Shown in pieces: positions 1 to 64,000 of a DNA stretch of 64,000 bases. Position 1 is the first letter of the stretch. Each line of letters starts with the position of its first letter. The position numbers were made by a program, and so were the translations under genes. The DNA is from Stenotrophomonas maltophilia (GTDB lineage Bacteria; Pseudomonadota; Gammaproteobacteria; Xanthomonadales; Xanthomonadaceae): contig NZ_CP015612.1 of the NCBI RefSeq assembly GCF_002138415.1, positions 3,636,001-3,700,000 on the forward strand, read 5' to 3'. Below the pieces are notes generated by a model that was not told the DNA's origin, did no database searches, and saw only the letters and a program-made list of their open reading frames with translations.

Positions 1-551
1 AGTCGACCCTCTTCTGCCACCATGCAGGCCGGATCCAGCCGTGCCCGCGGGAAGCGCCGACGCAGCAGACCCGCCAATGCCCAATGACTGGTGACACGAC
101 GGCCGTCGAGCAATCCAGCCTCCCCCAGCACCAGTACCCCCGAACAGCTGGCACAGACCCTGCCCCCGCGCGCGTGGAAGTGGGCAGCCAAGCGTGCCAG
201 TTGCTGGGCATCCGGCATGGCCAACCGGCGCAATGCAATACCGTCGGTGTAGCGGGCGTCCAGTCCGCAGGGCTCGTGCCCGTTGGCATCGAGCATGCCG
301 TCCAGCCCCAGGCTGGGAATGACCAGTACGCCGGCAGCCCCATCGCTGATGCTGGACAGCGGATCGGCCTTCAGCGTCATGCCATTGCTCAACCGCAACT
401 GGCGACGGCTGCCCACCACGCGCCAGCGCAGCGCCGGCTGACCGAGGCGCTCGGCCGAGCGATTGGCGAAATCCAGTACATCGAGCGTCGCGCCCACGCT
501 GGCCGCCAACGTCCCGTCGAGCACCGCGATGATGAATTCAGGTTTGTCCAT
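1..551 (-). CDS. GlxA-family AraC-type transcriptional regulator, N-terminal part (runs off window)
   Basis: The minus-strand frame opens with ATG at 551 and stays open for 183 codons to the window edge. The visible part is the DJ-1/PfpI (class I amidotransferase-like) sensor domain of GlxA-type AraC regulators. It has a nucleophile-elbow-like CASCSGVLVLGEAGLLDGRR stretch followed by TSHWALAGLLRRRFP, a pattern typical of this family. The AraC helix-turn-helix half would lie beyond base 1. The gene is divergent from the MFS/thioesterase/acyl-CoA dehydrogenase genes that start at 644, so it probably regulates them from the 92-bp gap between. The ligand is not predictable. Confidence 0.85.
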   Translation of the reverse strand, partial: MDKPEFIIAVLDGTLAASVGATLDVLDFANRSAERLGQPALRWRVVGSRRQLRLSNGMTLKADPLSSISDGAAGVLVIPSLGLDGMLDANGHEPCGLDARYTDGIALRRLAMPDAQQLARLAAHFHARGGRVCASCSGVLVLGEAGLLDGRRVTSHWALAGLLRRRFPRARLDPACMVAEEGR

Positions 552-643
552 TCTGGATTGTTTTTTGTCAATCAAGACACCTCGCAGTGTAGACCAGCAA
601 CGCTTTAATAAGTCACGCGGTCATCACATCGGGGGCTTGAGCA

Positions 644-1855
644 ATGCAGACAGAGCCACGCAGCACGGTGTTGATGGGCTCGCCTGCAGTGCTGCCATCA
701 CTGTGGCCAGCCTTCGCCCTGTGCCTGTCGATGGCGGTTGCCAACGGCCTGGGACGATTTGCCTACGCACTGCTGCTTCCCGCCATGCGCGAGGATCTGC
801 AATGGACCTATGCGCAGGCGGGTTGGCTCAACACGGCAAATGCGCTCGGCTATGTGCTTGGAGCAGGCACCGCCTATGCGCTTCTGCACCGGGTCAGCGC
901 ACGCCGCTTGTTCCAGGCAGGCCTGGGGCTGTGTGTGTTCACTCTCGCCGTGACCGGCGCCAGCGGTGCCCTGCCCTGGCTGAGCACCCAACGTGTGCTC
1001 AACGGCGTCGGCGCTGCCTGGGTCTCGGCCTGTGGCAGCACGCTCGTGCTGCTGCACTACCGGCATGCACCCAACCGTCGCGGAGCGGCAACAGGTCTGT
1101 TCTTCGGCGGCGCCGGCATCGGGATCATTGCCGCCGGCCTGGCCGTGGCGCCGCTGCTGGCCATCCATGGGGCCGCAACCTGGCCAACGGCGTGGCTGGT
1201 GCTGGGGGCTGTTGGGCTCCTCGCCTCGATATGGCCAATGACACTGGCCGGCCGGATACAGGAATCAACTGCCGTCACAGAAGCGCACGACCCTGCGCCG
1301 CTGCCACTTCGGCACTTGGGTGCCTGCCTGGCAGCCTACTTCTGCTGGGCCGGCGGCTACATCATCTATCTCACTTTCATTTTCGCGTGGCTGCGCGACC
1401 ACGGACTGTCCTGGCAGCAGGGCATCGCCGTGTGGACGGTACTGGGCATCGCAATCCTGTGTTCGGGAATGCTCTGGCGGCGCGCGCTGGGCGCATGGCC
1501 TGGCGCGCACGTGCTGTCAGCGTGCTGCGCGGTGTCACTGCTGGGCACGCTGGCACCGTTGCTGGGCGGCACGACGGGCCTGTTTGTTTCCGCTGCAGTG
1601 TTCGGCTCAAGCGTCTTCATCGCTGCAGCCGCCATCGCGGTCCTTGTCCGGCAGAACCTGCCCGCAGCGCGCATCGGCCGCGCGATGGCCCTGTTCAACC
1701 TCGCCTTCGCCGCCGGCCAGGCCATCGGCCCGGTGGCCGCCGGCGCAGTGGCCGATCGAACCGGTCTGGACGGCGCGCTATGGCTCAGTGCCGCGCTGCA
1801 CGTCGCCGCCGTCGCCCTGCCGTGGGCGGCACGCGCCCCGCGCGGCGCCGGATGA
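644..1855 (+). CDS. MFS transporter, YbfB/YjiJ family
   Basis: This is a 403-residue polytopic inner-membrane protein with about 12 hydrophobic segments. The first helix carries the GLGRFAYALLLPAM pattern characteristic of YbfB/YjiJ-type major facilitator proteins, probably exporters. The substrate is unknown. It starts 92 bp from the divergent GlxA-type regulator. A thioesterase (1883) and an acyl-CoA dehydrogenase (2305) follow in the same direction with short spacing, so the three probably form one transcription unit. The context suggests export of a small acyl or aromatic acid made or modified by the two enzymes, but this is inference. Confidence 0.85.
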   Translation: MQTEPRSTVLMGSPAVLPSLWPAFALCLSMAVANGLGRFAYALLLPAMREDLQWTYAQAGWLNTANALGYVLGAGTAYALLHRVSARRLFQAGLGLCVFTLAVTGASGALPWLSTQRVLNGVGAAWVSACGSTLVLLHYRHAPNRRGAATGLFFGGAGIGIIAAGLAVAPLLAIHGAATWPTAWLVLGAVGLLASIWPMTLAGRIQESTAVTEAHDPAPLPLRHLGACLAAYFCWAGGYIIYLTFIFAWLRDHGLSWQQGIAVWTVLGIAILCSGMLWRRALGAWPGAHVLSACCAVSLLGTLAPLLGGTTGLFVSAAVFGSSVFIAAAAIAVLVRQNLPAARIGRAMALFNLAFAAGQAIGPVAAGAVADRTGLDGALWLSAALHVAAVALPWAARAPRGAG

Positions 1856-1882
1856 ACCTCACCAGCCTCCAAGGAGCTCCGT

Positions 1883-2311
1883 GTGCGCATTGTCATCTCC
1901 CCGCGATTTTCCGAAGTCGATGTGCTCGGGCATGTCACCAACACTGCGCTGCCGGTGTGGTTCGAGCATGGCCGCCTTCCGATCTTCCTGCATTTCAGCC
2001 AAACCGGAAACATGCGCGATCTCAGCCTGATCCTGCGCCGTTACGAGATCGACTTCCTGAAACAGATCCGCGCAGAGCACGACGTCGAGATCGACACCCG
2101 CATTGATGCGATCGGCCGGTCGTCCCTGTCCATCGTGCAGAACGCTTTCCAATGCGGCCAGCAGGTCGCCAGCGGACGCTGCGTGATGGTCCATTTCGAC
2201 TACTCCGCCAACGCTGCGCAGGAGATCGACGGCACGCGACGACGCGCCCTGTCGATCTTCTTCACCGAGGAGTTCGCCCAATCACTTGCGATGAAGGAAC
2301 CATCATGCTGA
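1883..2311 (+). CDS. Acyl-CoA thioesterase, hotdog fold (4HBT family)
   Basis: This is a 142-residue single hotdog domain. The N-terminus has the pattern EVDVLGHVTNTALPVWFEHGR, matching the 4HBT/FcbC-type active-site helix with a conserved Asp and the GHVxN turn. The family hydrolyses acyl-CoA or acyl-carrier thioesters. A GTG start at 1883 is chosen because AAGGAG lies at 1871-1876; a GTG two bases upstream is out of frame. The stop overlaps the start of the acyl-CoA dehydrogenase (ATG 2305), indicating translational coupling. The substrate is unknown. Confidence 0.82.
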   Translation: MRIVISPRFSEVDVLGHVTNTALPVWFEHGRLPIFLHFSQTGNMRDLSLILRRYEIDFLKQIRAEHDVEIDTRIDAIGRSSLSIVQNAFQCGQQVASGRCVMVHFDYSANAAQEIDGTRRRALSIFFTEEFAQSLAMKEPSC

Positions 2312-3783
2312 ACAAGACCCACCGCGACACCGAGAGCTTCCTGCGGCAGATCCAGAACGTGCTGCCCGTGTTCGACAGCAATACGCTGCCGCAGGAGCCG
2401 CTGCCCAAGGAGCGCTGGGCGCAACTGATGGACGAGGGCATCTGCCTGCCCGCTATTCCGGTGGCGCACGAGGGGCGGCACAACCACCGCGAAATGTGCG
2501 AAGTGATTGAAATGATGTCGGAGTACAACCTGCCGCTGGGCATGTACACGATGATCGTGACCGTGCTTTTCCTGCGCAACGTAGCGCTCAGCGGATCGTC
2601 CCGGCTGCAGGCCGAGGTCTTCGAGGACTTCCTCGAAAACCCCGTGATCGGTGGCATCGCCTTCACCGAGCCGGAGCATGGCTCGAGCCTGTCGCGCATG
2701 AAGACCACCTACGAAGAACAGGATGGCAGCTACTACGTGCGGGGCAGCAAGCATTGGCAGGCCTTCAGCGCGCAGGCCGACTGGTGGATCGTGTGCGCCC
2801 GCCAGTACGCCGGAAAACAGTTCGGTTACTTCGTGCACCGGCGCTCGGACGGTGGCTTCGTAACCACCGAGGTCTACGACAGCCTTGGCCTGAAGAACCT
2901 GGGGTACGGGCTGAACGAAATCGATATCCGGGTAGCCCCTCACCGGCGGCTCGACAAGCGCCGCTCGGGACTGGGTGATACAGCCGAGATCCTGTGCGCG
3001 TCGCGGTTCAGCAAGGCGGCCATGTCCAGCGGCTTTCTGCGCCGCCTCTACCGGGAAGCACTGTCGCAGACGCAGAGCCGACAGATCGGCAAAGGCTCCC
3101 TGTATGACATCGAATACGTGCGCTACAAAGTGTCGCGCATCCGCAACCACTACGTGATCTGCAATGCGCTTTACCACCACCTTCTGCTTGAAGAAGACTA
3201 CACCTGCGATATCTCCGGCAGCATGTTCGCCTCCCTTGCCACCAAGGTGCTGTCGTCGGAACTGATGCTGGATTCCGCCATCGACTACCAACAGCTGTGC
3301 GGCGGGGAAGGCTACCGCACGGGTGCAGACAACATCGCTGCACACGCCCTGCTGGATGCACGGGTGTACACGATCTTCGATGGAACCAATGATCTGCTGT
3401 GCCAACATCTGGCCGACATCGCCCTGCATGAGATGCATGTTGGCGGGTTCGCGAATCTGCGCGACGTCCTGCAGGCCAACCCCTACAGCCGCTTCGCTGC
3501 GGCTCAGGCACCCCAGTTCGACGACATCGATACGCAGAACCTCAACCAGGCAGGCCGGGTTGTTCTGGGGCGGATGCTGTCGCGGGTCTTCGGGTTGGAC
3601 TGCCTGGTGCGCCGCGCACAGCGCCTGCACCAGCTGCCCGGAGCGGGCCTGGTGGCGCGCGACCACGAGTCACAGGCACGCTACGACCGTCGCGACATCC
3701 GACAGGCATCAAAACTGCTGATGCTCAATCTCAATGCGCTGCGGGAAGAGCTCGATTACGTGCAGAGCGACGCATGTGCATGA
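2305..3783 (+). CDS. Acyl-CoA dehydrogenase family flavoprotein with Asp at the usual catalytic Glu position
   Basis: This is a 492-residue protein. The FAD-binding middle domain shows AFTEPEHGSS, and the C-terminal helical domain shows LCGGEGYR followed by DARVYTIFDGTNDLL. In short- and medium-chain acyl-CoA dehydrogenases the last motif reads IYEGT, and its Glu is the catalytic base; here it is Asp359. The length exceeds the classic 380-400 residues. The ATG at 2305 overlaps the thioesterase gene. The longer frame beginning further upstream lies inside the thioesterase gene and is rejected. The likely reaction is alpha,beta-dehydrogenation of an acyl-CoA, but the altered base makes substrate and activity uncertain. 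Confidence 0.85.
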   Translation: MLNKTHRDTESFLRQIQNVLPVFDSNTLPQEPLPKERWAQLMDEGICLPAIPVAHEGRHNHREMCEVIEMMSEYNLPLGMYTMIVTVLFLRNVALSGSSRLQAEVFEDFLENPVIGGIAFTEPEHGSSLSRMKTTYEEQDGSYYVRGSKHWQAFSAQADWWIVCARQYAGKQFGYFVHRRSDGGFVTTEVYDSLGLKNLGYGLNEIDIRVAPHRRLDKRRSGLGDTAEILCASRFSKAAMSSGFLRRLYREALSQTQSRQIGKGSLYDIEYVRYKVSRIRNHYVICNALYHHLLLEEDYTCDISGSMFASLATKVLSSELMLDSAIDYQQLCGGEGYRTGADNIAAHALLDARVYTIFDGTNDLLCQHLADIALHEMHVGGFANLRDVLQANPYSRFAAAQAPQFDDIDTQNLNQAGRVVLGRMLSRVFGLDCLVRRAQRLHQLPGAGLVARDHESQARYDRRDIRQASKLLMLNLNALREELDYVQSDACA

Positions 3784-4036
3784 AGCAACGTCGATCACGG
3801 ACAGTCTTGGCAGGGCCTCGTGGGGATCGGGGCGACGCGGAAGCCTTGGTAGCCGTGGGAGGGAAGCATGGCCGGGAGGATACGACCGAGCGTCGCAGAT
3901 CCTGCGAAGAAGAAAACTATCGAACTGAATCGTTTCGGATATGTGCCGGCTCTTCTTGGCGCTTGGCTAAGTGCTGATTTCGCCTAATGCACCTGTGCTA
4001 GGCTCGCTTCCATTCAGCGCACAGTCGGGAAAGGCG

Positions 4037-4942
4037 ATGTCTCAAAGGGGAATCGTTACGTGGCTTGCTATAGCCGTACTCGCCGGGGGTACGGCTTGGT
4101 ATGGGATCAGCGCAAGTAGAAATGACCCAGTACCCACCGGGCCAATCGCAGAGCACCTCGGTCCCAAGCATCTACCGATTTCTCCAGTAGCGCGCGAAAG
4201 CCCCTCCGATATGCTTGGCTCAGAACTTTGGAGCAATGCCGACTCTCAATCGGCGGCGGTGCGTTTTAACGCCCTGCGCTCACGGGCAGAAGCCGGCGAC
4301 ATGGTGGCGCAACGGGAACTGGCAAAGCTGTACCAACAGTGCTCTGTATTCAGCCTGTCCCCTTCAAATATGTATGCAACCTTGGATGCATTTGCAGTTG
4401 CTCGCGGCGTCCCGCAGAGTTCCTACGACGGCATCAAGAAGCGTTTCTCAGCGACTTGTTCTGCAGTAGATGGTGGCCAAGTAATACCGCAAGAGGCATA
4501 CACCAACTGGTTCGAGCGAGCCGCGAACCAAGGTGACTCCTACTCCAAGGTTGCGGTGGCATCCCATAACTGGGTAACGCTAAAAGCAGACGACTACCTG
4601 TCGCTGGCGCGTGACGTGATCAATTCGGGGGATCCGGAAGCTATTTTCTCCCTCGGCGATCTCCTTGCACTCGCTCCAGAATCTAGCGATATCGCGGAGT
4701 TCAAGTCTGCCACGACCGGACCATATGCCAACTACGCCTGGAGCATAGCGGCGTGCCGACTAGGCGCAGATTGCGGCCCCGGGTCCTATCGATTGGATTC
4801 GCTCTGCATCAATACAGGTATATGCGGATCAGGAGATTTTGAAGACGCCATTAGGAACCATGTGGTTCCTGCTGGGCAGCAAGAATCGCTGGATAGAGCG
4901 ATAGGAGAAGTACAGAGATCCATTGGGAAGAAGCCATCTTAA
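4037..4942 (+). CDS. Hypothetical membrane-anchored or periplasmic protein
   Basis: This is a 301-residue protein of unrecognised family. The N-terminus has a short cytoplasmic stretch and one hydrophobic segment (TWLAIAVLAGGTAWYGI), so it is probably anchored in the inner membrane with a periplasmic body. The body contains RAEAGDMVAQRELAKLYQQC, FERAANQGDSYSKVAVASH and SGDPEAIFSLGDLL, which resemble degenerate Sel1/TPR-type helical repeats, and several cysteines. The start at 4037 is chosen because GGGAAAGG precedes it; an in-frame start at 3971 lacks a plausible site. GC is lower than in neighbouring genes. The next gene follows after 13 bp, so they are probably co-transcribed. Confidence 0.65.
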   Translation: MSQRGIVTWLAIAVLAGGTAWYGISASRNDPVPTGPIAEHLGPKHLPISPVARESPSDMLGSELWSNADSQSAAVRFNALRSRAEAGDMVAQRELAKLYQQCSVFSLSPSNMYATLDAFAVARGVPQSSYDGIKKRFSATCSAVDGGQVIPQEAYTNWFERAANQGDSYSKVAVASHNWVTLKADDYLSLARDVINSGDPEAIFSLGDLLALAPESSDIAEFKSATTGPYANYAWSIAACRLGADCGPGSYRLDSLCINTGICGSGDFEDAIRNHVVPAGQQESLDRAIGEVQRSIGKKPS

Positions 4943-4955
4943 AAAGGACACCTTC

Positions 4956-5480
4956 TTGAATCGAATTTCCAGAAAGATGAAGTGGAGCATCGCCTCGCTG
5001 GTTTTCGTGGCGTTTGCCGCCATTGCTGCAACAGTATCTATCAATGCCAGCTCTTATCCGTACAACCAAGTTGTGGCAGCTCAAGAGATGTCCGCCTACG
5101 AAATGGCGGAGCTACGAATCGCGGGTCTGGTCGGTTTGGCGGGCATGTACCGAGTCACGCATGGCATTGCTTCCTTGCCTGTCGGCAGCAGGATCAAGGT
5201 GACCTGGGGTGATGGGTCGGTCGAAGAAGCCACTGTTACTTGTCTTGGTGGAAGTCCTTGCATCCTGCCCATTCCGGGGACTCAGAAACCATCAAGTGGC
5301 GGTGGAGGTGACGGTGGCAACGCCGGAAACGATGGCACTGGTGGCACTGGTGGTGGGATAGTCGGTGGGGGTGGGTGCTACGGCAACTGCGGAATTGTTG
5401 GCATCGGCCCGATCTCAAACCCAGGCAATGGCGCCGGTGGAAAGCCGCAAGAGCCCCCGCGCATTGAAGACCCGGAATGA
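4956..5480 (+). CDS. Hypothetical exported glycine-rich protein
   Basis: This is a 174-residue protein if translation starts at TTG 4956, which is preceded by AAGGA at 4944-4948 with ideal spacing. An ATG at 4977 is the alternative. A signal peptide or anchor (SIASLVFVAFAAIAATVSI) is followed by a compact region (MAELRIAGLVGLAGMYRV, GSRIKVTWGDGSVEEATVTC). A low-complexity Gly/Asn-rich C-terminal tail from about residue 110 has several short GG runs and ends in an acidic stretch. No family is recognised. It sits 13 bp downstream of the other hypothetical gene, and the low GC suggests acquisition by transfer. Confidence 0.6.
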   Translation: MNRISRKMKWSIASLVFVAFAAIAATVSINASSYPYNQVVAAQEMSAYEMAELRIAGLVGLAGMYRVTHGIASLPVGSRIKVTWGDGSVEEATVTCLGGSPCILPIPGTQKPSSGGGGDGGNAGNDGTGGTGGGIVGGGGCYGNCGIVGIGPISNPGNGAGGKPQEPPRIEDPE

Positions 5481-5577
5481 TTAGCTGAGTGCAGCAATTA
5501 TTACTGGTTTGGTGAGGTCTTGAGCGCCATCACGCACAAGTGCTGGCGCTCTCTTCGCCGCGAACTGCCGGAGCAAA

Positions 5578-5765
5578 TTACGCCCCATCGACGATCAGCC
5601 GATAGTAGCGCCCGGTCCGCATCGCAACGGCGTCCTCATACGGCACAGTCACCACGATCTGCGTGGCCGGACACCGTGTTCGGCTCGTCGAAGGTGAGCT
5701 GCTGCTTGTCCGGCAGGGCGCTGCTCTCCAGCTTGGTGGCCAGGCGCATTTTCAGGTTCAGCATG
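5578..5765 (-). pseudogene. Small phage-like gene broken by a frameshift
   Basis: From ATG 5765, preceded on the minus strand by GAGGAA, the frame reads MLNLKMRLATKLESSALPDK and onward, then stops after about 43 codons. From about base 5660 a different frame continues as QIVVTVPYEDAVAMRTGRYY and RLIVDGA to a stop at 5578-5580. The two halves join into a sensible protein of about 62 residues if one or two bases are corrected near 5660-5665. The intact ribosome-binding site and clean join point to a recently inactivated small prophage gene. The function is unknown. It abuts the truncated integrase. Confidence 0.55.
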
Positions 5766-5786
5766 GGTGTTTCCTCAGTTGGTGGA

Positions 5787-6287
5787 GGGTGGTCCGACGC
5801 AGCTCTGCGCGACGCTATGGACCTGGCCTATCTGACTGGCCAGAGAGTCGGAGACGTGTGGTCCATGGACGTGCGCCAGGCCACAGCGCGCGGTCTCATC
5901 ATCCAGCAGCCGAAGACCAGCAACCGGGTCACCATGGAGATCACGGGCGAACTGGCGACGCTTCTTGAGCGCATTGCGAAGCGAAAACGGGAGAAGTACC
6001 CGAACGGGCGAGAGAAGGTCTACAGCTCGAGGCTAATCGTGGACGAAGACGGCATAGGCATCGGCCGTGCAGCGCTGCGCTACCGGTTCGACAAAGCCAG
6101 GGAGGCAGCGGGCATTGCAGAAGGGGAATTCCAGTTCCGAGATCTCCGCGCCAAGGCGGGTACGGACAAGGCCGATTCGGCAAAAGACATTCGCGAAGCG
6201 CAGGCCCGGCTGGGGCATTCATCGGTCACTACGACCGAGATCTACGTGCGAAAAAAGAGGGGGTCCAAGGCCACTCCGAGGCGGTGA
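5787..6287 (+). pseudogene. 5'-truncated phage integrase (tyrosine recombinase catalytic domain)
   Basis: About 165 codons of the C-terminal catalytic domain of a tyrosine recombinase remain. Visible elements are the first catalytic Arg region (LAYLTGQRVGDVWSMDV), a second Arg region (FQFRDLRAKAGTDKAD, with Arg where many members have His-x-x-Arg), LGHSSVTTTEIYV with the His and the nucleophile Tyr, and a basic tail. The N-terminal arm- and core-binding domains are missing. Upstream sequence in the same open frame is unrelated and antisense to the small phage gene. The remnant points at the tRNA-Gly gene 59 bp away, the usual attachment site for such integrases. Confidence 0.75.
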
Positions 6288-6346
6288 ATTGCGGAGCAGT
6301 CTGGATATTGCGGAGCGCCTGAGACGGCGCAAACCGTTGGGAGACA

Positions 6347-6420
6347 TGGAGCGGGCGATGGGAATCGAACCCACGTCAGTAGCTTGGGAAGCTACAGCTC
6401 TACCATTGAGCTACGCCCGC
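6347..6420 (-). tRNA. tRNA-Gly (anticodon CCC)
   Basis: The minus strand from 6420 folds as a cloverleaf. The acceptor GCGGGCG pairs with CGCCCGC, the D arm is AGCTCAATGGTAGAGCT, and the anticodon stem GTAGC/GCTAC encloses the loop TTCCCAA with anticodon CCC. The T arm is GTGGGTTCGATTCCCAT. The discriminator T and an encoded CCA end at 6347. It decodes GGG. The 3' end faces the integrase remnant, which fits use as a prophage attachment site. No second copy of the tRNA 3' end was found to the left. Confidence 0.95.
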
Positions 6421-6482
6421 GTTGCGGTGGAAAGTCTATGCGCTGGGGCCGGTGTTGCGCAATGGTGCCCCCCGCATCAGAG

Positions 6483-6525
6483 CGGGGCCGGAGCCCTTTC
6501 GTTGCCGAAAGGGATCCGACCCCGC
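6483..6525. repeat. GGGGTC-type stem-loop repeat
   Basis: This is an inverted repeat of the family GGGGYCRGAGCCC...GGGATCYGACCCC, with arms CGGGGCCGGAGCCCTTTCG and CGAAAGGGATCCGACCCCG. It lies just past the 3' end of estA and probably helps end transcripts there. Other copies are at 8804-8898, 18983-19082, 19614-19653, 29549-29645, 32905-32966, 38103-38142 and 60833-60874. Confidence 0.7.
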
Positions 6526-6536
6526 CTGGTTTCTGC

Positions 6537-8390
6537 TTAGAAGCTGCCGCTGAAGTTGGCGAACAGCGTCGCGTCCTGGGCACGCTTCTGCCCGGCCGAA
6601 GCGCTCAGGCCGAAGTTGCTCTGCAGGCCGAACAGCTCGGTACGGGCACCCAGCACCACGGTGGCGTAGTTCTTGTCGAAGTTCAGGCCGGGCACGCGAT
6701 AGCTGCCCAGTTCCGGCAGGGTCTGCAGCCAGGCACTGGCCTGCTTGGTGTCTTCGAACTCGTGGTCGTAGGTCAACTGCGCGTACGGCTTGACGGTGCC
6801 GCCATCGAAGCGGGCCTGCCAGCCGATGCGACCGACGGTCGAATCAACGTTCTGGCGGTCGTAACCCAGTGCGGTGGCCAGGGTGCCGGCCGCAGCGCTT
6901 TCGGTGTAACCGTCGATCTTCACCTTCTGCCAGATCACCGAAGCAATCGGGCCGTGGCGGAAGCCGCCTTCGGTGCCGAACTCGTAACCGGCGTTCAGGG
7001 CAGCAGTCAGGTTGCTGCCGTCCGGCGAACCACCGTGCTCGCGGGTGGCCGGACCCAGCTGGACCTTGCGGTTCACGTCATAGGACAACCAGGTGTAGCT
7101 GACCTGGCCATTGACCCAGATGCGGTCGTGGTACCAGCCCGCGAACAGACCGGCGGTGGTGTCCTTCTGGGTGAAGTCGCCACGGCTGTTGCCGAAGTCG
7201 GCATTGAGGCGGCCGAAGCCGGCGAAGCCGCCGAACACCATGCCGTCGCGCGCCCAGTCGATACCGAACAGGCCGGCCGGCGCCAGGCCGTCGTACAGGT
7301 CGGCATGGTCATAGCGCTGCAGGTCACCACGCACGCCGCCCCACCAGGACAGGCCGTCGGCCGGGCGACCACCCAAGTGCATGCTGACCTGGTCGGCACG
7401 CGAGCGGCCGATGGTCTGTGCCGAGTGGCTCAGCACCTGCTGCAGACGCGGGCCTTCCAGCACCGAGACCGCGTACTGGCCCAGCAGCTGATGGCCGGCG
7501 GTGGTCGGATGCACGCCGTCGGCGAACAGGTAGGTGTTGGCCGCATCCGGGCTGACGTAGCTGGTCGGGTTGCAGCCGATGATGCTCGCAGTGGAATTGT
7601 TCGGATCGATCTTGCAGGCCGTGCTGGTGACGTTGGTGAAGCCATACATGGCCGGATTGGCGGTCACCTCGCGCAGGATGCTGAAGGTGTCGAGCGGAAT
7701 GAACTCGATGCCCGCCTGCTTCAGGCCACCGTACAGGGCCTTGTTGTAGCCGGCCGACAGCGCGGTGGCGGCAGCGGCGTTGGGGCCGCGGAACTGCGGA
7801 GTGATGCCCACGTCCGGCAGATTCGGCACCAGCACATACTGTGCCCCGGCCTGCTTCAGTGCGCCCACCAGGGCGATCTGGTCGGTGACTGCTGCCCCGA
7901 TGATGCCCTGCACCTGGGCCTGCGATGCACCGCCGGCCGCTGCGCGCGTGGCCGCGAACAGGTCATTGGCACCGCCCCAGACGGTGTACAGGGCATTGGC
8001 GTCAGCCTTGCCGCCATTTGCGGCAAGGTAACGGGCGGCCTGCGACTTCAGCGACGGAATGGCTCCCAGGCCACCCGCTTCGTCGACCGATACACGGGCG
8101 CCGCCAACGGCGTAGTTGTCGCCATTCTGGCCATTACCGTTGGGCGTGCCATCGAGGCCGTAGTAATTGGCCAACTGTTGCGACCACACCAAGCCCGGGT
8201 TGGTGGTGAACTGGCCGGTGACCGGCCGCACGCCCGGATCCAGCAGCGGGCGGAAATAGCCGGCATCGGTGAGGCTGTCACCGAAGAACACGGCTCTGGA
8301 ATACGGGGATTCGCCTGCCATGGCCGGTACCGCGGCCAGCGCGATCGCGGCCGCCATCAGGGAGCGGATCGGGCGTTTGCTGAGCAGCAT
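6537..8390 (-). CDS. estA: Autotransporter esterase/lipase EstA (GDSL family)
   Basis: This is a 617-residue outer-membrane esterase. A signal peptide (about residues 1-25, ending AMA) precedes a GDSL hydrolase passenger: block I GDSLTD with Ser39, block III GGANDL, and block V DGVHP with Asp291 and His294. The C-terminal ~260 residues form an autotransporter beta-barrel with alternating aromatic strands and end in Phe (SGSF), the usual outer-membrane signature. The family hydrolyses short-chain esters at the cell surface and in Pseudomonas affects rhamnolipid production and motility. The start at 8390 gives a proper signal peptide and is preceded by CAGGAG; the longer upstream frame lacks one. 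It is monocistronic and divergent from thiS. Confidence 0.92.
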   Translation of the reverse strand: MLLSKRPIRSLMAAAIALAAVPAMAGESPYSRAVFFGDSLTDAGYFRPLLDPGVRPVTGQFTTNPGLVWSQQLANYYGLDGTPNGNGQNGDNYAVGGARVSVDEAGGLGAIPSLKSQAARYLAANGGKADANALYTVWGGANDLFAATRAAAGGASQAQVQGIIGAAVTDQIALVGALKQAGAQYVLVPNLPDVGITPQFRGPNAAAATALSAGYNKALYGGLKQAGIEFIPLDTFSILREVTANPAMYGFTNVTSTACKIDPNNSTASIIGCNPTSYVSPDAANTYLFADGVHPTTAGHQLLGQYAVSVLEGPRLQQVLSHSAQTIGRSRADQVSMHLGGRPADGLSWWGGVRGDLQRYDHADLYDGLAPAGLFGIDWARDGMVFGGFAGFGRLNADFGNSRGDFTQKDTTAGLFAGWYHDRIWVNGQVSYTWLSYDVNRKVQLGPATREHGGSPDGSNLTAALNAGYEFGTEGGFRHGPIASVIWQKVKIDGYTESAAAGTLATALGYDRQNVDSTVGRIGWQARFDGGTVKPYAQLTYDHEFEDTKQASAWLQTLPELGSYRVPGLNFDKNYATVVLGARTELFGLQSNFGLSASAGQKRAQDATLFANFSGSF

Positions 8391-8597
8391 GTAAAAAACT
8401 CCTGTGGGGATATCGTTGAGGACCCGGCGGACGTACGCCGGCGCACGGTGAATGGTTTCACCGCGCCGCCTTTTGCTCACGCTGCGCCGCCGCATGAATT
8501 GTCGCCCGGGCACGGGAAAACCCGCTGTGCCGGAGCTGGCGCCCGGTTCAATTTGCAAACGTTCCGATCCCGGCGGGCTATCAGCGACAATGCGCGG

Positions 8598-8798
8598 ATG
8601 AACATCCAGCTCAACGGTGAACCCCGTACCCTGCCCGCTTCGGCGACCCTCCACGACCTGCTCGACGCCGAGCAGCTGCTGCAGCGCCGGGTGGCGGTGG
8701 AGGTCAACGGCGAGATCGTCAGCCGCAGCCGCCATGGCGAGCATGTCCTGTCCGAAGGCGACATTGTGGAGATCGTGCACGCGCTGGGTGGCGGCTGA
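8598..8798 (+). CDS. thiS: Sulfur carrier protein ThiS
   Basis: This is a 66-residue ubiquitin-fold protein starting MNIQLNGEPRTL and ending ALGGG. The C-terminal Gly-Gly is adenylated by ThiF and converted to the thiocarboxylate that donates sulfur to the thiazole ring of thiamine. It lies 147 bp upstream of thiG, with a pair of intergenic stem-loops between, and probably shares its promoter. The 207-bp gap to estA shows no TPP-riboswitch-like structure that I can recognise. Confidence 0.93.
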   Translation: MNIQLNGEPRTLPASATLHDLLDAEQLLQRRVAVEVNGEIVSRSRHGEHVLSEGDIVEIVHALGGG

Positions 8799-8803
8799 TG
8801 GCC

Positions 8804-8898
8804 GGGGTCGGATCCCATCGCATCGCGATGGGCCCTGACCCCAGAACCACTTCGCAGCGGGTCAGAGCCCTTTGCCTCTGGCAAAGGGATCCGACCCC
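8804..8898. repeat. Paired GGGGTC-type stem-loops between thiS and thiG
   Basis: There are two hairpins. The first spans 8804-8843, with GGGGTCGGATCCCATCGC pairing with GCGATGGGCCCTGACCCC. The second spans 8859-8898, with GGGTCAGAGCCCTTTGC pairing with GCAAAGGGATCCGACCC. They begin six bases after the thiS stop, so they could lower read-through into thiG or stabilise the thiS transcript end. Confidence 0.7.
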
Positions 8899-8945
8899 GC
8901 CTTCTATGTGATCCCATCTTCAGGCGGATAAGCGATAATCGCGCC

Positions 8946-9740
8946 ATGAACGTTCATGTCTCCCCCGATTCGCTGGTGATCGCCGGCAAGACCTATGGCT
9001 CGCGGCTGCTCACCGGCACCGGCAAGTTCAAGGACCTGGAAGAAACCCGCCTGGCCACCGAGGCTGCTGGCGCCCAGATCGTCACCGTGGCCATCCGCCG
9101 CACCAACATCGGGCAGAACCCGGGCGAGCCGAACCTGCTCGACGTGCTGCCGCCGGACCGCTACACCATCCTGCCCAACACCGCCGGCTGCTACACCGCC
9201 GAAGACGCGGTGCGTACCTGCCGGCTGGCCCGTGAGCTGCTGGACGGCCACAACCTGACCAAGCTGGAAGTGCTGGGCGACCAGAAGTCGCTGTACCCGG
9301 ACGTGGTGCAGACCCTCAAGGCCGCCGAACAGCTGGTCAAGGACGGCTTCGAAGTGATGGTCTACACCTCCGACGACCCGATCCTGGCCAAGCGCCTGGA
9401 AGAGATCGGCTGCGCTGCGGTGATGCCGCTGGCCGCGCCGATCGGCTCGGGCCTGGGCATCCAGAACAAGTACAACCTGCTGCAGATCATCGAAGACGCC
9501 AAGGTGCCGATCATCGTCGATGCTGGCGTGGGCACCGCGTCGGATGCGGCAATCGCGATGGAGCTGGGCTGTGACGGCGTGCTGATGAATACCGCCATTG
9601 CCGGTGCACGCAGTCCGGTGCTGATGGCCAGCGCCATGCGCAAGGCGGTCGAGGCCGGCCGCGAGGCCTTCCTGGCCGGGCGCATCCCGCGCAAGCGCTA
9701 TGCCAGCGCCTCCTCCCCGGTGGATGGGTTGATCGGCTGA
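8946..9740 (+). CDS. thiG: Thiazole synthase ThiG
   Basis: This is a 264-residue TIM-barrel enzyme. It condenses 1-deoxy-D-xylulose 5-phosphate, dehydroglycine (iminoglycine) and ThiS thiocarboxylate into the thiazole phosphate of thiamine. The Schiff-base Lys region is TKLEVLGD, and phosphate-binding segments include [35 protein letters not shown]. The N-terminus is [17 protein letters not shown]. The gene overlaps trmB (TGATG), so the two are translationally coupled. The length is normal for ThiG. Confidence 0.97.
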
Positions 9741-10474
9741 TGACCAATCCTTTCGACAGCGCCGGTTCCAAGGCCCCGCCCAAGCCCTTCACCGTAAGCG
9801 AGGGCCGCCGCGAGGTGCGCAGCTTCGTGTTGCGCCAGGGCCGCTTCACCCCCGCCCAGCAGCGCGCGTTCGACGAACGCTGGCCGCGCTTCGGCATCGA
9901 TTACAACGGCCAGCCGCGTGACCTGGACGCCACCTTCGGGCGCCCGGCGCACAAGGTGCTGGAAATCGGCTTCGGCAACGGTGCCGCGCTGCGCTTCGCC
10001 GCCCAGCACGATCCGTCGCGCGACTACATCGGCATCGAAGTGCACGCGCCCGGCGTGGGCCGGCTGCTGAACGCGCTGGCCGACGACAACGCCGACCACG
10101 TGCGCCTGTACCACCACGATGCGGTGGAAGTGCTGCAGAACGAGATCGCCGATGGCGCGCTCGATGAAGTGCGCATCTACTTCCCGGACCCGTGGCACAA
10201 GAAGCGCCACAACAAGCGCCGCCTGCTGCAGCCGGCGTTCGCCGAGCTGCTGGTGCGCAAGCTGCGCCCGGGTGGCCGCCTGCACTGCGCCACCGACTGG
10301 GAAGACTACGCCGAGCAGATGTGGGACGTGCTTGATGCCACCGCCGGGCTGGTCAACCGCGCCGGCCCGCGTGGCAGCGTGCCGCGCCCGGACTGGCGCC
10401 CGCAGACGCACTTCGAGACCCGCGGCCAGAAGCTCGGCCACGGCGTCTGGGACCTGTTGTACGACCGCACCTGA
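9740..10474 (+). CDS. trmB: tRNA (guanine-N7-)-methyltransferase TrmB
   Basis: This is a 244-residue SAM-dependent methyltransferase for m7G46 in tRNA. The SAM-binding motif I is [12 protein letters not shown], and the family signature is [16 protein letters not shown]. The start overlaps the stop of thiG, and the SLC13-type permease follows after 27 bp. The thiG-trmB linkage is common in Xanthomonadaceae and has no obvious functional meaning. Confidence 0.96.
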
Positions 10475-10501
10475 CCATCGCCTGAGGACGCCGCGCCCCA
10501 C

Positions 10502-12349
10502 ATGGATACCGCGCTGACGCTGACCAACGACATGAAGCTCGTGCTCGGGCTGGTCGGCTTCACGATGGCGATGTTCCTGTTCGAGCGCATCCGCGCCGAC
10601 GTGGTAGCGCTGGTGGTGCTGGTGGTGCTCGGTGTCACCGGCCTGATCGCGCCGGAGGAGATCTTCGGCGGTTTCTCCGGTAACGCGGTGATGAGCATCA
10701 TCGCCACCACCATCCTCGGTGCGGGCCTGGACCGCACCGGGGCGCTGAACCGGCTGGCGGCCTGGCTGCTGCGGCGCGGCCATGGCGTCGAGCAGCGCTT
10801 GCTGATGATGACCACGGCCATCGCCGGCCTGAACTCGTCCTTCATGCAGAACCCGTCGGTGATGGCGCTGTACCTGCCGGTCGCCTCGCGACTGGCAGCG
10901 CGCACCGGCCTGACCCTGCAGCGCCTGCTGCTGCCGATCTCGGCGGCGATCGTGATGGGCGGCGCGCTGACCATGGTCGGCAACTCGCCGCTGATCCTGC
11001 TGAACGATCTGCTGGCCTCGGCCAACAACAACCTGCCCTCGGGCCTGGCCACCATCGAGCCGCTGCGCATGTTCGCGCCGCTGCCGATCGGCGTGGCCCT
11101 GCTGATCGCCTCGCTGCTGTACTTCCGCTACTACGGCGACCGCAAGCTGGTGGAAGAGGAAAGCCTGGTCAACGACGGGGTCACCCCGGCGCGCACCGAG
11201 AGCTACTTCGCCAAGACCTACGGCATCGAAGGCGATGTGTTCGAGCTGGTGGTCAGTGCCGAAAGCCCGCTGGTGGGCATGACCCTGGGCGAGGCCGAAA
11301 ACCTGCACGATGCCCCGCTGCTGCTGGCCCTGAAAACCGGCAACGACACCCGCCTGGCGCCGCCAGCGGAAATGCGCATCTGGGTCGGCAGCGTGCTCGG
11401 CGCGATGGGCCCGCGCGAGCAGATCAACGACTTCGCGCAGAACCAGTTCCTGCGCATGTCATCGCGCCTGAAGCACCTGGGTGACCTGTTCAACCCGAGC
11501 CGTGCCGGTATTTCCGAGGCGGTGGTGCCGCCGACCTCGAACGTGATCGGCAAGAGCGCCGCCGACCTGCGCCTGCGCAAGGAACGCGGCATCAGCCTGC
11601 TGGCGATCAACCGCGACAAGCAGGTGATCCGCGAGGACGTGCGCGATGTGCAGCTGCGCGCTGGCGACATGCTGGTCTTCCACAGCATCTGGACCGACCT
11701 GGCACAGGCCGCCAAGAGCCGTGACTTCGTGGTGGTGACCGACTACCCGACCGGCGAACAACGCCCGCACAAGTTCAAGATCGCCATGGCGATCTTCGCG
11801 CTGACCATCCTGATCGCACTGACCAGCAAGCTGCCGGTGGCGCTGACACTGATGACCGGCGTGGCTGGCATGCTGCTGACCGGCGTGCTGCGCATGGACG
11901 AGGCCTACGCCTCGATCAACTGGAAGACGGTGTTCATGATGGCCGGGCTGATTCCGCTCGGCTGGGCGATGGATTCCAGTGGCGCGGCGGCATGGGTGGC
12001 CGGCCATACCATCGACAAGCTGCCGACCGGTATTCCGGTATGGGTGCTGGAGGTGGCGCTGGCGCTGCTGACCACGGCGTTCTCGCTGGTGATCAGCCAT
12101 GTGGGCGCGACCATCGTGATGGTGCCGATCGCGGTGAACCTGGCGTTGGCGGCGGGCGGCAATCCGACGGCGTTCGCGCTGATCGTGGCGCTGTCGGCGT
12201 CCAACAACCTGATGACGGCCTCGAATCCGGTGATCTCGATGATCACCGGCCCGGCCAACTACACCCCGCGCGAGATGTGGCGGGTCGGCGGACCGTTGTC
12301 GCTGATCTACACGTGCGTGGTGGTGCTGATGATCAACCTGATGTTCTGA
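10502..12349 (+). CDS. SLC13-family (DASS) permease with RCK_C domains
   Basis: This is a 615-residue inner-membrane protein. The N-terminal membrane half (about residues 1-205) and C-terminal membrane half (about 425-615) are separated by a cytoplasmic region with two TrkA-C/RCK_C-like modules. These are about 215-300 (FELVVSAESPLVGMTLGEA) and about 335-410 (VIGKSAADLRLRKERGISLLAINRD). The C-terminal half contains the repeated SNN/SAS-type hairpin (LSASNNLMTASNPV). The architecture matches bacterial permeases annotated as anion or sulfate/dicarboxylate:Na+ carriers; the substrate is unknown. It follows trmB by 27 bp and may be co-transcribed. The 3' side carries the palindromic repeat at 12444. 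Confidence 0.88.
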   Translation: MDTALTLTNDMKLVLGLVGFTMAMFLFERIRADVVALVVLVVLGVTGLIAPEEIFGGFSGNAVMSIIATTILGAGLDRTGALNRLAAWLLRRGHGVEQRLLMMTTAIAGLNSSFMQNPSVMALYLPVASRLAARTGLTLQRLLLPISAAIVMGGALTMVGNSPLILLNDLLASANNNLPSGLATIEPLRMFAPLPIGVALLIASLLYFRYYGDRKLVEEESLVNDGVTPARTESYFAKTYGIEGDVFELVVSAESPLVGMTLGEAENLHDAPLLLALKTGNDTRLAPPAEMRIWVGSVLGAMGPREQINDFAQNQFLRMSSRLKHLGDLFNPSRAGISEAVVPPTSNVIGKSAADLRLRKERGISLLAINRDKQVIREDVRDVQLRAGDMLVFHSIWTDLAQAAKSRDFVVVTDYPTGEQRPHKFKIAMAIFALTILIALTSKLPVALTLMTGVAGMLLTGVLRMDEAYASINWKTVFMMAGLIPLGWAMDSSGAAAWVAGHTIDKLPTGIPVWVLEVALALLTTAFSLVISHVGATIVMVPIAVNLALAAGGNPTAFALIVALSASNNLMTASNPVISMITGPANYTPREMWRVGGPLSLIYTCVVVLMINLMF

Positions 12350-12387
12350 GAGTTGGGTTTGTTGGCAGGGCTGCGCCCTGCACCCCG

Positions 12388-12411
12388 GTAGTGCCGGCCG
12401 CTGGCCGGCAA
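12388..12411 (+). repeat. GTAG-type (SMAG-like) stem-loop repeat, single copy
   Basis: GTAG is followed by TGCCGGCCGCTGGCCGGCA, a short perfect hairpin typical of Stenotrophomonas REP elements. It lies between the permease stop and the large palindrome. A hairpin CAGGGCTGCGCCCTG (12366-12380) precedes it. Confidence 0.75.
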
Positions 12412-12443
12412 CATCAACGGCAAAAGCGTGCATTCCGTGGGAT

Positions 12444-12545
12444 GGCGGGGTGGGTCCGGTTGCGGGGGACGCTGCAAGTACGTCCCTGTAAGCTCGGTCG
12501 CCGCATCCATGCGGCTCACGCCCCCGCAACCGGACCCACCCCGCC
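12444..12545 (+). repeat. Large palindromic intergenic element, copy 1 (102 bp)
   Basis: The left arm GGCGGGGTGGGTCCGGTTGC (continuing GGGGG) is exactly complementary to the right arm ending 12545. The ~45-base core contains GTACGTCCCTGTAAGCT and the internal hairpin GCCGCATCCATGCGGC. It is preceded by GCAAAAGCGTGCATTCCGTGG and followed by TTCGACAG, flanks that recur at other copies. It sits between the convergent permease and Rieske genes and could act as a bidirectional terminator or RNA structure. It fills most of the 306-bp gap; the remainder (12546-12655) holds small hairpins such as TTCGACAG/CTGTCGAA and TGTCGACC/GGTCGACA. Confidence 0.8.
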
Positions 12546-12655
12546 TTCGACAGTTTTCCGCGAGCTGTCGAAACGGCATTCTGTGCTGCTGGTGGGTGTC
12601 GACCTTGGTCGACACGGCTTTTGTAGAGTCGAGCCGTGCTCGACTGCTTCTGGCC

Positions 12656-12991
12656 TCAAGCCAGATAGACCTGCCCATCGCGGATATCGACCGGCACCGC
12701 ACGCAGGCGGTCCCCCTTGCACGGGCCGGCGATGCAGTCGCCGCTGTCCAGCGTGAACGACGCGCCGTGCGCTGCGCACACCAGGTGGCCTTCGCGGCTC
12801 TTCAGGAACTGGCCCGGGGCCCAGTCCAGGCGGCGGCCGGCATGCGGGCAGATGTTCAGGAACGCACGCACCTGCGCGCCATCGCGGTACAGCACCAGCG
12901 ACTCGGCATCGCCATCAACCACCGCTTCGACCTCGGCAAACGCGCCATCGGCAATGGCATCAAGGGCGATCAGGGCAGCAGCGGCAGTCAT
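12656..12991 (-). CDS. Rieske (2Fe-2S) domain protein
   Basis: This is a 111-residue soluble Rieske-type ferredoxin. The cluster ligands are Cys48 and His50 (CPHAG) and Cys72 and His75 (CAAHG), with spacing normal for the family. The ATG at 12991 starts MTAAAALIALDAI; a longer frame reaches 13033 but adds an unconvincing leader. Small Rieske proteins of this size serve as electron carriers for oxygenases or as nitrite-reductase-small-subunit-like proteins. No partner oxygenase is adjacent, so the role is open. Confidence 0.88.
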   Translation of the reverse strand: MTAAAALIALDAIADGAFAEVEAVVDGDAESLVLYRDGAQVRAFLNICPHAGRRLDWAPGQFLKSREGHLVCAAHGASFTLDSGDCIAGPCKGDRLRAVPVDIRDGQVYLA

Positions 12992-13066
12992 GGCGAAGGC
13001 TCGGACAGTAAACGCGCATTGTCGCACGCCCACTCAGGTGACTGGCTGAAACATGAACACAAGTCA

Positions 13067-13094
13067 TTGATTCGTAATAAGCACAGGCTATATT
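13067..13094 (+). promoter_or_regulatory. Candidate sigma70-type promoter
   Basis: TTGATT at 13067-13072 and TATATT at 13089-13094 are separated by 16 bases, in an AT-rich patch between the divergent Rieske gene and the small membrane protein gene. It would start transcripts near 13101, just ahead of the ATG at 13113. Confidence 0.5.
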
Positions 13095-13112
13095 TAACGA
13101 GTTTTTCACTCA

Positions 13113-13451
13113 ATGACAGTGGCACGTCCCGATACTCTGGTTTCGCTGATCCCAGCCTATCGAGCCGCCATGTTCAATCGCGCATCCGCCTTCAACCAGT
13201 TCCGCACCCTGTTCGCGCCGCGCAAGCCGCGTCACCCGCTGGTGCGCGTTGCCGTGGGCCTGCTCGGCCTGGCGATCCTGGCCGCGATGGTGTTCATCGG
13301 CGTGTTTGTTGGTGCGGCGATGATCCTGGTCGGCCTGGCGTGGAAGCTGCTGGCTTCGCGCAAGCCGGGCGTCGCCCGTCCGGTCGACCCGACCGTGGTC
13401 GAGGGCGAGTACCGCGTGGTGCGCAAGCCGGTGTTGCCGGCCTCGCGCTGA
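13113..13451 (+). CDS. Small hypothetical membrane protein
   Basis: This protein of 112 residues (or 93 if started at ATG 13170) has a strongly hydrophobic double segment, RVAVGLLGLAILAAMVF and GVFVGAAMILVGLAWKLLA. A short basic C-terminal tail follows. Neither start has a clear Shine-Dalgarno site. The 13113 ATG lies 18 bases after the -10 element, while the 13170 start removes a poorly conserved-looking leader. No function is recognised. It is followed after 74 bp by the FAH-family gene in the same direction. Confidence 0.65.
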   Translation: MTVARPDTLVSLIPAYRAAMFNRASAFNQFRTLFAPRKPRHPLVRVAVGLLGLAILAAMVFIGVFVGAAMILVGLAWKLLASRKPGVARPVDPTVVEGEYRVVRKPVLPASR

Positions 13452-13525
13452 CCTACGCCACCGCGCCCGCTGACGGCGGGCGCCATGCGTTCTAGACTGC
13501 GGGCACGCCCTTCCTGGATGCCCGC

Positions 13526-14242
13526 ATGTCCGATGTCTCCGATGTGATCCCTGCCGTAGCCCTGCCGCGTGTGCCGGTAGCCGGTGGCGGCAGCTTTCCC
13601 GTGCACCGCATCTACTGCGTTGGCCGCAACTTCGCCGACCACGCCCGCGAAATGGGCGCGGCGGTGCCGGCGGCCGATGACCGCGGCCGCCCGATGTTCT
13701 TCAGCAAGCCGGCCGATGCGATCGTGGTCGGCCACGACGATGCCATCCCCTATCCGCCGGCGACCGCCAACCTGCACCACGAAGTGGAGCTGGTGGTGGC
13801 GATCGGCCGCGATGCGCCCGCCGGCGAGCTGGCGGTGGCTGATGCCGACGCACTGGTCTATGGCTATGCCGTCGGCCTGGACCTGACCCGCCGCGACCTG
13901 CAGGCCGCGGCCAAGGACAAGGGCCACCCGTGGGATGCAGCCAAGGGCTTCGATGCCTCCGCGCCGATCAGCGAAATCGTCCACGCCGAGGAAGTGGGCG
14001 ACCTGGCCGCGCTGAACCTGTCGCTGGAGGTCAACGGCGAAGTGCGCCAGCAGGCGCTGCTCGACCAGATGATCTGGAATGTACCGGAGATCCTGCATGA
14101 ACTGTCCAAGCTGTGGCAGCTGCGTGCCGGCGATCTGGTGTTCATGGGCACCCCGTCCGGGGTGGCCGCACTGAAGCCCGGCGACCGCTTCAGTGCCCGC
14201 CTGGAAAACGTGGCCGAGCGCCACGGCGTGATCGCCGGCTGA
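13526..14242 (+). CDS. Fumarylacetoacetate hydrolase (FAH) family protein
   Basis: This is a 238-residue cytosolic enzyme of the FAH/FAHD1/YcgM group. The metal-binding acidic residues are Glu86 and Glu88 (HHEVELVV) and Asp119 (GLDLTRRD). [14 protein letters not shown] and the C-terminal [19 protein letters not shown] are characteristic of fumarylpyruvate or acylpyruvate hydrolase/oxaloacetate decarboxylase-like members. The exact substrate cannot be read from sequence; acylpyruvase or oxaloacetate decarboxylase activity is most likely. It lies upstream of mscL with a 55-bp gap. Confidence 0.88.
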
Positions 14243-14297
14243 CATCACCTGCGCTACCCTGCGCGCTGTCCACTTCCCCCACCGGAGAAAAACAACA

Positions 14298-14702
14298 ATG
14301 GGAATGCTCACCGAGTTCAAGGAATTCGCGATGCGCGGCAACGTCATCGACCTCGCCGTCGGCGTGGTGATCGGCGCGGCCTTCGGCAAGATCGTGACGG
14401 CGCTGGTCGAGAAGATCATCATGCCGCCACTGGGCATGCTGATCGGCAAGGTGGATTTCTCGCAGCTGGCGTGGACGCTGTCGCCGGCCCGCATCGGGCC
14501 GGACGGCAAGGAAATCCCGGCCGTGGTGATCGGCTACGGCGACTTCATCAATACGCTGATCCAGTTCGTGATCGTGGCCTTCGCCATCTTCCTGGTGATC
14601 AAGGTGATCAACCGCCTGTCGCGCAAGAAGGAAGCCGCTCCCGCTGCGCCGGCCGAGGAAGTGGTGCTGCTGCGCGAGATCCGCGACAGCCTGAAGAAGT
14701 AA
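14298..14702 (+). CDS. mscL: Large-conductance mechanosensitive channel MscL
   Basis: This is a 134-residue inner-membrane channel that opens under hypo-osmotic stress. It has the family N-terminus ([26 protein letters not shown]...) with TM1, a periplasmic loop (about residues 50-75) and TM2 ([20 protein letters not shown]). A charged C-terminal helix follows ([15 protein letters not shown]). The ribosome-binding site GGAG precedes ATG 14298 at good spacing. A GTAG repeat dimer and a strong terminator follow. Confidence 0.97.
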
Positions 14703-14714
14703 GTCCGCCTACCG

Positions 14715-14780
14715 GTAGTGCCGGCCGCTGGCCGGCAACCTCCGAACAAGCGGGGAGCCGGCCAGCGGCCGGCACTACCG
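14715..14780. repeat. GTAG-type (SMAG-like) repeat, inverted dimer
   Basis: Two facing hairpin monomers form the dimer: GGTAGTGCCGGCCGCTGG... at the left and ...GGCCGGCACTACC at the right, around a short AT-containing spacer. The whole dimer can fold as one long hairpin at the 3' end of mscL. Confidence 0.85.
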
Positions 14781-14789
14781 CTACTGCAC

Positions 14790-14815
14790 GAAAGCCCCGC
14801 CCCGGCGGGGCTTTC
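14790..14815 (+). terminator. Rho-independent terminator after mscL
   Basis: GAAAGCCCCGCC pairs with GGCGGGGCTTTC, followed by a short T-containing stretch. The stem is strong and symmetric, so it may work in both directions. Confidence 0.85.
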
Positions 14816-14928
14816 GCTTTGCCGGACGTGGCGGAAAACAGCGTTCGCGCCAGCCATGACCTCCCGCCCATGCGCACGCCTGAACGACTGTTAAGCTCCA
14901 AGGCTTAGGTCCCTTCCCGGAGTTGTCC

Positions 14929-16350
14929 ATGCGTCGCCGCCTCCTTGCCATCGCATCCTCCCTCGCCCTGCTGGCCGGCCCGGCCTTCGCGGCGCCGCAC
15001 ACCACCACCCTGCCCCCGACGTCGCTGGCGACCGCCGCGCAGCTGCGCGACCAGGCGCTGGCCGATGACACCGGCTGGAAGGTGGTCGAATCGCTGACCA
15101 CCGAGATCGGCCCGCGCATCGCCGGCAGCGAAGCCGACGCCCGCGCCGTGGCCTGGGCCGAAGCCAAGTTCAAGGCCCTCGGCTTCGACAAGGTCTGGAA
15201 GGAGCCGGTGACGTTCCCGAAGTGGGAGCGCCGCAGCGAACACGCCGCGGTGACCGGCAAGAACCCGCAGCCGCTGCAGATCACCGCATTGGGCGGCAGC
15301 CCGGGCGGCACCGTGGAAGCCGAAGTGGTGCGCTTCGCCGACCTGGCCGCACTGCAGGCTGCACCGGCAGGTTCGCTGAAGGGCAAGATCGCCTTCGTTG
15401 ATTACCAGATGCTGCCGTTCCGCGATGGCCGCGACTACGGCCGTGGTGGTGCGATCCGCAGTAAGGGCCCGTCCGAGGCGATCCGCAAGGGCGCGGTCGG
15501 CTTCCTGATGCGCTCGGCCGGTACCGATTCACACCGTGTGCCGCATACCGGCATCACCCGCTTCGACGACGGCCTGACCCCGGTGCCGTCGGCAGCACTG
15601 TCGGTGCCCGATGCCGACCAGCTGGCCCGTCTGCTCGCGCGAGGCAGCACCACGGTGAAGGTGGCGCTGGACTGCGGTTGGGATGGCACTGCCACCTCGT
15701 ACAACGTGATCGGCGAGATCACCGGCCGCAGCCTGCCGAAGGAAGTGGTGGTGATCGGTGGTCACCTGGATTCGTGGGACCTGGGCACCGGCGCGGTGGA
15801 TGACGGCGCGGGCGTGGGCATCACCATGGCCGCCGGCCACCTGATCGGCCAGCTGAAGCAGGCGCCGAAGCGCACCATCCGCGTGATCGCCTTCGCCAAC
15901 GAGGAACAGGGCCTGTACGGCGGCAAGGCCTACGCCGAGGCACACGCCAAGGACGTGGCCCTGCACCAGCTGGCCGCCGAGAGTGACTTCGGTGCCGGCC
16001 GCATCTATGCCTTCAACACCGGTTCGCCGAACCCGGAGGGCTCACGAGAAGCGACGAAGCAGATTGCCGAAGTGATGAAGCCGCTGGGCATCGAGTACCA
16101 GGCCGACAAGGGCGGCCCGGGCCCGGACGTCGGTCCGTTGGCCGCCAAGGGCGGTGCATGGGCGTGGCTGGCGCAGGACGGCTCGGATTACTTCCACCTG
16201 CACCACACCGCCGACGACACGCTGGACAAGATCGACCCGAAGGCACTGGCGCAGAACGTGGCTGCATACACCGTGTTCGCGTACCTGGCGGCAGAGGCCG
16301 ATGGCAACTTCGGCAGCGAAGCGAAGGCGACCACGCCGCCGAACGAGTGA
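14929..16350 (+). CDS. Secreted M28-family zinc aminopeptidase
   Basis: This is a 473-residue exported peptidase. A signal peptide (about residues 1-22, LALLAGPAFAAP) is followed by a PA (protease-associated) segment at about 130-230 and the M28 catalytic domain. Zinc-ligand motifs are visible: GGHLDSWDLGTGAVDDGAG (His and bridging Asp), NEEQGLYGG (Glu pair), ESDFGAG (Asp) and FHLHHTADDTLD (His). Such enzymes remove N-terminal residues from peptides in the periplasm or medium. ATG 14929 is preferred to TTG 14923 because it begins the signal peptide cleanly. It is followed by tandem repeats. Confidence 0.92.
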   Translation: MRRRLLAIASSLALLAGPAFAAPHTTTLPPTSLATAAQLRDQALADDTGWKVVESLTTEIGPRIAGSEADARAVAWAEAKFKALGFDKVWKEPVTFPKWERRSEHAAVTGKNPQPLQITALGGSPGGTVEAEVVRFADLAALQAAPAGSLKGKIAFVDYQMLPFRDGRDYGRGGAIRSKGPSEAIRKGAVGFLMRSAGTDSHRVPHTGITRFDDGLTPVPSAALSVPDADQLARLLARGSTTVKVALDCGWDGTATSYNVIGEITGRSLPKEVVVIGGHLDSWDLGTGAVDDGAGVGITMAAGHLIGQLKQAPKRTIRVIAFANEEQGLYGGKAYAEAHAKDVALHQLAAESDFGAGRIYAFNTGSPNPEGSREATKQIAEVMKPLGIEYQADKGGPGPDVGPLAAKGGAWAWLAQDGSDYFHLHHTADDTLDKIDPKALAQNVAAYTVFAYLAAEADGNFGSEAKATTPPNE

Positions 16351-16353
16351 TGC

Positions 16354-16525
16354 GGTAGCGCCGGGCCATGCCCGGCGAGCGCAACGGCAGGAGCGGTGCG
16401 AACCAAGGTTCGCACCCACCAAGGCAGATTTCGCACCCGCCAAGGCAGATCCTGCATCGGTAATGCCGGGCCATGCCCGGCGAGCGCAGCAGCGGGAGCG
16501 GTGCGAACCAAGGTTCGCACCCACC
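16354..16525 (+). repeat. Tandem composite repeat (GTAG stem-loop plus GTGCGAACC hairpin), two copies
   Basis: Two ~67-bp units (16354-16420 and 16459-16525) each contain GGTARYGCCGGGCCATGCCC with CGGCGAGCGCA, then GGAGC and the palindrome GTGCGAACCAAGGTTCGCAC. Between them is a partly duplicated CACCCRCCAAGGCAGAT. They lie between the convergent M28 peptidase and methyltransferase genes and probably serve as a transcription barrier. Confidence 0.8.
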
Positions 16526-16534
16526 GGGCGCCAC

Positions 16535-17368
16535 TCAGCTGCGGCGGCTGGCCCACTGCGCCAGCAATACCGCCGTGGCCGAGGCCACGTTGAGGCTTTC
16601 CACCGCACCACTGCCGGGAATCGAGACCTGCAGGTCGCATTCGCTGGCAAGGCTGCGGTCCATGCCCTCGCCTTCAGCACCCATCACGTACACAAGACGC
16701 GACGGCAGCGATGCGCGGAACACGTCGTCGCCTCCATCAACGAGGGTCGCGGCCAGCCCGAAGCCGGCTGCACGCAGCTGCGCCATCGCCTGGGCAGTCT
16801 CCGGCAGCTGCACCAGCGGCACCGACTCCGCACCACCCTCGGCCACCCGTGCGGCGGCACCGGACAGCGCCAGTGTGCTGCCAGCCGGCAGCAGCAACGC
16901 CTTGACGCCGAAGTGCGCGGCCGAGCGCAGGATCGCACCGAAGTTGTGCGGATTGCCGACACCGTCCAGCCACAGCGCCAACGCCGGGCCTTCGTCCAGT
17001 TCCTCCAGCCACTGCGCCAGCGGCACGACCGGCGCGCGCAGCACGTCGGCCACCAGGCCTTCGTGGTGTGTGGTCGCGGCCAGCTTGTTGAGGTCGCCTT
17101 CCTCGACGACGCGGTAGCCCACGCGGTTGGCCACGCACCACTTCAGCACCGGCTGCATGCGCGGAATCAGCGCGTCCACCAGGTACAGCTTGCGCAGCGC
17201 CTGCGGGCGCTTGGCGAACAGGGCCTGCACGGCGTTCCAGCCATACAGGCGCAGTTCGTCGTTGCCGCGCCCCGGTGGCGGCGGGGTGCCGCCCTCACGC
17301 GGAGGCAGCGGGGTGGCCCGCGGCGGTCGCGACGACGGGCGGCGGGCATTCTTCCAGGGATCATTCAC
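16535..17368 (-). CDS. TrmH/SpoU-family RNA 2'-O-methyltransferase
   Basis: This is a 277-residue SPOUT-fold methyltransferase. An N-terminal extension (residues 1-40, Pro/Arg/Gly-rich) precedes a substrate-binding domain (LRLYGWNAVQALFAKRP...). The catalytic knot has motif 1 NPHNFGAILRSAAHFG, motif 2 YVMGAEGEGM and motif 3 IPGSGAVESLNVASATAVLL. It methylates a ribose 2'-OH in rRNA or tRNA; the RlmB-like architecture suggests 23S rRNA, but the site is not certain. The GTG start at 17368 overlaps the alanine symporter stop (GTGAATGA) and is preceded by GGAG, so translation is coupled to that gene. Confidence 0.88.
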   Translation of the reverse strand: MNDPWKNARRPSSRPPRATPLPPREGGTPPPPGRGNDELRLYGWNAVQALFAKRPQALRKLYLVDALIPRMQPVLKWCVANRVGYRVVEEGDLNKLAATTHHEGLVADVLRAPVVPLAQWLEELDEGPALALWLDGVGNPHNFGAILRSAAHFGVKALLLPAGSTLALSGAAARVAEGGAESVPLVQLPETAQAMAQLRAAGFGLAATLVDGGDDVFRASLPSRLVYVMGAEGEGMDRSLASECDLQVSIPGSGAVESLNVASATAVLLAQWASRRS

Positions 17369-18878
17369 TACGGGACAACTCCAGCTTGCGTTGACGCCAG
17401 AAATCGGCGTTCTTGATGCCCAGGGCATCGGGGTCGAAGGTCGGATCGAGGCCGAGCTTCTTCTGTCGTTCGTAATCACGCAGGGCCAGCATGGCCGGCT
17501 TCTGGATGATGAGGATGGCAATGATGTTCAGCCAGGCCATCAGGCCCACGCCGATGTCACCCAGCGCCCAGGCCAGGGTTGCATTATGGAACGCGCCGAA
17601 CACCACCATGCCGATGATGCCCAGGCGCAGTACCAGCACGGTCAGCGGGCGCTTCCTGTTGTGGTTCACATAGCTGAGATTGGTCTCGGCCATGTAGTAG
17701 TACGCCATGATGGTGGTGAAGGCGAAGAAGAAGATCGCAATCGATACGAACGCCGAACCCCAGCCCGGCAGCACCGCTTCCACGCCGGCCTGCGCGTAGC
17801 CCGCACCTTCCGGAATGCCGGCCAGGCCCTGGAAGATCGGCTCGGCGCCGGCCACCGGCGAGTACACGTTGTAGGTGCCGCTGGCCAGGATCAGGAACGC
17901 GGTGGCGGTGCACACCATCATGGTGTCGAAGTAGATGGCGAAGGCCTGCACATAGCCCTGCTTGGCCGGGTGCGAGACTTCCGAGGCGGCTGCAGCGTGC
18001 GGGCCCGAACCCTGGCCAGCCTCATTGGCATAGATGCCACGCTTGATGCCCCACTCCACCGCCAGGCCCATCATCGCGCCGAACGCGGCGTGGGTGCCGA
18101 AGGCACTCTTGAAGATGATGCCGAACATCTCCGGCACGCGATCGTAGTTGATGATCATGATGACGATGGCGGTCAGGATGAAGGCCGCTGCCATGAACGG
18201 CACCACCACCTCGGCGAAGTTGGCGATGCGCTTGACGCCGCCGAAGATCACCACGCCCAGCAGCAGCGCCACCACGATGCCGATACCCAGCTTCAGTGCC
18301 TGCACCGATTCCATGCCCAGCATCTGGCCATCCAGCGGGCCACACAGCGCAGTGCCGCGGCAGGCGTTGATGATGCTGTCGGCGATGGCATTGGCCTGCA
18401 CGCCCGGCATCAGGAAGCCGGCCGCAATGATCGTGGCGATGGCGAAGACCAACGCGTACCACTTCAGGCCCATGGCCTTTTCGATGTAGTACGCGGGGCC
18501 ACCGCGGTAGCGGCCTTCGGCGTCCTTGGTCTTGTAGATCTGCGCCAGCGTACATTCCACGTACGACGTGGACGCGCCGAGGAAGCCCATCACCCACATC
18601 CAGAAGATGGCACCGGGGCCGCCGAAGGCGATGGCGGTGGCCACGCCGGCGATGTTGCCGATGCCCATGCGGCCGGCCATCGACATGGCCAGGGCCTGGA
18701 ACGAGGACACACCGGCGTCGGATTTCTCACCCTTGACGGTGAGGCGGCACATCTCGATAAAGCCGCGGATCTGCATGAAACGCGTGCGCAGGCTGAAGAA
18801 CAGGCCGGCGGCCAGGCACATGAAGATCAGCGCCTTGCTCCAGATGATGCTGTTGATGAAATGTACGGTAGCTTCCAC
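17361..18878 (-). CDS. Sodium:alanine symporter (AGCS family)
   Basis: This is a 505-residue inner-membrane transporter with about 11 TM segments. It carries the family signature ANEAGQGSGPHAAAASEVSH. AGCS proteins import alanine or glycine with Na+. It is the first gene of a two-gene unit with the RNA methyltransferase, whose start codon lies inside its 3' end. The 212-bp region upstream contains a repeat pair at 18983-19082 and no recognisable glycine riboswitch. Confidence 0.92.
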   Translation of the reverse strand: MEATVHFINSIIWSKALIFMCLAAGLFFSLRTRFMQIRGFIEMCRLTVKGEKSDAGVSSFQALAMSMAGRMGIGNIAGVATAIAFGGPGAIFWMWVMGFLGASTSYVECTLAQIYKTKDAEGRYRGGPAYYIEKAMGLKWYALVFAIATIIAAGFLMPGVQANAIADSIINACRGTALCGPLDGQMLGMESVQALKLGIGIVVALLLGVVIFGGVKRIANFAEVVVPFMAAAFILTAIVIMIINYDRVPEMFGIIFKSAFGTHAAFGAMMGLAVEWGIKRGIYANEAGQGSGPHAAAASEVSHPAKQGYVQAFAIYFDTMMVCTATAFLILASGTYNVYSPVAGAEPIFQGLAGIPEGAGYAQAGVEAVLPGWGSAFVSIAIFFFAFTTIMAYYYMAETNLSYVNHNRKRPLTVLVLRLGIIGMVVFGAFHNATLAWALGDIGVGLMAWLNIIAILIIQKPAMLALRDYERQKKLGLDPTFDPDALGIKNADFWRQRKLELSRSE

Positions 18879-18982
18879 GCGCGCTCTCTCCAGTCGGCGG
18901 GTTGTAAGGACGTCCCGTCGGCTGGAGGGGACCGGTCGATTCTCCCTGATCGAAGGCCGCTGCGGTAGCGCCAGAAGGATGG

Positions 18983-19082
18983 GAGCGGATCCCTTGCGCA
19001 GCGCGCAAGGGCTCTGACCCCGGTTCTACCGTTTGGCGGGTTGGAGTCAGAGCCCTTTTCTGGCGAAAAGGGATCCGACCCC
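18983..19082. repeat. Paired GGGGTC-type stem-loops
   Basis: The first hairpin is 18983-19021 (GGAGCGGATCCCTTGCGC pairing with GCGCAAGGGCTCTGACCCC). The second is 19043-19082 (GGAGTCAGAGCCCTTTTC pairing with GAAAAGGGATCCGACCCC). They sit between the GNAT gene 3' end and the alanine symporter start, where transcript separation is needed. Confidence 0.7.
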
Positions 19083-19090
19083 GCGCGTGT

Positions 19091-19675
19091 TCAGGGCAGT
19101 TGCGTGCGCACCCGGGCAAAGCGGCGCAGGTCGTGCAGGACACCGCGCTTGTAGACGGCGCAGCGGGCCGTGCCCTCTTCGGCAAAGCCATTGGCCAGCA
19201 GCACGCGGGCCGAGCCTTCGTTGAAGTCCAGCACCTCGGCCTGCAGCCTGAACAGGCGCAGCTCGTCCATCACCCAAGGGGCAAACAGGGCCACGACGCG
19301 CGTCATCACGCCCTGCCCCCACTGCGACTGGCCCAGCCAGTAGCCCAGTTCCGCGGTATGCCCGCGCTCGGCCGTGCCTGGCTGCGCGCCGACGCTGCCG
19401 CAGGCCTGGCCGTCGATCTCGATGGCCAGGTTCAGGGTGCCCGGGGCCAGCACGCGGCCAGCCAGGAAGGCCTCGCCATCCTCGCGCGTGTACGGGTACG
19501 GGAAGCGGTCACGCAGGCCGCGCGACACTTCGGCATCGTTGGCGTGGCGCAGCAGCGATTCCAGATCATCCGGGCGCCAGGGGCGCAGGCAGAAGCCCTC
19601 GCCCTGCAGGTCTGGGGTCAGAGCCCTTTCCCTTTGGGAAAGGGATCCGACTCCGCTGGCGGTCAGGTCAGGCAT
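19091..19675 (-). CDS. GNAT-family N-acetyltransferase (RimJ/RimL type) with a repeat-encoded N-terminus
   Basis: This is a 194-residue acetyltransferase. From about residue 25 it matches RimJ/RimL-type GNATs: FCLRPWRPDDLESLLRHAN, ELGYWLGQSQWGQGVMTRVVAL (acetyl-CoA loop) and VLDFNEGSARVLLANGFAEEG. The first ~24 residues (MPDLTASGVGSLSQRERALTP) are largely encoded by a copy of the intergenic GGGGTC stem-loop (19614-19653), lying in frame. ATG 19675 overlaps the stop of the RND gene, so it is coupled to the efflux operon. A non-ATG start inside or after the repeat is also possible. The substrate is unknown. Confidence 0.8.
   Translation of the reverse strand: MPDLTASGVGSLSQRERALTPDLQGEGFCLRPWRPDDLESLLRHANDAEVSRGLRDRFPYPYTREDGEAFLAGRVLAPGTLNLAIEIDGQACGSVGAQPGTAERGHTAELGYWLGQSQWGQGVMTRVVALFAPWVMDELRLFRLQAEVLDFNEGSARVLLANGFAEEGTARCAVYKRGVLHDLRRFARVRTQLP
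19614..19653. repeat. GGGGTC-type stem-loop inside a coding region
   Basis: GGGGTCAGAGCCCTTTCCC and GGGAAAGGGATCCGACTCC form a hairpin within the 5' end of the GNAT gene. It is the only member of the family in this window that appears to be translated. In the mRNA the hairpin would start about 20 bases after the start codon. Confidence 0.8.
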
Positions 19676-22600
19676 GGCCACCCACCGAGGGCGATTCCGC
19701 TTCCTGCTTCTCCAGTTCACGCTTCACCGCTTCCGGCGAGCGGGTGTACGGGGCCAGCCGCGCGTAGAACGCCGGCACCACGAACAGCGACAGGAAGGTG
19801 GAGAGGGTCACGCCGAAGATGATCACGATGCCGATGGTGCCACGGCTGGCCGAACCCGGGCCACCGGCCACCACCAGCGGGATCGCGCCGACCACGGTGG
19901 CGATCGAGGTCATCAGGATCGGGCGCAGGCGCACCATCGCCGATTCGATGATCGCCTCGCGCACGGTTCTTCCGTCGTCACGCAGCTGGTTGGCGAATTC
20001 GACGATGAGGATGCCGTTCTTCGCGGCCAGGCCGACCAGCATGACGATGCCGATCTGACTGAACAGGTTCACCGTGCCACCACTCACCCACAACCCGACC
20101 AGCGCACCGAGCACGCCCAGCGGCACGGTCAGCATGATGGTGAGCGGGTGGATGAAGCTCTCGAACTGCGCGGCCAGCACCAGATAGACCACCAGCAGGG
20201 CCATCGCGAAGGTCAGCAGCACCGCGCCACCAGCGCTCTGGTACTCACGCGATTCGCCCTTCCAGTTCACCTGCGCGTACTGCGGCAGCTCTTCGCGCGT
20301 GACCTGCTGCGCCCAGGCGATGGCCTCACCCAGCGGATAGCCCGGCGCCAGGCCGGCGTTGATGGTGATCGAGCGCAGGCGGTTGAAGCGGTTCAGGGTG
20401 CCGGCCTCGGCCACTTCGCTCAGCGTGACCAGGTTGGACAGCGGCACCAGTTCGCCGGAGGTGGCGCGCACGCGGATCGCGGCCAGGTCGGCTGGGCTGG
20501 CACGGCCATCACGGCCGGCCTGCACCAGCACGTCGTACTCCTCGCCGTTGTCGACGAAGGTGGTGACACGGCGCGAACCCATCATGGTTTCCAGCGCCGA
20601 ACCGATCGCGGTGACCGGCACGCCGAGGTCGGCCGCGCGCTGGCGGTCGATGTTCACCCGCATCTGCGGCCGGGTTTCCTTGTAGTCCGAGTCCGGGCCG
20701 ACCAGGCCGGGATTGTCGGCCATGCGCAGCAGGATGCGGTCGCGCCACTGCGCGATCTCGGCATATTCCGGGCCACCCAGTACGATCTGGAACGGCTGGC
20801 CGCCGCTGCGCACCAGGCCACCGCCCACCTGCGTGCGTACGCGCACGCCACGGATGGTATCCAGCTCCTTCTGCAGTTCGTTGGCCACTTCCGGCGTGCC
20901 CTCGCTGCGCTGGCGCCACGGCTGCAGGAAGATGCTGACGCGGCCGGTGTGCATTTCCTCGCTGGCGCCCCAGCCACCCGGCACGCGCGGGTTGGCGCGC
21001 ACGATGGGTTTGTCCGGGCCGACATGCGGTGCCAGCATTGCCTCCACCTGCTGCACCTGCTGCACGGTGTAGTCGTAGCCGGCGCCTTCCGGGCCGTCGA
21101 TCATGATCTGGAACGAACCGCGGTCTTCGGCCGGCGCCAGTTCCGACGGCAGCAGTTTGAGCAGGCCCCAGCTGGCGGCCAGTGCGGCCACCATCACCAG
21201 CAGGTAGATCCAGGTGCGGTCGACGTGGTGGTCGAGCACGCGGCCATAGGCGCCCGCCAGACGCTCCAGATTGCGGTTGACGAAGCCATGCAGGCCACGC
21301 GGCGCGTGCCCGGTGTGCGGCTTGAGCAGCTTGGAGGCCATCATTGGCGTCAGCGTCAGCGCCACGAAGGCGGACAAGGCCACCGCGGCAGCCAGCGCCA
21401 CCGCCAGCTCGCGGAACAGGCGCCCGGTGTTGCCTTCCAGGAATCCAACCGGCAGGAATACCGCCACCAGCACCGCGGTGGTAGCAATCACCGCGAAGGC
21501 GACCTGCGCGGTACCGCGCTTGGAAGCGACCAGCGGCGGTTCGCCCAGATCGATGCGGCGCTGCACGTTCTCCACCACCACGATCGCATCGTCCACCACC
21601 AGGCCGATGCACAGCACCAGGGCAAGCAGGGTCAGCAGGTTGATCGAGAAATCGAATGCATACAGCGCGATGAAGGCGGCGACCAGGCACACCGGCACCG
21701 TCACTGCGGGAATCAATGCGGCGCGGAAGCTGCCGAGGAACAGCCAGATCACCGCCAGCACCAGGATCATCGCTTCCACCAGCGTGGCGTAGACGCGGTC
21801 CACTGCGGCTTCGATGAAGGTGGTGTTGTCGAAGGCGACGAAGATCTGCGTGCCCTTGGGCAGGGTCAGTGCAACCCGCTCCGCCTCGGCGCGCGCGACA
21901 CGGGCCACGTCCAGCGAGTTGGCGGTGGAGGTCTTGACGATGCCCAGGCCGATGCCCGGCTCGCCATTGCTTCGGTAGTAGGCGCGGCGCTCAGCCGAGG
22001 CCAGCTCGATCTTCGCCACGTCGCCCATGCGCACCACATAGCCATCGCGGCCCTTGCCCAGCGGAATGGTCGCGAAGTCTTCGGGCTTGATGTAGTTGCG
22101 CTCCACGCGCAGGGTGAAGTCGCGGTCGGTCGACTCGATGCGGCCGGCCGGCAGTTCCACGTTCTCGTTGCGCAGCGCGGTTTCCACATCGCCGGTGGTC
22201 AGCCCACGCGCCGCCAGCTGGTCGCGGTCCAGCCAGATGCGCATTGCGTAGCGCTGGCGGCCGCCGATGCGGACCTGGGCCACGCCGTCGAGGCTGGAGA
22301 AACGGTCGACCACGTAGCGGTCGGCGTAGTCGCTCAGTTCCAGCGTGTCCATGGTCGAGGAGACCATGTTGAACCAGATGATCGGGTCGGCATCGCTTTC
22401 GACCTTGGCGATCTCCGGTGGACGCGCTTCCTCCGGCATGCGGTCGGCGACGCGGCTGACCGCATCGCGCACGTCATTGGCCGCCGCTTCGATATCGCGG
22501 TTGGAGGTGAATTCGATGCTGACCTGCGAGCGGCCGTTGGTGCTGCGCGCGTTGATCGTGTCGATGCCTTCAATGCCGGCCAGCGCGTCTTCCAGCACCT

Positions 22601-22793
22601 GGGTAATGCGGCTTTCGATGACCGCGGCCGAGGCGCCGGTGTAGTCCACCGACACCGAAACGATTGGCGGATCGATGGCCGGCAGTTCGCGCAGGGTCAG
22701 GCGGGTGAAGGACATCACGCCCAGCACCAGCAGCAACAGGCTCATCACCACGGCGAACACCGGCCGCTGGATGGAGATGTCGGACAGCTTCAT
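19668..22793 (-). CDS. RND-family multidrug efflux permease (HAE1 type)
   Basis: This is a 1041-residue inner-membrane proton/drug antiporter with the usual 12 TM helices and two large periplasmic loops. TM4 has the proton-relay pair GLVVDDAIVVVENV, and TM10 has the Lys in GLAAKNGILIVEFANQ. The N-terminus MKLSDISIQRPVFAVVMSLL is typical. It follows its adaptor gene with an ATGA overlap. No outer-membrane channel gene is present, so it would borrow a TolC-like protein, as known for some two-gene Sme systems of S. maltophilia. I cannot assign which Sme pump this is. The GNAT gene is coupled downstream. Confidence 0.95.
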   Translation of the reverse strand: MKLSDISIQRPVFAVVMSLLLLVLGVMSFTRLTLRELPAIDPPIVSVSVDYTGASAAVIESRITQVLEDALAGIEGIDTINARSTNGRSQVSIEFTSNRDIEAAANDVRDAVSRVADRMPEEARPPEIAKVESDADPIIWFNMVSSTMDTLELSDYADRYVVDRFSSLDGVAQVRIGGRQRYAMRIWLDRDQLAARGLTTGDVETALRNENVELPAGRIESTDRDFTLRVERNYIKPEDFATIPLGKGRDGYVVRMGDVAKIELASAERRAYYRSNGEPGIGLGIVKTSTANSLDVARVARAEAERVALTLPKGTQIFVAFDNTTFIEAAVDRVYATLVEAMILVLAVIWLFLGSFRAALIPAVTVPVCLVAAFIALYAFDFSINLLTLLALVLCIGLVVDDAIVVVENVQRRIDLGEPPLVASKRGTAQVAFAVIATTAVLVAVFLPVGFLEGNTGRLFRELAVALAAAVALSAFVALTLTPMMASKLLKPHTGHAPRGLHGFVNRNLERLAGAYGRVLDHHVDRTWIYLLVMVAALAASWGLLKLLPSELAPAEDRGSFQIMIDGPEGAGYDYTVQQVQQVEAMLAPHVGPDKPIVRANPRVPGGWGASEEMHTGRVSIFLQPWRQRSEGTPEVANELQKELDTIRGVRVRTQVGGGLVRSGGQPFQIVLGGPEYAEIAQWRDRILLRMADNPGLVGPDSDYKETRPQMRVNIDRQRAADLGVPVTAIGSALETMMGSRRVTTFVDNGEEYDVLVQAGRDGRASPADLAAIRVRATSGELVPLSNLVTLSEVAEAGTLNRFNRLRSITINAGLAPGYPLGEAIAWAQQVTREELPQYAQVNWKGESREYQSAGGAVLLTFAMALLVVYLVLAAQFESFIHPLTIMLTVPLGVLGALVGLWVSGGTVNLFSQIGIVMLVGLAAKNGILIVEFANQLRDDGRTVREAIIESAMVRLRPILMTSIATVVGAIPLVVAGGPGSASRGTIGIVIIFGVTLSTFLSLFVVPAFYARLAPYTRSPEAVKRELEKQEAESPSVGGHA

Positions 22794-23896
22794 CCGCCGT
22801 GGCCCTCGGCCGAGACCGGTGCAGCGGCTTCAGCGGGCTCTGCACCACTGGCCGGAGCCGCGTCCTTGGCGGCAACCTTCAAGCCCGGGCGCAGCTTGCC
22901 CGTACCGTCCACCACGATGCGCTGGCCCGCTTCCAGGCCCTGCTTGATCTCGACCACGCCGGCACGGCGTGCGCCGGTGATCACGTCCACGCGCTCGACG
23001 CTGTCGTCGGCGGTGATGCGGTACACGAAGGTATCGCGACCGACCTGCACCACGGCAATTTCCGGAATCACCAGCGCCGGGCGCTCGGGGTGGAACAGGC
23101 GCACGTCCAGCAGCATGCCCGGGCGCAGGGCATGGTCACCGTTGGCGAAGTCGGCGCGCACGGTCACCGCACGGGTGGCCGGATCGATGCGTGCATCGAT
23201 GGTGCTGACCACGCCCTCGAAGGTACGGCCCGGCCACGCCACGCTGGTGGCACTGACCTTGTCACCGACGCCCAGCGCGGCCAGTTCCACTTCCGGCACC
23301 TGGAAATCGATGTGCATGTGTTCGATGTCATCGAGCGTGGCGATCACCGTGGTCGGCGTCAGCAATGTGCCGGGGCTGACCTGGCGGATGCCGAGCACAC
23401 CGGCGAACGGCGCACGCACGCGGCGGTCACCGATGTCCGACTGCATCTGCGCCACGCGCGCCTCGGCGGCATCGCGGATCGACTTCTGCGTATCCAGCGT
23501 GGCGCTGGACACCAGTCGCTGCGTGGCCAGCTCACGCTGGCGCCTGTACAGCTGGTCGGCCTCGTGGAAGGTGGCCTGCGCCTGCACCAGCGCTGCCTCC
23601 TGGGCCTGCCCACGCAGGGTCACGATCGGCGCACCGGCAGCAACGTGCTGGCCGCTTTCGAAGTGCACCTTCTCGACGATCTCGCTGACCTTGGCGGTGA
23701 CGCTGATGGATTCGCGCGCCTTGGCCGTGCCCAGTGCCTGCAGGGTGTCGTTCCACTGCCTGGACTGCACGACCTGCGCGGTGACCGGCACCGCTTCTCC
23801 CTGCCGACGTGCGGCGGCCTCCTGTTTGCCTGCGCACCCGGCCAGCACGGCCAGGCTGAGGCCAAGGGCCAGGGTCGAAGCGATACGAGCCAACAT
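22790..23896 (-). CDS. RND efflux periplasmic adaptor (membrane fusion) lipoprotein
   Basis: This is a 368-residue lipoprotein with the lipobox LAGC and Cys21 as the lipidation site. The order is a barrel-sandwich/lipoyl half (SVTAKVSEIVEKVHFESGQHVAAGAPIVTL), an alpha-hairpin (about 95-150), the second lipoyl half (APFAGVLGIRQVSPGTLL), a beta-barrel and a membrane-proximal domain. A Glu/Ala-rich tail ends the protein. It links the RND pump to an outer-membrane channel. ATG 23896 is preferred because it starts the signal sequence; an upstream in-frame start at 23962 has no signal-like leader. It is the first gene of the adaptor-pump-GNAT unit. No regulator is adjacent. Confidence 0.93.
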   Translation of the reverse strand: MLARIASTLALGLSLAVLAGCAGKQEAAARRQGEAVPVTAQVVQSRQWNDTLQALGTAKARESISVTAKVSEIVEKVHFESGQHVAAGAPIVTLRGQAQEAALVQAQATFHEADQLYRRQRELATQRLVSSATLDTQKSIRDAAEARVAQMQSDIGDRRVRAPFAGVLGIRQVSPGTLLTPTTVIATLDDIEHMHIDFQVPEVELAALGVGDKVSATSVAWPGRTFEGVVSTIDARIDPATRAVTVRADFANGDHALRPGMLLDVRLFHPERPALVIPEIAVVQVGRDTFVYRITADDSVERVDVITGARRAGVVEIKQGLEAGQRIVVDGTGKLRPGLKVAAKDAAPASGAEPAEAAAPVSAEGHGG

Positions 23897-24118
23897 GAAC
23901 GGTCCTGATTGATCCACGGCCGCCGAGTGTAGGCAAGGGCCCGCAAAAGCGGTATGTGCCAAGCGTTTACCGGCGTGGAACCAGTGCCGTGATAGCGCCT
24001 TGAATCCGTTCCATGCAAGGCTGGTCGCGGCGGTGTCGGCGTGTGTCGAGGTGTATCCAGCCGCCCATGGCGGCGACAGCCATCGTAGAGTCGAAGCTGC
24101 CCGACGGAGGGCGTCGGG

Positions 24119-24193
24119 CGGGGGCGGATCCTGGCGGGGATCCGGCCCCGTTTTTTTTGCCCAACCGCAACGCCGGGCATGGCCCGGCGCTAC
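24119..24193. repeat. GC-rich hairpin with T-run plus a GTAG-type stem-loop
   Basis: At 24119-24158, CGGGGCGGATCC pairs imperfectly with GGATCCGGCCCCG and is followed by eight Ts, a rho-independent terminator shape on the plus strand although both neighbours are on the minus strand. At 24171-24193, CGCCGGGCATGGCCCGGCG plus CTAC is a GTAG-type repeat. The rest of the 313-bp gap (23897-24209) holds only weak hairpins and presumably the adaptor promoter. Confidence 0.6.
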
Positions 24194-24209
24194 CGTTTCC
24201 GCACGTTGA

Positions 24210-26285
24210 TCAATACCGGTAGTTCACCTTCATCCACAGGCTGCGGCCCGGCTCGTTGATGCGCACCGGGTCGGCGGGGAAGCCGAAGTCGGCGCTGCCG
24301 GCCAGGTTCAGATGCTCGCTGTAGGCACGGTCGAACAGGTTGTCGACGCCCGCGCTGAGCTGCAGCTGCGAACTGAAGCGGTACGCCGCGTTGAGCGCGA
24401 AGGTGGCAAAGCCAGCGCTCGGTCCGAGATCCTGTGCGACCACGTTGCCTTGGCCATCTGCGACACGATGCTGGTGGGTCACCGCGCGCAGCAGTGCACC
24501 GGCGCTCCAGCGCTGGCCTTCCCAGTTCGCACTCAGGCGTGCTTCCAGCGGTGGCATCTGCGGCAGCGGACGCTGCTGGTCGCGGTTCTCGCCCCAGGCA
24601 TAGGCCAACGTGCCGCCCAGCTTCCACTGCTCGGCCACGCTTACTTCCAGCCCGGCTTCAGCACCGGCGATGCGCGCATCAACGTTGCTGGCCTGGCTCA
24701 TGCCCATCATGCCGCTGCCGTGGTAGGTGAACAGGATGTAGTCCTGGATCTGCCCGGCGTACGCCGAAACCCACGCCTGCACGCGCGATCCCTTGTACTG
24801 CAGTCCGACATCGAGCTGGGTGGTGCGCTCAGGCTGCACGCCGGTGAACGCGTTCACTGCACCTGCAGGGCCATGGTTGGGCGAGAACAGCTCCCAGTAG
24901 TCGGGCATGCGTTCACTGTGGCCGAGGCCGGCGTACCAGGTCAGGCCATCGGCCAGATCCTGTTCGTAGCGCAGGAAACCGCTGCCGAGCCATTCCTTGC
25001 GGCGCTGGCCTGCGGTCGAATTGGGCATGTTGCCCATCATGCCGCGGATCGACTGTCGCTCATCGCGCACGCTGGCGCGGTCAATGCGCAGGCCACTGAT
25101 CCACCGTTGGTCGGTTCCGGCACCCAGCGTCAGTTCGGTGAACACGCCATAGCGGCGGAAGTTGGCATCGGTCTCCCAGGCCGCCTGTCGGTAGGTGTCG
25201 CGGCCCATGCCCATACGGCCACGATGGCGGCTGTCCTCGCCGTCCACGCCGGCCACCAGCTGCACGTCCTGCCAGCGCCACTCGGAACTGACCCGACCGC
25301 CCTGGGTACGGCGATCCACGTTCGAGGCCATCGGCATCGGCATCGGCATCGGCATCATGCTGTGCGGGTTCGGCGTGCGCAACGTGTAGTTGTCCATCAC
25401 GTGGTCGGCCTCGTTGTAGTACACGTTGGCCTGCAACGTATCCCACGCACCCGGCAGGTTGCGCTTCTCGAAGCGTGCTGCGTAGCTGGTGCGTTCGAAC
25501 GCGGCACCGTCCATGCCGCGCCCGGCGTAACGCGCGATCGCATCGCCCGCACCGGCGGAGATTTCCAGCAGCGTATCGGCATCCGGCGTCCAGCCGATGG
25601 CCACGTCGCCATTCCACTTGCGCCACTTCGACGGCACCACATCACCGTGGCCATCCTTGTAGTCGTCAGCTTCGGAACGGTTGCCGCTGGCGCGTACATA
25701 GCCGGTCGGATTGCCCAAGGTCAGGTCCAGCACCTGGTCGTTGCGGTTGCGCGAGCCGACCAGCGCACTGGCGTCCGCCCGCAGGCCAGGCTCCTCGAAG
25801 CGCGGCGTATCGCGCTCGAAACGCACGGTGCCAGCCGACGCACCTGCGCCCCAGCGCACGCTCTGCGGGCCCTTGATGATGGTCAGCCGGTCGAAGCTTT
25901 CCGGCGCGATGTAGGACAGCGGGTTGTCCATGCGCGACGGACAGGCACCGATCAGGTTGCCGTCATTGCTGAGGATGTTCAGCCGCGAACCGAACATGCC
26001 GCGCAGCACCGGATCACCATTGGTGCCGCCGTTGCGGATGGCGGAGAAGCCGGGGACGGTCTTCAGGTAGTCGGCGCCATCACTGGCGGGCACCGGCTGC
26101 CGTGGCAGGCGCGGGTCGGTCACCCAGTGCAGCGGCGAGGACGGTGCGGCGGCGGTGACCACCAGCGTGTCGAGGGTACGCGCCTCTTCGGCAGGCGCAG
26201 CGTGGGCCAGTGACGCGGCCACGGCCACGCCAAGGGCAACCGGCAGGCGCGCGCAGGCGCCCGCGGGGCGGGAAGTCATTTTCAT
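24210..26285 (-). CDS. oprC: TonB-dependent copper receptor (OprC/NosA type)
   Basis: This is a 691-residue outer-membrane receptor. A signal peptide (about 1-30) precedes a TonB box (DTLVVTAAAP) and a plug domain at about 60-190 (LKTVPGFSAIRNGGTNGDPVLRGMFGSRLNIL). A 22-strand barrel ends in KVNYRY, with a terminal aromatic residue. It has Met-rich segments expected for copper uptake, notably MMPMPMPMPMAS at about residues 309-320, encoded by a hexanucleotide repeat (25329-25358). OprC-type receptors import Cu ions across the outer membrane. A DUF2946 His/Met-rich protein gene lies 72 bp upstream in the same direction, supporting a copper role. Confidence 0.9.
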   Translation of the reverse strand: MKMTSRPAGACARLPVALGVAVAASLAHAAPAEEARTLDTLVVTAAAPSSPLHWVTDPRLPRQPVPASDGADYLKTVPGFSAIRNGGTNGDPVLRGMFGSRLNILSNDGNLIGACPSRMDNPLSYIAPESFDRLTIIKGPQSVRWGAGASAGTVRFERDTPRFEEPGLRADASALVGSRNRNDQVLDLTLGNPTGYVRASGNRSEADDYKDGHGDVVPSKWRKWNGDVAIGWTPDADTLLEISAGAGDAIARYAGRGMDGAAFERTSYAARFEKRNLPGAWDTLQANVYYNEADHVMDNYTLRTPNPHSMMPMPMPMPMASNVDRRTQGGRVSSEWRWQDVQLVAGVDGEDSRHRGRMGMGRDTYRQAAWETDANFRRYGVFTELTLGAGTDQRWISGLRIDRASVRDERQSIRGMMGNMPNSTAGQRRKEWLGSGFLRYEQDLADGLTWYAGLGHSERMPDYWELFSPNHGPAGAVNAFTGVQPERTTQLDVGLQYKGSRVQAWVSAYAGQIQDYILFTYHGSGMMGMSQASNVDARIAGAEAGLEVSVAEQWKLGGTLAYAWGENRDQQRPLPQMPPLEARLSANWEGQRWSAGALLRAVTHQHRVADGQGNVVAQDLGPSAGFATFALNAAYRFSSQLQLSAGVDNLFDRAYSEHLNLAGSADFGFPADPVRINEPGRSLWMKVNYRY
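25329..25358 (-). repeat. In-frame hexanucleotide repeat encoding Met-Pro units
   Basis: Four perfect tandem copies of ATGCCG (minus strand) encode MPMPMPMP, followed by an ATG, within the copper receptor. Gain or loss of units keeps the frame and changes the number of Met residues in a surface or lumen loop. Confidence 0.85.
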
Positions 26286-26357
26286 CGGAACAGCTCCAAG
26301 GTACGCACGCGCGCACGGCGCCCGGTCAGGCGTCGTGCGGCAGATTCGATAGGGACA

Positions 26358-26789
26358 TCAGCGAACGATGGAGAGGCACGGCGGCCCGCGCGCGGCATGT
26401 GCCGGCCAGCGCAGCGCGGGCAGCACCTGTTGCGACCACGGGAACACCAGGCGCGGCCGCCACAGCAGTGGCAACAGCAGCACTAGCACCGCCAGCCACG
26501 GCAGCAGGCGCATGGCCAGCACGCAGTATTCGCAGGCTTCGCCGTGCATGGCGTGGGGGTCGGCCGGACGGCTGGGCGCTGCCGGCGCGGCGCCGTGCTG
26601 ATCGTGCCCGGCCATGGCCATGCCGTGCATGTCATGGCCCATGGCAGCGTGGTCCATGCCTGCCATCGCGGCGTGCTCCATCGGCTGCGCCTGCAGCGCG
26701 CGGCTGACCAGCGGCGCAAGCACCATCAGCAGCGTTGCCAGGATGGCGAGCTGGAGCAGGAGGCGCTGCGGGCGGGACAGGCGGGTCAC
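26358..26789 (-). CDS. DUF2946 family protein, Met/His-rich
   Basis: This is a 143-residue small membrane or periplasmic protein. A hydrophobic N-terminal segment (LLLQLAILATLLMVLAPLV) is followed by a His/Met-rich stretch at about 37-85 (AMAGMDHAAMGHDMHGMAMA...). Then come CEYC and a second hydrophobic segment. DUF2946 proteins frequently precede TonB-dependent copper receptors. The Met/His cluster suggests copper binding in the periplasm, perhaps delivery or buffering. It lies directly upstream of oprC on the same strand, so the two are probably an operon. Confidence 0.85.
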   Translation of the reverse strand: MTRLSRPQRLLLQLAILATLLMVLAPLVSRALQAQPMEHAAMAGMDHAAMGHDMHGMAMAGHDQHGAAPAAPSRPADPHAMHGEACEYCVLAMRLLPWLAVLVLLLPLLWRPRLVFPWSQQVLPALRWPAHAARGPPCLSIVR

Positions 26790-26943
26790 CCCGCTAGTGT
26801 AGAGCGGGGTCCAGGGTTGCCCGTGCGACGAACCGTCGCAGGAGGGGGGTTATCGGCAGGGCTGCGCCCTGCACCCGCTGCGAGCTGGAGCAACAGCAAC
26901 AGCAACAGCAACAGCCGAAGCAAAAGCGGGCTTCCTGTGGGTA

Positions 26944-27045
26944 GGCGGGGTGGGTCCGGTTGCGGGAGACGCCGTAAACCCATCCTTGGGGGCTTGGCCG
27001 CGGCATCCATGCCGCGGACACTCCCGCAACCGGACCCACCCCGCC
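26944..27045 (+). repeat. Large palindromic intergenic element, copy 2 (102 bp)
   Basis: The left arm GGCGGGGTGGGTCCGGTTGC is nearly identical to copy 1, and the right arm complements it to 27045. The core is AAACCCATCCTTGGGGGCTTGG plus the hairpin CCGCGGCATCCATGCCGCGG. It is preceded by CAGGGCTGCGCCCTG (26856-26870), a run of GCAACA units (26890-26914), GCAAAAGC, and TTCCTGTGGGTA. TTCGACAG follows. It lies in the 603-bp gap upstream of the DUF2946 gene. Bases 27050-27185 between copies 2 and 3 contain smaller facing hairpins such as GATCCACGCCATGCGTGGAT and TGTCGACCAAGGTCGACA. Confidence 0.8.
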
Positions 27046-27208
27046 TTCGACAGATCTCTGCGATCTGCAGTAGATCCACGCCATGCGTGGATGAATCTCC
27101 ATCGGAATCGAATATTTCGAACTGGAATCGAAAAGCATCCACGCATGGCGTGGATCTATCGTGTCGACCAAGGTCGACACCTACCAACAGCCATCGGAAT
27201 CTGTCAGA

Positions 27209-27310
27209 GGTGGGGCGGTGTCGGAGTGCGGGGTGTCAGCCGCATGGATGCGGCTGCCAAGCTTACAGGGACGTACTTGCAGCGTCCCCGCACTCCGACA
27301 CCGCCCCGCC
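27209..27310 (-). repeat. Large palindromic intergenic element, copy 3 (102 bp, inverted)
   Basis: The arms are GGTGGGGCGGTGTCGGAGTG and CACTCCGACACCGCCCCGCC. They differ in sequence from copies 1 and 2 but are self-complementary with one mismatch. The core, read on the minus strand, contains GTACGTCCCTGTAAGCTTGG and GCCGCATCCATGCGGC. On the minus strand it is preceded by GCAACAGCAACAGCAGAAGC and GGCATTCCGTGGGTT, and followed by CTGACAG. It ends 82 bp from the cysB stop codon. Confidence 0.8.
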
Positions 27311-27392
27311 AACCCACGGAATGCCGCTTCTGCTGTTGCTGTTGCCTTTGTCCGCAGCAGGTGCAGGGCTGCAAGCCCTGCTCGCCCCCCCC

Positions 27393-28376
27393 TCACACCG
27401 TGATGGTCTGGGTCAGTGACTCCCACGTCGGGGGTACCGGCCACGCCGCCGCCTGGTTGCCATCCAGCACCCTCCGCAGGTCGCGCGGATCGATCTGCGG
27501 TGCCAGCACGTGCACCAGCTCCAGCGCGTAATCACGCAGCACGCGGTCGCGCGGCAGCACCGCCCAGGCAATGCATTCAGTGATCGGCTCCGGGGCCGGC
27601 CACGAGCGCAGATCTTCGTCGTTGGAACTGACCGCCATCTCGGCCAGCAGGCCTACGCCCAGACCGGTACGTACGTAGGTCTTGATCAGGTCGGCATCGA
27701 GCGCGGTCAGTGCCAGGTCGGGCACCAGCCCATTGGCGGCGAAGGCGCGCTGCAGCGACGAGTTCGGTCGCGTCGAGGATTCGTAGCTGATCAAGGGCTG
27801 GCGGGCCAGCGCGGCCAGGTCCGGTGCGCGGCCGGCACGGTCCAGCGGGTGGCCCTTCGGCACCACCACCAGACGTCGCCAGCGGAACAGCGGCACCGCG
27901 ATGCCATCGGTGGGCTCACCGCCGGCGGTGCTGATGATGGCGATATCCGCATCGCCCTGGTTCAAGCGATCCAGCGCGTCGGCTTCGCCGGCCTGCTGCA
28001 GGTGCACGCTCACCTGGGGATAGGCCTGCTTGATCGCTGCCACCGCCGGCGGCAGCACGAAGCGCGCCTGGGTGTGGGTGGTGGTCAGGATCAGCTGGCC
28101 CTGACTCTCGCGGCGCTGGTTGGCCGCATAGGTGCGGATGTTGTTGGCCTCGGCCAGCACCGAACGGGCGCGGGCAATCACCTCGGTGCCGGCCGGGGTG
28201 ACCGACTCCAGGCTGCGGCCCTTGCGCACGAACAACAGGAAACCCAGCTCGTCCTCCAGCTGCTTGAGCTGCTTGGACAGGCCAGGCTGGGTGGCATGCA
28301 CGCGCGAGGCGGCCAGCGTGATGTTCAGCTCGGCGTCGGCGATGGCAACCAGGTAGCGCAGCTGGGTCAGCGTCAT
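27393..28376 (-). CDS. cysB: CysB-like LysR-type transcriptional regulator
   Basis: This is a 327-residue LysR regulator. The winged helix-turn-helix (1-60: LTQLRYLVAIADAELNITLA, SQPGLSKQLKQLEDELG-like) and the effector domain (from ~90; TTHTQARFVLPPAV, DADLIKTYVRTGLGVGLLA) match CysB/Cbl closely. CysB controls sulfur assimilation in response to O-acetylserine/N-acetylserine and sulfate. ATG 28376 is chosen because the conserved CysB N-terminus begins there. It is divergent from cysK, with a LysR-type palindrome in the shared 207-bp control region, so it probably represses itself and activates cysK. Confidence 0.92.
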   Translation of the reverse strand: MTLTQLRYLVAIADAELNITLAASRVHATQPGLSKQLKQLEDELGFLLFVRKGRSLESVTPAGTEVIARARSVLAEANNIRTYAANQRRESQGQLILTTTHTQARFVLPPAVAAIKQAYPQVSVHLQQAGEADALDRLNQGDADIAIISTAGGEPTDGIAVPLFRWRRLVVVPKGHPLDRAGRAPDLAALARQPLISYESSTRPNSSLQRAFAANGLVPDLALTALDADLIKTYVRTGLGVGLLAEMAVSSNDEDLRSWPAPEPITECIAWAVLPRDRVLRDYALELVHVLAPQIDPRDLRRVLDGNQAAAWPVPPTWESLTQTITV

Positions 28377-28434
28377 GGGAGGCAGGCGGCGTGGGGCGGA
28401 GGTCCACTCTAGGGTCAATTGCCGTCACCAGCTT

Positions 28435-28449
28435 ATAACCAAAGGTTGT
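28435..28449. promoter_or_regulatory. LysR-type (CysB) operator candidate between cysB and cysK
   Basis: ATAACCAAAGGTTGT is an interrupted palindrome (AACC-AAA-GGTT) in an AT-rich patch midway between the divergent cysB and cysK starts. Its geometry and place fit a LysR-family binding site. Confidence 0.5.
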
Positions 28450-28583
28450 TTAAGAAAGGTATCTGGTCATTTCCGGGCGTCATATGCCGGCGCTACGGTC
28501 AGCCGGCAGCCGCTGGCCTGAACAGCCAGCCCTCCCCCTTCGCCCGCCGAAGCCCGGCGCGGCCCCGTTTCCGGAGCGCTTCC

Positions 28584-29543
28584 ATGGCCCTGTACGACTC
28601 CATTCTCGATACCGTCGGCAACACCCCCATCGTCAGGCTGCAGCGCCTGGCGCCGCCACAGGTCAGCGTCTACGCCAAGGTCGAGTCGTTCAACCCCGGC
28701 GGTTCGGTGAAGGACCGCCTGGCGCTGGCGATCATCCTCGACGCCGAAGCACGCGGCCTGCTCAAGCCGGGCGACACCATCGTCGAAGCCACTTCAGGCA
28801 ACACCGGCGTGGCACTGGCGATGGTCGCCGCCGCGCGCGGCTACAAGTTCGTGGCGACCATGGTCGAGACCTTCTCGGTCGAGCGCCGCAAGCTGATGCG
28901 TGCCTATGGCGCCAAGGTGATCCTGACCCCGGCCGCCGAACGCGGCAGCGGCATGGTGCGCAAGGCGGCTGAACTGGCCGAACAGCACGGCTGGTTCCTG
29001 GCCAGCCAGTTCGCCAACCCGGCCAACCCGGCCTACCACCGCAACACCACCGCCGCCGAAATCCTGCGCGATTTCGCCGGCAAGCGGCTGGACTATTTCG
29101 TCAGCGGCTGGGGCACCGGCGGCACGCTCACCGGTGTTGGCGAAGTGCTGAAGGTCGCGCGCCCGCAGACCCGCATCATCGCCACCGAACCGGCCGGCGC
29201 CGCACTGTTGAAGGGCGACGATTGGAAGCCGCACAAGATCCAGGGCTGGACGCCGGATTTCGTGCCGGACGTGCTCAACCGCGATGTGGTGGATGAACTG
29301 GTGACGGTGGAAGATGACCGCGCCATCGCCACCGCACGCCGACTGGCTGCGGAAGAAGGTATCTTCGTCGGCATCTCCGCCGGCGCTACCGTGGCCAGCG
29401 CACTGGACGTGGCTGCCCGTGCTGAACCGGGCTCGGTGATCCTGGCGATGCTGCCGGACACCGGTGAACGCTATTTCTCCACGCCGCTGTTCGCCGATGT
29501 GAATGAGGGTTCCGACGACGACTGGCTGGCCGGCCTGCCGTGA
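28584..29543 (+). CDS. cysK: Cysteine synthase A (O-acetylserine sulfhydrylase)
   Basis: This is a 319-residue fold-type II PLP enzyme that joins sulfide and O-acetylserine to make cysteine. The PLP-binding Lys43 is in NPGGSVKDRLA. The substrate loop is EATSGNTGVALA, the phosphate-binding glycine loop is GWGTGGTLTGVGEVL, and the C-terminus has GISAGATVASALDVA. ATG 28584 is chosen because it begins the conserved MALYDSILDTVGNTPIVRL; the frame continues open upstream without family similarity. It is divergent from cysB, its probable activator. Confidence 0.96.
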   Translation: MALYDSILDTVGNTPIVRLQRLAPPQVSVYAKVESFNPGGSVKDRLALAIILDAEARGLLKPGDTIVEATSGNTGVALAMVAAARGYKFVATMVETFSVERRKLMRAYGAKVILTPAAERGSGMVRKAAELAEQHGWFLASQFANPANPAYHRNTTAAEILRDFAGKRLDYFVSGWGTGGTLTGVGEVLKVARPQTRIIATEPAGAALLKGDDWKPHKIQGWTPDFVPDVLNRDVVDELVTVEDDRAIATARRLAAEEGIFVGISAGATVASALDVAARAEPGSVILAMLPDTGERYFSTPLFADVNEGSDDDWLAGLP

Positions 29544-29548
29544 CTCCC

Positions 29549-29645
29549 GGGGTCAGAGCCTTTTCCGTTCGGAAAAGGATCCGACCCCATTCTGCTGGAT
29601 GCCCGGGGTCGGATCCCTTTTCCGCTGGCAAAGGGCTCTGACCCC
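29549..29645. repeat. Paired GGGGTC-type stem-loops after cysK
   Basis: The hairpins are 29549-29588 (CGGGGTCAGAGCCTTTTCC pairing with GGAAAAGGATCCGACCCC) and 29604-29645 (GGGGTCGGATCCCTTTTCC pairing with GCAAAGGGCTCTGACCCC). They begin within ten bases of the cysK stop and probably form its 3' end. Confidence 0.75.
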
Positions 29646-29810
29646 TTTCTGCTTCAGCCTGCGTGAAGGCGCCGCCCGCCATCGTGCGTGAAGGCCGTCG
29701 GATCGCAGCGCGTGAGACGGTCATGACGCAGTATCGATGCCCTGTCCCCTACCGTGGGAACAGCCGGCGCAGATGCTGCGCGGAACACCTCACAGGCAGG
29801 AGACGGACGC

Positions 29811-30410
29811 ATGAAGATCGAAGTTTGGCAGGGCGACATCACGACCCTGGCGGTGGATGCGATCGTCAACGCGGCCAATGAAACACTGCTCGGTGGCGGC
29901 GGTGTCGACGGTGCGATCCATCGTGCCGCGGGCCCTGCGCTGCTGGCCGAGTGCGAGCAGTTGCCGGAACTGCGCGCGGGCGTGCGCTGCCCGACCGGCG
30001 AAGTGCGCGCCACCGACGCTTATGCATTGCCGGCGCGGCATGTACTGCACACGGTGGGCCCGGTCTGGCATGACGGTCAGCGTGACGAACCGGCGCTGCT
30101 GGCCAACTGCTACTGGAAATCGCTGCAACTGGCCGAATCGTTGGGCGTGCAGTCGATCGCATTCCCGGCGATCAGCTGCGGTGTGTATGGCTATCCGCTG
30201 TACCAGGCCGCGCAGATCGCGGTGACCGAAACACTGGCGTGGCAGCGCAGCCATGCACAGCCGATGCGCATCGTGCTGGTGGCGTTCAATACCGCCACGG
30301 CAAAGGCCTACCAGCAGGCACTGACCGCCGCGGGACAAAGCACGGACAACGAACCGCGCGGGTCGATGCTGCCGCCCCTGGGTGATGCGGGCTTCGCCGC
30401 TGCGCACTGA
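29811..30410 (+). CDS. Macro-domain protein (O-acetyl-ADP-ribose deacetylase type)
   Basis: This 199-residue protein is mostly one macro domain of the YmdB/MacroD type: [60 protein letters not shown] and [17 protein letters not shown]. These residues line the ADP-ribose pocket. The family removes acetyl from O-acetyl-ADP-ribose or hydrolyses ADP-ribosyl-protein bonds. ATG 29811 follows GGAGAC. An extra ~25-residue C-terminal tail is low in conservation. It stands alone between repeats and a terminator. Confidence 0.93.
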
Positions 30411-30432
30411 ACCACCCCACGGCAGGTAAAAG

Positions 30433-30459
30433 AAAAGGCCGGGCATTGCCCGGCCTTTT
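30433..30459. terminator. Bidirectional rho-independent terminator
   Basis: AAAAGGCCGGGCA and TGCCCGGCCTTTT form a strong hairpin flanked by A and T runs. It separates the convergent macro-domain gene and the PPC lipoprotein gene. Confidence 0.9.
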
Positions 30460-30502
30460 CCGTTGCAGCCTTGATGTCATCCACGCGCAGCGTGGATCAC
30501 GT

Positions 30503-31648
30503 TCAACGGCTGGCTTCCTCCACCGCTGCAGCGTCATCGGCCACGGCGGCAGCGGCATCGGCCGCAGCACGCGCGGCCGAGGCGGCAGCACCGTCGGCGC
30601 TGGCACCTTCGACCTGCACGCGCACTTCCACCATGCCCGCACCGTTGTTCAGGCTGGACACGTCGACGGTGTAGTGACCGGCCGGCAGGGTCTCTTCCAG
30701 GCGCGAATTGGTACCGTTGCCACCGTCATCATCGGTCAGCTCGACGTCGCCGCCGACCACGCGCAGCACGGTATCGACCTGGCTGGAAATCGCATCCAGG
30801 CGCACGTCAGCCGGGCGCTCCAGGGTCAGCAGGAAACGGCGGCGGCCATCGTTGTCGAGCATCGTGTACACGCTGCCCGACTTCGGCAGCGCCGTGCCAT
30901 CGCGTTCGACCAGATTGCCGGGCAGCTCGATGCGGTTTGCCGACAGGGTGAACATGCCGTTGACGCCGTCGCCCAAACCGCGCGCGGTCAGGGTGTACTT
31001 GCCCGGCTTCAGCGACAGGGTCAGGCGCGAGTTGGTGCTGTCCCCGCCATCGTCATTCTCGGCGTCCACGCCCTGGCCCGACAGCTTCAGCACCGGATCG
31101 AAGACATCCGACACCAGGCGGATCTCGTACAGGCCGGCCTTGTCCACCTGCAGGGTGTAGTCCTGGGAACCACCGGCCAGCATGTCGACGATCTCGCCAC
31201 TGCCCGCCAGCGGCTTACCGTCGTACGGCACCAGCTTCTCGGCGCGCAGGCGATACGGACCGTAATCGGTCGAGCCGTTGGCGTTGACCGCTACCTGGTA
31301 GGTGCCACCACCGTTGGCACGGAAGGCCAGCGAGACGTCGCCTTCGCGCTCGTAGCCGGTGTTGCTGCTGGCCACCAGGCTGCCGTTGTTGAACACAGCG
31401 ATCGAGCCGCTCAGCGAACCGGTCAGCTTCAGCCCAACCAGCTGCTTGTCTTCCAGCTTGATCTGGTAAAGCTGGTGATGGCTGCCGTCGTTGTAGTTGA
31501 TGCCGCTGCGCGAGGTGATCTCGCCGGATACCGGCTTGTCGAAATCGAGCGACGCGGCCTTGCCTGCGTCACCACCGCCGCCGAGACGGTTGCAACCGCC
31601 GGCGACCAGGACCGTGGCGACGGCCAGTGTGATTGCTGCCAAACGCAT
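30503..31648 (-). CDS. Probable lipoprotein with three PPC-like domains
   Basis: This is a 381-residue exported protein. A signal sequence ends in LVAGGC (a weak lipobox, Cys19). Three pre-peptidase C-terminal (PPC)-like beta domains follow at about 35-135, 140-250 and 255-355. The last two share the motif (E/T)(N/D)DDGG(D/N)(S/G)TNSRL followed by GKYTL/GHYTV. The last ~30 residues are Ala-rich with alternating charge. PPC domains usually accompany secreted peptidases; here no catalytic domain is present, so it may be a structural or binding protein. It lies downstream of fba, separated by a terminator. ATG 31648 begins the signal peptide. Confidence 0.8.
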   Translation of the reverse strand: MRLAAITLAVATVLVAGGCNRLGGGGDAGKAASLDFDKPVSGEITSRSGINYNDGSHHQLYQIKLEDKQLVGLKLTGSLSGSIAVFNNGSLVASSNTGYEREGDVSLAFRANGGGTYQVAVNANGSTDYGPYRLRAEKLVPYDGKPLAGSGEIVDMLAGGSQDYTLQVDKAGLYEIRLVSDVFDPVLKLSGQGVDAENDDGGDSTNSRLTLSLKPGKYTLTARGLGDGVNGMFTLSANRIELPGNLVERDGTALPKSGSVYTMLDNDGRRRFLLTLERPADVRLDAISSQVDTVLRVVGGDVELTDDDGGNGTNSRLEETLPAGHYTVDVSSLNNGAGMVEVRVQVEGASADGAAASAARAAADAAAAVADDAAAVEEASR

Positions 31649-31720
31649 GTTTTTTCTCCTTGGCCTTCCATGTATGTCCCGCACACCGGCCCGGTGCGTG
31701 GGGGCGGAAACGATACCCGC

Positions 31721-31751
31721 AAAAGCAAACGCCGGCGTGATGCCGGCGTTG
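31721..31751 (-). terminator. Rho-independent terminator after fba
   Basis: On the minus strand AACGCCGGCATC pairs with the following GCCGGCGTT and is followed by TGCTTTTGC. It lies 27 bp past the fba stop. Confidence 0.75.
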
Positions 31752-31777
31752 CCTTGTTCATCCAGCGATGGGACGGA

Positions 31778-32782
31778 TCAACCGTTCCACTTGCCCAGCG
31801 CGGCCAGGCCGTTGTCCTTGGCGCGCTCGTACACGGTCTTCTGGGCAGCAGCGTAGTTGCCCTTCATGTCCTTGGCCCACAGCTTCAGCGCGGCCTGCTG
31901 CATGGCGCGGCCGTAGGAGAAGCTCAGCGGCCACGGCAGGTTGCCCAGCTGGTTCATCGCGTTCAGGTGCTCGGTGGACTGCTCGTCGCTCTGGCCACCG
32001 GACAGGAACACCACGCCCGGCAGGATGGCCGGCACGGTGCTCTTCAGGCACATCACGGTCGACTCGGCCACTTCCTCGACGTCGGCCTGCTCATCGCAGC
32101 CCTTGCCGGAGATGACCATCGAGGCCTTCAGGATGGTGCCTTCCAGCAGCACGTTCTGCTGGTACAGGGCGTCGAACAGCGAACGCAGGGTCGCTTCGGT
32201 GACTTCGTAGCAGGTCTCGATGTCGTGGTCGCCGTCCATGATCACTTCCGGCTCGACCATCGGCACCAGGCCGCATTCCTGGCACAGGGCGGCATAGCGG
32301 GCCAGCGCGTGGGCGTTGGACTCGATGCAGGTGCCCGACGGAATGCTTTCGCCGATGTTGATCACCGCACGCCACTTGGCGAAGCGCGCACCCAGCTTGT
32401 AGTACTCCTGCAGGCGCTCGCGCAGGCCGTCCAGGCCTTCGGTCACCAGCTCGCCCGGGCAGCCGGCCAGCGGGTGTGCACCCTTGTCCACCTTGATGCC
32501 CGGAATCATGCCGTGGTCGGCCATGTACTTGGCGAACGGCACGCCGTCCTTGGTCGACTGACGGATGGTTTCGTCAAACAGGATGGCGCCGGAAATGTGC
32601 TCGTTGAGCTTCGGCGTGGTCAGCAACAGTTCGCGGTAGGCACGACGGTTCTCCTCGGTGTTCTCGATACCGACGCCAGCGAAACGCTTGGCGATGGTAG
32701 CGGTGGATTCGTCGATCGCGATGATGCCCTTGCCCGGGGCAACCATGGCCTGGGCGGTTTCAGCCAGCTGTTCGATGCTCAT
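31778..32782 (-). CDS. fba: Class I fructose-bisphosphate aldolase
   Basis: This is a 334-residue Schiff-base aldolase of the eukaryotic type, cleaving fructose 1,6-bisphosphate to the two triose phosphates. Recognisable segments are GKGIIAIDESTATIAKRF at the N-terminus, PMVEPEVIMDGDHDIETC, the Schiff-base Lys in LEGTILKASMV, and VFLSGGQSDEQSTEHLNAMN. ATG 32782 gives the family N-terminus. It lies downstream of pyk in the same direction, as part of the dispersed minus-strand glycolytic cluster tkt/gap/pgk/pyk/fba. A class I rather than class II enzyme is normal for Xanthomonadaceae. Confidence 0.95.
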   Translation of the reverse strand: MSIEQLAETAQAMVAPGKGIIAIDESTATIAKRFAGVGIENTEENRRAYRELLLTTPKLNEHISGAILFDETIRQSTKDGVPFAKYMADHGMIPGIKVDKGAHPLAGCPGELVTEGLDGLRERLQEYYKLGARFAKWRAVINIGESIPSGTCIESNAHALARYAALCQECGLVPMVEPEVIMDGDHDIETCYEVTEATLRSLFDALYQQNVLLEGTILKASMVISGKGCDEQADVEEVAESTVMCLKSTVPAILPGVVFLSGGQSDEQSTEHLNAMNQLGNLPWPLSFSYGRAMQQAALKLWAKDMKGNYAAAQKTVYERAKDNGLAALGKWNG

Positions 32783-32904
32783 GTACTTCCTGTGGCGGGT
32801 GCGGGAAAAACGTAAGTATAGCCCCGCTACCCGTTGCCTCGCCGTGGAGGCCAGGCTGGAAACGATTCCAATGTCCGCACCGGACAAGGGATGTCCTGCG
32901 GCGT

Positions 32905-32966
32905 GGGGTCAGAGCCCCTGCGGGGATCTGACCCCGGGGTCGGATCCGCAACGCGGCTCCGACCCC
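32905..32966. repeat. Double GGGGTC-type stem-loop between fba and pyk
   Basis: GGGGTCAGAGCCCC pairs with GGGGATCTGACCCC, followed directly by GGGGTCGGATCCGC pairing with GCGGCTCCGACCCC. It lies just past the pyk stop (32980) and upstream of fba, so it may partly end the pyk transcript. Confidence 0.7.
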
Positions 32967-32979
32967 GGGCCAACACTAC

Positions 32980-34446
32980 TTACAGGTCGCCCAGGCCGCT
33001 AGCGCGGCCGTCTTCACCCACTTCCAGCAGGCGCAGGGTGTTGGTCGCGCCCAGGGTTTCCATGTGCTCACCGCTGGTGAACACCACGCGGTCACCGGCC
33101 TGCAGCAGTTCGGCTTCCACCAGCAGGCGGATGCTGCCCCGCGCGGCTTCGCGCGGGGTCAGGCCACGGCTGTCGAAGTTGATCGGGAACACATCGCGCA
33201 TCAGCGCCATCTGGCGGCGCGCGCCGTCGTGGCGGGTGACTGCGAACACCGGCGCCTTGGCGCGGAAGCGCGACAGGTAGCGGGCGGTGCCACCGGATTC
33301 GGTCATCGCCACGATCGCACGCACGCCCACGTGCTGCGACAGGAACATGGTGGCCATGGCAATCGCCTGGTCGGCACGTTCCAGGTTGCGCGGCGAGGCG
33401 TTGAAGTCGGTCTCGGTCTGGAACTGGCGCTCGGCCCCCAGGCAGATGCGCGCCATCGCTTCCACGGCCTTGACCGGGTAGGCACCGGCAGCGGTTTCGG
33501 CCGACAGCATCACCGCGTCGGTACCGTCGATGACCGAGTTGGCCACGTCCAGCACTTCGGCACGGGTCGGGATCGGGCTTTCGACCATCGACTGCAGCAT
33601 CTGCGTGGCGGTGATCACCACCTTGTTCTGTGCCAGCGAGGCCTTGATGATCTTCTTCTGCAGGCCCGGCAGTTCGGCGTCGCCGATTTCCACGCCGAGG
33701 TCGCCACGGGCCACCATCACCACGTCGCTGGCCTCGACGATCTCTTCCAGGTTCTCGATCGCCTCGGTACGTTCGATCTTCGACACCAGCGCAGCATCGC
33801 AGCCATGCGAGCGGGCGATGTCACGCGCGTCGTTCATGTCCTGCGCGTTGCGGCAGAACGACACGGCGATGAAGTCGACACCGATCCTGGCGACGATGCC
33901 GATCAGCTCCTTGTCGCGCTCGGTCAGCGCGCCCAGCGAGAGGCCGCCGCCCTGCTTGTTCAGGCCCTTGCGGTCGGACAGCACACCGTCGTTGAGCACG
34001 GTGTTGATGATGCGTTCGCCCTGCACCTCCACCACCTGCAGCTGCATCAGGCCATCGTCGAGCAGCAGCACATCGCCCGGGCCCACGTCCTGCGGCAGGC
34101 CGAGGTAGCTCACGCCCACCTGGGTCGTATCGCCGGGGCCGGCGTTGGTGCTGGCGATCAGGTCGAAGCGGTCACCCGCCTTCAGCTGCACCTTGCCTTC
34201 GGCGAAGCGCTCGATGCGGATCTTCGGGCCCGGCAGATCAGCCAGGATGCCCACTTCCACGCCGACGCGGGCCGCAGCGGCACGCACTTCGGCGGCACGC
34301 TTGGCCTGGCCGGAGGGATCGCCGTGGCTGAAGTTGAGGCGCACCACGTTGACGCCGGCGCGGAACAGATCCTCCAGCACGCCCGGCGGATCAGTGGCCG
34401 GACCGAGGGTGGCAAGGATCTTGGTGCGACGCTGACGCTCGAACAT
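32980..34446 (-). CDS. pyk: Pyruvate kinase
   Basis: This is a 488-residue glycolytic enzyme making pyruvate and ATP from phosphoenolpyruvate and ADP. The N-terminus is RRTKILATLGPATDPPGVLEDLFRAGVNVVRLNFSHG. The active-site region includes VARGDLGVEIGDAELPGLQKKII and ITATQMLQSMVESPIPTRAEVLDVANSVIDGTDAVMLSAETA. The C-terminal effector domain (about 350-485) is present. It is downstream of pgk and the HAD gene on the same strand, with a GTAG repeat dimer between. Confidence 0.97.
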   Translation of the reverse strand: MFERQRRTKILATLGPATDPPGVLEDLFRAGVNVVRLNFSHGDPSGQAKRAAEVRAAAARVGVEVGILADLPGPKIRIERFAEGKVQLKAGDRFDLIASTNAGPGDTTQVGVSYLGLPQDVGPGDVLLLDDGLMQLQVVEVQGERIINTVLNDGVLSDRKGLNKQGGGLSLGALTERDKELIGIVARIGVDFIAVSFCRNAQDMNDARDIARSHGCDAALVSKIERTEAIENLEEIVEASDVVMVARGDLGVEIGDAELPGLQKKIIKASLAQNKVVITATQMLQSMVESPIPTRAEVLDVANSVIDGTDAVMLSAETAAGAYPVKAVEAMARICLGAERQFQTETDFNASPRNLERADQAIAMATMFLSQHVGVRAIVAMTESGGTARYLSRFRAKAPVFAVTRHDGARRQMALMRDVFPINFDSRGLTPREAARGSIRLLVEAELLQAGDRVVFTSGEHMETLGATNTLRLLEVGEDGRASGLGDL

Positions 34447-34589
34447 GATGAAGGGGCCTCTCCCGATAAAGAACGGAAATTAGCACATCCTTCACGCCGC
34501 ATGTATACGGTTACAGCCTTGTGCTGCCTGACTTCGCGGGTCATGGAACGGACATCACCCGGACATACGCTGGCGCAGGGGGCGGTTGT

Positions 34590-34655
34590 GTAGAGCCGAG
34601 CCCATGCTCGGCTGCCCCATGGCCCAGAACCAGCCGAGCATGGGCTCGGCTCTAC
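34590..34655. repeat. GTAG-type repeat, inverted dimer
   Basis: GTAGAGCCGAGCCCATGCTC with GGCTG (34590-34614) faces CAGCCGAGCATGGGCTCGGC with TCTAC (34631-34655). The dimer starts seven bases past the HAD gene stop and can fold as one long hairpin, a probable 3' end for the pgk-HAD transcript. Confidence 0.85.
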
Positions 34656-34661
34656 AGAGGA

Positions 34662-35315
34662 CTAGGCCAGCAGCGTTTCCAGCTGCGCCGGCTCACTGGC
34701 CAGCTGGCCGGCGCCGGCTTCGGTGAGTTCGGCCTCACCGCCGAAGCCCCACAGCACACCGACACTGCGCAGGCCGTGGTGACGCGCGCCTTCGATGTCC
34801 ATGCGGCGGTCGCCGATCATCCAGCACTGCGCGGGCTGCACCTGCAGCCGACGCAGCGCCTCACCCACCAGTTCCGGCTTGTGGCTGCGCGAGCCGTCCA
34901 GGGTGGAACCGACGATCTCCTCGAACAACCCGCCGAACGGCAGGTGGGCGAGGATACGGCGCGCGTGCGGCTCGTTCTTGGCCGTGACCACCGCCAGGCG
35001 GTGGCCGCGACCGTGCAGCGTGCGAAGGGTGTCTTCCACCTGCGGGTACACCGTGTGCTCGCGCCAACCCTCGGCGTCGAAGCGCTCACGGTAGTAGCCC
35101 ACCGCCTGTTCCACCCGCGCCGGTTCACCGAACAGCGGCGCGAAGGTGGTGCGCAGCGACGGACCGATCCAGCCCAGCAGCGTCTCCTGCGGCGGCACCG
35201 GATGGTCCATCTTCTGCAGCGCATAGGCGATGCAGGCGGTGATGCCCACCTGCGAATCGATCAGCGTGCCGTCCAGGTCGAAGAACAGCACATCCTTGCT
35301 GCGCTCGGCACTCAT
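34662..35315 (-). CDS. HAD-family hydrolase, phosphoglycolate-phosphatase-like
   Basis: This is a 217-residue HAD phosphatase of subfamily IA. Motif I is [13 protein letters not shown] with the nucleophile Asp; motif II/III include [15 protein letters not shown] with Lys; motif IV is [23 protein letters not shown]. The helical cap (about 20-90) fits Gph/PGP-like or 5'-nucleotidase-like enzymes. The start overlaps the pgk stop by four bases (ATGA), so it is coupled to pgk and may repair or recycle glycolytic side products. The substrate is not certain. Confidence 0.88.
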
Positions 35316-36487
35316 GCGCCGCGTGCGTCGAGTGCGGCCACCGCCGGCAGGGTCTTGCCTTCCAGGAACTCCAGGAACGCACCACCGCCGGTGGAGATGT
35401 AGCTGACCTGCTCGGCGATATCGAACTTGTCCACCGCCGCCAGGGTGTCACCACCGCCGGCGATGGAGAATGCCGGCGAGCTGGCGATGGCGCGGGCCAG
35501 CGCTTCGGTGCCCTTGCTGAAGGCCTCGAACTCGAACACGCCGACCGGGCCGTTCCAGACCACGGTGCCGGCCTTCCCGATCAGCTGCGCGTACTGCGCA
35601 GCGGTCTGCGGGCCGATGTCCAGGATCAGATCGTCTTCGGCAACGGCGTCGACCGCCTTCACTTCGGCAACAGCGTCCGGCATGAACTGTTTGGCGGTCA
35701 CCACGTCCACCGGCAGCGGGATATCGGCGCCACGCGCCTTGGCGTCGGCCACGATCTTCTTCGCGGTGTCCAGCAGGTCCGGCTCGTACAGCGACTTGCC
35801 GACGTTGTAGCCGGCGGCAGCGATGAAGGTGTTGGCGATGCCACCACCGACGATCAGCTGATCGACCTTGCCGACCAGGTTGGCCAGCAGTTCCAGCTTG
35901 GTGCTGACCTTGCTGCCGGCGACGATGGCCAGCAGCGGCTTGGCCGGTGCATCCAGCGCCTGCGCCAGCGCGTCAAGTTCGGCCATCAGCAGCGGGCCAC
36001 CGGCAGCGACCGGGGCGAAGCGGATGACACCGTGGGTGGAGGCCTGCGCACGGTGCGCGGTGCCGAAGGCATCCATCACGAACACATCGCACAGCGCCGC
36101 GTACTTCTTCGACAGGGCTTCATCGTCCTTGCCCTCGCCGACGTTCATGCGGCAGTTTTCCAGCAGCACCAGCTGGCCCGGCTGCACGTCGACGCCGTCG
36201 ACCCAGTCACGCACCAGCGGGACCTCACGGCCGAGCAGCTCGGACAGGCGCTGGGCGACCGGCGCCAGCGAATCGGCTTCGCTCCACACGCCTTCCTTCG
36301 GGCGCCCCAGGTGCGAGGTGACCATCACCGCCGCGCCCTGCTCCAGCGCGCGCTTGAGCGTCGGCAGCGAAGCGGTGATGCGCTGTTCGGAGGTGATGCG
36401 GCCATTCTCGATCGGCACGTTCAGATCCTGGCGGATCAGCACGCGCTTGCCGGAGAGGTCGAGGTCGGTCATGCGGACGATGGACAT
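35312..36487 (-). CDS. pgk: Phosphoglycerate kinase
   Basis: This is a 391-residue two-domain kinase converting 1,3-bisphosphoglycerate and ADP to 3-phosphoglycerate and ATP. Features are the N-domain [19 protein letters not shown], the substrate-binding [10 protein letters not shown], the hinge region, and the C-domain nucleotide loop [18 protein letters not shown] and [12 protein letters not shown]. The ATG at 36487 is preferred to an in-frame TTG six bases upstream. It is followed by the coupled HAD gene and pyk. The gap to gap-DH contains the palindromes, the IS element and the DUF3999/DUF2339 pair. Confidence 0.97.
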
Positions 36488-36593
36488 GGGCAACTCTTTG
36501 GCTCAGGGACGGGATGCCGGGGTACGGCAGACGGCCATTGTATCGGCTGCGGGTGGTGGGGGGGGGCCGATGCCTGCGGCAGGCAGAGGCGCA

Positions 36594-36645
36594 CGGCAAC
36601 GGCAACGGCAACAGCAACGGCAACGGCAACGGCAACGGCCAAAGC
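36594..36645 (+). repeat. GGCAAC hexanucleotide-like tract upstream of palindrome 4
   Basis: Eight near-perfect tandem units of GGCAAC (one GCAACA variant) are followed by GGCCAAAGC. A similar GCAACA tract precedes palindrome copy 2 (26890-26914) and, inverted, follows copy 3 (27330-27350). It therefore looks like a part of the same composite module. Confidence 0.75.
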
Positions 36646-36812
36646 GCTGGCGCTTCGTGATGCTGGGGCTGGGCCGGGGTGGTGTGGGCTGGCAGGGGAC
36701 GCCGTGAATCCGTCCATGGAGGCTTGGCAGCCGCATCCATGCGGCTGACTGATCTGGCCCCCCGTCAGCGGACGCCAAGAAGCGATACTTTGATCGCACT
36801 TGGAGGTCCCTT

Positions 36813-37106
36813 ATGTCCCGTATCACCCGTCGTAGCTACACCGATGAATTCAAGCACCAAGCCGTGGAGTTGGCCGAGTCGCTCGGGCCTGCCGCAGCGG
36901 CCCGTCAGCTGGAGATGTCGGTCAAGACGCTGGCAAATTGGCTTGACGCGGTCCGTGCTGGCCGGTCGTTGACCTCTGAGGCTCGCAGGCCAGCCACCGA
37001 CCTGGAAAGCGAGATCAGCCGCCTTCGGGCCGAGAACGCCAATCTGAAGATGGAGCGGGAAATCCTAAAAAAAGCGGCGGCGTTCTTTGCCAGAGAGTCC
37101 AAGTGA
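36813..37106 (+). CDS. IS3-family transposase OrfA
   Basis: This 97-residue DNA-binding protein has a helix-turn-helix (YTDEFKHQAVELAESLGPAA, VKTLANWLDAVR) and a leucine-zipper-like C-terminal coiled coil (LESEISRLRAENANLKMERE). It recognises the IS ends. Near its 3' end A-AAA-AAA-G (37067-37073) is a slippery heptamer in the right register for a -1 shift into orfB, which would yield the OrfAB fusion transposase. Confidence 0.95.
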   Translation: MSRITRRSYTDEFKHQAVELAESLGPAAAARQLEMSVKTLANWLDAVRAGRSLTSEARRPATDLESEISRLRAENANLKMEREILKKAAAFFARESK

Positions 37107-37963
37107 GGTACGCCTTCGTCGCCAGTCAAAGGACTCACTACCCGACCAGGTTGCTGTGTCGGGTTCTTGGGGTTTCTGTCTCTGGATTCCATGACTACCT
37201 GCGCCGGCAGTGTGCCCAAACGTGCGATGTCGATTCAGCCCTCCGTACCGAGCTTCGGGCCATTCATGTGACCAGCAAGCGCAGTTATGGGCGACGTCGG
37301 CTGGTCAGGGCCTTACGAGCCAGGAATCATCCAGTCGGCCACAAGCGCGTGGCACGGTTAATGGCCGAGGAGCGAATCCAGGGCAAGACCAAAGGCCGAT
37401 TCCGACCCAAATCCTCCGGCGGCTCATCTCAGCTCGCCCCCAACCTGCTGGATCGGCAATTTGCCCCCGGAACCGGACCGACGGCCTGGGTCGGGGATAT
37501 CACGTATGTCCCCACCCGCCAGGGATGGCTGCATCTGGCCGTGGTCATCAGCGTCCAGACCCGGCAGGTGCTGGGCTACAGTGTTTCCAAGCGTCTGACT
37601 GAAGAGCTGGTGGTGAAAGCATTTGCCAATGCTTGGGCTCTGCATCCACAACGACCCGGCCTGATCTTCCATTCAGATCGTGGTGGGCAGTACTGGGGGA
37701 ACCAGTTTCGCCAGCTGCTGCAGTCCCATGAGGTGGTCCAAAGCATGAGCCGGCCTGGCAATTGCTGGGACAACGCGGTGGCCGAGAGCTTCTTTGCCAC
37801 GCTCAAGACAGAAGAGGCTGCCGAGCCTTACGCCAGTAGAGAACAAGCCAGCCAGTCCATCGCTGCTTACATCCACGGCTTCTACAATCCAGCCCGGCTA
37901 CACTCGGCGCTGGGCTACCACTCGCCTAACAACTACGCCCGGCAGCTCCGGGCTGCCGCCTGA
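37103..37963 (+). CDS. IS3-family transposase OrfB (DDE integrase domain)
   Basis: This 286-residue frame encodes the catalytic part. An N-terminal HTH-like region (YPTRLLCRVLGVSVSGFHDYL, SYGRRRLVRALRA) precedes the rve integrase core. The DDE residues lie in AWVGDITYVPT (Asp), FHSDRGGQYWGNQF (Asp) and NAVAESFFATLKTE (Glu), followed by YNPARLHSALGYHSP. The apparent GTG start at 37103 overlaps the orfA stop; expression is expected mainly as an OrfAB frameshift fusion. No stop or missing catalytic residue is seen. Confidence 0.95.
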   Translation: MRYAFVASQRTHYPTRLLCRVLGVSVSGFHDYLRRQCAQTCDVDSALRTELRAIHVTSKRSYGRRRLVRALRARNHPVGHKRVARLMAEERIQGKTKGRFRPKSSGGSSQLAPNLLDRQFAPGTGPTAWVGDITYVPTRQGWLHLAVVISVQTRQVLGYSVSKRLTEELVVKAFANAWALHPQRPGLIFHSDRGGQYWGNQFRQLLQSHEVVQSMSRPGNCWDNAVAESFFATLKTEEAAEPYASREQASQSIAAYIHGFYNPARLHSALGYHSPNNYARQLRAAA

Positions 37964-38102
37964 AACGGCTTCATGGCGTCCGTTTTCAGGGGGCCAGATC
38001 AGACACCCCTGCCAGCCCACACTACCCCGGCCTCGACAGGTTCATGAGGCGGAGCGGATGGCAAAGGCACAAGCAGTGTGTGGTGTCGGATGAAGAACGA
38101 AG

Positions 38103-38142
38103 AGGTCAGATCCGTTTTCCTGCGGAAAACGGATCTGACCCC
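38103..38142. repeat. GGGGTC-type stem-loop
   Basis: GAGGTCAGATCCGTTTTCC pairs with GGAAAACGGATCTGACCCC. A single GTAG-type monomer (CAGCCGAGCGTGGGCTCGGC, TCTAC) follows at 38164-38188. Both lie between the IS and palindrome copy 5. Confidence 0.7.
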
Positions 38143-38267
38143 GATGGCCGTCTCCGCGAACAGCAGCCGAGCGTGGGCTCGGCTCTACAAAGAGCGCGCA
38201 GCCAAGCTGCTTTTGCTTTTGCTCTTCTTTTTTCTTCCGTGGGTGGACGCACCCGGAAATTGTCAGA

Positions 38268-38371
38268 GGCCGGGCGGGTGGGCTGGGCAGGGGTATCCGC
38301 GCCATGGATGGCGCGGCTAAGCCTCCAAGGACGGATTCACGGCGTCCCCTGCCCAGCCCACCCGCCCGGCC
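38268..38371 (-). repeat. Large palindromic intergenic element, copy 5 (104 bp, inverted)
   Basis: The arms GGCCGGGCGGGTGGGCTGGG (continuing CAGGGG) and CCCAGCCCACCCGCCCGGCC are perfectly complementary yet differ from copies 1-4. The core on the minus strand has GAATCCGTCCTTGGAGGCTT and the hairpin GCGCCATCCATGGCGC. It lies 63 bp past the DUF3999 gene stop. The 433-bp stretch 38002-38434 otherwise holds the GGGGTC and GTAG stem-loops. Confidence 0.8.
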
Positions 38372-38434
38372 AAGCACGGCTGTTGCTTTACACGACCAAC
38401 CCCACCCACGAGGGGCTGCGCCGTTCGCCGGAAC

Positions 38435-39811
38435 CTACGCCGAAGGCGCCGGCTTCTGCCGAAGCAGGCTGACCGCCAGGCCGCCAACAACCAGCACCCC
38501 CAGACCCAGCAACGCCCACAGCAACCACGACTTCCAATCGTGCTGCGGTTTCAGCGCCGCCTCGCCGGCCAGCGGCTCCGGGCTGCCTTCCAGGCGCGCC
38601 AGCGTCGGCTGCCATGACGGATCATTGCGCTGCCGCAGTTCCTCGATCAGCACACCGATCGGCGCCTCCATCCGGCGCGCAGTCGCGCTGCCCACCGCCA
38701 GCGCATACGGCGCTGCGCCCTGGCTCAGGAACACCAGCACTTCCGGCTGGTAGCCCAGACGCAGGGTCGGTGCCGTCGCGGTTTCCGCCGGGTTCGCCAC
38801 CAGCTTCCAGTAGCGGTCGCGATGCACGCCGCCCAGCGGCTGGGCCGCTGATTGCTGGCGCTGGCCCTGCGCGCCCTGTTGCAGCTGGTAGGCAATCCAC
38901 GGCGCACTGCGGCGCTGCCACTCTGCACTCTCGTCGTCGCGGCTGAACAATGTCCACTGCACCAGGCTGTTGTCGGTGCTGGCCACGTCGGCACGCGCCG
39001 CCGGGAACCGGCCATCCATTTCGAAGGTGAATTCGCCCTTGCCCGTCGAGGTCGGTTCCAGCGACAACCACTCCCACGGCAGGGTGGCCGGTGCCGGCGG
39101 CAGTTCGGCCAGTACGCTGCGCAGCGTCGGCAAGCGCGCATCGCCCTGTCCCAGTACGCGCAGGTAGCGTGCCTCGCCATTCACCTGCAGGCGGCGCTGC
39201 AGCAGGCGTTTGCCGGCGCGCTGCAGGTCCACCAGCGGAATGTCACGCCCGACCGCGCGCCAGTGTTGCAGATCGTCGCTGGCATCCACCTGCACCTGCG
39301 CCTGCAACGGCTGTCCGCTGTCAGCCCAATCCAGCACCAGTGCCGCCAACGGTTGCTGGCCGAGCACGCTGGCATCGATCAGCCAACCACCCTGCCCGTT
39401 CGCTGCCGCACCGCCGCTCACGCGTGCTTCGACGCGACGGACACGGCCATCGGTATCGCGCTCGGTCAGCAACTGCAGATCGTTGCGCTGTGCTTCGGCC
39501 AGCGGCGGCAACGCGAACCACGGCAGCTCACGCTGCACCGGCGGCTGTGCCAGCGGCTGGTCCGGCGCCAGCAATGCCGATGGCAACGATTGGCCGGCGG
39601 CGTTGAACACCTGCAGGTCACCCAGGTCTGCGGCACCTGCACGGCGATAGATCGCCGGCTCCAGAACCACCCTGTACGCACCGGACTGCGCGCTGGACAG
39701 CGTCAACGGCCACTGCTCGGCGTACTGCGTGCGGTAGTCGGCGGCCTGCACCGCGACGGCGGCCAGCATGCCGAACATCGCCGGCAGCAGCGCCCTGCTC
39801 CACTTTCTCAT
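38435..39811 (-). CDS. DUF3999 family exported membrane protein
   Basis: This is a 458-residue protein. A signal peptide (MFGMLAAVAVQAADYRTQYA) is followed by a long periplasmic beta-rich region and one C-terminal TM helix (SWLLWALLGLGVLVVGGLAVSLL) with a short basic tail. The layout fits DUF3999, which is nearly always encoded next to DUF2339, as here. The start ATG 39811 overlaps the stop of the DUF2339 gene (ATGA). A longer in-frame opening upstream is only the antisense-free shadow of that gene. The role is unknown; the pair probably forms an envelope complex. Confidence 0.85.
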   Translation of the reverse strand: MRKWSRALLPAMFGMLAAVAVQAADYRTQYAEQWPLTLSSAQSGAYRVVLEPAIYRRAGAADLGDLQVFNAAGQSLPSALLAPDQPLAQPPVQRELPWFALPPLAEAQRNDLQLLTERDTDGRVRRVEARVSGGAAANGQGGWLIDASVLGQQPLAALVLDWADSGQPLQAQVQVDASDDLQHWRAVGRDIPLVDLQRAGKRLLQRRLQVNGEARYLRVLGQGDARLPTLRSVLAELPPAPATLPWEWLSLEPTSTGKGEFTFEMDGRFPAARADVASTDNSLVQWTLFSRDDESAEWQRRSAPWIAYQLQQGAQGQRQQSAAQPLGGVHRDRYWKLVANPAETATAPTLRLGYQPEVLVFLSQGAAPYALAVGSATARRMEAPIGVLIEELRQRNDPSWQPTLARLEGSPEPLAGEAALKPQHDWKSWLLWALLGLGVLVVGGLAVSLLRQKPAPSA

Positions 39812-42477
39812 TGTTTTTCCTCCACGGACGGTGCCGCGCTGGGCGGCGCCGGTGCCAGATACCCCACGACCGTGCACAGCAGGCCATAGGCGATGAACGA
39901 TGCGATGCCCAGCAGGTTGCCCAGGTGCTGGCGATCGACGATGACCAGTTTGGCCAGTACCACGCCCATCAGCACGGCACCGACCATCCACAACACGCGC
40001 TGGCCACGGCGCGATCCCCACACCCAGGCAATCACGCCGAGCACGCTCCACAGCACGGTCAGGCTGGTCTGCGCCAGGCTGAAGCGCATCATCGACGCGT
40101 TCCACGACAGGCCGCCCCACTGATGCACGCCATGCAGCACAACGCTGGTCAGGGCGACGAAGGTTGCAAGTGACAGCAGCGGCATGCGGATGTTCAGCAA
40201 TGCCTGCGGTGCCTGTGGTCCCTGATCGCTGTACAGCCAGCGCGCCAGCAGCAGCAGGCTCAACCATTGACCGATCTCGGCCGGATTCAACACCGGCAGC
40301 CACAACAGCGGCGCGGCGTCGCCCGGCAGCAGCTGGCCGAACAGCCAGCCGATCGACAACAGCCCGAACAGCACGCACTGCAGCGGCTGGCGCACGCGGT
40401 CGAACGCTGCGCCCAGCGGCCAGCGCAGCGCATTCCAGCGCCACAGCGACAGCGCCGCCATCAGCAGCCACGGCAGGGTCACCAGCAACGTGGTCCGGCC
40501 CTGTGCCAGATCGGCCTCGCCACCGCCCCACAGGGCCAGCAGCGAAAGCAGCGACGGCCACAGCAGCCACCACAGGAACTGCGCGATGCGCGCCACCGTG
40601 TCGCCCCCCTGGCGCAGGCACAGCAGCGTGCGCACACCCAGCACCGCGAACACCGCCCAGGCCAGCGCACCGTAGCCAGCAAACGGCTGATGGTGCGCAT
40701 CGCTCTGCAGAAGCGCCAGCGGGAAGCCCAGCGCCAGCATGGCCAGTGCGGTCACCCCCAGCGCGCGCGCCGGCTGGCGGCACTGTACTTCGGCGGCCAG
40801 CCATGCGGTGACGGCAGCCAGCACCAGCAATGCATCCACTTCGGTGCGGTACGGGAAGAAACGGGTGATCTCATGTACCAGGCCACCCAGCCACCACAGC
40901 AGGCCCCACAGGTAGTAGACCAGGGCAATCTCGTGGCGTGAGCTGCGCTGGTAGCTCCAGGCCGACGCAAAGCCAGCCAGTGCCAGCAGCAGCGCCCCGA
41001 TGGCCGTCGGGTTGATCAGGAAGCGCAGATCCTCATGCCAGTGATCGCCGCCGGCCACGAAGGCGAACGCAGCGCCGATCTGCAGCAGCGCGCCGGACAC
41101 CTGCGGCAGCCAACGCTTCTGGCGCAGGCCCAACCAGGCCAGACCAGCGCCTTCCAGCGCAAAGACCGCGCCGGTGGCGCGCGCCGACAAGGCCAGCGGC
41201 ACCGCCAGCGTGGCAAAGCCCACCGCCAGCACCGCATGCGACTGCGCCAGCACGGTGTACGACGCACGCGCGATCAGCGCCCGCGCCAGCACCGCATAGA
41301 TCGCCGCCAGGCCCAGCGCGCACAGCGCCAGCGTCATCGGCTGCTGGTACAGCATGCCCGCCTGCAGCGAGAACGCGACCAGCGGCGTGCCGAACACCAG
41401 GCTGCCGTCGACCAGATCGCGCCGACCTGCCGGCTGCCGGCGCGCATACAGCAGCGGAATCAACAGGTAGAAGGCGAAGAACAGCAGCAGGAACGGTTCG
41501 GTACTGCTGAACTTGTCCGGTGCGTACTGCAGCACGCCCCAGAACGTACCGATGCCAAAGGTGAAGGCGAAGCCAAGCAGATTCAGCGCACGCCATGGAC
41601 GGAACCAGGCGATGGCGAAGATGCCCGCATTGAGCACCGCGTAGTAGCTGAACAACCCCACGTGGTTGCCGCTGCCGGTGGACAGCCACAACGGCGCCAT
41701 GAAGCCGGCCAGGATGCCCAGCACCGCCAGCGTGCGCGAGTTCTGCACCACCGCCAGCACACACAGCCCGGCCACCAGTGCGATCGAACTGGCAAAGGCA
41801 AAGCCTGGGTTGAGCAGGTCGAAGCGCTTGAACGCCGCGAAGATGGTCAGCAGCAGCACGCCGATGGCACCGCCCTGCAACGCCAACGCAAACAGGCGCC
41901 GACGTTCGCGCTGGTGCCAGCCGAAGGCCAGCAGGCCCAGTGCACCTACGGTGACGCCGGCCAGGCGCAGCTCGATCGGCAGCACCAGCCAGCCCTGGTC
42001 GCTGACGTACTTCAACAGCGCGGCAACACCGGCCAGCAGCACCAGCATGCCGATCTTGACCGGCACGTTGCCTTCGGTGAACCAGCGTTTGACCGCACCG
42101 ACGCCACGCTCGATGAAATTCGGCAGCGCCGGTTCCGGCGGTAACGGCGGCAGCTCCGGCACCGGCGGTGGTGCAGCAGGACGGGGGGCTGGCGCCTCGA
42201 TGGGCGCGGCCTCTTGCACCGGCGGTTGTGGGGGCGGCGGTGCAGCAGCGGCGACCGGCCGCAGGAACGGTGGATCGGCACTGGCTGTGGGCGTGGCCAC
42301 TGGCCGTTCAGGCGCGGGCGTGGCGGCGGCCGGCCTGGCGGTGGCAGGCGCGGCGGCCATGGCGCTTTCCAGCGCGGCGACGCGACGGCGCAGGCCGGCG
42401 ATCATAACCAGCGCCACCACCAGCAGCAGCGGGATGGCCAGCAGGACCAGTACGACCAGGGCTATCAATGCTTCCAT
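39808..42477 (-). CDS. DUF2339 family polytopic membrane protein
   Basis: This is an 889-residue protein. A first TM helix (LIALVVLVLLAIPLLLVVAL) is followed by a short coiled segment, then a Pro/Ala-rich linker (about residues 40-120) and more than 20 hydrophobic segments to the C-terminus. DUF2339 proteins are large inner-membrane proteins of unknown function that pair with DUF3999. The codon bias matches core genes. It sits upstream of and coupled to the DUF3999 gene, 126 bp from gap. Confidence 0.88.
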   Translation of the reverse strand: MEALIALVVLVLLAIPLLLVVALVMIAGLRRRVAALESAMAAAPATARPAAATPAPERPVATPTASADPPFLRPVAAAAPPPPQPPVQEAAPIEAPAPRPAAPPPVPELPPLPPEPALPNFIERGVGAVKRWFTEGNVPVKIGMLVLLAGVAALLKYVSDQGWLVLPIELRLAGVTVGALGLLAFGWHQRERRRLFALALQGGAIGVLLLTIFAAFKRFDLLNPGFAFASSIALVAGLCVLAVVQNSRTLAVLGILAGFMAPLWLSTGSGNHVGLFSYYAVLNAGIFAIAWFRPWRALNLLGFAFTFGIGTFWGVLQYAPDKFSSTEPFLLLFFAFYLLIPLLYARRQPAGRRDLVDGSLVFGTPLVAFSLQAGMLYQQPMTLALCALGLAAIYAVLARALIARASYTVLAQSHAVLAVGFATLAVPLALSARATGAVFALEGAGLAWLGLRQKRWLPQVSGALLQIGAAFAFVAGGDHWHEDLRFLINPTAIGALLLALAGFASAWSYQRSSRHEIALVYYLWGLLWWLGGLVHEITRFFPYRTEVDALLVLAAVTAWLAAEVQCRQPARALGVTALAMLALGFPLALLQSDAHHQPFAGYGALAWAVFAVLGVRTLLCLRQGGDTVARIAQFLWWLLWPSLLSLLALWGGGEADLAQGRTTLLVTLPWLLMAALSLWRWNALRWPLGAAFDRVRQPLQCVLFGLLSIGWLFGQLLPGDAAPLLWLPVLNPAEIGQWLSLLLLARWLYSDQGPQAPQALLNIRMPLLSLATFVALTSVVLHGVHQWGGLSWNASMMRFSLAQTSLTVLWSVLGVIAWVWGSRRGQRVLWMVGAVLMGVVLAKLVIVDRQHLGNLLGIASFIAYGLLCTVVGYLAPAPPSAAPSVEEKQ

Positions 42478-42557
42478 TGCGTGCTTCCATTGCGTTCCCG
42501 CGCCCCAGCGGCGGCGGTCGACCGCCCCATGCTACGACAGGGCTGGCCCCATAAACG

Positions 42558-42584
42558 ACGAACCCCGGCCAGGCCGGGGTTCGT
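42558..42584. terminator. Rho-independent terminator after gap
   Basis: ACGAACCCCGGCC and GGCCGGGGTTCGT form a strong hairpin 19 bp past the gap stop codon. Confidence 0.85.
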
Positions 42585-42602
42585 CTGCGATCTACACCGG
42601 CC

Positions 42603-43740
<1,138 letters not shown>

Positions 43741-43800
43741 AGCGTTAGCGCGATGTGAGGCCGAGACTGGCCACATCCACCCAGCAACGAGATCACCCCC

Positions 43801-44430
43801 ATGCGCAAGACCTCCCCCCTGATCGTGGCCAGCCTGGCCGCCGCCCTCTCGCTCGCCGCTGCCCCGGCCATGGCCCAGTCCAAGGGCGACTGGACCATTT
43901 CCGCCGGCGTGCACCAGGTGGCCCCGAAGTCGAACAATGGCTGGCTGGCGGGCCACACCCTGAAGGTCGACGTCGACAACGACGTCAAGCCGACCATCAC
44001 CGGTGAGTACTTCATCGCCGACAACCTGGGCATTGAAGTGCTGGCCGCACTGCCGTTCAAGCACGACATCAACATCAACGGCCTGGGGCGCGTGGGCAGC
44101 ACCAAGCAGCTGCCGCCGGTGGTGACCGTGCAGTACCACTTCAACAGCAAGGGCAAGGTGTCGCCGTTCATCGGTGCGGGCGTGAACTACACGACCTTCT
44201 TCAGCGAAGACACCACCGGTGCGCTGAAGGACAGCCGCCTGAAGCTGCAGGATTCGTGGGGCCTGGCCGCGCATGCGGGCGTGGACTTCGCAATCGGTGA
44301 GAAGGGCGCACTGCGCGTGGACATGCGCTGGATCGACATCGACAGCAAGGTGAAGTTGAACGGCGAGAAGATCGGCACGGTCAACATCGATCCGCTGGTC
44401 TACGGTGCGTCGTACGTCTTCAAGTTCTAA
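43801..44430 (+). CDS. ompW: OmpW family outer-membrane protein
   Basis: This is a 209-residue protein with a signal peptide (about 1-24, ending AMAQS) and an eight-stranded barrel. Family segments include GHTLKVDVDNDVKPTITGEYF and KQLPPVVTVQYHFNSKGKVSPFIGAGVNYTTFF. The end is GASYVFKF, with a terminal aromatic residue. OmpW forms a small hydrophobic channel in the outer membrane linked to stress adaptation. It is preceded by an FNR-type box and followed by two hairpins, and appears monocistronic. Confidence 0.95.
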   Translation: MRKTSPLIVASLAAALSLAAAPAMAQSKGDWTISAGVHQVAPKSNNGWLAGHTLKVDVDNDVKPTITGEYFIADNLGIEVLAALPFKHDININGLGRVGSTKQLPPVVTVQYHFNSKGKVSPFIGAGVNYTTFFSEDTTGALKDSRLKLQDSWGLAAHAGVDFAIGEKGALRVDMRWIDIDSKVKLNGEKIGTVNIDPLVYGASYVFKF

Positions 44431-44445
44431 AGCGGTGTGTTGAGT

Positions 44446-44526
44446 GCGGGGGCTTCGCCCCCGCTCCCCCGTTACACGCAAAACCCTCGCAGCATGTTGC
44501 CCCGGTGATTGCCGGGGCTTTTTTTG
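44446..44526 (+). terminator. Two hairpins downstream of ompW
   Basis: GCGGGGGCTTCGCCCCCGC (44446-44464) is a tetraloop hairpin 15 bp past the stop. GCCCCGGTGATTGCCGGGGC followed by a seven-base T run (44499-44526) is a typical rho-independent terminator. Confidence 0.85.
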
Positions 44527-44557
44527 TTTGCACGAAAAGCACCGGCATCTGGAATTG

Positions 44558-44661
44558 GGCGGAGAGGGTGGGGTGATCGGGACACGCCGTAAATACGTCC
44601 ATGTAGGCTCGATCGCCGCATCCATGCGGCGAACGGTCCCGATCACCCCACCCTCTCCACC
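44558..44661 (+). repeat. Large palindromic intergenic element, copy 6 (104 bp)
   Basis: The arms GGCGGAGAGGGTGGGGTGAT (continuing CGGGAC) and ATCACCCCACCCTCTCCACC pair with one mismatch and differ from all other copies. The core is AAATACGTCCATGTAGGCTC with the hairpin CGCCGCATCCATGCGGCG. It is in the ompW-nuclease gap (44431-45069). Confidence 0.8.
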
Positions 44662-44825
44662 CTTCCCATCTGCGCGTGCGTGCCAGCTCAAGCAAAGGCA
44701 GGAACAAGCCGCGCACATCCAAGGTGTAGTGGTTGCCTGCCGCTAACGGCGGCAGGTTTTGATCCTGCATTTGTTTTTGGAGTTGCCTTTGACGTTTGCA
44801 TCCGCCTCCGCGGCCATGTCTGGAG

Positions 44826-45012
44826 GGGAGCGCAGAGGGAGGGGCGGCGGGACCGTTGGCGCCATGGGCTCGAGGCATGCCTCGGGCGGGTTGGGCACGA
44901 CGCCCAACCCCGGTCTTGCCGTGTGCGCAGGACAGCGCACACGAGCAAGGCGCCATCGAGCCTCCAGGGACGGATTTACGGCGTGTCCCGCCGTCCCTCC
45001 CTCTGCGCTCCC
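44826..45012 (-). repeat. Large palindromic intergenic element, copy 7, expanded (187 bp)
   Basis: The outer arms GGGAGCGCAGAGGGAGGGGC (continuing GGCGGGAC) and GCCGTCCCTCCCTCTGCGCT (continuing CCC) pair with one mismatch. The core on the minus strand has GTAAATCCGTCCCTGGAGGC. The middle is extended by nested hairpins: GAGGCATGCCTC, GGGTTGGGCACGACGCCCAA and GTGTGCGCAGGACAGCGCAC. It ends 57 bp before the nuclease start. Confidence 0.75.
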
Positions 45013-45069
45013 ACTTCGGAACAGGTAACGCGCCGCTCTTCAATCCACCTACCCCGCTAGAATGTGCGC

Positions 45070-45888
45070 ATGAAAGCCCTGCATTCCCTCTTCCTCGCCG
45101 CCGCCCTGGCGCCGGCCCTGCTGTCCGTCTCCGCCCCCGCTCATGCCTGGGGCGCGCAAGGCCACCGCCTTGTTGCCGAAGTCGCCGACGCCCGCCTCAA
45201 CCCCACCGCCCGCGCCGAAGTGGACCGCCTGCTGGCCACCGAACCGGATGCCACGCTGGCCAGCATCGCGCCGTGGGCCGACCAGCTGCGCGCCAAGGAC
45301 CCGGGCCTGGGCCGTCGCTCGGCCGGCTGGCACTACGTCAACATCGCCGAAGACAACTGCCACTACGAAGCACCGAAGCACTGCAGGAACGGAAACTGCA
45401 TCGTCGAAGCCCTGAAGGCACAGAGCGCCATCCTCGGCGACCGCAGCCTGACCGACGGCGAGCGCCTGCAGGCACTGAAGTTCGTCGTGCATCTGGTCGG
45501 CGATATCCACCAGCCGATGCACGCCGGTTATGCCCACGACAAGGGCGGCAACGATTTCCAGCTGCAGTTCGGCAACCGTGGTACCAACCTGCATTCACTG
45601 TGGGACAGCGGCATGCTCAACACCCGCAAGCTGGACGATGCCGGCTACCTGCCGGTGCTGCAGAGCCAGCGCGCACCGAAGCTGGCGCGCCAGTCCAACC
45701 CGCAGCGCGACCCGCAGACGTGGGCCGAGGCCAGCTGCCGCATCTCCATGCAAGCTGGCGTTTATCCGGCCACGCGTAAAATCGGTGACGAATACACCGA
45801 GCGCTACCGGCCGCTGGCCGAAGCGCAGCTGCGACTGGCCGGTGAAAACCTGGCGCAGTTGCTGAACCGCGTGCTCGGCACGCGCTGA
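45070..45888 (+). CDS. Secreted S1/P1-type nuclease
   Basis: This is a 272-residue single-strand nuclease/3'-nucleotidase. The signal peptide ends AHA|WGAQGH, so cleavage exposes Trp27 as the new N-terminus, whose amino group is a zinc ligand in this family. Other ligand regions are GWHYVNIAEDNC, FVVHLVGDIHQPMHAGYAHDKGGND and TNLHSLWDSGM. It probably acts in the periplasm or outside the cell on RNA and ssDNA. ATG 45070 is used; a GTG six bases upstream is possible. The next gene follows 11 bp after the stop, so the two may be co-transcribed. Confidence 0.94.
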   Translation: MKALHSLFLAAALAPALLSVSAPAHAWGAQGHRLVAEVADARLNPTARAEVDRLLATEPDATLASIAPWADQLRAKDPGLGRRSAGWHYVNIAEDNCHYEAPKHCRNGNCIVEALKAQSAILGDRSLTDGERLQALKFVVHLVGDIHQPMHAGYAHDKGGNDFQLQFGNRGTNLHSLWDSGMLNTRKLDDAGYLPVLQSQRAPKLARQSNPQRDPQTWAEASCRISMQAGVYPATRKIGDEYTERYRPLAEAQLRLAGENLAQLLNRVLGTR

Positions 45889-45899
45889 GGAGAGTTCCG

Positions 45900-46700
45900 A
45901 TGTCGGTCCTGGTGCAGTCGTTCTTCCACCGTGACAGCAATACCTTCAGCTACCTGGTCAGCGACCCGACCAGCGGCGAAGCGGCGCTGATCGACCCGGT
46001 CCTGGACTACGACCCGGATACCGACGCCAGCAGTGAAGCGCCGCTGCATGCCGCGTTGCAGGCCATCGAACAACAGGGCCTGCAGCTGCGCTGGCTGCTG
46101 GAAACCCATGCCCATGCCGATCATGTGTCGGCCGGGCGCCGGCTCAAGCAGCGCTTCCCCCAGGCCACACTGGCGATCGGTGAAGGCATCCGTGCGGTGC
46201 AGGCCACCTTCGCACCGCGCTATGGCCTGCAGCTTCCTGCGGCCGATGAAATCTTCGACCACCTGTTCAGCGATGGCGAGACCTTCGCTTTGGGCGAACT
46301 GCACTGCCAGGTGATCGCCGTGCCCGGCCACACCAGCGACAGCATCGCCTACCTGATCGGCAATGCGCTGTTCACCGGCGACTCGCTGTTCATGCCCGAC
46401 GGCGGCACCGCCCGCTGCGATTTCCCGGGTGGTGATGCCGCGCAGTTGTACCGCTCGATCCAGCGCCTGCTGGCCCTGCCCGATACCACGCGGGTTTTCG
46501 TCTGCCACGACTACGGCCCGGGCGGCCGCGACGTCGCCAACGAAACCACCATCGGCGAACAGCGCGCGCACAACATCCACGTGCATGACGGCGTGGCCGA
46601 GGCCGAGTTCGTCAGCGTGCGCCAGGCCCGAGATGCCACGCTGGCCGAACCGGTGCTGATGCAGCCGGCGGTGAAGGCCAACATCCAGGGCGGGGCATAG
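45900..46700 (+). CDS. MBL-fold metallo-hydrolase, persulfide dioxygenase (Blh/ETHE1) type
   Basis: This is a 266-residue metallo-beta-lactamase-fold protein. Metal ligands are His70, His72, Asp74 and His75 (ETHAHADHVSAGRRL), then AVPGHTSDSIAYLIGNALFTGDSLFMPDGG and VFVCHDYGPGGRD. The TARCDFPGG pattern and CHDY motif match Blh/ETHE1-like persulfide dioxygenases, which oxidise glutathione persulfide to sulfite. No BigR-type regulator or rhodanese gene is adjacent. It starts 11 bp after the nuclease gene, preceded by GGAG. Confidence 0.9.
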   Translation: MSVLVQSFFHRDSNTFSYLVSDPTSGEAALIDPVLDYDPDTDASSEAPLHAALQAIEQQGLQLRWLLETHAHADHVSAGRRLKQRFPQATLAIGEGIRAVQATFAPRYGLQLPAADEIFDHLFSDGETFALGELHCQVIAVPGHTSDSIAYLIGNALFTGDSLFMPDGGTARCDFPGGDAAQLYRSIQRLLALPDTTRVFVCHDYGPGGRDVANETTIGEQRAHNIHVHDGVAEAEFVSVRQARDATLAEPVLMQPAVKANIQGGA

Positions 46701-46833
46701 GGTCCAGGCAGGCAACCAGAGAGGCGCCTATCCGATGCTCACCTCGTGATAGGTGGTTTGCTCCAACAGGCAGATCGAAATAGGTGGAACGCGGAACAGG
46801 CAAGGCAGCACCATTGACCCGGATCTGCAGCCA

Positions 46834-47046
46834 TTACACTCCTTTCCAGGCGCGCGCGCCTTCGCACACGACGTCGCGTGGATCGTCGGCAGTTGTAGCG
46901 CGAATGCCCAGTCGCACTTCGACCTTCATACCCGGAGATTGCGCGCGCAGAAGCTCCGTTGGTTTCCCTCCGATGTGCACTGAAACCGCTGCAGCCGTCG
47001 AGCTGGATGCCAGCATCAGAAGAAAGAGTAAAAGCGAGCGCTTCAT
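46834..47046 (-). CDS. Small exported protein downstream of the RHS locus
   Basis: This is a 70-residue protein. ATG 47046 begins a clear signal peptide (MKRSLLLFLLMLASSSTAAA) followed by only ~48 residues (VHIGGKPTELLRAQSPGMKV...). No family is recognised. It follows the RHS-associated lipoprotein gene by 72 bp on the same strand, at similar lower GC. It may be a second immunity-like protein, an orphan module from an earlier toxin, or a truncated gene. Confidence 0.5.
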   Translation of the reverse strand: MKRSLLLFLLMLASSSTAAAVSVHIGGKPTELLRAQSPGMKVEVRLGIRATTADDPRDVVCEGARAWKGV

Positions 47047-47118
47047 TCGAGGCCCCACGGAAAGAACAGCCGGAGAATGGCCGGTGTCGGCTCTCAAACC
47101 TTTACAGATCCGCTTCCC

Positions 47119-47565
47119 TCAATCCAGATCACAATCCACTACCAGATCCCTGCGCGTCAGAACGGGAAGCTGCGCTTCAAGGTCAGCGCCCATGAACTGC
47201 ACGTAGATCAAGCCTTTCTGGTCTGCACGTTTGTTACCAAGCAGCACCCGGTCCTTACCCCTCGAATGCTCCGTGCCAACCAGCACGAATCCACGGGTCG
47301 GGCTCAGATCCCGATTCCATCGAACGCCATCGTAGGAAGGATGATTCCCAATATAGACTTCAACGTCCTTGCCAGCCAGCTTTAACAGTCCTTGTTCAAA
47401 ATCCAGTCCCGGCGCTTTCACGTGGTAGCTGTCACCGGCCTGAAGAAAAATGCACACGCCGAACTCGCGGCTCATCGGAGTGGGAACGTCGCTGCCACGA
47501 TGCGTACATGCACCGAGGCAGCCCACGCCGACCAAGAGAAGCAGCGTCGTCCTATTGGCTCGCAC
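47119..47565 (-). CDS. Small lipoprotein, candidate immunity protein for the RHS metalloprotease toxin
   Basis: This is a 148-residue lipoprotein whose signal peptide ends in GCLGAC, a good lipobox with Cys20. The mature part (REFGVCIFLQAGDSYHVKAP, DVEVYIGNHPSYDGVRW, GFVLVGTEHSRGKDR) shows no known family. Its start lies 14 bp inside the 3' end of the RHS toxin gene in another frame, so it is translationally coupled. Overlapping small genes directly after an RHS C-terminal toxin are normally its immunity protein. A lipoprotein would place immunity in the periplasm or envelope, consistent with a protease acting there. This function is inferred. Confidence 0.7.
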   Translation of the reverse strand: MRANRTTLLLLVGVGCLGACTHRGSDVPTPMSREFGVCIFLQAGDSYHVKAPGLDFEQGLLKLAGKDVEVYIGNHPSYDGVRWNRDLSPTRGFVLVGTEHSRGKDRVLLGNKRADQKGLIYVQFMGADLEAQLPVLTRRDLVVDCDLD

Positions 47566-50500
47566 AGCCGCACCCTCTCACGATGGTTCTGTTCTTCCAG
47601 GGATCCAGAACATCTTCCAAGTTCTTTCCGTCCGGTTTGGCACCATTGAGGTTGCTGCTCATGATGCCGGTCTCTCCTTCATTCACAAGGCCCAGCAAGT
47701 GCCCAGCCTCGTGAGGATAGAGGCTATCGGCGGACCATTGGCCGGGAACGAACCATTCGCCCGAGTTGAGATTGGGCGAATCGACATAGGAACGTCCGGT
47801 GCCCTGGGTCAACGTTATGTTGTTGACCGTAGCAGCAGGGCGGCTCATACGATACACCTGGACCCGCGTAACCACGTTGTAACTCCCAATCCGACCACTC
47901 CACGCCCTTTCGATGGATGACTTGATCATCGCGACATCGGCGGAAGAGCCTCCACTGAAGTTGATCGGAATGGAAATTCCGATGTTCTTCCCTTTCTGGC
48001 AAACGTAGCCGATCAGGCCAAGTGGATCGACAATCTCCACAGGATTGGAAGAAGCATAGACATACGTGTTTGGACCTCCCGCCTTCCCTATCGGATCACT
48101 TTGCAGATACCGACCGACATTTGCGTCGTAGTCGCGGAATCCGCTGTACCACAGGCCAGACTCAGAGTCGAAGTAATGCCCTGGCAAGCCAATGTTGATC
48201 CCTCCGATATCGTCCTGCGTGACGGTGCGCCCATATGCATAGTTGTACGCCTTCCACCGCACCTGCCCAACATCGTTGGCAGCGAACTCAGGCCGCCCCA
48301 GATGATCGGTTCTCACCGTGTAGACATCGGGCCCGCGCGTAACGGCAATGAGCTCGCCCATGAACCAGATATAGTTCGACCATCCCTGGCCTTCGGCACC
48401 ATCGGACATGATCTGGTTCTGGCCAAGATAGGCATAACTGATCCTGCTGCCATCGCCTCCCAGCTTTCCACTTCGCTGCCCGAGCCCATTGACAACATAC
48501 TGGGTATCGTTGCCATTGATTGTGGCCCCAACCATGCGATTGAATCCATCGTACCGGTAACTGCGCACATCGCCCTGCGAAGACTCGCCGGTCCGGTTTC
48601 CCATTGCGTCATGCGTGTACACCCGGTCAGCCTCGCCGGGCCGGTTGGAGAGATACCCCAGCAATCGGTTACTGCCCGTCTCGAAGGCGTATTGACGGGA
48701 AGCAGACTGGTCCGTGTGACTCAGCCAGTTTCCGTTCGCATCATAAGTCATGATGTGATCAAGACCTGAGCGCGACAACCGGGACAGCCGCCCATCAGGA
48801 TCATGCTCAATGACCTGCGTCAACTGCGGAGCGAGGCGGTCCTCGATTGATCGCATATGGCCCGCTGCATCGAACGTGTACGCCAGCTCCTGCAGCGCAG
48901 TGCCGTTCCCCGCAGGCACAGCAGACCGCCCCGACAGACGCCCGCCAAGGTCATACGTGTTTCTGTACGACATGCCATTACCAAGTGTCAGCTCGGCTAT
49001 GGCCCCGCTCGGAGTGTAACGAGCGCCCGCAACGATCGAGCGCGAGACACCCCCAACAATGACATTGAGACCCGCAAGGCGAGCTCCAGCGTAGGTGTAG
49101 TCGGCAACCACCCCGTCTGGATACGTAATGCCCGACAGTCGTCCACTCGCCTCATAACGGATTCCAAGAACGCTGCGTTGCATACCCTGCGCAGAGAATT
49201 CCTCAGAGCGCTCCGCCAACTGTCCATCCTGGGCATACTTGAAACTGACAACGGATTGAGGCGTTGAAGCCGTACACATGCGCCCGATTCCGTTCACGCA
49301 ACCATCGTAGGTGAAGTGGCGCTCGTCTCCTGCGGCCACCACGGAAAGGACTCGCCCAATCCCGTCGTACTGCATCGTGGCTTGCGCACCATCGGATCGC
49401 ACGTTTCCCATAACACGTGCCGGCGCAGCGTAACTATAAGTACTGGTTCCGGTGTCAGGACTAACCTTCAACCACGCCCGCCCGAATCCGTCACGCTCAT
49501 AGCGGGTCTGGAAACCACCTTGATCGACGATTCCAACAATACGATCAAGCCCATCGTAGTGGAAGTATTGGATAGATCCAGAAGCGGCCTGGGACGAGAC
49601 CACGCGCCCCAGCGCATCGTAGTTCGACCGCTGGACATTGCCTGCCCCATCGATCAGCTCGACCTGATTCCCGTTGCCATCGTACTTGAAATGCTGTGTC
49701 GTTCCGGCACCATCGCTGCGGGAAATCATTCGACCGAGCTCGTCGTAGCCATAGTTGACCCGAGAAAGCACTTCTCCCGGCCTGACACCCGCGATCGTGG
49801 AGACTGCAGCCTCAGCGATCGTCTCGCCTCGACTGACCAGCCACAGACGCATGCCCGCCGCAGTGACGTTGGTCAAAGCGATGCTGCCGCCAGGACCGCT
49901 CGCCAATTGAGTGCCTGCCCCACTTCCCGCGGCCGCCCAAAGCTCCGCACTACCTTGGGACACCAGCCATTGCACGGTTGCCGAACACGTCGATTGCCCC
50001 CAAGGTATGGTGCAGGGATCAGGGCTTGCCGTGATGCTGCCGACTGGTGCTGGTGGAACCTGGAAGGTGCCAGAGCCACCAATCAGACTGTTGGCTCCGC
50101 CGACAGGCGAAATGCCATGAACAAAGAGTCCCTTCCCGACATGATCACGACGCTGGGAATAAGTCAGCGGTATCGAGAACCGGTAACGTGAGCCTGATGC
50201 TCTGCACGCTGTGGCGACGGCCGCTTCACTCGCCTGATCGGCACGAACGCCCGCCAGGAATACGCCACCTTGACCCGCCGCTCCACCGGCGTAAAGGTGG
50301 ACGTCGATGGAATCGTCACGGCTCGTACTGCAGGCCCAGCCCTGCAGTGTGGTTCCATCACTGGAAAGTCCGTCAATGTTTCCCGTAACCAACGAGGGCG
50401 GTGCGCTTACCTTGACGGCGACATTGGTGGTGTAAACACCGAACCATTCGACGCCGTCCTGCACCATCTGCCACTGGAAGTTGTAGACACCTGGCGTGGT

Positions 50501-51463
50501 TGGCGCACGCACCTGCGCAATTATCACAGCCGTAGCACCCGGTCCGATATCACCAGGCAGAGACAGGCGATGAGTTCCCCACGCTGCGTTGTCGTTCAGG
50601 GATCCAAGCGCATAGCCGGCCGCCGAGGTCCATGTGGTGTTGCCTGCATTGTTCATCCGCAGGGAGACACTGTAGGTTTTCCCTGCCTCCATCTCGGCGG
50701 GCACATTCTGGTCGATGAAATGCGCCTTGTTGATGGGACCATTCACCCATAACGTCGCCAGGCCGGACGCTGCACCAAAACGCCCGGCACCGTTGCGTAT
50801 CATCTGCAGTTGGAATCCATACTCGCCGGGTGGCGGTGTGGTGACGTTGATATTGAAAGTAACCGTCTGGCCAGGTGCGACAGCGTGCGGAACGGGCACA
50901 TTGGAGAACGACCATGTACTTGCGTAGCTGTCGTGCGAACCTCCCAGCTGATATTCATAGCCTGCCGGCCATGTGGTGTTTCCGGTATTGCGCACCGTCG
51001 CGGTGAACGTATAGGGCGTGCGATGCTGCAGGGGACCAGGGATTGTCGAACCGACGAATTCAGCACCGTCGAAAGGTGCAGGTGGTGCATTGACCGTAAT
51101 CGGACCGACCGCCGATACCAATGATCGTCGAGTCTGGTCGCCGTCAGGAAGGTTGCGCACGGCATCCGCACGCAGTTCATAGTAATAGGTGCCCGGGCTG
51201 AGGCCGGCCTCCCGATAGACGCCACCCGCCTGGATGGTAACGACCGTGCCGTTCCGCAACAGACGCAGTCCATCAATGTATTCCGCCTTGGGACCGGTAG
51301 TCGTAACCCCCCAATTGACCTTCAGCTCGAACACCGCCGGCGCCTGATAGGTGCTGCCGGCCGGTGGGCCATCCAAGCGGATCCACCCCTCGGCGGCAGC
51401 ACTGCCGATCATGGCAAGGAGCAATAGAACGCATAGACCGATGTCCCGAATGAATCTACTCAT
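47552..51463 (-). CDS. RHS-repeat protein with Ig-like domains and C-terminal metalloprotease-like toxin domain
   Basis: This is a 1303-residue exported protein. The signal peptide (1-24) precedes two NBR1/Ig-like domains at about 131-240 and 246-352 (VRNTGNTTWPAGYEYQLG; MNNAGNTTWTSAAGYALG). A module around GWACS follows at 358-470, and another Ig-like domain at 474-558. YD/RHS repeats run from about 568, the RHS core ends at DPLGL about 1150, and a unique C-terminus spans 1151-1303. That C-terminus has HEAGHLLGLVNE (His1251, Glu1252, His1255) and, eight residues on, GIMSS like a metzincin Met-turn. The ATG overlaps the upstream RHS stop (ATGA) but has its own GGGGGA site. It is probably a secreted antagonistic toxin. 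Confidence 0.85.
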   Translation of the reverse strand: MSRFIRDIGLCVLLLLAMIGSAAAEGWIRLDGPPAGSTYQAPAVFELKVNWGVTTTGPKAEYIDGLRLLRNGTVVTIQAGGVYREAGLSPGTYYYELRADAVRNLPDGDQTRRSLVSAVGPITVNAPPAPFDGAEFVGSTIPGPLQHRTPYTFTATVRNTGNTTWPAGYEYQLGGSHDSYASTWSFSNVPVPHAVAPGQTVTFNINVTTPPPGEYGFQLQMIRNGAGRFGAASGLATLWVNGPINKAHFIDQNVPAEMEAGKTYSVSLRMNNAGNTTWTSAAGYALGSLNDNAAWGTHRLSLPGDIGPGATAVIIAQVRAPTTPGVYNFQWQMVQDGVEWFGVYTTNVAVKVSAPPSLVTGNIDGLSSDGTTLQGWACSTSRDDSIDVHLYAGGAAGQGGVFLAGVRADQASEAAVATACRASGSRYRFSIPLTYSQRRDHVGKGLFVHGISPVGGANSLIGGSGTFQVPPAPVGSITASPDPCTIPWGQSTCSATVQWLVSQGSAELWAAAGSGAGTQLASGPGGSIALTNVTAAGMRLWLVSRGETIAEAAVSTIAGVRPGEVLSRVNYGYDELGRMISRSDGAGTTQHFKYDGNGNQVELIDGAGNVQRSNYDALGRVVSSQAASGSIQYFHYDGLDRIVGIVDQGGFQTRYERDGFGRAWLKVSPDTGTSTYSYAAPARVMGNVRSDGAQATMQYDGIGRVLSVVAAGDERHFTYDGCVNGIGRMCTASTPQSVVSFKYAQDGQLAERSEEFSAQGMQRSVLGIRYEASGRLSGITYPDGVVADYTYAGARLAGLNVIVGGVSRSIVAGARYTPSGAIAELTLGNGMSYRNTYDLGGRLSGRSAVPAGNGTALQELAYTFDAAGHMRSIEDRLAPQLTQVIEHDPDGRLSRLSRSGLDHIMTYDANGNWLSHTDQSASRQYAFETGSNRLLGYLSNRPGEADRVYTHDAMGNRTGESSQGDVRSYRYDGFNRMVGATINGNDTQYVVNGLGQRSGKLGGDGSRISYAYLGQNQIMSDGAEGQGWSNYIWFMGELIAVTRGPDVYTVRTDHLGRPEFAANDVGQVRWKAYNYAYGRTVTQDDIGGINIGLPGHYFDSESGLWYSGFRDYDANVGRYLQSDPIGKAGGPNTYVYASSNPVEIVDPLGLIGYVCQKGKNIGISIPINFSGGSSADVAMIKSSIERAWSGRIGSYNVVTRVQVYRMSRPAATVNNITLTQGTGRSYVDSPNLNSGEWFVPGQWSADSLYPHEAGHLLGLVNEGETGIMSSNLNGAKPDGKNLEDVLDPWKNRTIVRGCGCASQ

Positions 51464-53580
51464 GGCTGAGTCCCCCGGCCTGGATCGGCAAATACACGCT
51501 GCACTGTTTCAGTGACCGGAAGCGAGAACGCGTTGTACTCATATCGCGTTTCAGCAAAGCTCCCGTTCGGCTCAGGCATCGAGGTAGACAGCAGCCGACC
51601 AGCCAGGTCATAGAGGTGGGAAATCCTGACACCATCCGGCCCGGTCACGGACGCGAGCTTGCCAAAGGCGTCGTATTCATAGTGGGTCGTGCGGACACCA
51701 CTGGACAACAGCAGACGAACCTCGGAAGGTCGTCCACGCGAGTCGTAAACGAAATCCGTACGCACACCGTTCACGTCAATCGAGTAGCCCGGATAGCCGT
51801 AACCCGTGTACCCGCCCATGACCACAGCGTGCCCGAGGCTGTTCTCGATCCGCACCAGGTCACCCAGCTCCGAGTAGGTGGACGTCACCGCATCACCACT
51901 ACCCGCTGCCGGCCCGTCCTCGACCATCCTGCTGACAAGGCCATTGGGGTGCAGCTGATAGCTGAAGGTAGTCGTCTGCACTTCGCCCTGCGCATGACCG
52001 GCAACCAGGCTCTTCTCCGAGCGGGACACCAGCCGATTATTTGCGTCGTAGGCATAGCGGGTTTCAAGCACCCCCTGCAGCGTTTCCGCCACGACACGGT
52101 TGCCCTGCTCATCCCACTCGAATGTCGTCACCCGCGCAATGGGCGTCCCGCTTGCTTCTTCACGGCGAAGAAGATGGCCATGGGTGTCGTACTGATAGCG
52201 GGTCAGGTTTCCTTCGAAATCCGAAGTGAGCGATGTATTCCCGTTTTCGTCGTAGTGCGTTTCGCTATAGCCTGCGGCACAGTTCGCCGAAGGAAGGCCT
52301 TCGATGGCGATCAGTCTCCTGTCCTTGAAACGATAGCGGGCGACCTTTCCAAGCGGGTTGGTCTCCACGGTAACGCTCTCTCCATTGGCTCCCGGCTCAT
52401 ACGCGAAGCCAAACCGCTCGACGCCCCCCGCATGCGCCGTCGAAGTCGCACGATTCTTATCGTCGTAGGTGAACATCGAGTAGCGGCGGCCATTGATCGA
52501 CTTGCCGGTGAGCAGCGGCAGCCCGTAGGCCTGCCCCAGCTCCTTGTACATGTAGTGATACTTGACCGTGGTGGCAGGAGTGCCGTTGTAGGTAACCGAC
52601 TCCAGGAACCCGTACACGTCCTGCGTGTATCCGTATTCGATGGTATTTCCCTGCGGATCCCGCACCCTGATCACACGCGGATCAACGCCAGTCTGTGCAT
52701 TCTTCTGGATCTAGGTGAACTCAATATAGCGGCCATTGCTATGGGTGACGCGCTGCAGCTGGGAACCTTCAGGACCTCCGTAACTCAAGGTCCAGCGCAC
52801 GCCGTTGGCGTTCCGGATCTCCACCATCTTGGTGCCTTCGTAGGTCTCCGTAGTCAGATCGGGGCTCAGGTAGATCCACTTTCCGCCCGCAACTGACTTC
52901 AACTGCCCGCCCTGCTGTGCACCATCCTCCCGGTAAACACCGTCGCCTCCTCGCTTGAACACCAGATAACGACCATCGGGGCGGCGCATGCGCGCCTCGT
53001 TCGAGTCCGTGTAGACGACCAGCTGCCGATCAAGGTTGCTGTACCACGTGTCGAAAATGTTGAAGCGATCCATCACAGCCGAGTTGAACGTGCGCTCGAG
53101 CGTCAATGGCATCTCGCCACCGCCAGTGAAATCCAGTTCGGTTTCCACTTTCGTACCGGTGCGAAGAACCACCGGGTTGCCACTCTTCGGGCACTCGTCG
53201 GCGGCATCCCTCCCCGACTGGTCCGGCTCTCCTTTACTGGGTTCGACGAAGTCATCCCATTGATTTGGCCCAGGGAAAAGATTCGAAGGAACGCCCCAGA
53301 GCGCCATGAACCCATCCAGTCGCCCAGGCACCACACCATCGGCAACAGCATCCACGCGTGGAAGGTTGGTGATACCAGGTCCTGCGCCCGCGCCGGCACC
53401 ACCCGATCCCGGCTGATTCTGGATGATTCGCCCGTCAGCCTCAGCAGACGCCAAGCCGACAATAACGCTCAACAGTGCAGCGGGAAAAAGATGAAGTTCA
53501 CGACACATCCACCCAGTAGCGGCCTCCTGGATGCGTCGAGTGGGCAGGAGGCCGGACATCAAGCGGAATGCCGAATCCAT
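51460..53580 (-). pseudogene. Exported RHS/YD-repeat protein interrupted by an in-frame amber codon
   Basis: From ATG 53580, preceded by AGGGA, the frame encodes an N-terminal signal-like segment (FPAALLSVIVGLASAEA). A Gly-rich stretch and a DUF6531-type RHS N-terminal module follow (NPVVLRTGTKVETELDF at about 135), then YD repeats. TAG at 52711-52713 stops it after 289 residues (...GRYIEFT). The same frame resumes at once (IQKNAQTGVDPRVIRVRDPQ) and runs on for 416 codons of YD repeats to 51460. A Trp (TGG) to amber change is the simplest cause. The distal part has only a weak GTG start at 52674. No RHS core or toxin domain is present in it. Confidence 0.8.
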
Positions 53581-53775
53581 ACGTATTCCCTCGCATGGAT
53601 TCGCGCACGCGCCATCCATGACGTCGTCAACACGTTGATACTGCGATTGATCCGCCAGGTACTGGCGGCTCCCCTGGGTAGGACGTTGCGCCCCAAGCCC
53701 CAGCCGCCTAGATACGCCCGGAACCGCCCCTTGTCAACAATCGCTGCATCTCCGCACCGACAGCATGGCCCGCCG

Positions 53776-54339
53776 CTACCGCGCCTGCATCCGCACCACA
53801 TGCTGGCCCTTCACGACCTCGAAGGTGAAGGCGTACTGCAGGGTGACCGCAACCGGCTCGACGCGCTCGGCGCCGCGGCAGTCGCCGCGATCAGCGGGCG
53901 CCTTGCCCGGCGCGAAGTGGCAGACCGCGGCGGACGAGTACTCCCACATTGCAACCGCCTCCTGCGCAGCCTGCAGCAGGGGCGCATTTTCACCTGCAGC
54001 ACCCGCCGCGCACTCCGGGCGATCAGTCAGCGGCATGCTGCGTTCGACGCGGCCCTGCGCATCGACCACCACCTGCAGGCAGATGGTGGTCGGCGCCAGT
54101 TCCGCACGCGGGTCACGATCGCCGACCTGCGGATCCGGTGCCATGCGCAACTGCGGCATCCGGTAGCCTTCGCTCGCACCCAGCGAGTACGCCTGCACCT
54201 GTCCATTGCCGCCACCGGTCTGCGGCCGCAGGCGCTGGTGACCGACATTCTCGCTGCGGGTATCGACGGTGGTCAGCCGGTCCTGGGTTGCACACCCCAC
54301 CAGCAGCGCCGCCATCATCAACAGCGGCGCGGACTTCAC
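53776..54339 (-). CDS. Lipoprotein with TonB-C-like domain
   Basis: This is a 187-residue protein whose signal peptide ends in LLVGC (lipobox, Cys16). The C-terminal ~110 residues resemble a TonB C-terminal fold (TTICLQVVVDAQGRVERSMPL, AAQEAVAMWEYSSAAVC, PVAVTLQYAFTFEVVKG) with three or four cysteines. It overlaps the M56 peptidase gene by four bases (ATGA) and is the last gene of the BlaI-M56 operon. The function is unknown; it may interact with the TonB-C tail of the M56 protein. Confidence 0.8.
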   Translation of the reverse strand: MKSAPLLMMAALLVGCATQDRLTTVDTRSENVGHQRLRPQTGGGNGQVQAYSLGASEGYRMPQLRMAPDPQVGDRDPRAELAPTTICLQVVVDAQGRVERSMPLTDRPECAAGAAGENAPLLQAAQEAVAMWEYSSAAVCHFAPGKAPADRGDCRGAERVEPVAVTLQYAFTFEVVKGQHVVRMQAR

Positions 54340-55535
54340 TTCGCGTCCTCGGTGTTATCCATGGCGAAGGTGATCGGAATCTTCACCGCCCCTGCAACCG
54401 GCTGGCCATGCTTCACCGCCGGCCGATAGGTCCAGCTGCGTGCAGCGGCGATCGACACCGCATCGAACACACCCGGATTGGTGGCGCTGAGCACCTGGAC
54501 GTCGGTGGGATGGCCCTGGGCGTCCACTTCCACGCGCAGGTTCACTACGCCCACCTGGCGCTGCTCGAAGGCGGACTTCGGATAGGACGGCGGCGGCATC
54601 TTGTCGACCTCTATCTCCCGATCCATGACGGATCCTGCCGGGCCTCCCGCCGCACTGCCCTGGCTGGCCCACGCCACCGCTCCCATTCCCAGGCACAACC
54701 CGACCACCAGCATCTGCCCCGACACCCACGGCAATGCCTTCCGCTTGGACTGCTTCAACATGGCGATACGCTCCTTCAACACGGGTTGGCTGCGCCAATG
54801 GCAGACCGCTGGCGCAACCGGGTGGACCAGCTGCGCCTTCAGCAGCGTGCTGGCGTAGAGGCCGCGCAGCGTAGGCTGCGCAGCAATGGTGCGGGCATCG
54901 CAGGCCAGCTCCTGGTCACGCAGGAATCGGCGGGCGGCCCACGCCAGAAGCGGGTGGAACCAGAACACCGCGCGCGCCAGCAGCAACGCGCCATTGGCCC
55001 AGTGATCGCCGTTGCGCCGGTGGCTGTGCTCGTGTTGCAGGATCAGCGCCTGCTCCTGCGCGGTGAATCGCGGGTCGAAGTCAGGGCCGACCACGATGCG
55101 GGGGCGCCACAGACCGACCAGTGCGGGCAAGCCGGGATCGCCGCTGGCCTGCCAGCTTCCATCGGCGCGCGGCTTCAGTGGCCCCATGCGCCTTTCAAAA
55201 CGACGCTGCGCGCGCAGGTCGCGCAGCAGGCAGAAGCCCATGCCCAACGCCCACAGCGCCAGCAACACGCCGGCCCATGGCAACGACTGTCCGGCCACGC
55301 CATCGATGGCACCGGGCAACACTTCCAGGGGCAGCGTTGGCACCTGCTGCAACACCACAACCTGCGGCAACGGCAACATCAGTGCCACCAGCAGCATCGG
55401 CAACAACCACCAGCTGCGATAGGCCAGCGCCACGCCACCCAACCGCACCAGCAATGGCCGCAGCACCGCCAGCAGGACCACGCCCACCGCCAGCCACAGG
55501 CTGGCCCGCCACAGTCCGTCGAGCAGCTCAGTCAT
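54336..55535 (-). CDS. M56-family (BlaR1/MecR1-type) membrane metallopeptidase with C-terminal TonB-like domain
   Basis: This is a 399-residue protein. The N-terminal membrane region (about 1-125) precedes a cytoplasmic zinc-peptidase segment with HEHSH at 168-172 (ALILQHEHSHRRNGD). Further TM helices end at about 290. The C-terminal domain (about 315-395) is TonB-C-like (GVVNLRVEVDAQGHPTDVQV, RSWTYRPAVKHGQPV) instead of the penicillin-sensor domain of BlaR1. It overlaps the BlaI-type repressor gene by eight bases. It probably senses an envelope signal and relieves BlaI repression by proteolysis. Confidence 0.9.
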   Translation of the reverse strand: MTELLDGLWRASLWLAVGVVLLAVLRPLLVRLGGVALAYRSWWLLPMLLVALMLPLPQVVVLQQVPTLPLEVLPGAIDGVAGQSLPWAGVLLALWALGMGFCLLRDLRAQRRFERRMGPLKPRADGSWQASGDPGLPALVGLWRPRIVVGPDFDPRFTAQEQALILQHEHSHRRNGDHWANGALLLARAVFWFHPLLAWAARRFLRDQELACDARTIAAQPTLRGLYASTLLKAQLVHPVAPAVCHWRSQPVLKERIAMLKQSKRKALPWVSGQMLVVGLCLGMGAVAWASQGSAAGGPAGSVMDREIEVDKMPPPSYPKSAFEQRQVGVVNLRVEVDAQGHPTDVQVLSATNPGVFDAVSIAAARSWTYRPAVKHGQPVAGAVKIPITFAMDNTEDAK

Positions 55536-55893
55536 GGTCCAGCTCCTGGATCAGCTTCTTCAGTTCGGCGATGTCCTGCGCGCTCAACTGGCCCCGTTCG
55601 CTGAAGTGCGCGACCAGGGGCGCCACCCGCCCTTCGAAGACACGGCCGATGAAGTCCTGGCTCTGCGCCTCCACCCACGCCTGTCGCTGCAGCATCGGCC
55701 GGTACAGATAGCGCCGGCCATCGCGCTCGGCGGCGATCGCGCCCTTGGTCAGCAGGCGGTTGAGCAGAGTCTTGATGGTCGGTTCAGCCCAGTCGCGGTG
55801 GGCCAGTGCGGCCACCACGTCATCGGCGCCACGCGGTGCCTGCTGCCAGAGCACCTCCATCACAACAGCTTCGGCTTCACTGATCGGCTGCAT
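55528..55893 (-). CDS. BlaI/MecI/CopY-family transcriptional repressor
   Basis: This is a 121-residue winged-helix repressor (SEAEAVVMEVLWQQAPRGADDVVAAL, TIKTLLNRLLTKGAIAAERDGRRYLYRP) with a C-terminal dimerisation helix (ISELKKLIQEL-like). The family binds TACA-N2-TGTA operators and is cleaved or released by the M56 partner, here encoded immediately downstream. Operator-like repeats directly precede its start. No beta-lactamase or PBP gene is adjacent, so the regulon beyond this operon is unknown. Confidence 0.92.
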   Translation of the reverse strand: MQPISEAEAVVMEVLWQQAPRGADDVVAALAHRDWAEPTIKTLLNRLLTKGAIAAERDGRRYLYRPMLQRQAWVEAQSQDFIGRVFEGRVAPLVAHFSERGQLSAQDIAELKKLIQELDHD

Positions 55894-55896
55894 GGT

Positions 55897-55935
55897 TTAC
55901 ATCTGTAATCGACGGTCCGATTACGCGCGTAATCG
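55897..55935. promoter_or_regulatory. BlaI-type operator cluster
   Basis: TTACATCTGTAA (55897-55908) contains the TACA-N2-TGTA BlaI consensus. CGATTACGCGCGTAATCG (55918-55935) is a perfect 18-bp palindrome. GTAATCG/CGATTAC/GTAATCG are spaced so that two dimers could bind side by side, just upstream of the repressor start codon. Confidence 0.7.
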
Positions 55936-56011
55936 AATTATCTGTCAAGCCCCTCGACTCCAGGTTCATCGCACCTGCGCCAGCATCGATACCTCCCGCC
56001 CCAGGCCCCGG

Positions 56012-56569
56012 ATGAAAGCGCTGCCCAAGAAGGATTTCCCGGTCGAGCAGGCGCGCCGCTTTCTCGAACCCGGTCCGATCGTGCTGCTCAGCACCGCCTG
56101 GCGCGGCCAGCGCAACCTGATGACGATGGGCTGGCACATGGTGATGGGCTTCTCGCCTTCGCTGGTCGCCACCTACCTGTGGGACGCAAACCACAGCCAC
56201 GCGCTGGCCCGTGGCAGCGGCGAGTGCGTGATCAACGTGCCCGGCGTGGAGCTGCTCGATACCGTGGTGGACATCGGCAACTGCAGCGGCCGCGAGATCG
56301 ACAAGTTCGCCCGTTTCGGGCTCGATGCATTGCCCGCGCGCGAGGTTGGCGCGCCGCTGGTCGGCCAGTGTCATTCGTGCTTCGAATGCCGCCTCTACGA
56401 CGACAGCCAAGTGGAATCGAGCAACCTGTTCATCTGGGAAATCGTGCGCGCCCATGTTGCGCGCCGGCCGAAGCTGCCGCGCACGGTGCATTACCGGGGC
56501 GATGGGCAGTTCATGGTGTCTGGCGCCGAAGTCTCGCGTCGACGGCGGTTCAAGCCCGACATGCTGTAA
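56012..56569 (+). CDS. Flavin reductase-like FMN-binding protein
   Basis: This is a 185-residue split-barrel flavoprotein of the flavin reductase-like family. Features are FLEPGPIVLLSTAWRGQRNLMTMGWHMVMGFSPSLVATYLW, ECVINVPGVELLDTVVDIGNCSGREIDKF and QVESSNLFIWEIVRAHV. It probably uses FMN and NAD(P)H. ATG 56012 is used because the family match begins there; upstream codons in the frame overlap the BlaI operator region. It is divergent from the BlaI operon and followed 34 bp later by the CoA-hydrolase gene. Confidence 0.88.
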   Translation: MKALPKKDFPVEQARRFLEPGPIVLLSTAWRGQRNLMTMGWHMVMGFSPSLVATYLWDANHSHALARGSGECVINVPGVELLDTVVDIGNCSGREIDKFARFGLDALPAREVGAPLVGQCHSCFECRLYDDSQVESSNLFIWEIVRAHVARRPKLPRTVHYRGDGQFMVSGAEVSRRRRFKPDML

Positions 56570-56603
56570 TGCCAGCACTCCCCCATACGCAGGACCGCCC
56601 CGC

Positions 56604-58556
56604 ATGACCGAACACCTCACCGACCTGGACGCCGCTGTCGACTGGTTGTTTGCGCGCGTGGACGGGCCGCTGCGGATCGGGGCACCACTGGCACTGGGCA
56701 AGCCACACCGGTTGCTCAATGCCCTTTACGCACGCGTCGAGCACGACCCTTCGCGGCCGCTGCAGCTGTATACCGCGCTTTCACTGAACCCGCCGAAGGC
56801 ACGCGGCAACGGCCTGGAAACGCGCTTCATGGCGCCGTTCGCGCAGCGCCATTTCGGCGACGATTTCCCGCGCCTGGCCTATGCCGATGCGATCGCGCGC
56901 GACGCGTTGCCGGCGCACGTGCAGGTGGAAGAGTTCTACATGCAGTCCGGCGCCCTGCTGGGTTCGCGTCAGGCGCAGTCCAGCTATACCAGCCTGAACT
57001 ACACCCACGCCGCCGATGCGGTGGCGCAGCGCGCGCCGCAGGTGATCGTGCAGAAGGTGGCGATGCGGCCGGATGACCGCCGGCTCTCGCTGTCGTGCAA
57101 CAACGACATCACCCAGGACACGCTGGATGCGATGACCGCACGCGGCCTGCCGCGCCCATTGATGATCGCCGAGATCGATCCGCAGCTGCCCTATCTGGGT
57201 GGCTCGGCCACGGTCGATGTGTCGTTCTTCGATCTGGTGATCACCCCGCCACCGCCGTATCCGGCGCTGTTCGGCCTGCCGCGGCAGCCGGTTGGCGACG
57301 CCGACTACGCCATTGGCCTGTACGCCAGCACGCTGGTGCGCGACGGTGGCACCCTGCAGATCGGCATCGGCACGCTGGCCGACGCGCTCAGCCATGCGCT
57401 GGTGTTGCGCCACACCGACAACGCGCGCTACCGCCGCGTGCTGCACGCGCTGGATCCGCAGCTGGCCAGCCACCCGCTGGTGCAGGAGATCGGCGGACTG
57501 GATCCGTTCGAGGTGGGCCTGTACGGCTGCAGCGAAATGCTCAACGAGGGCTTCCGCCGGCTGGTGCAGACCGGTGTGATCAAGCGCAAGGTGCACGACG
57601 ACCTGGCGCTGATGCAGCGCATTGAAAATGGCAGCACACTGTCCATCGATCACGCCACCCTGGCCGCCGAGGGCGAGTACCTGCACGGCGCGTTCTACCT
57701 GGGTTCGCCGGAGTTCTACGAGTGGTTGCGCACGCTGCCGGAAGACGAGTGCCGTGCCATCGGCATGCGCCGCATCAGCGAGATCAATCAGCTGTACGGT
57801 GGCAACGAAACACTGGAACGCCTGCAGCGCCGGCACGCGCGCTTCTTCAACTCCTGCATGATGGCCACCGCGCTGGGCGCGGCGGTGTCGGACGCGCTGG
57901 ACGATGGACGCGTGGTATCCGGTGTAGGCGGCCAGTACAACTTCGTGGCGATGGCACATGCGCTGCCGGAAGCCCGCAGCGTGCTGATGTTCCGCGCCGC
58001 GCGCGATGACAAGGGCCAGCGCGAATCGAACGTGCGTTGGAACTACGGCCACACCACCATTCCGCGTCACCTGCGCGACATCTACCTCAACGAATACGGC
58101 ATCGCCGATCTGCGCGGCCTGACCGACGAGGACTGCGTGCATGCGATGACCGCGATCACCGAGGCCCCGTTCCAGGGCGGCCTGCTGCAGCAGGCACACG
58201 CCTCACGCAAGCTGCTGGCGGCCACGCAACCGGATCCGCAGCGCCAGCAGCGCAACACGCCGCAGGCACTGGCCGCGGCACTGGCCCCATTCCGCGCCGA
58301 TGGCAGCCTGCCGGACTATCCGTTGGGCAGCGACTTCAACGAGATCGAGCAAGTGCTGGTGAAGGCACTGGGCTGGCTGAAGGCCAACACGCAGACCCGC
58401 GGCGACAAACTGCGTACCGTCTGGGCGGCGCTGTGCCAACCCGCTGGCGACGGCGATGCGGTGTACCTGCAGCGCATGGGCCTGCAGGCACCGAAGGATT
58501 TCGCCGAGCGCTTGGACGCGCGACTGCTGCGCCTCGCACTGGCACGCACCGCCTGA
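56604..58556 (+). CDS. Acetyl-CoA hydrolase/transferase family protein
   Basis: This is a 650-residue protein, longer than the ~500-residue Cat1/Ach1 enzymes. The C-terminal half carries the AcetylCoA_hyd_C features: GLYGCSEMLNEGFRRL, VSGVGGQYNFVAMAHALPEARSVLMFRA, and NYGHTTIPRHLRDIYLNEYGIADLRG. The N-terminal region (TDLDAAVDWLFARVDGPLRIGAPLALGKP) is typical of the long proteobacterial subgroup. It probably transfers or hydrolyses short-chain acyl-CoA; the substrate is not known. The stop is followed immediately by a perfect long hairpin. Confidence 0.9.
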   Translation: MTEHLTDLDAAVDWLFARVDGPLRIGAPLALGKPHRLLNALYARVEHDPSRPLQLYTALSLNPPKARGNGLETRFMAPFAQRHFGDDFPRLAYADAIARDALPAHVQVEEFYMQSGALLGSRQAQSSYTSLNYTHAADAVAQRAPQVIVQKVAMRPDDRRLSLSCNNDITQDTLDAMTARGLPRPLMIAEIDPQLPYLGGSATVDVSFFDLVITPPPPYPALFGLPRQPVGDADYAIGLYASTLVRDGGTLQIGIGTLADALSHALVLRHTDNARYRRVLHALDPQLASHPLVQEIGGLDPFEVGLYGCSEMLNEGFRRLVQTGVIKRKVHDDLALMQRIENGSTLSIDHATLAAEGEYLHGAFYLGSPEFYEWLRTLPEDECRAIGMRRISEINQLYGGNETLERLQRRHARFFNSCMMATALGAAVSDALDDGRVVSGVGGQYNFVAMAHALPEARSVLMFRAARDDKGQRESNVRWNYGHTTIPRHLRDIYLNEYGIADLRGLTDEDCVHAMTAITEAPFQGGLLQQAHASRKLLAATQPDPQRQQRNTPQALAAALAPFRADGSLPDYPLGSDFNEIEQVLVKALGWLKANTQTRGDKLRTVWAALCQPAGDGDAVYLQRMGLQAPKDFAERLDARLLRLALARTA

Positions 58557-58622
58557 AAAAAGGGGACGGAGGGGATTAAGTCGTATGTGCACATGCGACT
58601 TAATCCCCTCCGTCCCCTTTTT
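58557..58622. repeat. Long perfect inverted repeat downstream of the CoA-hydrolase gene
   Basis: AAAAAGGGGACGGAGGGGAT (continuing TAAGTCG) pairs perfectly with CGACTTAATCCCCTCCGTCC (continuing CCTTTTT) around a 12-base loop. This gives a 27-bp stem with A/T ends that can terminate in both directions. It starts at the base after the stop codon. Confidence 0.85.
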
Positions 58623-58640
58623 CTTTACTCTGGAGAACGA

Positions 58641-58666
58641 GAAAGGCCGGCTTGCGCCGGCCTTTC
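58641..58666. terminator. Rho-independent terminator after tkt
   Basis: GAAAGGCCGGC and GCCGGCCTTTC form a strong hairpin 22 bp past the tkt stop on the minus strand. Confidence 0.85.
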
Positions 58667-58688
58667 CTTTGTCGCGCCGAGAGGCTGC

Positions 58689-60686
58689 TTACAGCGCCTT
58701 GGCAGCTTCCACCACGTGGGCGGTGGTGATGCCGAAGTGCTTGTACAGCTGGTCGGCCGGGGCCGAGGCACCGAAGGTGTCGATACCGATCACGGCACCG
58801 TCCAGGCCGACGAACTGGCGCCAGAAACCGGTGACGCCGGCTTCCACGGCCACGCGCTTGCGCACGGCGTTCGGCAGCACCGATTCACGGTAGGCCGCAT
58901 CCTGACGCAGGAACACGTCGGTGGACGGCATCGAGACCACGCGGGTCTTGAGGCCGGCCGCGTCCAGCTGGGCCTTGGCTTCGGTGGCCAGCGAAACTTC
59001 CGAACCGGTGGCGATCAGGATCACGTCCGGGGTGCCGGCGGCATCGGCCAGCACGTAACCACCGCGCTCGATCTGGGCGATCTGCTCGGCGTTGCGCGGC
59101 TGGTGCGGCAGGTTCTGGCGGCTGAACACCAGGCAGCTCGGGCCGTCCTGGCGTGTGATCGCAGCCTTCCAGCTCACCGCCGACTCAACCGCATCGCACG
59201 GACGCCACACGTCATTGTTCGGGATGTAGCGCAGCGAGGCCAGGTGCTCCACCGGCTGGTGGGTCGGGCCGTCTTCGCCCAGGCCGATCGAGTCGTGGGT
59301 GTAGACGTGGATGGCGTGTGCCGGGATCAGCGCGCTCATGCGCACGCCGTTGCGGGCGTAGTCGCTGAACACCAGGAAGGTGGCGTCGAACGGAATGAAA
59401 CCACCGTGCAGGGCCAGGCCGTTGGCGATGGCGGTCATGCCGAACTCGCGCACGCCGTAGTACACGTAGTTGGCGTTGGCGTCGTCGCTGGCCACCGACT
59501 TGCTGCCCTTCCACAGGGTCAGGTTGGAGTGCGCCAAGTCGGCCGAGCCACCGACGATTTCCGGCAGCAGCGGCGCGTAGGCTTCGATGGCCAGCTGCGA
59601 GGCCTTGCGCGAGGCGATCGTCGGGCCTTCAGCCGCCACCTGGGCGATGTAGGCATCGGCCTTGGCAACGAAGTCGGCCGGCAGTTCGCCGTGCGAACGG
59701 CGGGTCAGCTCGGACGCTTCAGCCGGGTACTGGCTGGCGTACTTGTCGAACAGCTGTTCCCACTCGGCCTGGCGCAGGGTGCCGGCGCCATTGGCGCGCC
59801 AGCCGTCGTAGATCGCCTGCGGGATCTCGAACGGACCGTATTCCCAGCCCAGCTGCTTGCGGGTGGCTTCCAGCTCGTCCTTGCCCAGCGGTGCACCGTG
59901 GCTGGATTCCTTGCCCGCCTTGTTCGGCGAGCCAAAACCAATGGTGGTGCGGCAGCAGATCAGGGTCGGCTTGTCGCTCTGCGACAGCGCAGCCTCGATA
60001 CCGGCCTTGATGCTTTCCGGGTCGTGGCCGTCGACATCGCGCACCACGTTCCAGCCATAGGCCTCGAAACGCTCCGGGGTGTTGTCGGTGAACCAGCCCT
60101 CGACGTTGCCGTCGATGGAGATGTGGTTGTTGTCCCAGAAGCAGACCAGCTTGTGCAGGCCCCAGGTGCCAGCCAGCGACGCGGCTTCATGCGACACGCC
60201 TTCCATCAGGCAGCCATCGCCCATGAACACCCAGGTGCGGTGGTCGACCACTTCCAGCTCCGGGCGGTTGAAGCGCTGTGCCAGCAGCTTCTCGGCCAGG
60301 GCGAAGCCCACGGCATTGGCGAAACCCTGGCCCAGCGGGCCGGTGGTGGTTTCCACGCCCGGGGTCTCGTGGCGTTCCGGGTGACCGGCGGTGTGGCTGC
60401 CCAGCTGGCGGAACAGCTTCAGCTGCTCGATCGGCAGGTCGTAACCGCTCAGGTGCAGCAGCGCGTACTGCAGCATCGAACCGTGGCCGTTGGACAGCAC
60501 GAAACGGTCGCGGTTGAACCAGTGCGGATTGCTCGGGTTATGGCGGAGGTAGTCGTTCCAGAGGACTTCGGCGATGTCGGCCATGCCCATGGGCATGCCG
60601 GGGTGGCCGGACTTTGCGGTTTCAACCGCATCGGCGGCAAGGAAGCGGATGGCGTTGGCCAACTGGCGACGGGTAGGCTGCGTCAT
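58689..60686 (-). CDS. tkt: Transketolase
   Basis: This is a 665-residue TPP enzyme of the pentose phosphate pathway. Features are [18 protein letters not shown], the TPP motif [38 protein letters not shown], the pyrimidine-domain [15 protein letters not shown], and [22 protein letters not shown]. The length is normal. It lies upstream of gap on the same strand, but the RHS locus and the BlaI operon separate them. A terminator follows. Confidence 0.97.
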
Positions 60687-60775
60687 GGTTCTGTCGGAAT
60701 CGGGAGGCGGCCGCGGACGTGCGGGCGGCCTATTGTCCCATAGTCGTCGGGCGGGGGTCAGTCCAACGTGCCTGG

Positions 60776-60874
60776 CAGGTGCCGGCCGCTGGCCGGCACT
60801 TCATGATTTCCGCCGGATTCCGCATGTGAAAAGGGGTCGGTCCCCTTTCCTTGCGGAAAGGGATCCGACCCCGA
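60776..60874. repeat. GTAG-type hairpin plus GGGGTC-type stem-loop
   Basis: GTGCCGGCCGCTGGCCGGCAC (60780-60800) is a perfect hairpin. GGGGTCGGTCCCCTTTCC pairs with GGAAAGGGATCCGACCCC (60833-60874). Both lie between the symporter 3' end and the tkt start. Confidence 0.75.
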
Positions 60875-60900
60875 TCAGGTCGCCAGCAGTGGCTGCGGAC

Positions 60901-62220
60901 TCAGTCCTGCTGCGGACCCAGCGCCGGGCCGTCGTGGCCTTCACCCTTGGCCACCAGCGTGGTCAGGGCCAGGTCACCTGTCACGTTCAGGGCAGTACGG
61001 CACATGTCCAGGAAGTGGTTCACGCCCAGGATCAGGCCGATGCCCAGCGGGTTCACGCCGACCATGGCGCAGATCATCGCCACCACCGGCAGCGAGCCCG
61101 ACGGCACACCGGCAGTGCCGATGCCACCGAGGATGCAGACCGCCATCACCATGATCTGCTGGCCGATGCTCAGGTCCACGCCGAAGAACTGGGCCAGGAA
61201 GATCACCGTCACGCCCTCGAACAGCGCGGTGCCGTTCTGGTTGGCGGTGGCACCCACGGTCAGCACGAAGCGTGACACCCGCTGCGGCAGGCCCATCTGG
61301 TCGGCCACGCGCAGTGCGGTCGGCAGGGTAGCGTTGCTGGAGGCGGTGGAGAACGCCATCACCGTCGCTTCCTGGGTATCGCGGAAGAACGACAGCGGCG
61401 AGCGACCGGACAGCCATACGGCCGTGCCGTAGGTCACCACCATGTGCAGGCCGAGTGCCAGCACCACCACGCCCACGTAGGCGCCCAGGCGGATGATCAG
61501 CTCGAAGCCGAACAGTGCGGCCAGGTTGAACATGAAGCAGGCCACCGCGTACGGCGCCAGGCGGATGACCAGGTTGATCAGGGTCATCGAGATTTCGAAC
61601 ACGCCTTCGATGGCGCGACGCAGCGGGGCGACCTTCTCGTCGTCAGTCAGCACCATGCCGATGCCGAACATCAGCGCGAAGAACATCAGCGACAGGATCG
61701 CGCCGTTGTCAGACGCGGCCTGCAGCACGTTGCTCGGCACGATCGACAGCAGCATGTCCATGCCCTTCGGCGTGCCGTGGATGCCCGCAACGATTTCCTT
61801 GCTGCGCTCGGCGTTCTCCGACAGCATCATCGCGGCGACCTGCGGGTCGACACCGGCACCCGGCTTGAGCAGGTTGACCAGCACCAGACCGATGCCCACG
61901 GCGATGCCGGACAGCAGCACGGTGTAGGCCAGCGTCTTCCAGCCGATGCGGCCGAGGGCGCGGATGTCGCCCATCTCCGACACACCCATGATCAGCGCCG
62001 AGAAGATCAGCGGCACGATCAGCATGAAGATCAGGTTGAGGAACAGGCCCGACGCCGGGGTGGTGACGTAGTCCATTACCCACTTGGCACCGGCCTGCAG
62101 ACCATCGACGCTGCCGCCCAGGGCGTGCACGATCAGTCCCAGGACCAGGCCGATCGCAAAGCCGATGCCCATCTTCCAATGCAGGGGCAACTTCTTCTTG
62201 TCGGCAGCAGCTGCTGTCAT
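60901..62220 (-). CDS. Dicarboxylate/amino acid:cation symporter (DAACS family)
   Basis: This is a 439-residue inner-membrane transporter with eight TM helices and two hairpins, of the GltP/DctA/GltPh fold. HP1 has FSTASSNATLPTALRVADQMG. TM7 has GATANQNGTALFEGVTVIFLAQ, where glutamate and C4-dicarboxylate carriers usually read NMDGT. HP2 has GTAGVPSGSLPVVAMI, and TM8 has INHFLDMCRTALNVTGD-like DMCRTALNV. The altered TM7 motif may reflect a different substrate or sodium coupling. It is monocistronic and 57 bp downstream of batD on the same strand. Confidence 0.92.
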   Translation of the reverse strand: MTAAAADKKKLPLHWKMGIGFAIGLVLGLIVHALGGSVDGLQAGAKWVMDYVTTPASGLFLNLIFMLIVPLIFSALIMGVSEMGDIRALGRIGWKTLAYTVLLSGIAVGIGLVLVNLLKPGAGVDPQVAAMMLSENAERSKEIVAGIHGTPKGMDMLLSIVPSNVLQAASDNGAILSLMFFALMFGIGMVLTDDEKVAPLRRAIEGVFEISMTLINLVIRLAPYAVACFMFNLAALFGFELIIRLGAYVGVVVLALGLHMVVTYGTAVWLSGRSPLSFFRDTQEATVMAFSTASSNATLPTALRVADQMGLPQRVSRFVLTVGATANQNGTALFEGVTVIFLAQFFGVDLSIGQQIMVMAVCILGGIGTAGVPSGSLPVVAMICAMVGVNPLGIGLILGVNHFLDMCRTALNVTGDLALTTLVAKGEGHDGPALGPQQD

Positions 62221-62277
62221 ACGCGGGTTTCCTCGAAAAATGAATGCACTCTAACAAAGCGCGCAAGCGGCGCCGGT

Positions 62278-63993
62278 TCAGGTTCGCCGTGGCGGATACA
62301 GCGGCGCCAGCCCAGTGTCGACGGCACCCGCAGCCTTCGACCAGTGCGGTCCGTCACGGAAGACTTCGCGCAGGCGCGCACGCAGCGGCGCCAGATCACC
62401 CTGCCCGCCCCAGCGCGCCTGCTGCAGGTCCTGCAGTACCTGGCGCTGCGCTGCATCCTCAAGCCGCGCGATGACCTGTTCGATGCGTTCAACGCCGGCC
62501 ATCGCACACAGCTGAGCTTCAACCTGGTCGAACCCCTCGCCATCAAGCGTGCGGCGCAGTTCGGCCAGGCCGGCACGCCCGCTCGCCACAGTCGGCACAG
62601 CGGGCTTGCCAGCTACAGGCGCCACTGCACGCGGGCGCCGGCCTCGCTGCCAGCCCCACAACAGGGTCAACAACCACAGCAGCGCCAGACCGATGGCCGC
62701 CGCCATCCACGGCCACGGACGCTCGGCCAGGCCGCTGGCGCGCGGATCGGTGGCCGCGATACGGCTGTCCTGGCCATCGGTGCCGGGCAGCGCGGCGTCG
62801 GTGTCGATCGGCGGCAACGGTGCAGGTGAGGCGCTGCCGCTCCCGTTACCGGCAACCACGGCCAGCGTCAGGTCCGGCAGCTTCGCTTCCTGTGCCTTGC
62901 CCGCACGCACGTCCCACCATGGCAGGCGCGGCCCCGGCACCACCAGCGAACCCGGCTGGCGCGGCACGATCGAATAGCGGCGGGTGATTTTCAGCCGCGG
63001 CGTACTGCCATTGAATGTCTCTTCGTACTGCGCGGGTTCGGCAAACACCTGCGCATTGGCGCCGACATCCGGCACCGGCAGGTCGGTGAACTGCGCGCGG
63101 GTGGCACCTTCGGCAATCGCCTCGACCACCACGTTGGCCGCTTCGCCGGTACGGGCACTGGTCGGCGCACTGGTGTAGCGCAGCTGCAGGCTCTGCAGTG
63201 GCAGCCATGGCTGCGGCGCCTGTGCCGGCTGTGCCTGCACCTGCAACGTGCGATCCGCGCCGGTGGCATTCATGCGGCCGTCGCCGCCACCAAAGAAGTC
63301 ATCGAAGAAGCCGCCGGCGCTGCGCCCGTTGAAGCGGGCACCGACGAGGCGCAGCGGGCCACTGCGCTCCGGAATCAGCAGGAAGCGGCGCTCGACCACG
63401 TTGTAGCGGCGGCCGTTGATCTGGCGCACGTCGGTGCGGTCATCGCCTACCCGCTGCAGCGACGCACCGGCCGGGGTATCCAGCACCAGTTCGCCCGATG
63501 CCAGCTGCGAGGCGAAATACAAGCGCACCACCACACCCACGCTCTGCTGCACATACGGCGTATCGTCATCGACAACGGTTTCGATGAAGGCCATCGCGTT
63601 GCTGTCGGGCCCGGCCACGGCAGCGGCATCCACCTGCAGGGTCAGCGGCGCGGTACGTACGCTGCCCACCTGCAGGCCCGGCACCACCAGTGCACCGCTG
63701 CGCCGTGGCGTGAGTGCCACGCCGTACAGGTTGCGCTGCTGCATGCTGCCGTTGCTCCACTCCACCTGACGGCTGCTGGTCTGCCCGCTGAGATCGAAGT
63801 CGGTACGCAGCGGCGTGAAGTCTGGCGCGCCCTGGTCGCTCTCGACATTGAGGGTGACCGTGTCGCCCATCGCAATGCGGTCGCGGTCCAGCCACGCGCG
63901 CGGCTGCGCCCAGGCCAGCAGCGGCAGCCACAGCAGCAGTGCCGCCAGTACCTGCAGTGGCCAACGCCCGTGCATGTTGATCGCCCGCGTCAT
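62278..63993 (-). CDS. batD: BatD family protein (oxygen tolerance)
   Basis: This is a 571-residue protein. A signal peptide (LLLWLPLLAWAQPRAWLD) precedes several Ig-like beta domains to about residue 430 (IAMGDTVTLNVESDQG, IVPRQPGSLVVPGPRLPWWD). One TM helix follows (WPWMAAAIGLALLWLLTLLWGW) with a basic cytoplasmic tail. This is the BatD/BAM layout, normally in an operon moxR-DUF58-batA-batB-batD acting in envelope stress or aerotolerance. The rest of that operon would lie beyond 64 kb. ATG 63993 or 63975 both precede the signal peptide. Confidence 0.9.
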   Translation of the reverse strand: MTRAINMHGRWPLQVLAALLLWLPLLAWAQPRAWLDRDRIAMGDTVTLNVESDQGAPDFTPLRTDFDLSGQTSSRQVEWSNGSMQQRNLYGVALTPRRSGALVVPGLQVGSVRTAPLTLQVDAAAVAGPDSNAMAFIETVVDDDTPYVQQSVGVVVRLYFASQLASGELVLDTPAGASLQRVGDDRTDVRQINGRRYNVVERRFLLIPERSGPLRLVGARFNGRSAGGFFDDFFGGGDGRMNATGADRTLQVQAQPAQAPQPWLPLQSLQLRYTSAPTSARTGEAANVVVEAIAEGATRAQFTDLPVPDVGANAQVFAEPAQYEETFNGSTPRLKITRRYSIVPRQPGSLVVPGPRLPWWDVRAGKAQEAKLPDLTLAVVAGNGSGSASPAPLPPIDTDAALPGTDGQDSRIAATDPRASGLAERPWPWMAAAIGLALLWLLTLLWGWQRGRRPRAVAPVAGKPAVPTVASGRAGLAELRRTLDGEGFDQVEAQLCAMAGVERIEQVIARLEDAAQRQVLQDLQQARWGGQGDLAPLRARLREVFRDGPHWSKAAGAVDTGLAPLYPPRRT

Positions 63994-64000
63994 CGCCCTT

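What the first reader, a model, noticed from the sequence alone, without database searches (positions are those of the whole stretch)
46834..51463. Candidate RHS metalloprotease effector with an overlapping lipoprotein immunity gene
Seen: after the RHS core end (DPLGL) the 1303-residue protein has a 153-residue C-terminus with HEAGHLLGLVNE, and GIMSS eight residues later. This looks like a zinc-protease helix plus Met-turn, although position 11 of the metzincin motif is Asn rather than His/Asp, and Glu follows. The next gene overlaps by 14 bp and encodes an unrelated small lipoprotein. Known: RHS toxins carry variable C-terminal toxins directly followed by immunity genes. Inference: an extracellular or periplasmic protease toxin whose immunity is lipid-anchored in the envelope.
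Basis: partly seen in the sequence, partly recalled or inferred. Interest (0 to 1): 0.85.

Follow-up and report, generated by a model that had tools for sequence, protein, structure and literature searches.

The report
Protease toxin with lipoprotein immunity gene
A Stenotrophomonas bacterium carries a large exported Rhs protein whose tail looks like a zinc protease toxin, followed by a gene for a membrane-anchored lipoprotein that probably protects the producer; it appears to be a new branch of a known kind of bacterial weapon.

Summary
The 1303-residue Rhs protein (47552-51463, -) ends in a 153-residue tail with HEAGHLLGL and a Met-turn; a lipoprotein gene (47119-47565, -) overlaps it by 14 bp. 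Alone the tail matches no family, but 17 of 395 genomes of its bacterial family carry it (18 copies), and its AlphaFold model (pLDDT 86) aligns to metzincins. The third zinc ligand is mostly Asp or His in relatives, Asn here. Each of the 18 tails is followed by a small ORF; 16 of 18 have a lipobox (relaxed rule) against 12 of 87 other Rhs tails in the same genomes. Two genomes keep the immunity gene without the tail. Nine of nine fetched relatives of the shell carry other tails. The genome has two T2SS secretins and no T6SS sheath match. Best reading: a Sec-exported, probably T2SS-secreted Rhs toxin with a metzincin tail acting in the envelope, neutralised by a lipid-anchored immunity protein. 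Precedents (VgrG2b-PA0261, S. rhizophila Tse2, Xanthomonas Bcn-A) make it a new variant of a known kind. Here the partner shell gene has an in-frame stop, so this copy may not work. Nothing was tested at the bench.

The parts
47552..51463 (-). Rhs protein, 1303 aa: signal peptide, NBR1-type Ig repeats, RHS/YD repeats, Rhs core, toxin tail
   Evidence: RHS_repeat 1.3e-23, N_BRCA1_IG 4e-14; Rhs_assc_core 1.1e-19
51389..51463 (-). Sec-type signal peptide, about residues 1-25 (read from the sequence, no predictor run)
   Evidence: hydrophobic stretch
48014..48241 (-). Rhs-associated core, residues 1075-1150, ending DPLGL
   Evidence: TIGR03696
47555..48013 (-). metzincin-like toxin tail, residues 1151-1303; HEAGH at 1251-1255, Asn1261/Glu1262, Met-turn Met1268
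47119..47565 (-). putative immunity lipoprotein, 148 aa; lipidated Cys 16 or 20; conserved Cys38 and Cys145
51460..52674 (-). rear piece of the upstream partner Rhs gene (RHS repeats); its stop overlaps the start of the 1303-aa gene by 4 bp
52711..53619 (-). front piece of the upstream partner Rhs gene (DUF6531), ending in an in-frame TAG at 52711-52713; one unbroken 719-aa frame in L040 and L041
46834..47046 (-). truncated gene of a small exported protein behind the immunity gene; role unknown, probably not part of the toxin pair

Best explanation
The locus encodes an exported Rhs polymorphic toxin of Stenotrophomonas. The shell protein crosses the inner membrane by Sec and probably leaves through the type II secretion system. 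After cleavage behind DPLGL (inferred from what is known of Rhs cores) it frees a 153-residue metzincin-type zinc protease that acts on envelope proteins of rival bacteria, most likely in the periplasm. The overlapping gene makes a lipid-anchored protein facing the periplasm that binds and blocks the protease in the producer. Shown by computation: domain, fold class, family, gene pairing, exchange of tails on the same kind of shell, solitary immunity genes. Inferred: zinc binding, proteolysis, cleavage, T2SS export, target compartment, binding. The copy in this genome may be impaired, since the partner shell gene is interrupted and the third metal ligand is unusual.
Against: Motif position 11 is Asn here; the tail alone matches no Pfam or NCBIfam model. 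The partner shell gene is interrupted in this genome. Of the 18 neighbours, L030 looks membrane-anchored by a helix and L031 shows no export signal in the ORF as read. The neighbour genes are not one family. The 18 tails and 87 controls are related sequences from 17 genomes, so P values are only a guide. 43 of 87 control neighbours also have a hydrophobic N-terminus by my crude measure. Bcn-A, the model for T2SS export, is described as lacking a signal sequence. No metal site was measured and no complex was predicted.
Confidence: 0.72

Rival explanations
1. The tail keeps the metzincin fold but has lost catalysis in this lineage, so it is a decaying or merely binding tail in a broken locus.
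For: Asn at position 11, interrupted partner gene, truncated downstream gene.
Against: The Asn-Glu is kept in P0005, L040 and L041, where the partner gene is unbroken in L040 and L041. Asn occurs again in P0020 and Glu in P0013. Few changes in the tail and fewer non-synonymous ones: window against L041 5 synonymous and 3 non-synonymous, dN/dS 0.17; L040 against L041 0.29. Decay of the partner gene in this genome alone does not speak about the lineage.
Confidence: 0.2
2. The tail is a processing protease that cuts the Rhs shell or its partner, and the lipoprotein is a chaperone or inhibitor that keeps it silent during export.
For: An exported protease would need a periplasmic inhibitor in its producer whatever its purpose.
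Against: Related shells carry other tails in its place in 9 of 9 fetched genomes, and the immunity gene stays behind where the Rhs genes are absent.
Confidence: 0.05
3. The tail acts on eukaryotic hosts or predators, not on bacteria.
For: Metzincins commonly act on animal proteins (general knowledge); Foldseek rows include such enzymes.
Against: Consistent pairing with lipoprotein genes against a control and solitary immunity genes point to protection against the same toxin in bacteria.
Confidence: 0.05

Closest known systems
VgrG2b C-terminal metallopeptidase with PA0261 (Tpe-Tpi), Pseudomonas aeruginosa (PMC6899460, passages)
   Same: HExxH protease toxic only in the periplasm; immunity exported, and predicted or shown to be a lipoprotein in some homologues
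   Different: carried on a T6SS VgrG spike; no sequence link seen here; the present genome has no VipB match
Tse2 and its immunity, Stenotrophomonas rhizophila (PMC13340143, passages)
   Same: same genus; effector compared by its authors with the metzincin karilysin; immunity has a signal peptide and resembles potempin A
   Different: fused to PAAR and delivered by T6SS; the sequences were not compared here
Bcn-A, Xanthomonas perforans (PMC7259588, abstract, passages and parts of Results and Discussion)
   Same: RHS-type antibacterial protein found in the supernatant, dependent on the T2SS gene xpsD, with a downstream 145-aa immunity gene
   Different: one-gene shell described as lacking a signal sequence, needing ORF2 and ORF4; milk-agar protease test negative for Bcn-A; its tail was not compared here
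Tox-MPTase1-5 and Imm65 (PMC3482391, passages)
   Same: zincin-like toxin tails behind RHS repeats; Imm65 is a lipoprotein immunity
   Different: the table lists no immunity for Tox-MPTase1-5; Imm65 goes with Tox-JAB-1 and was called the only lipoprotein immunity of that collection
Snapalysin and other metzincins (PDB 1c7k, 5zjk, 2w12)
   Same: HExxHxxGxx motif, Met-turn, fold of the model
   Different: only distant sequence similarity; those are not Rhs tails

Membership tests
Rhs polymorphic toxin | YD/RHS repeats and Rhs-associated core | tested here: met
Rhs polymorphic toxin | variable tail directly behind the core; same kind of shell with other tails | tested here: met
   9 of 9 fetched shells (34-48% identical in the aligned parts) align with the window protein only up to residues 1149-1164
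Rhs polymorphic toxin | immunity gene directly downstream | tested here: met
   gene position and association only: 18 of 18 tails have a downstream ORF, 16 of 18 with a relaxed lipobox; protection not tested
Rhs polymorphic toxin | toxicity and specific protection | not testable with these tools
   needs expression experiments
metzincin clan | HExxHxxGxx(H/D) zinc motif | tested here: inconclusive
   HExxHxxG present; position 11 is Asn in the window, Asp in 8, His in 4, otherwise spaced in 6 of 19 rows (my reading)
metzincin clan | Met-turn behind the motif | tested here: met
   GIMSS at 1266-1270, IM in most relatives; the turn was not inspected in coordinates
metzincin clan | metzincin fold | tested here: met
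   predicted model only:
Tox-MPTase1-5 | match to the family models | tested here: inconclusive
   no such family among the 12 listed for the 19 members; that Pfam holds models for some of them is recalled
T6SS effector of the VgrG2b (Tpe-Tpi) type | T6SS carrier and apparatus | tested here: not met
   no VipB match in the genome, E. coli control positive; no VgrG or PAAR model among the Pfam hits of the Rhs proteins
T2SS-exported Rhs bacteriocin (Bcn-A type) | T2SS present and needed for export | tested here: inconclusive
   two GspD over the cut-off; dependence not testable here

The most novel reading that the evidence does not exclude
Stenotrophomonas builds Rhs weapons from two separately Sec-exported half shells (a split reminiscent of TcB and TcC) that assemble outside the inner membrane and carry, among other tails, envelope-acting metzincins; and in this bacterial family the chemistry of the tail sets the address of its immunity protein, so that zincin tails of several unrelated families each have their own lipid-anchored immunity.
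Probability: 0.3. Interest if true: 0.7.

Novelty: new variant of a known kind. Interest (0 to 1): 0.5.

Why it matters
It adds a metzincin-like family, without a model of its own in the libraries searched, to the tails of exported Rhs proteins, together with several lipoprotein immunity families to test. The link between HExxH tails and lipoprotein neighbours also appears among the 87 other tails (7 of 12 with HExxH against 5 of 75 without) and would give a simple rule for predicting where a toxin acts. The two-gene shells pose a testable question about how Rhs cages assemble.

Tried and rejected

Rows dropped. One search listed 116 core matches in 17 genomes. The 18th tail (L032) has no core match. 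3 of the 87 had no downstream ORF and count as without lipobox. The relaxed lipobox rule was made after I saw that the strict one missed neighbours that looked like lipoproteins; both counts are given, and both rules were applied to both groups. Of 13 genomes matched, one is the own genome, two are 99% identical, and of the other ten I fetched nine (G794, the weakest, was left out).

Full report
What is there. On the minus strand lie, in order: an Rhs gene with DUF6531 cut by an in-frame TAG (53619-51460); the 1303-residue Rhs gene, whose start overlaps the stop of the former by 4 bp (51463-47552); a lipoprotein gene overlapping it by 14 bp (47565-47119); and a truncated gene of a small exported protein (47046-46834). 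The genome has 4,668,743 bases in one contig. The closest loci come from Stenotrophomonas sp. RAC2 (L040) and an uncultured Stenotrophomonas (L041), with tails 99 and 98% identical; in both the upstream gene is one unbroken 719-aa frame.

The third ligand. By my reading of A3, motif position 11 is Asp in 8 rows, His in 4, Asn in 1 (the window) and differently spaced in 6 of 19. P0013 has Glu and P0020 has Asn. The near copies P0005, L040 and L041 keep Asn-Glu. That Glu1262 holds the metal here is a guess. Between window and L041 the tail has 5 synonymous and 3 non-synonymous changes (dN/dS 0.17; 0.29 between L040 and L041), the immunity gene 9 and 2 (0.07), the shell 68 and 14 (0.066). This suggests constraint, on few changes.

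The neighbour gene. Each of the 18 tails is followed by an ORF whose first possible start lies between 71 bp before and 27 bp after the tail's stop. A strict lipobox rule is met by 13 of 18, against 10 of 87 other Rhs tails of the same 17 genomes (Fisher 4e-7); a relaxed rule by 16 of 18 against 12 of 87 (1e-9); a hydrophobic N-terminus by 17 of 18 against 43 of 87 (4e-4). The exceptions are L030, which looks anchored by a helix, and L031, without an export signal as read. By phmmer the neighbours fall into several groups without detectable similarity: the window type (window, L023, L024, L026, L032, L044, and L028 linked through L026, L032 and L044); L025 and L027; L033, L036 and L037; L035, L038 and L039; and four singletons, L029, L030, L031 and L034. 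Among the 87 control tails 12 contain HExxH; 7 of these have a lipoprotein neighbour, against 5 of the 75 others (P 8e-5). All these sequences are related and come from 17 genomes, so the P values are only a guide.

Immunity without toxin. A profile of the window-type immunity hits 9 of 395 genomes. Five of them also carry the tail; G367, G245, G146 and G128 are not among the 17 genomes. G146 and G128 are doubtful. In G367 the immunity gene (87% identical) lies between a 187-aa gene and the small exported-protein gene that also flank the window locus, with about 18 bp resembling the end of the tail in front of it and no Rhs match in the 12 kb. That is what loss of a toxin with kept immunity would leave. 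In G245 the gene stands apart from any match to the Rhs proteins in the 12 kb fetched.

Shell and delivery. The first 560 residues match in 13 of 91 genomes of the genus: the own genome, two at 99% identity and ten others, of which I fetched nine. In 9 of 9 the similarity to the window protein ends at residues 1149-1164 and other tails follow. In 6 of these 9, in L040 and L041, and at the second Rhs locus of this genome (L166), two successive YD-repeat ORFs each have a hydrophobic N-terminus; in L194-L196 the script found only one, and the rear half at L166 has no clear cleavage site. Single-chain relatives L025, L030 and L033 carry DUF6531, repeats and core in one chain and begin with signal-peptide-like stretches (by eye). 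The genome has two GspD secretins over the cut-off and no VipB match. Bcn-A activity is lost in an xpsD mutant, but Bcn-A is described as lacking a signal sequence, so the analogy is incomplete. Sec export is read from the sequence; T2SS export is inference.

What is known. Zincin-like tails behind RHS repeats were described in 2012. Periplasm-acting metallopeptidase effectors with exported or lipoprotein immunity are established for VgrG2b and its homologues, and a metzincin-like T6SS effector with a signal-peptide immunity is predicted in Stenotrophomonas rhizophila. The present family differs in carrier and probable route. That this family itself is not in print was checked only through the listings, none of which named it in title or abstract start.

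Verdict. A real toxin-immunity candidate, well supported by comparison; a new variant of a known kind; this particular copy may be impaired by the interrupted partner gene.

Noticed in passing
L188-L193, L040, L041, L166 (own genome, C1:15500-26500): Rhs shells split into two successive genes, each with YD repeats and a hydrophobic N-terminus; the window locus is of this kind but its first gene is interrupted.
   Followed up: partly
L166:6325-8871 (own genome): The second Rhs locus of this genome ends in a tail with a weak DUF6973 match (E 2.5e-4, below cut-off) followed by a 111-aa lipoprotein-like ORF.
   Followed up: no
L081, L091, L097, L106, L118, L136, L144, L149, L151, L153, L159, L165: Twelve other Rhs tails with HExxH of several kinds; 7 of 12 have a lipoprotein neighbour by the relaxed rule.
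   Followed up: partly
L192 (G788), end of the Rhs gene: A tail with HTHP...D, which by memory resembles a JAB-type domain, followed by a lipoprotein-like ORF; compare Tox-JAB-1 with Imm65.
   Followed up: no
window 46834-47046: A small exported-protein gene behind the immunity gene is truncated here and longer in L040 and L176; role unknown.
   Followed up: partly
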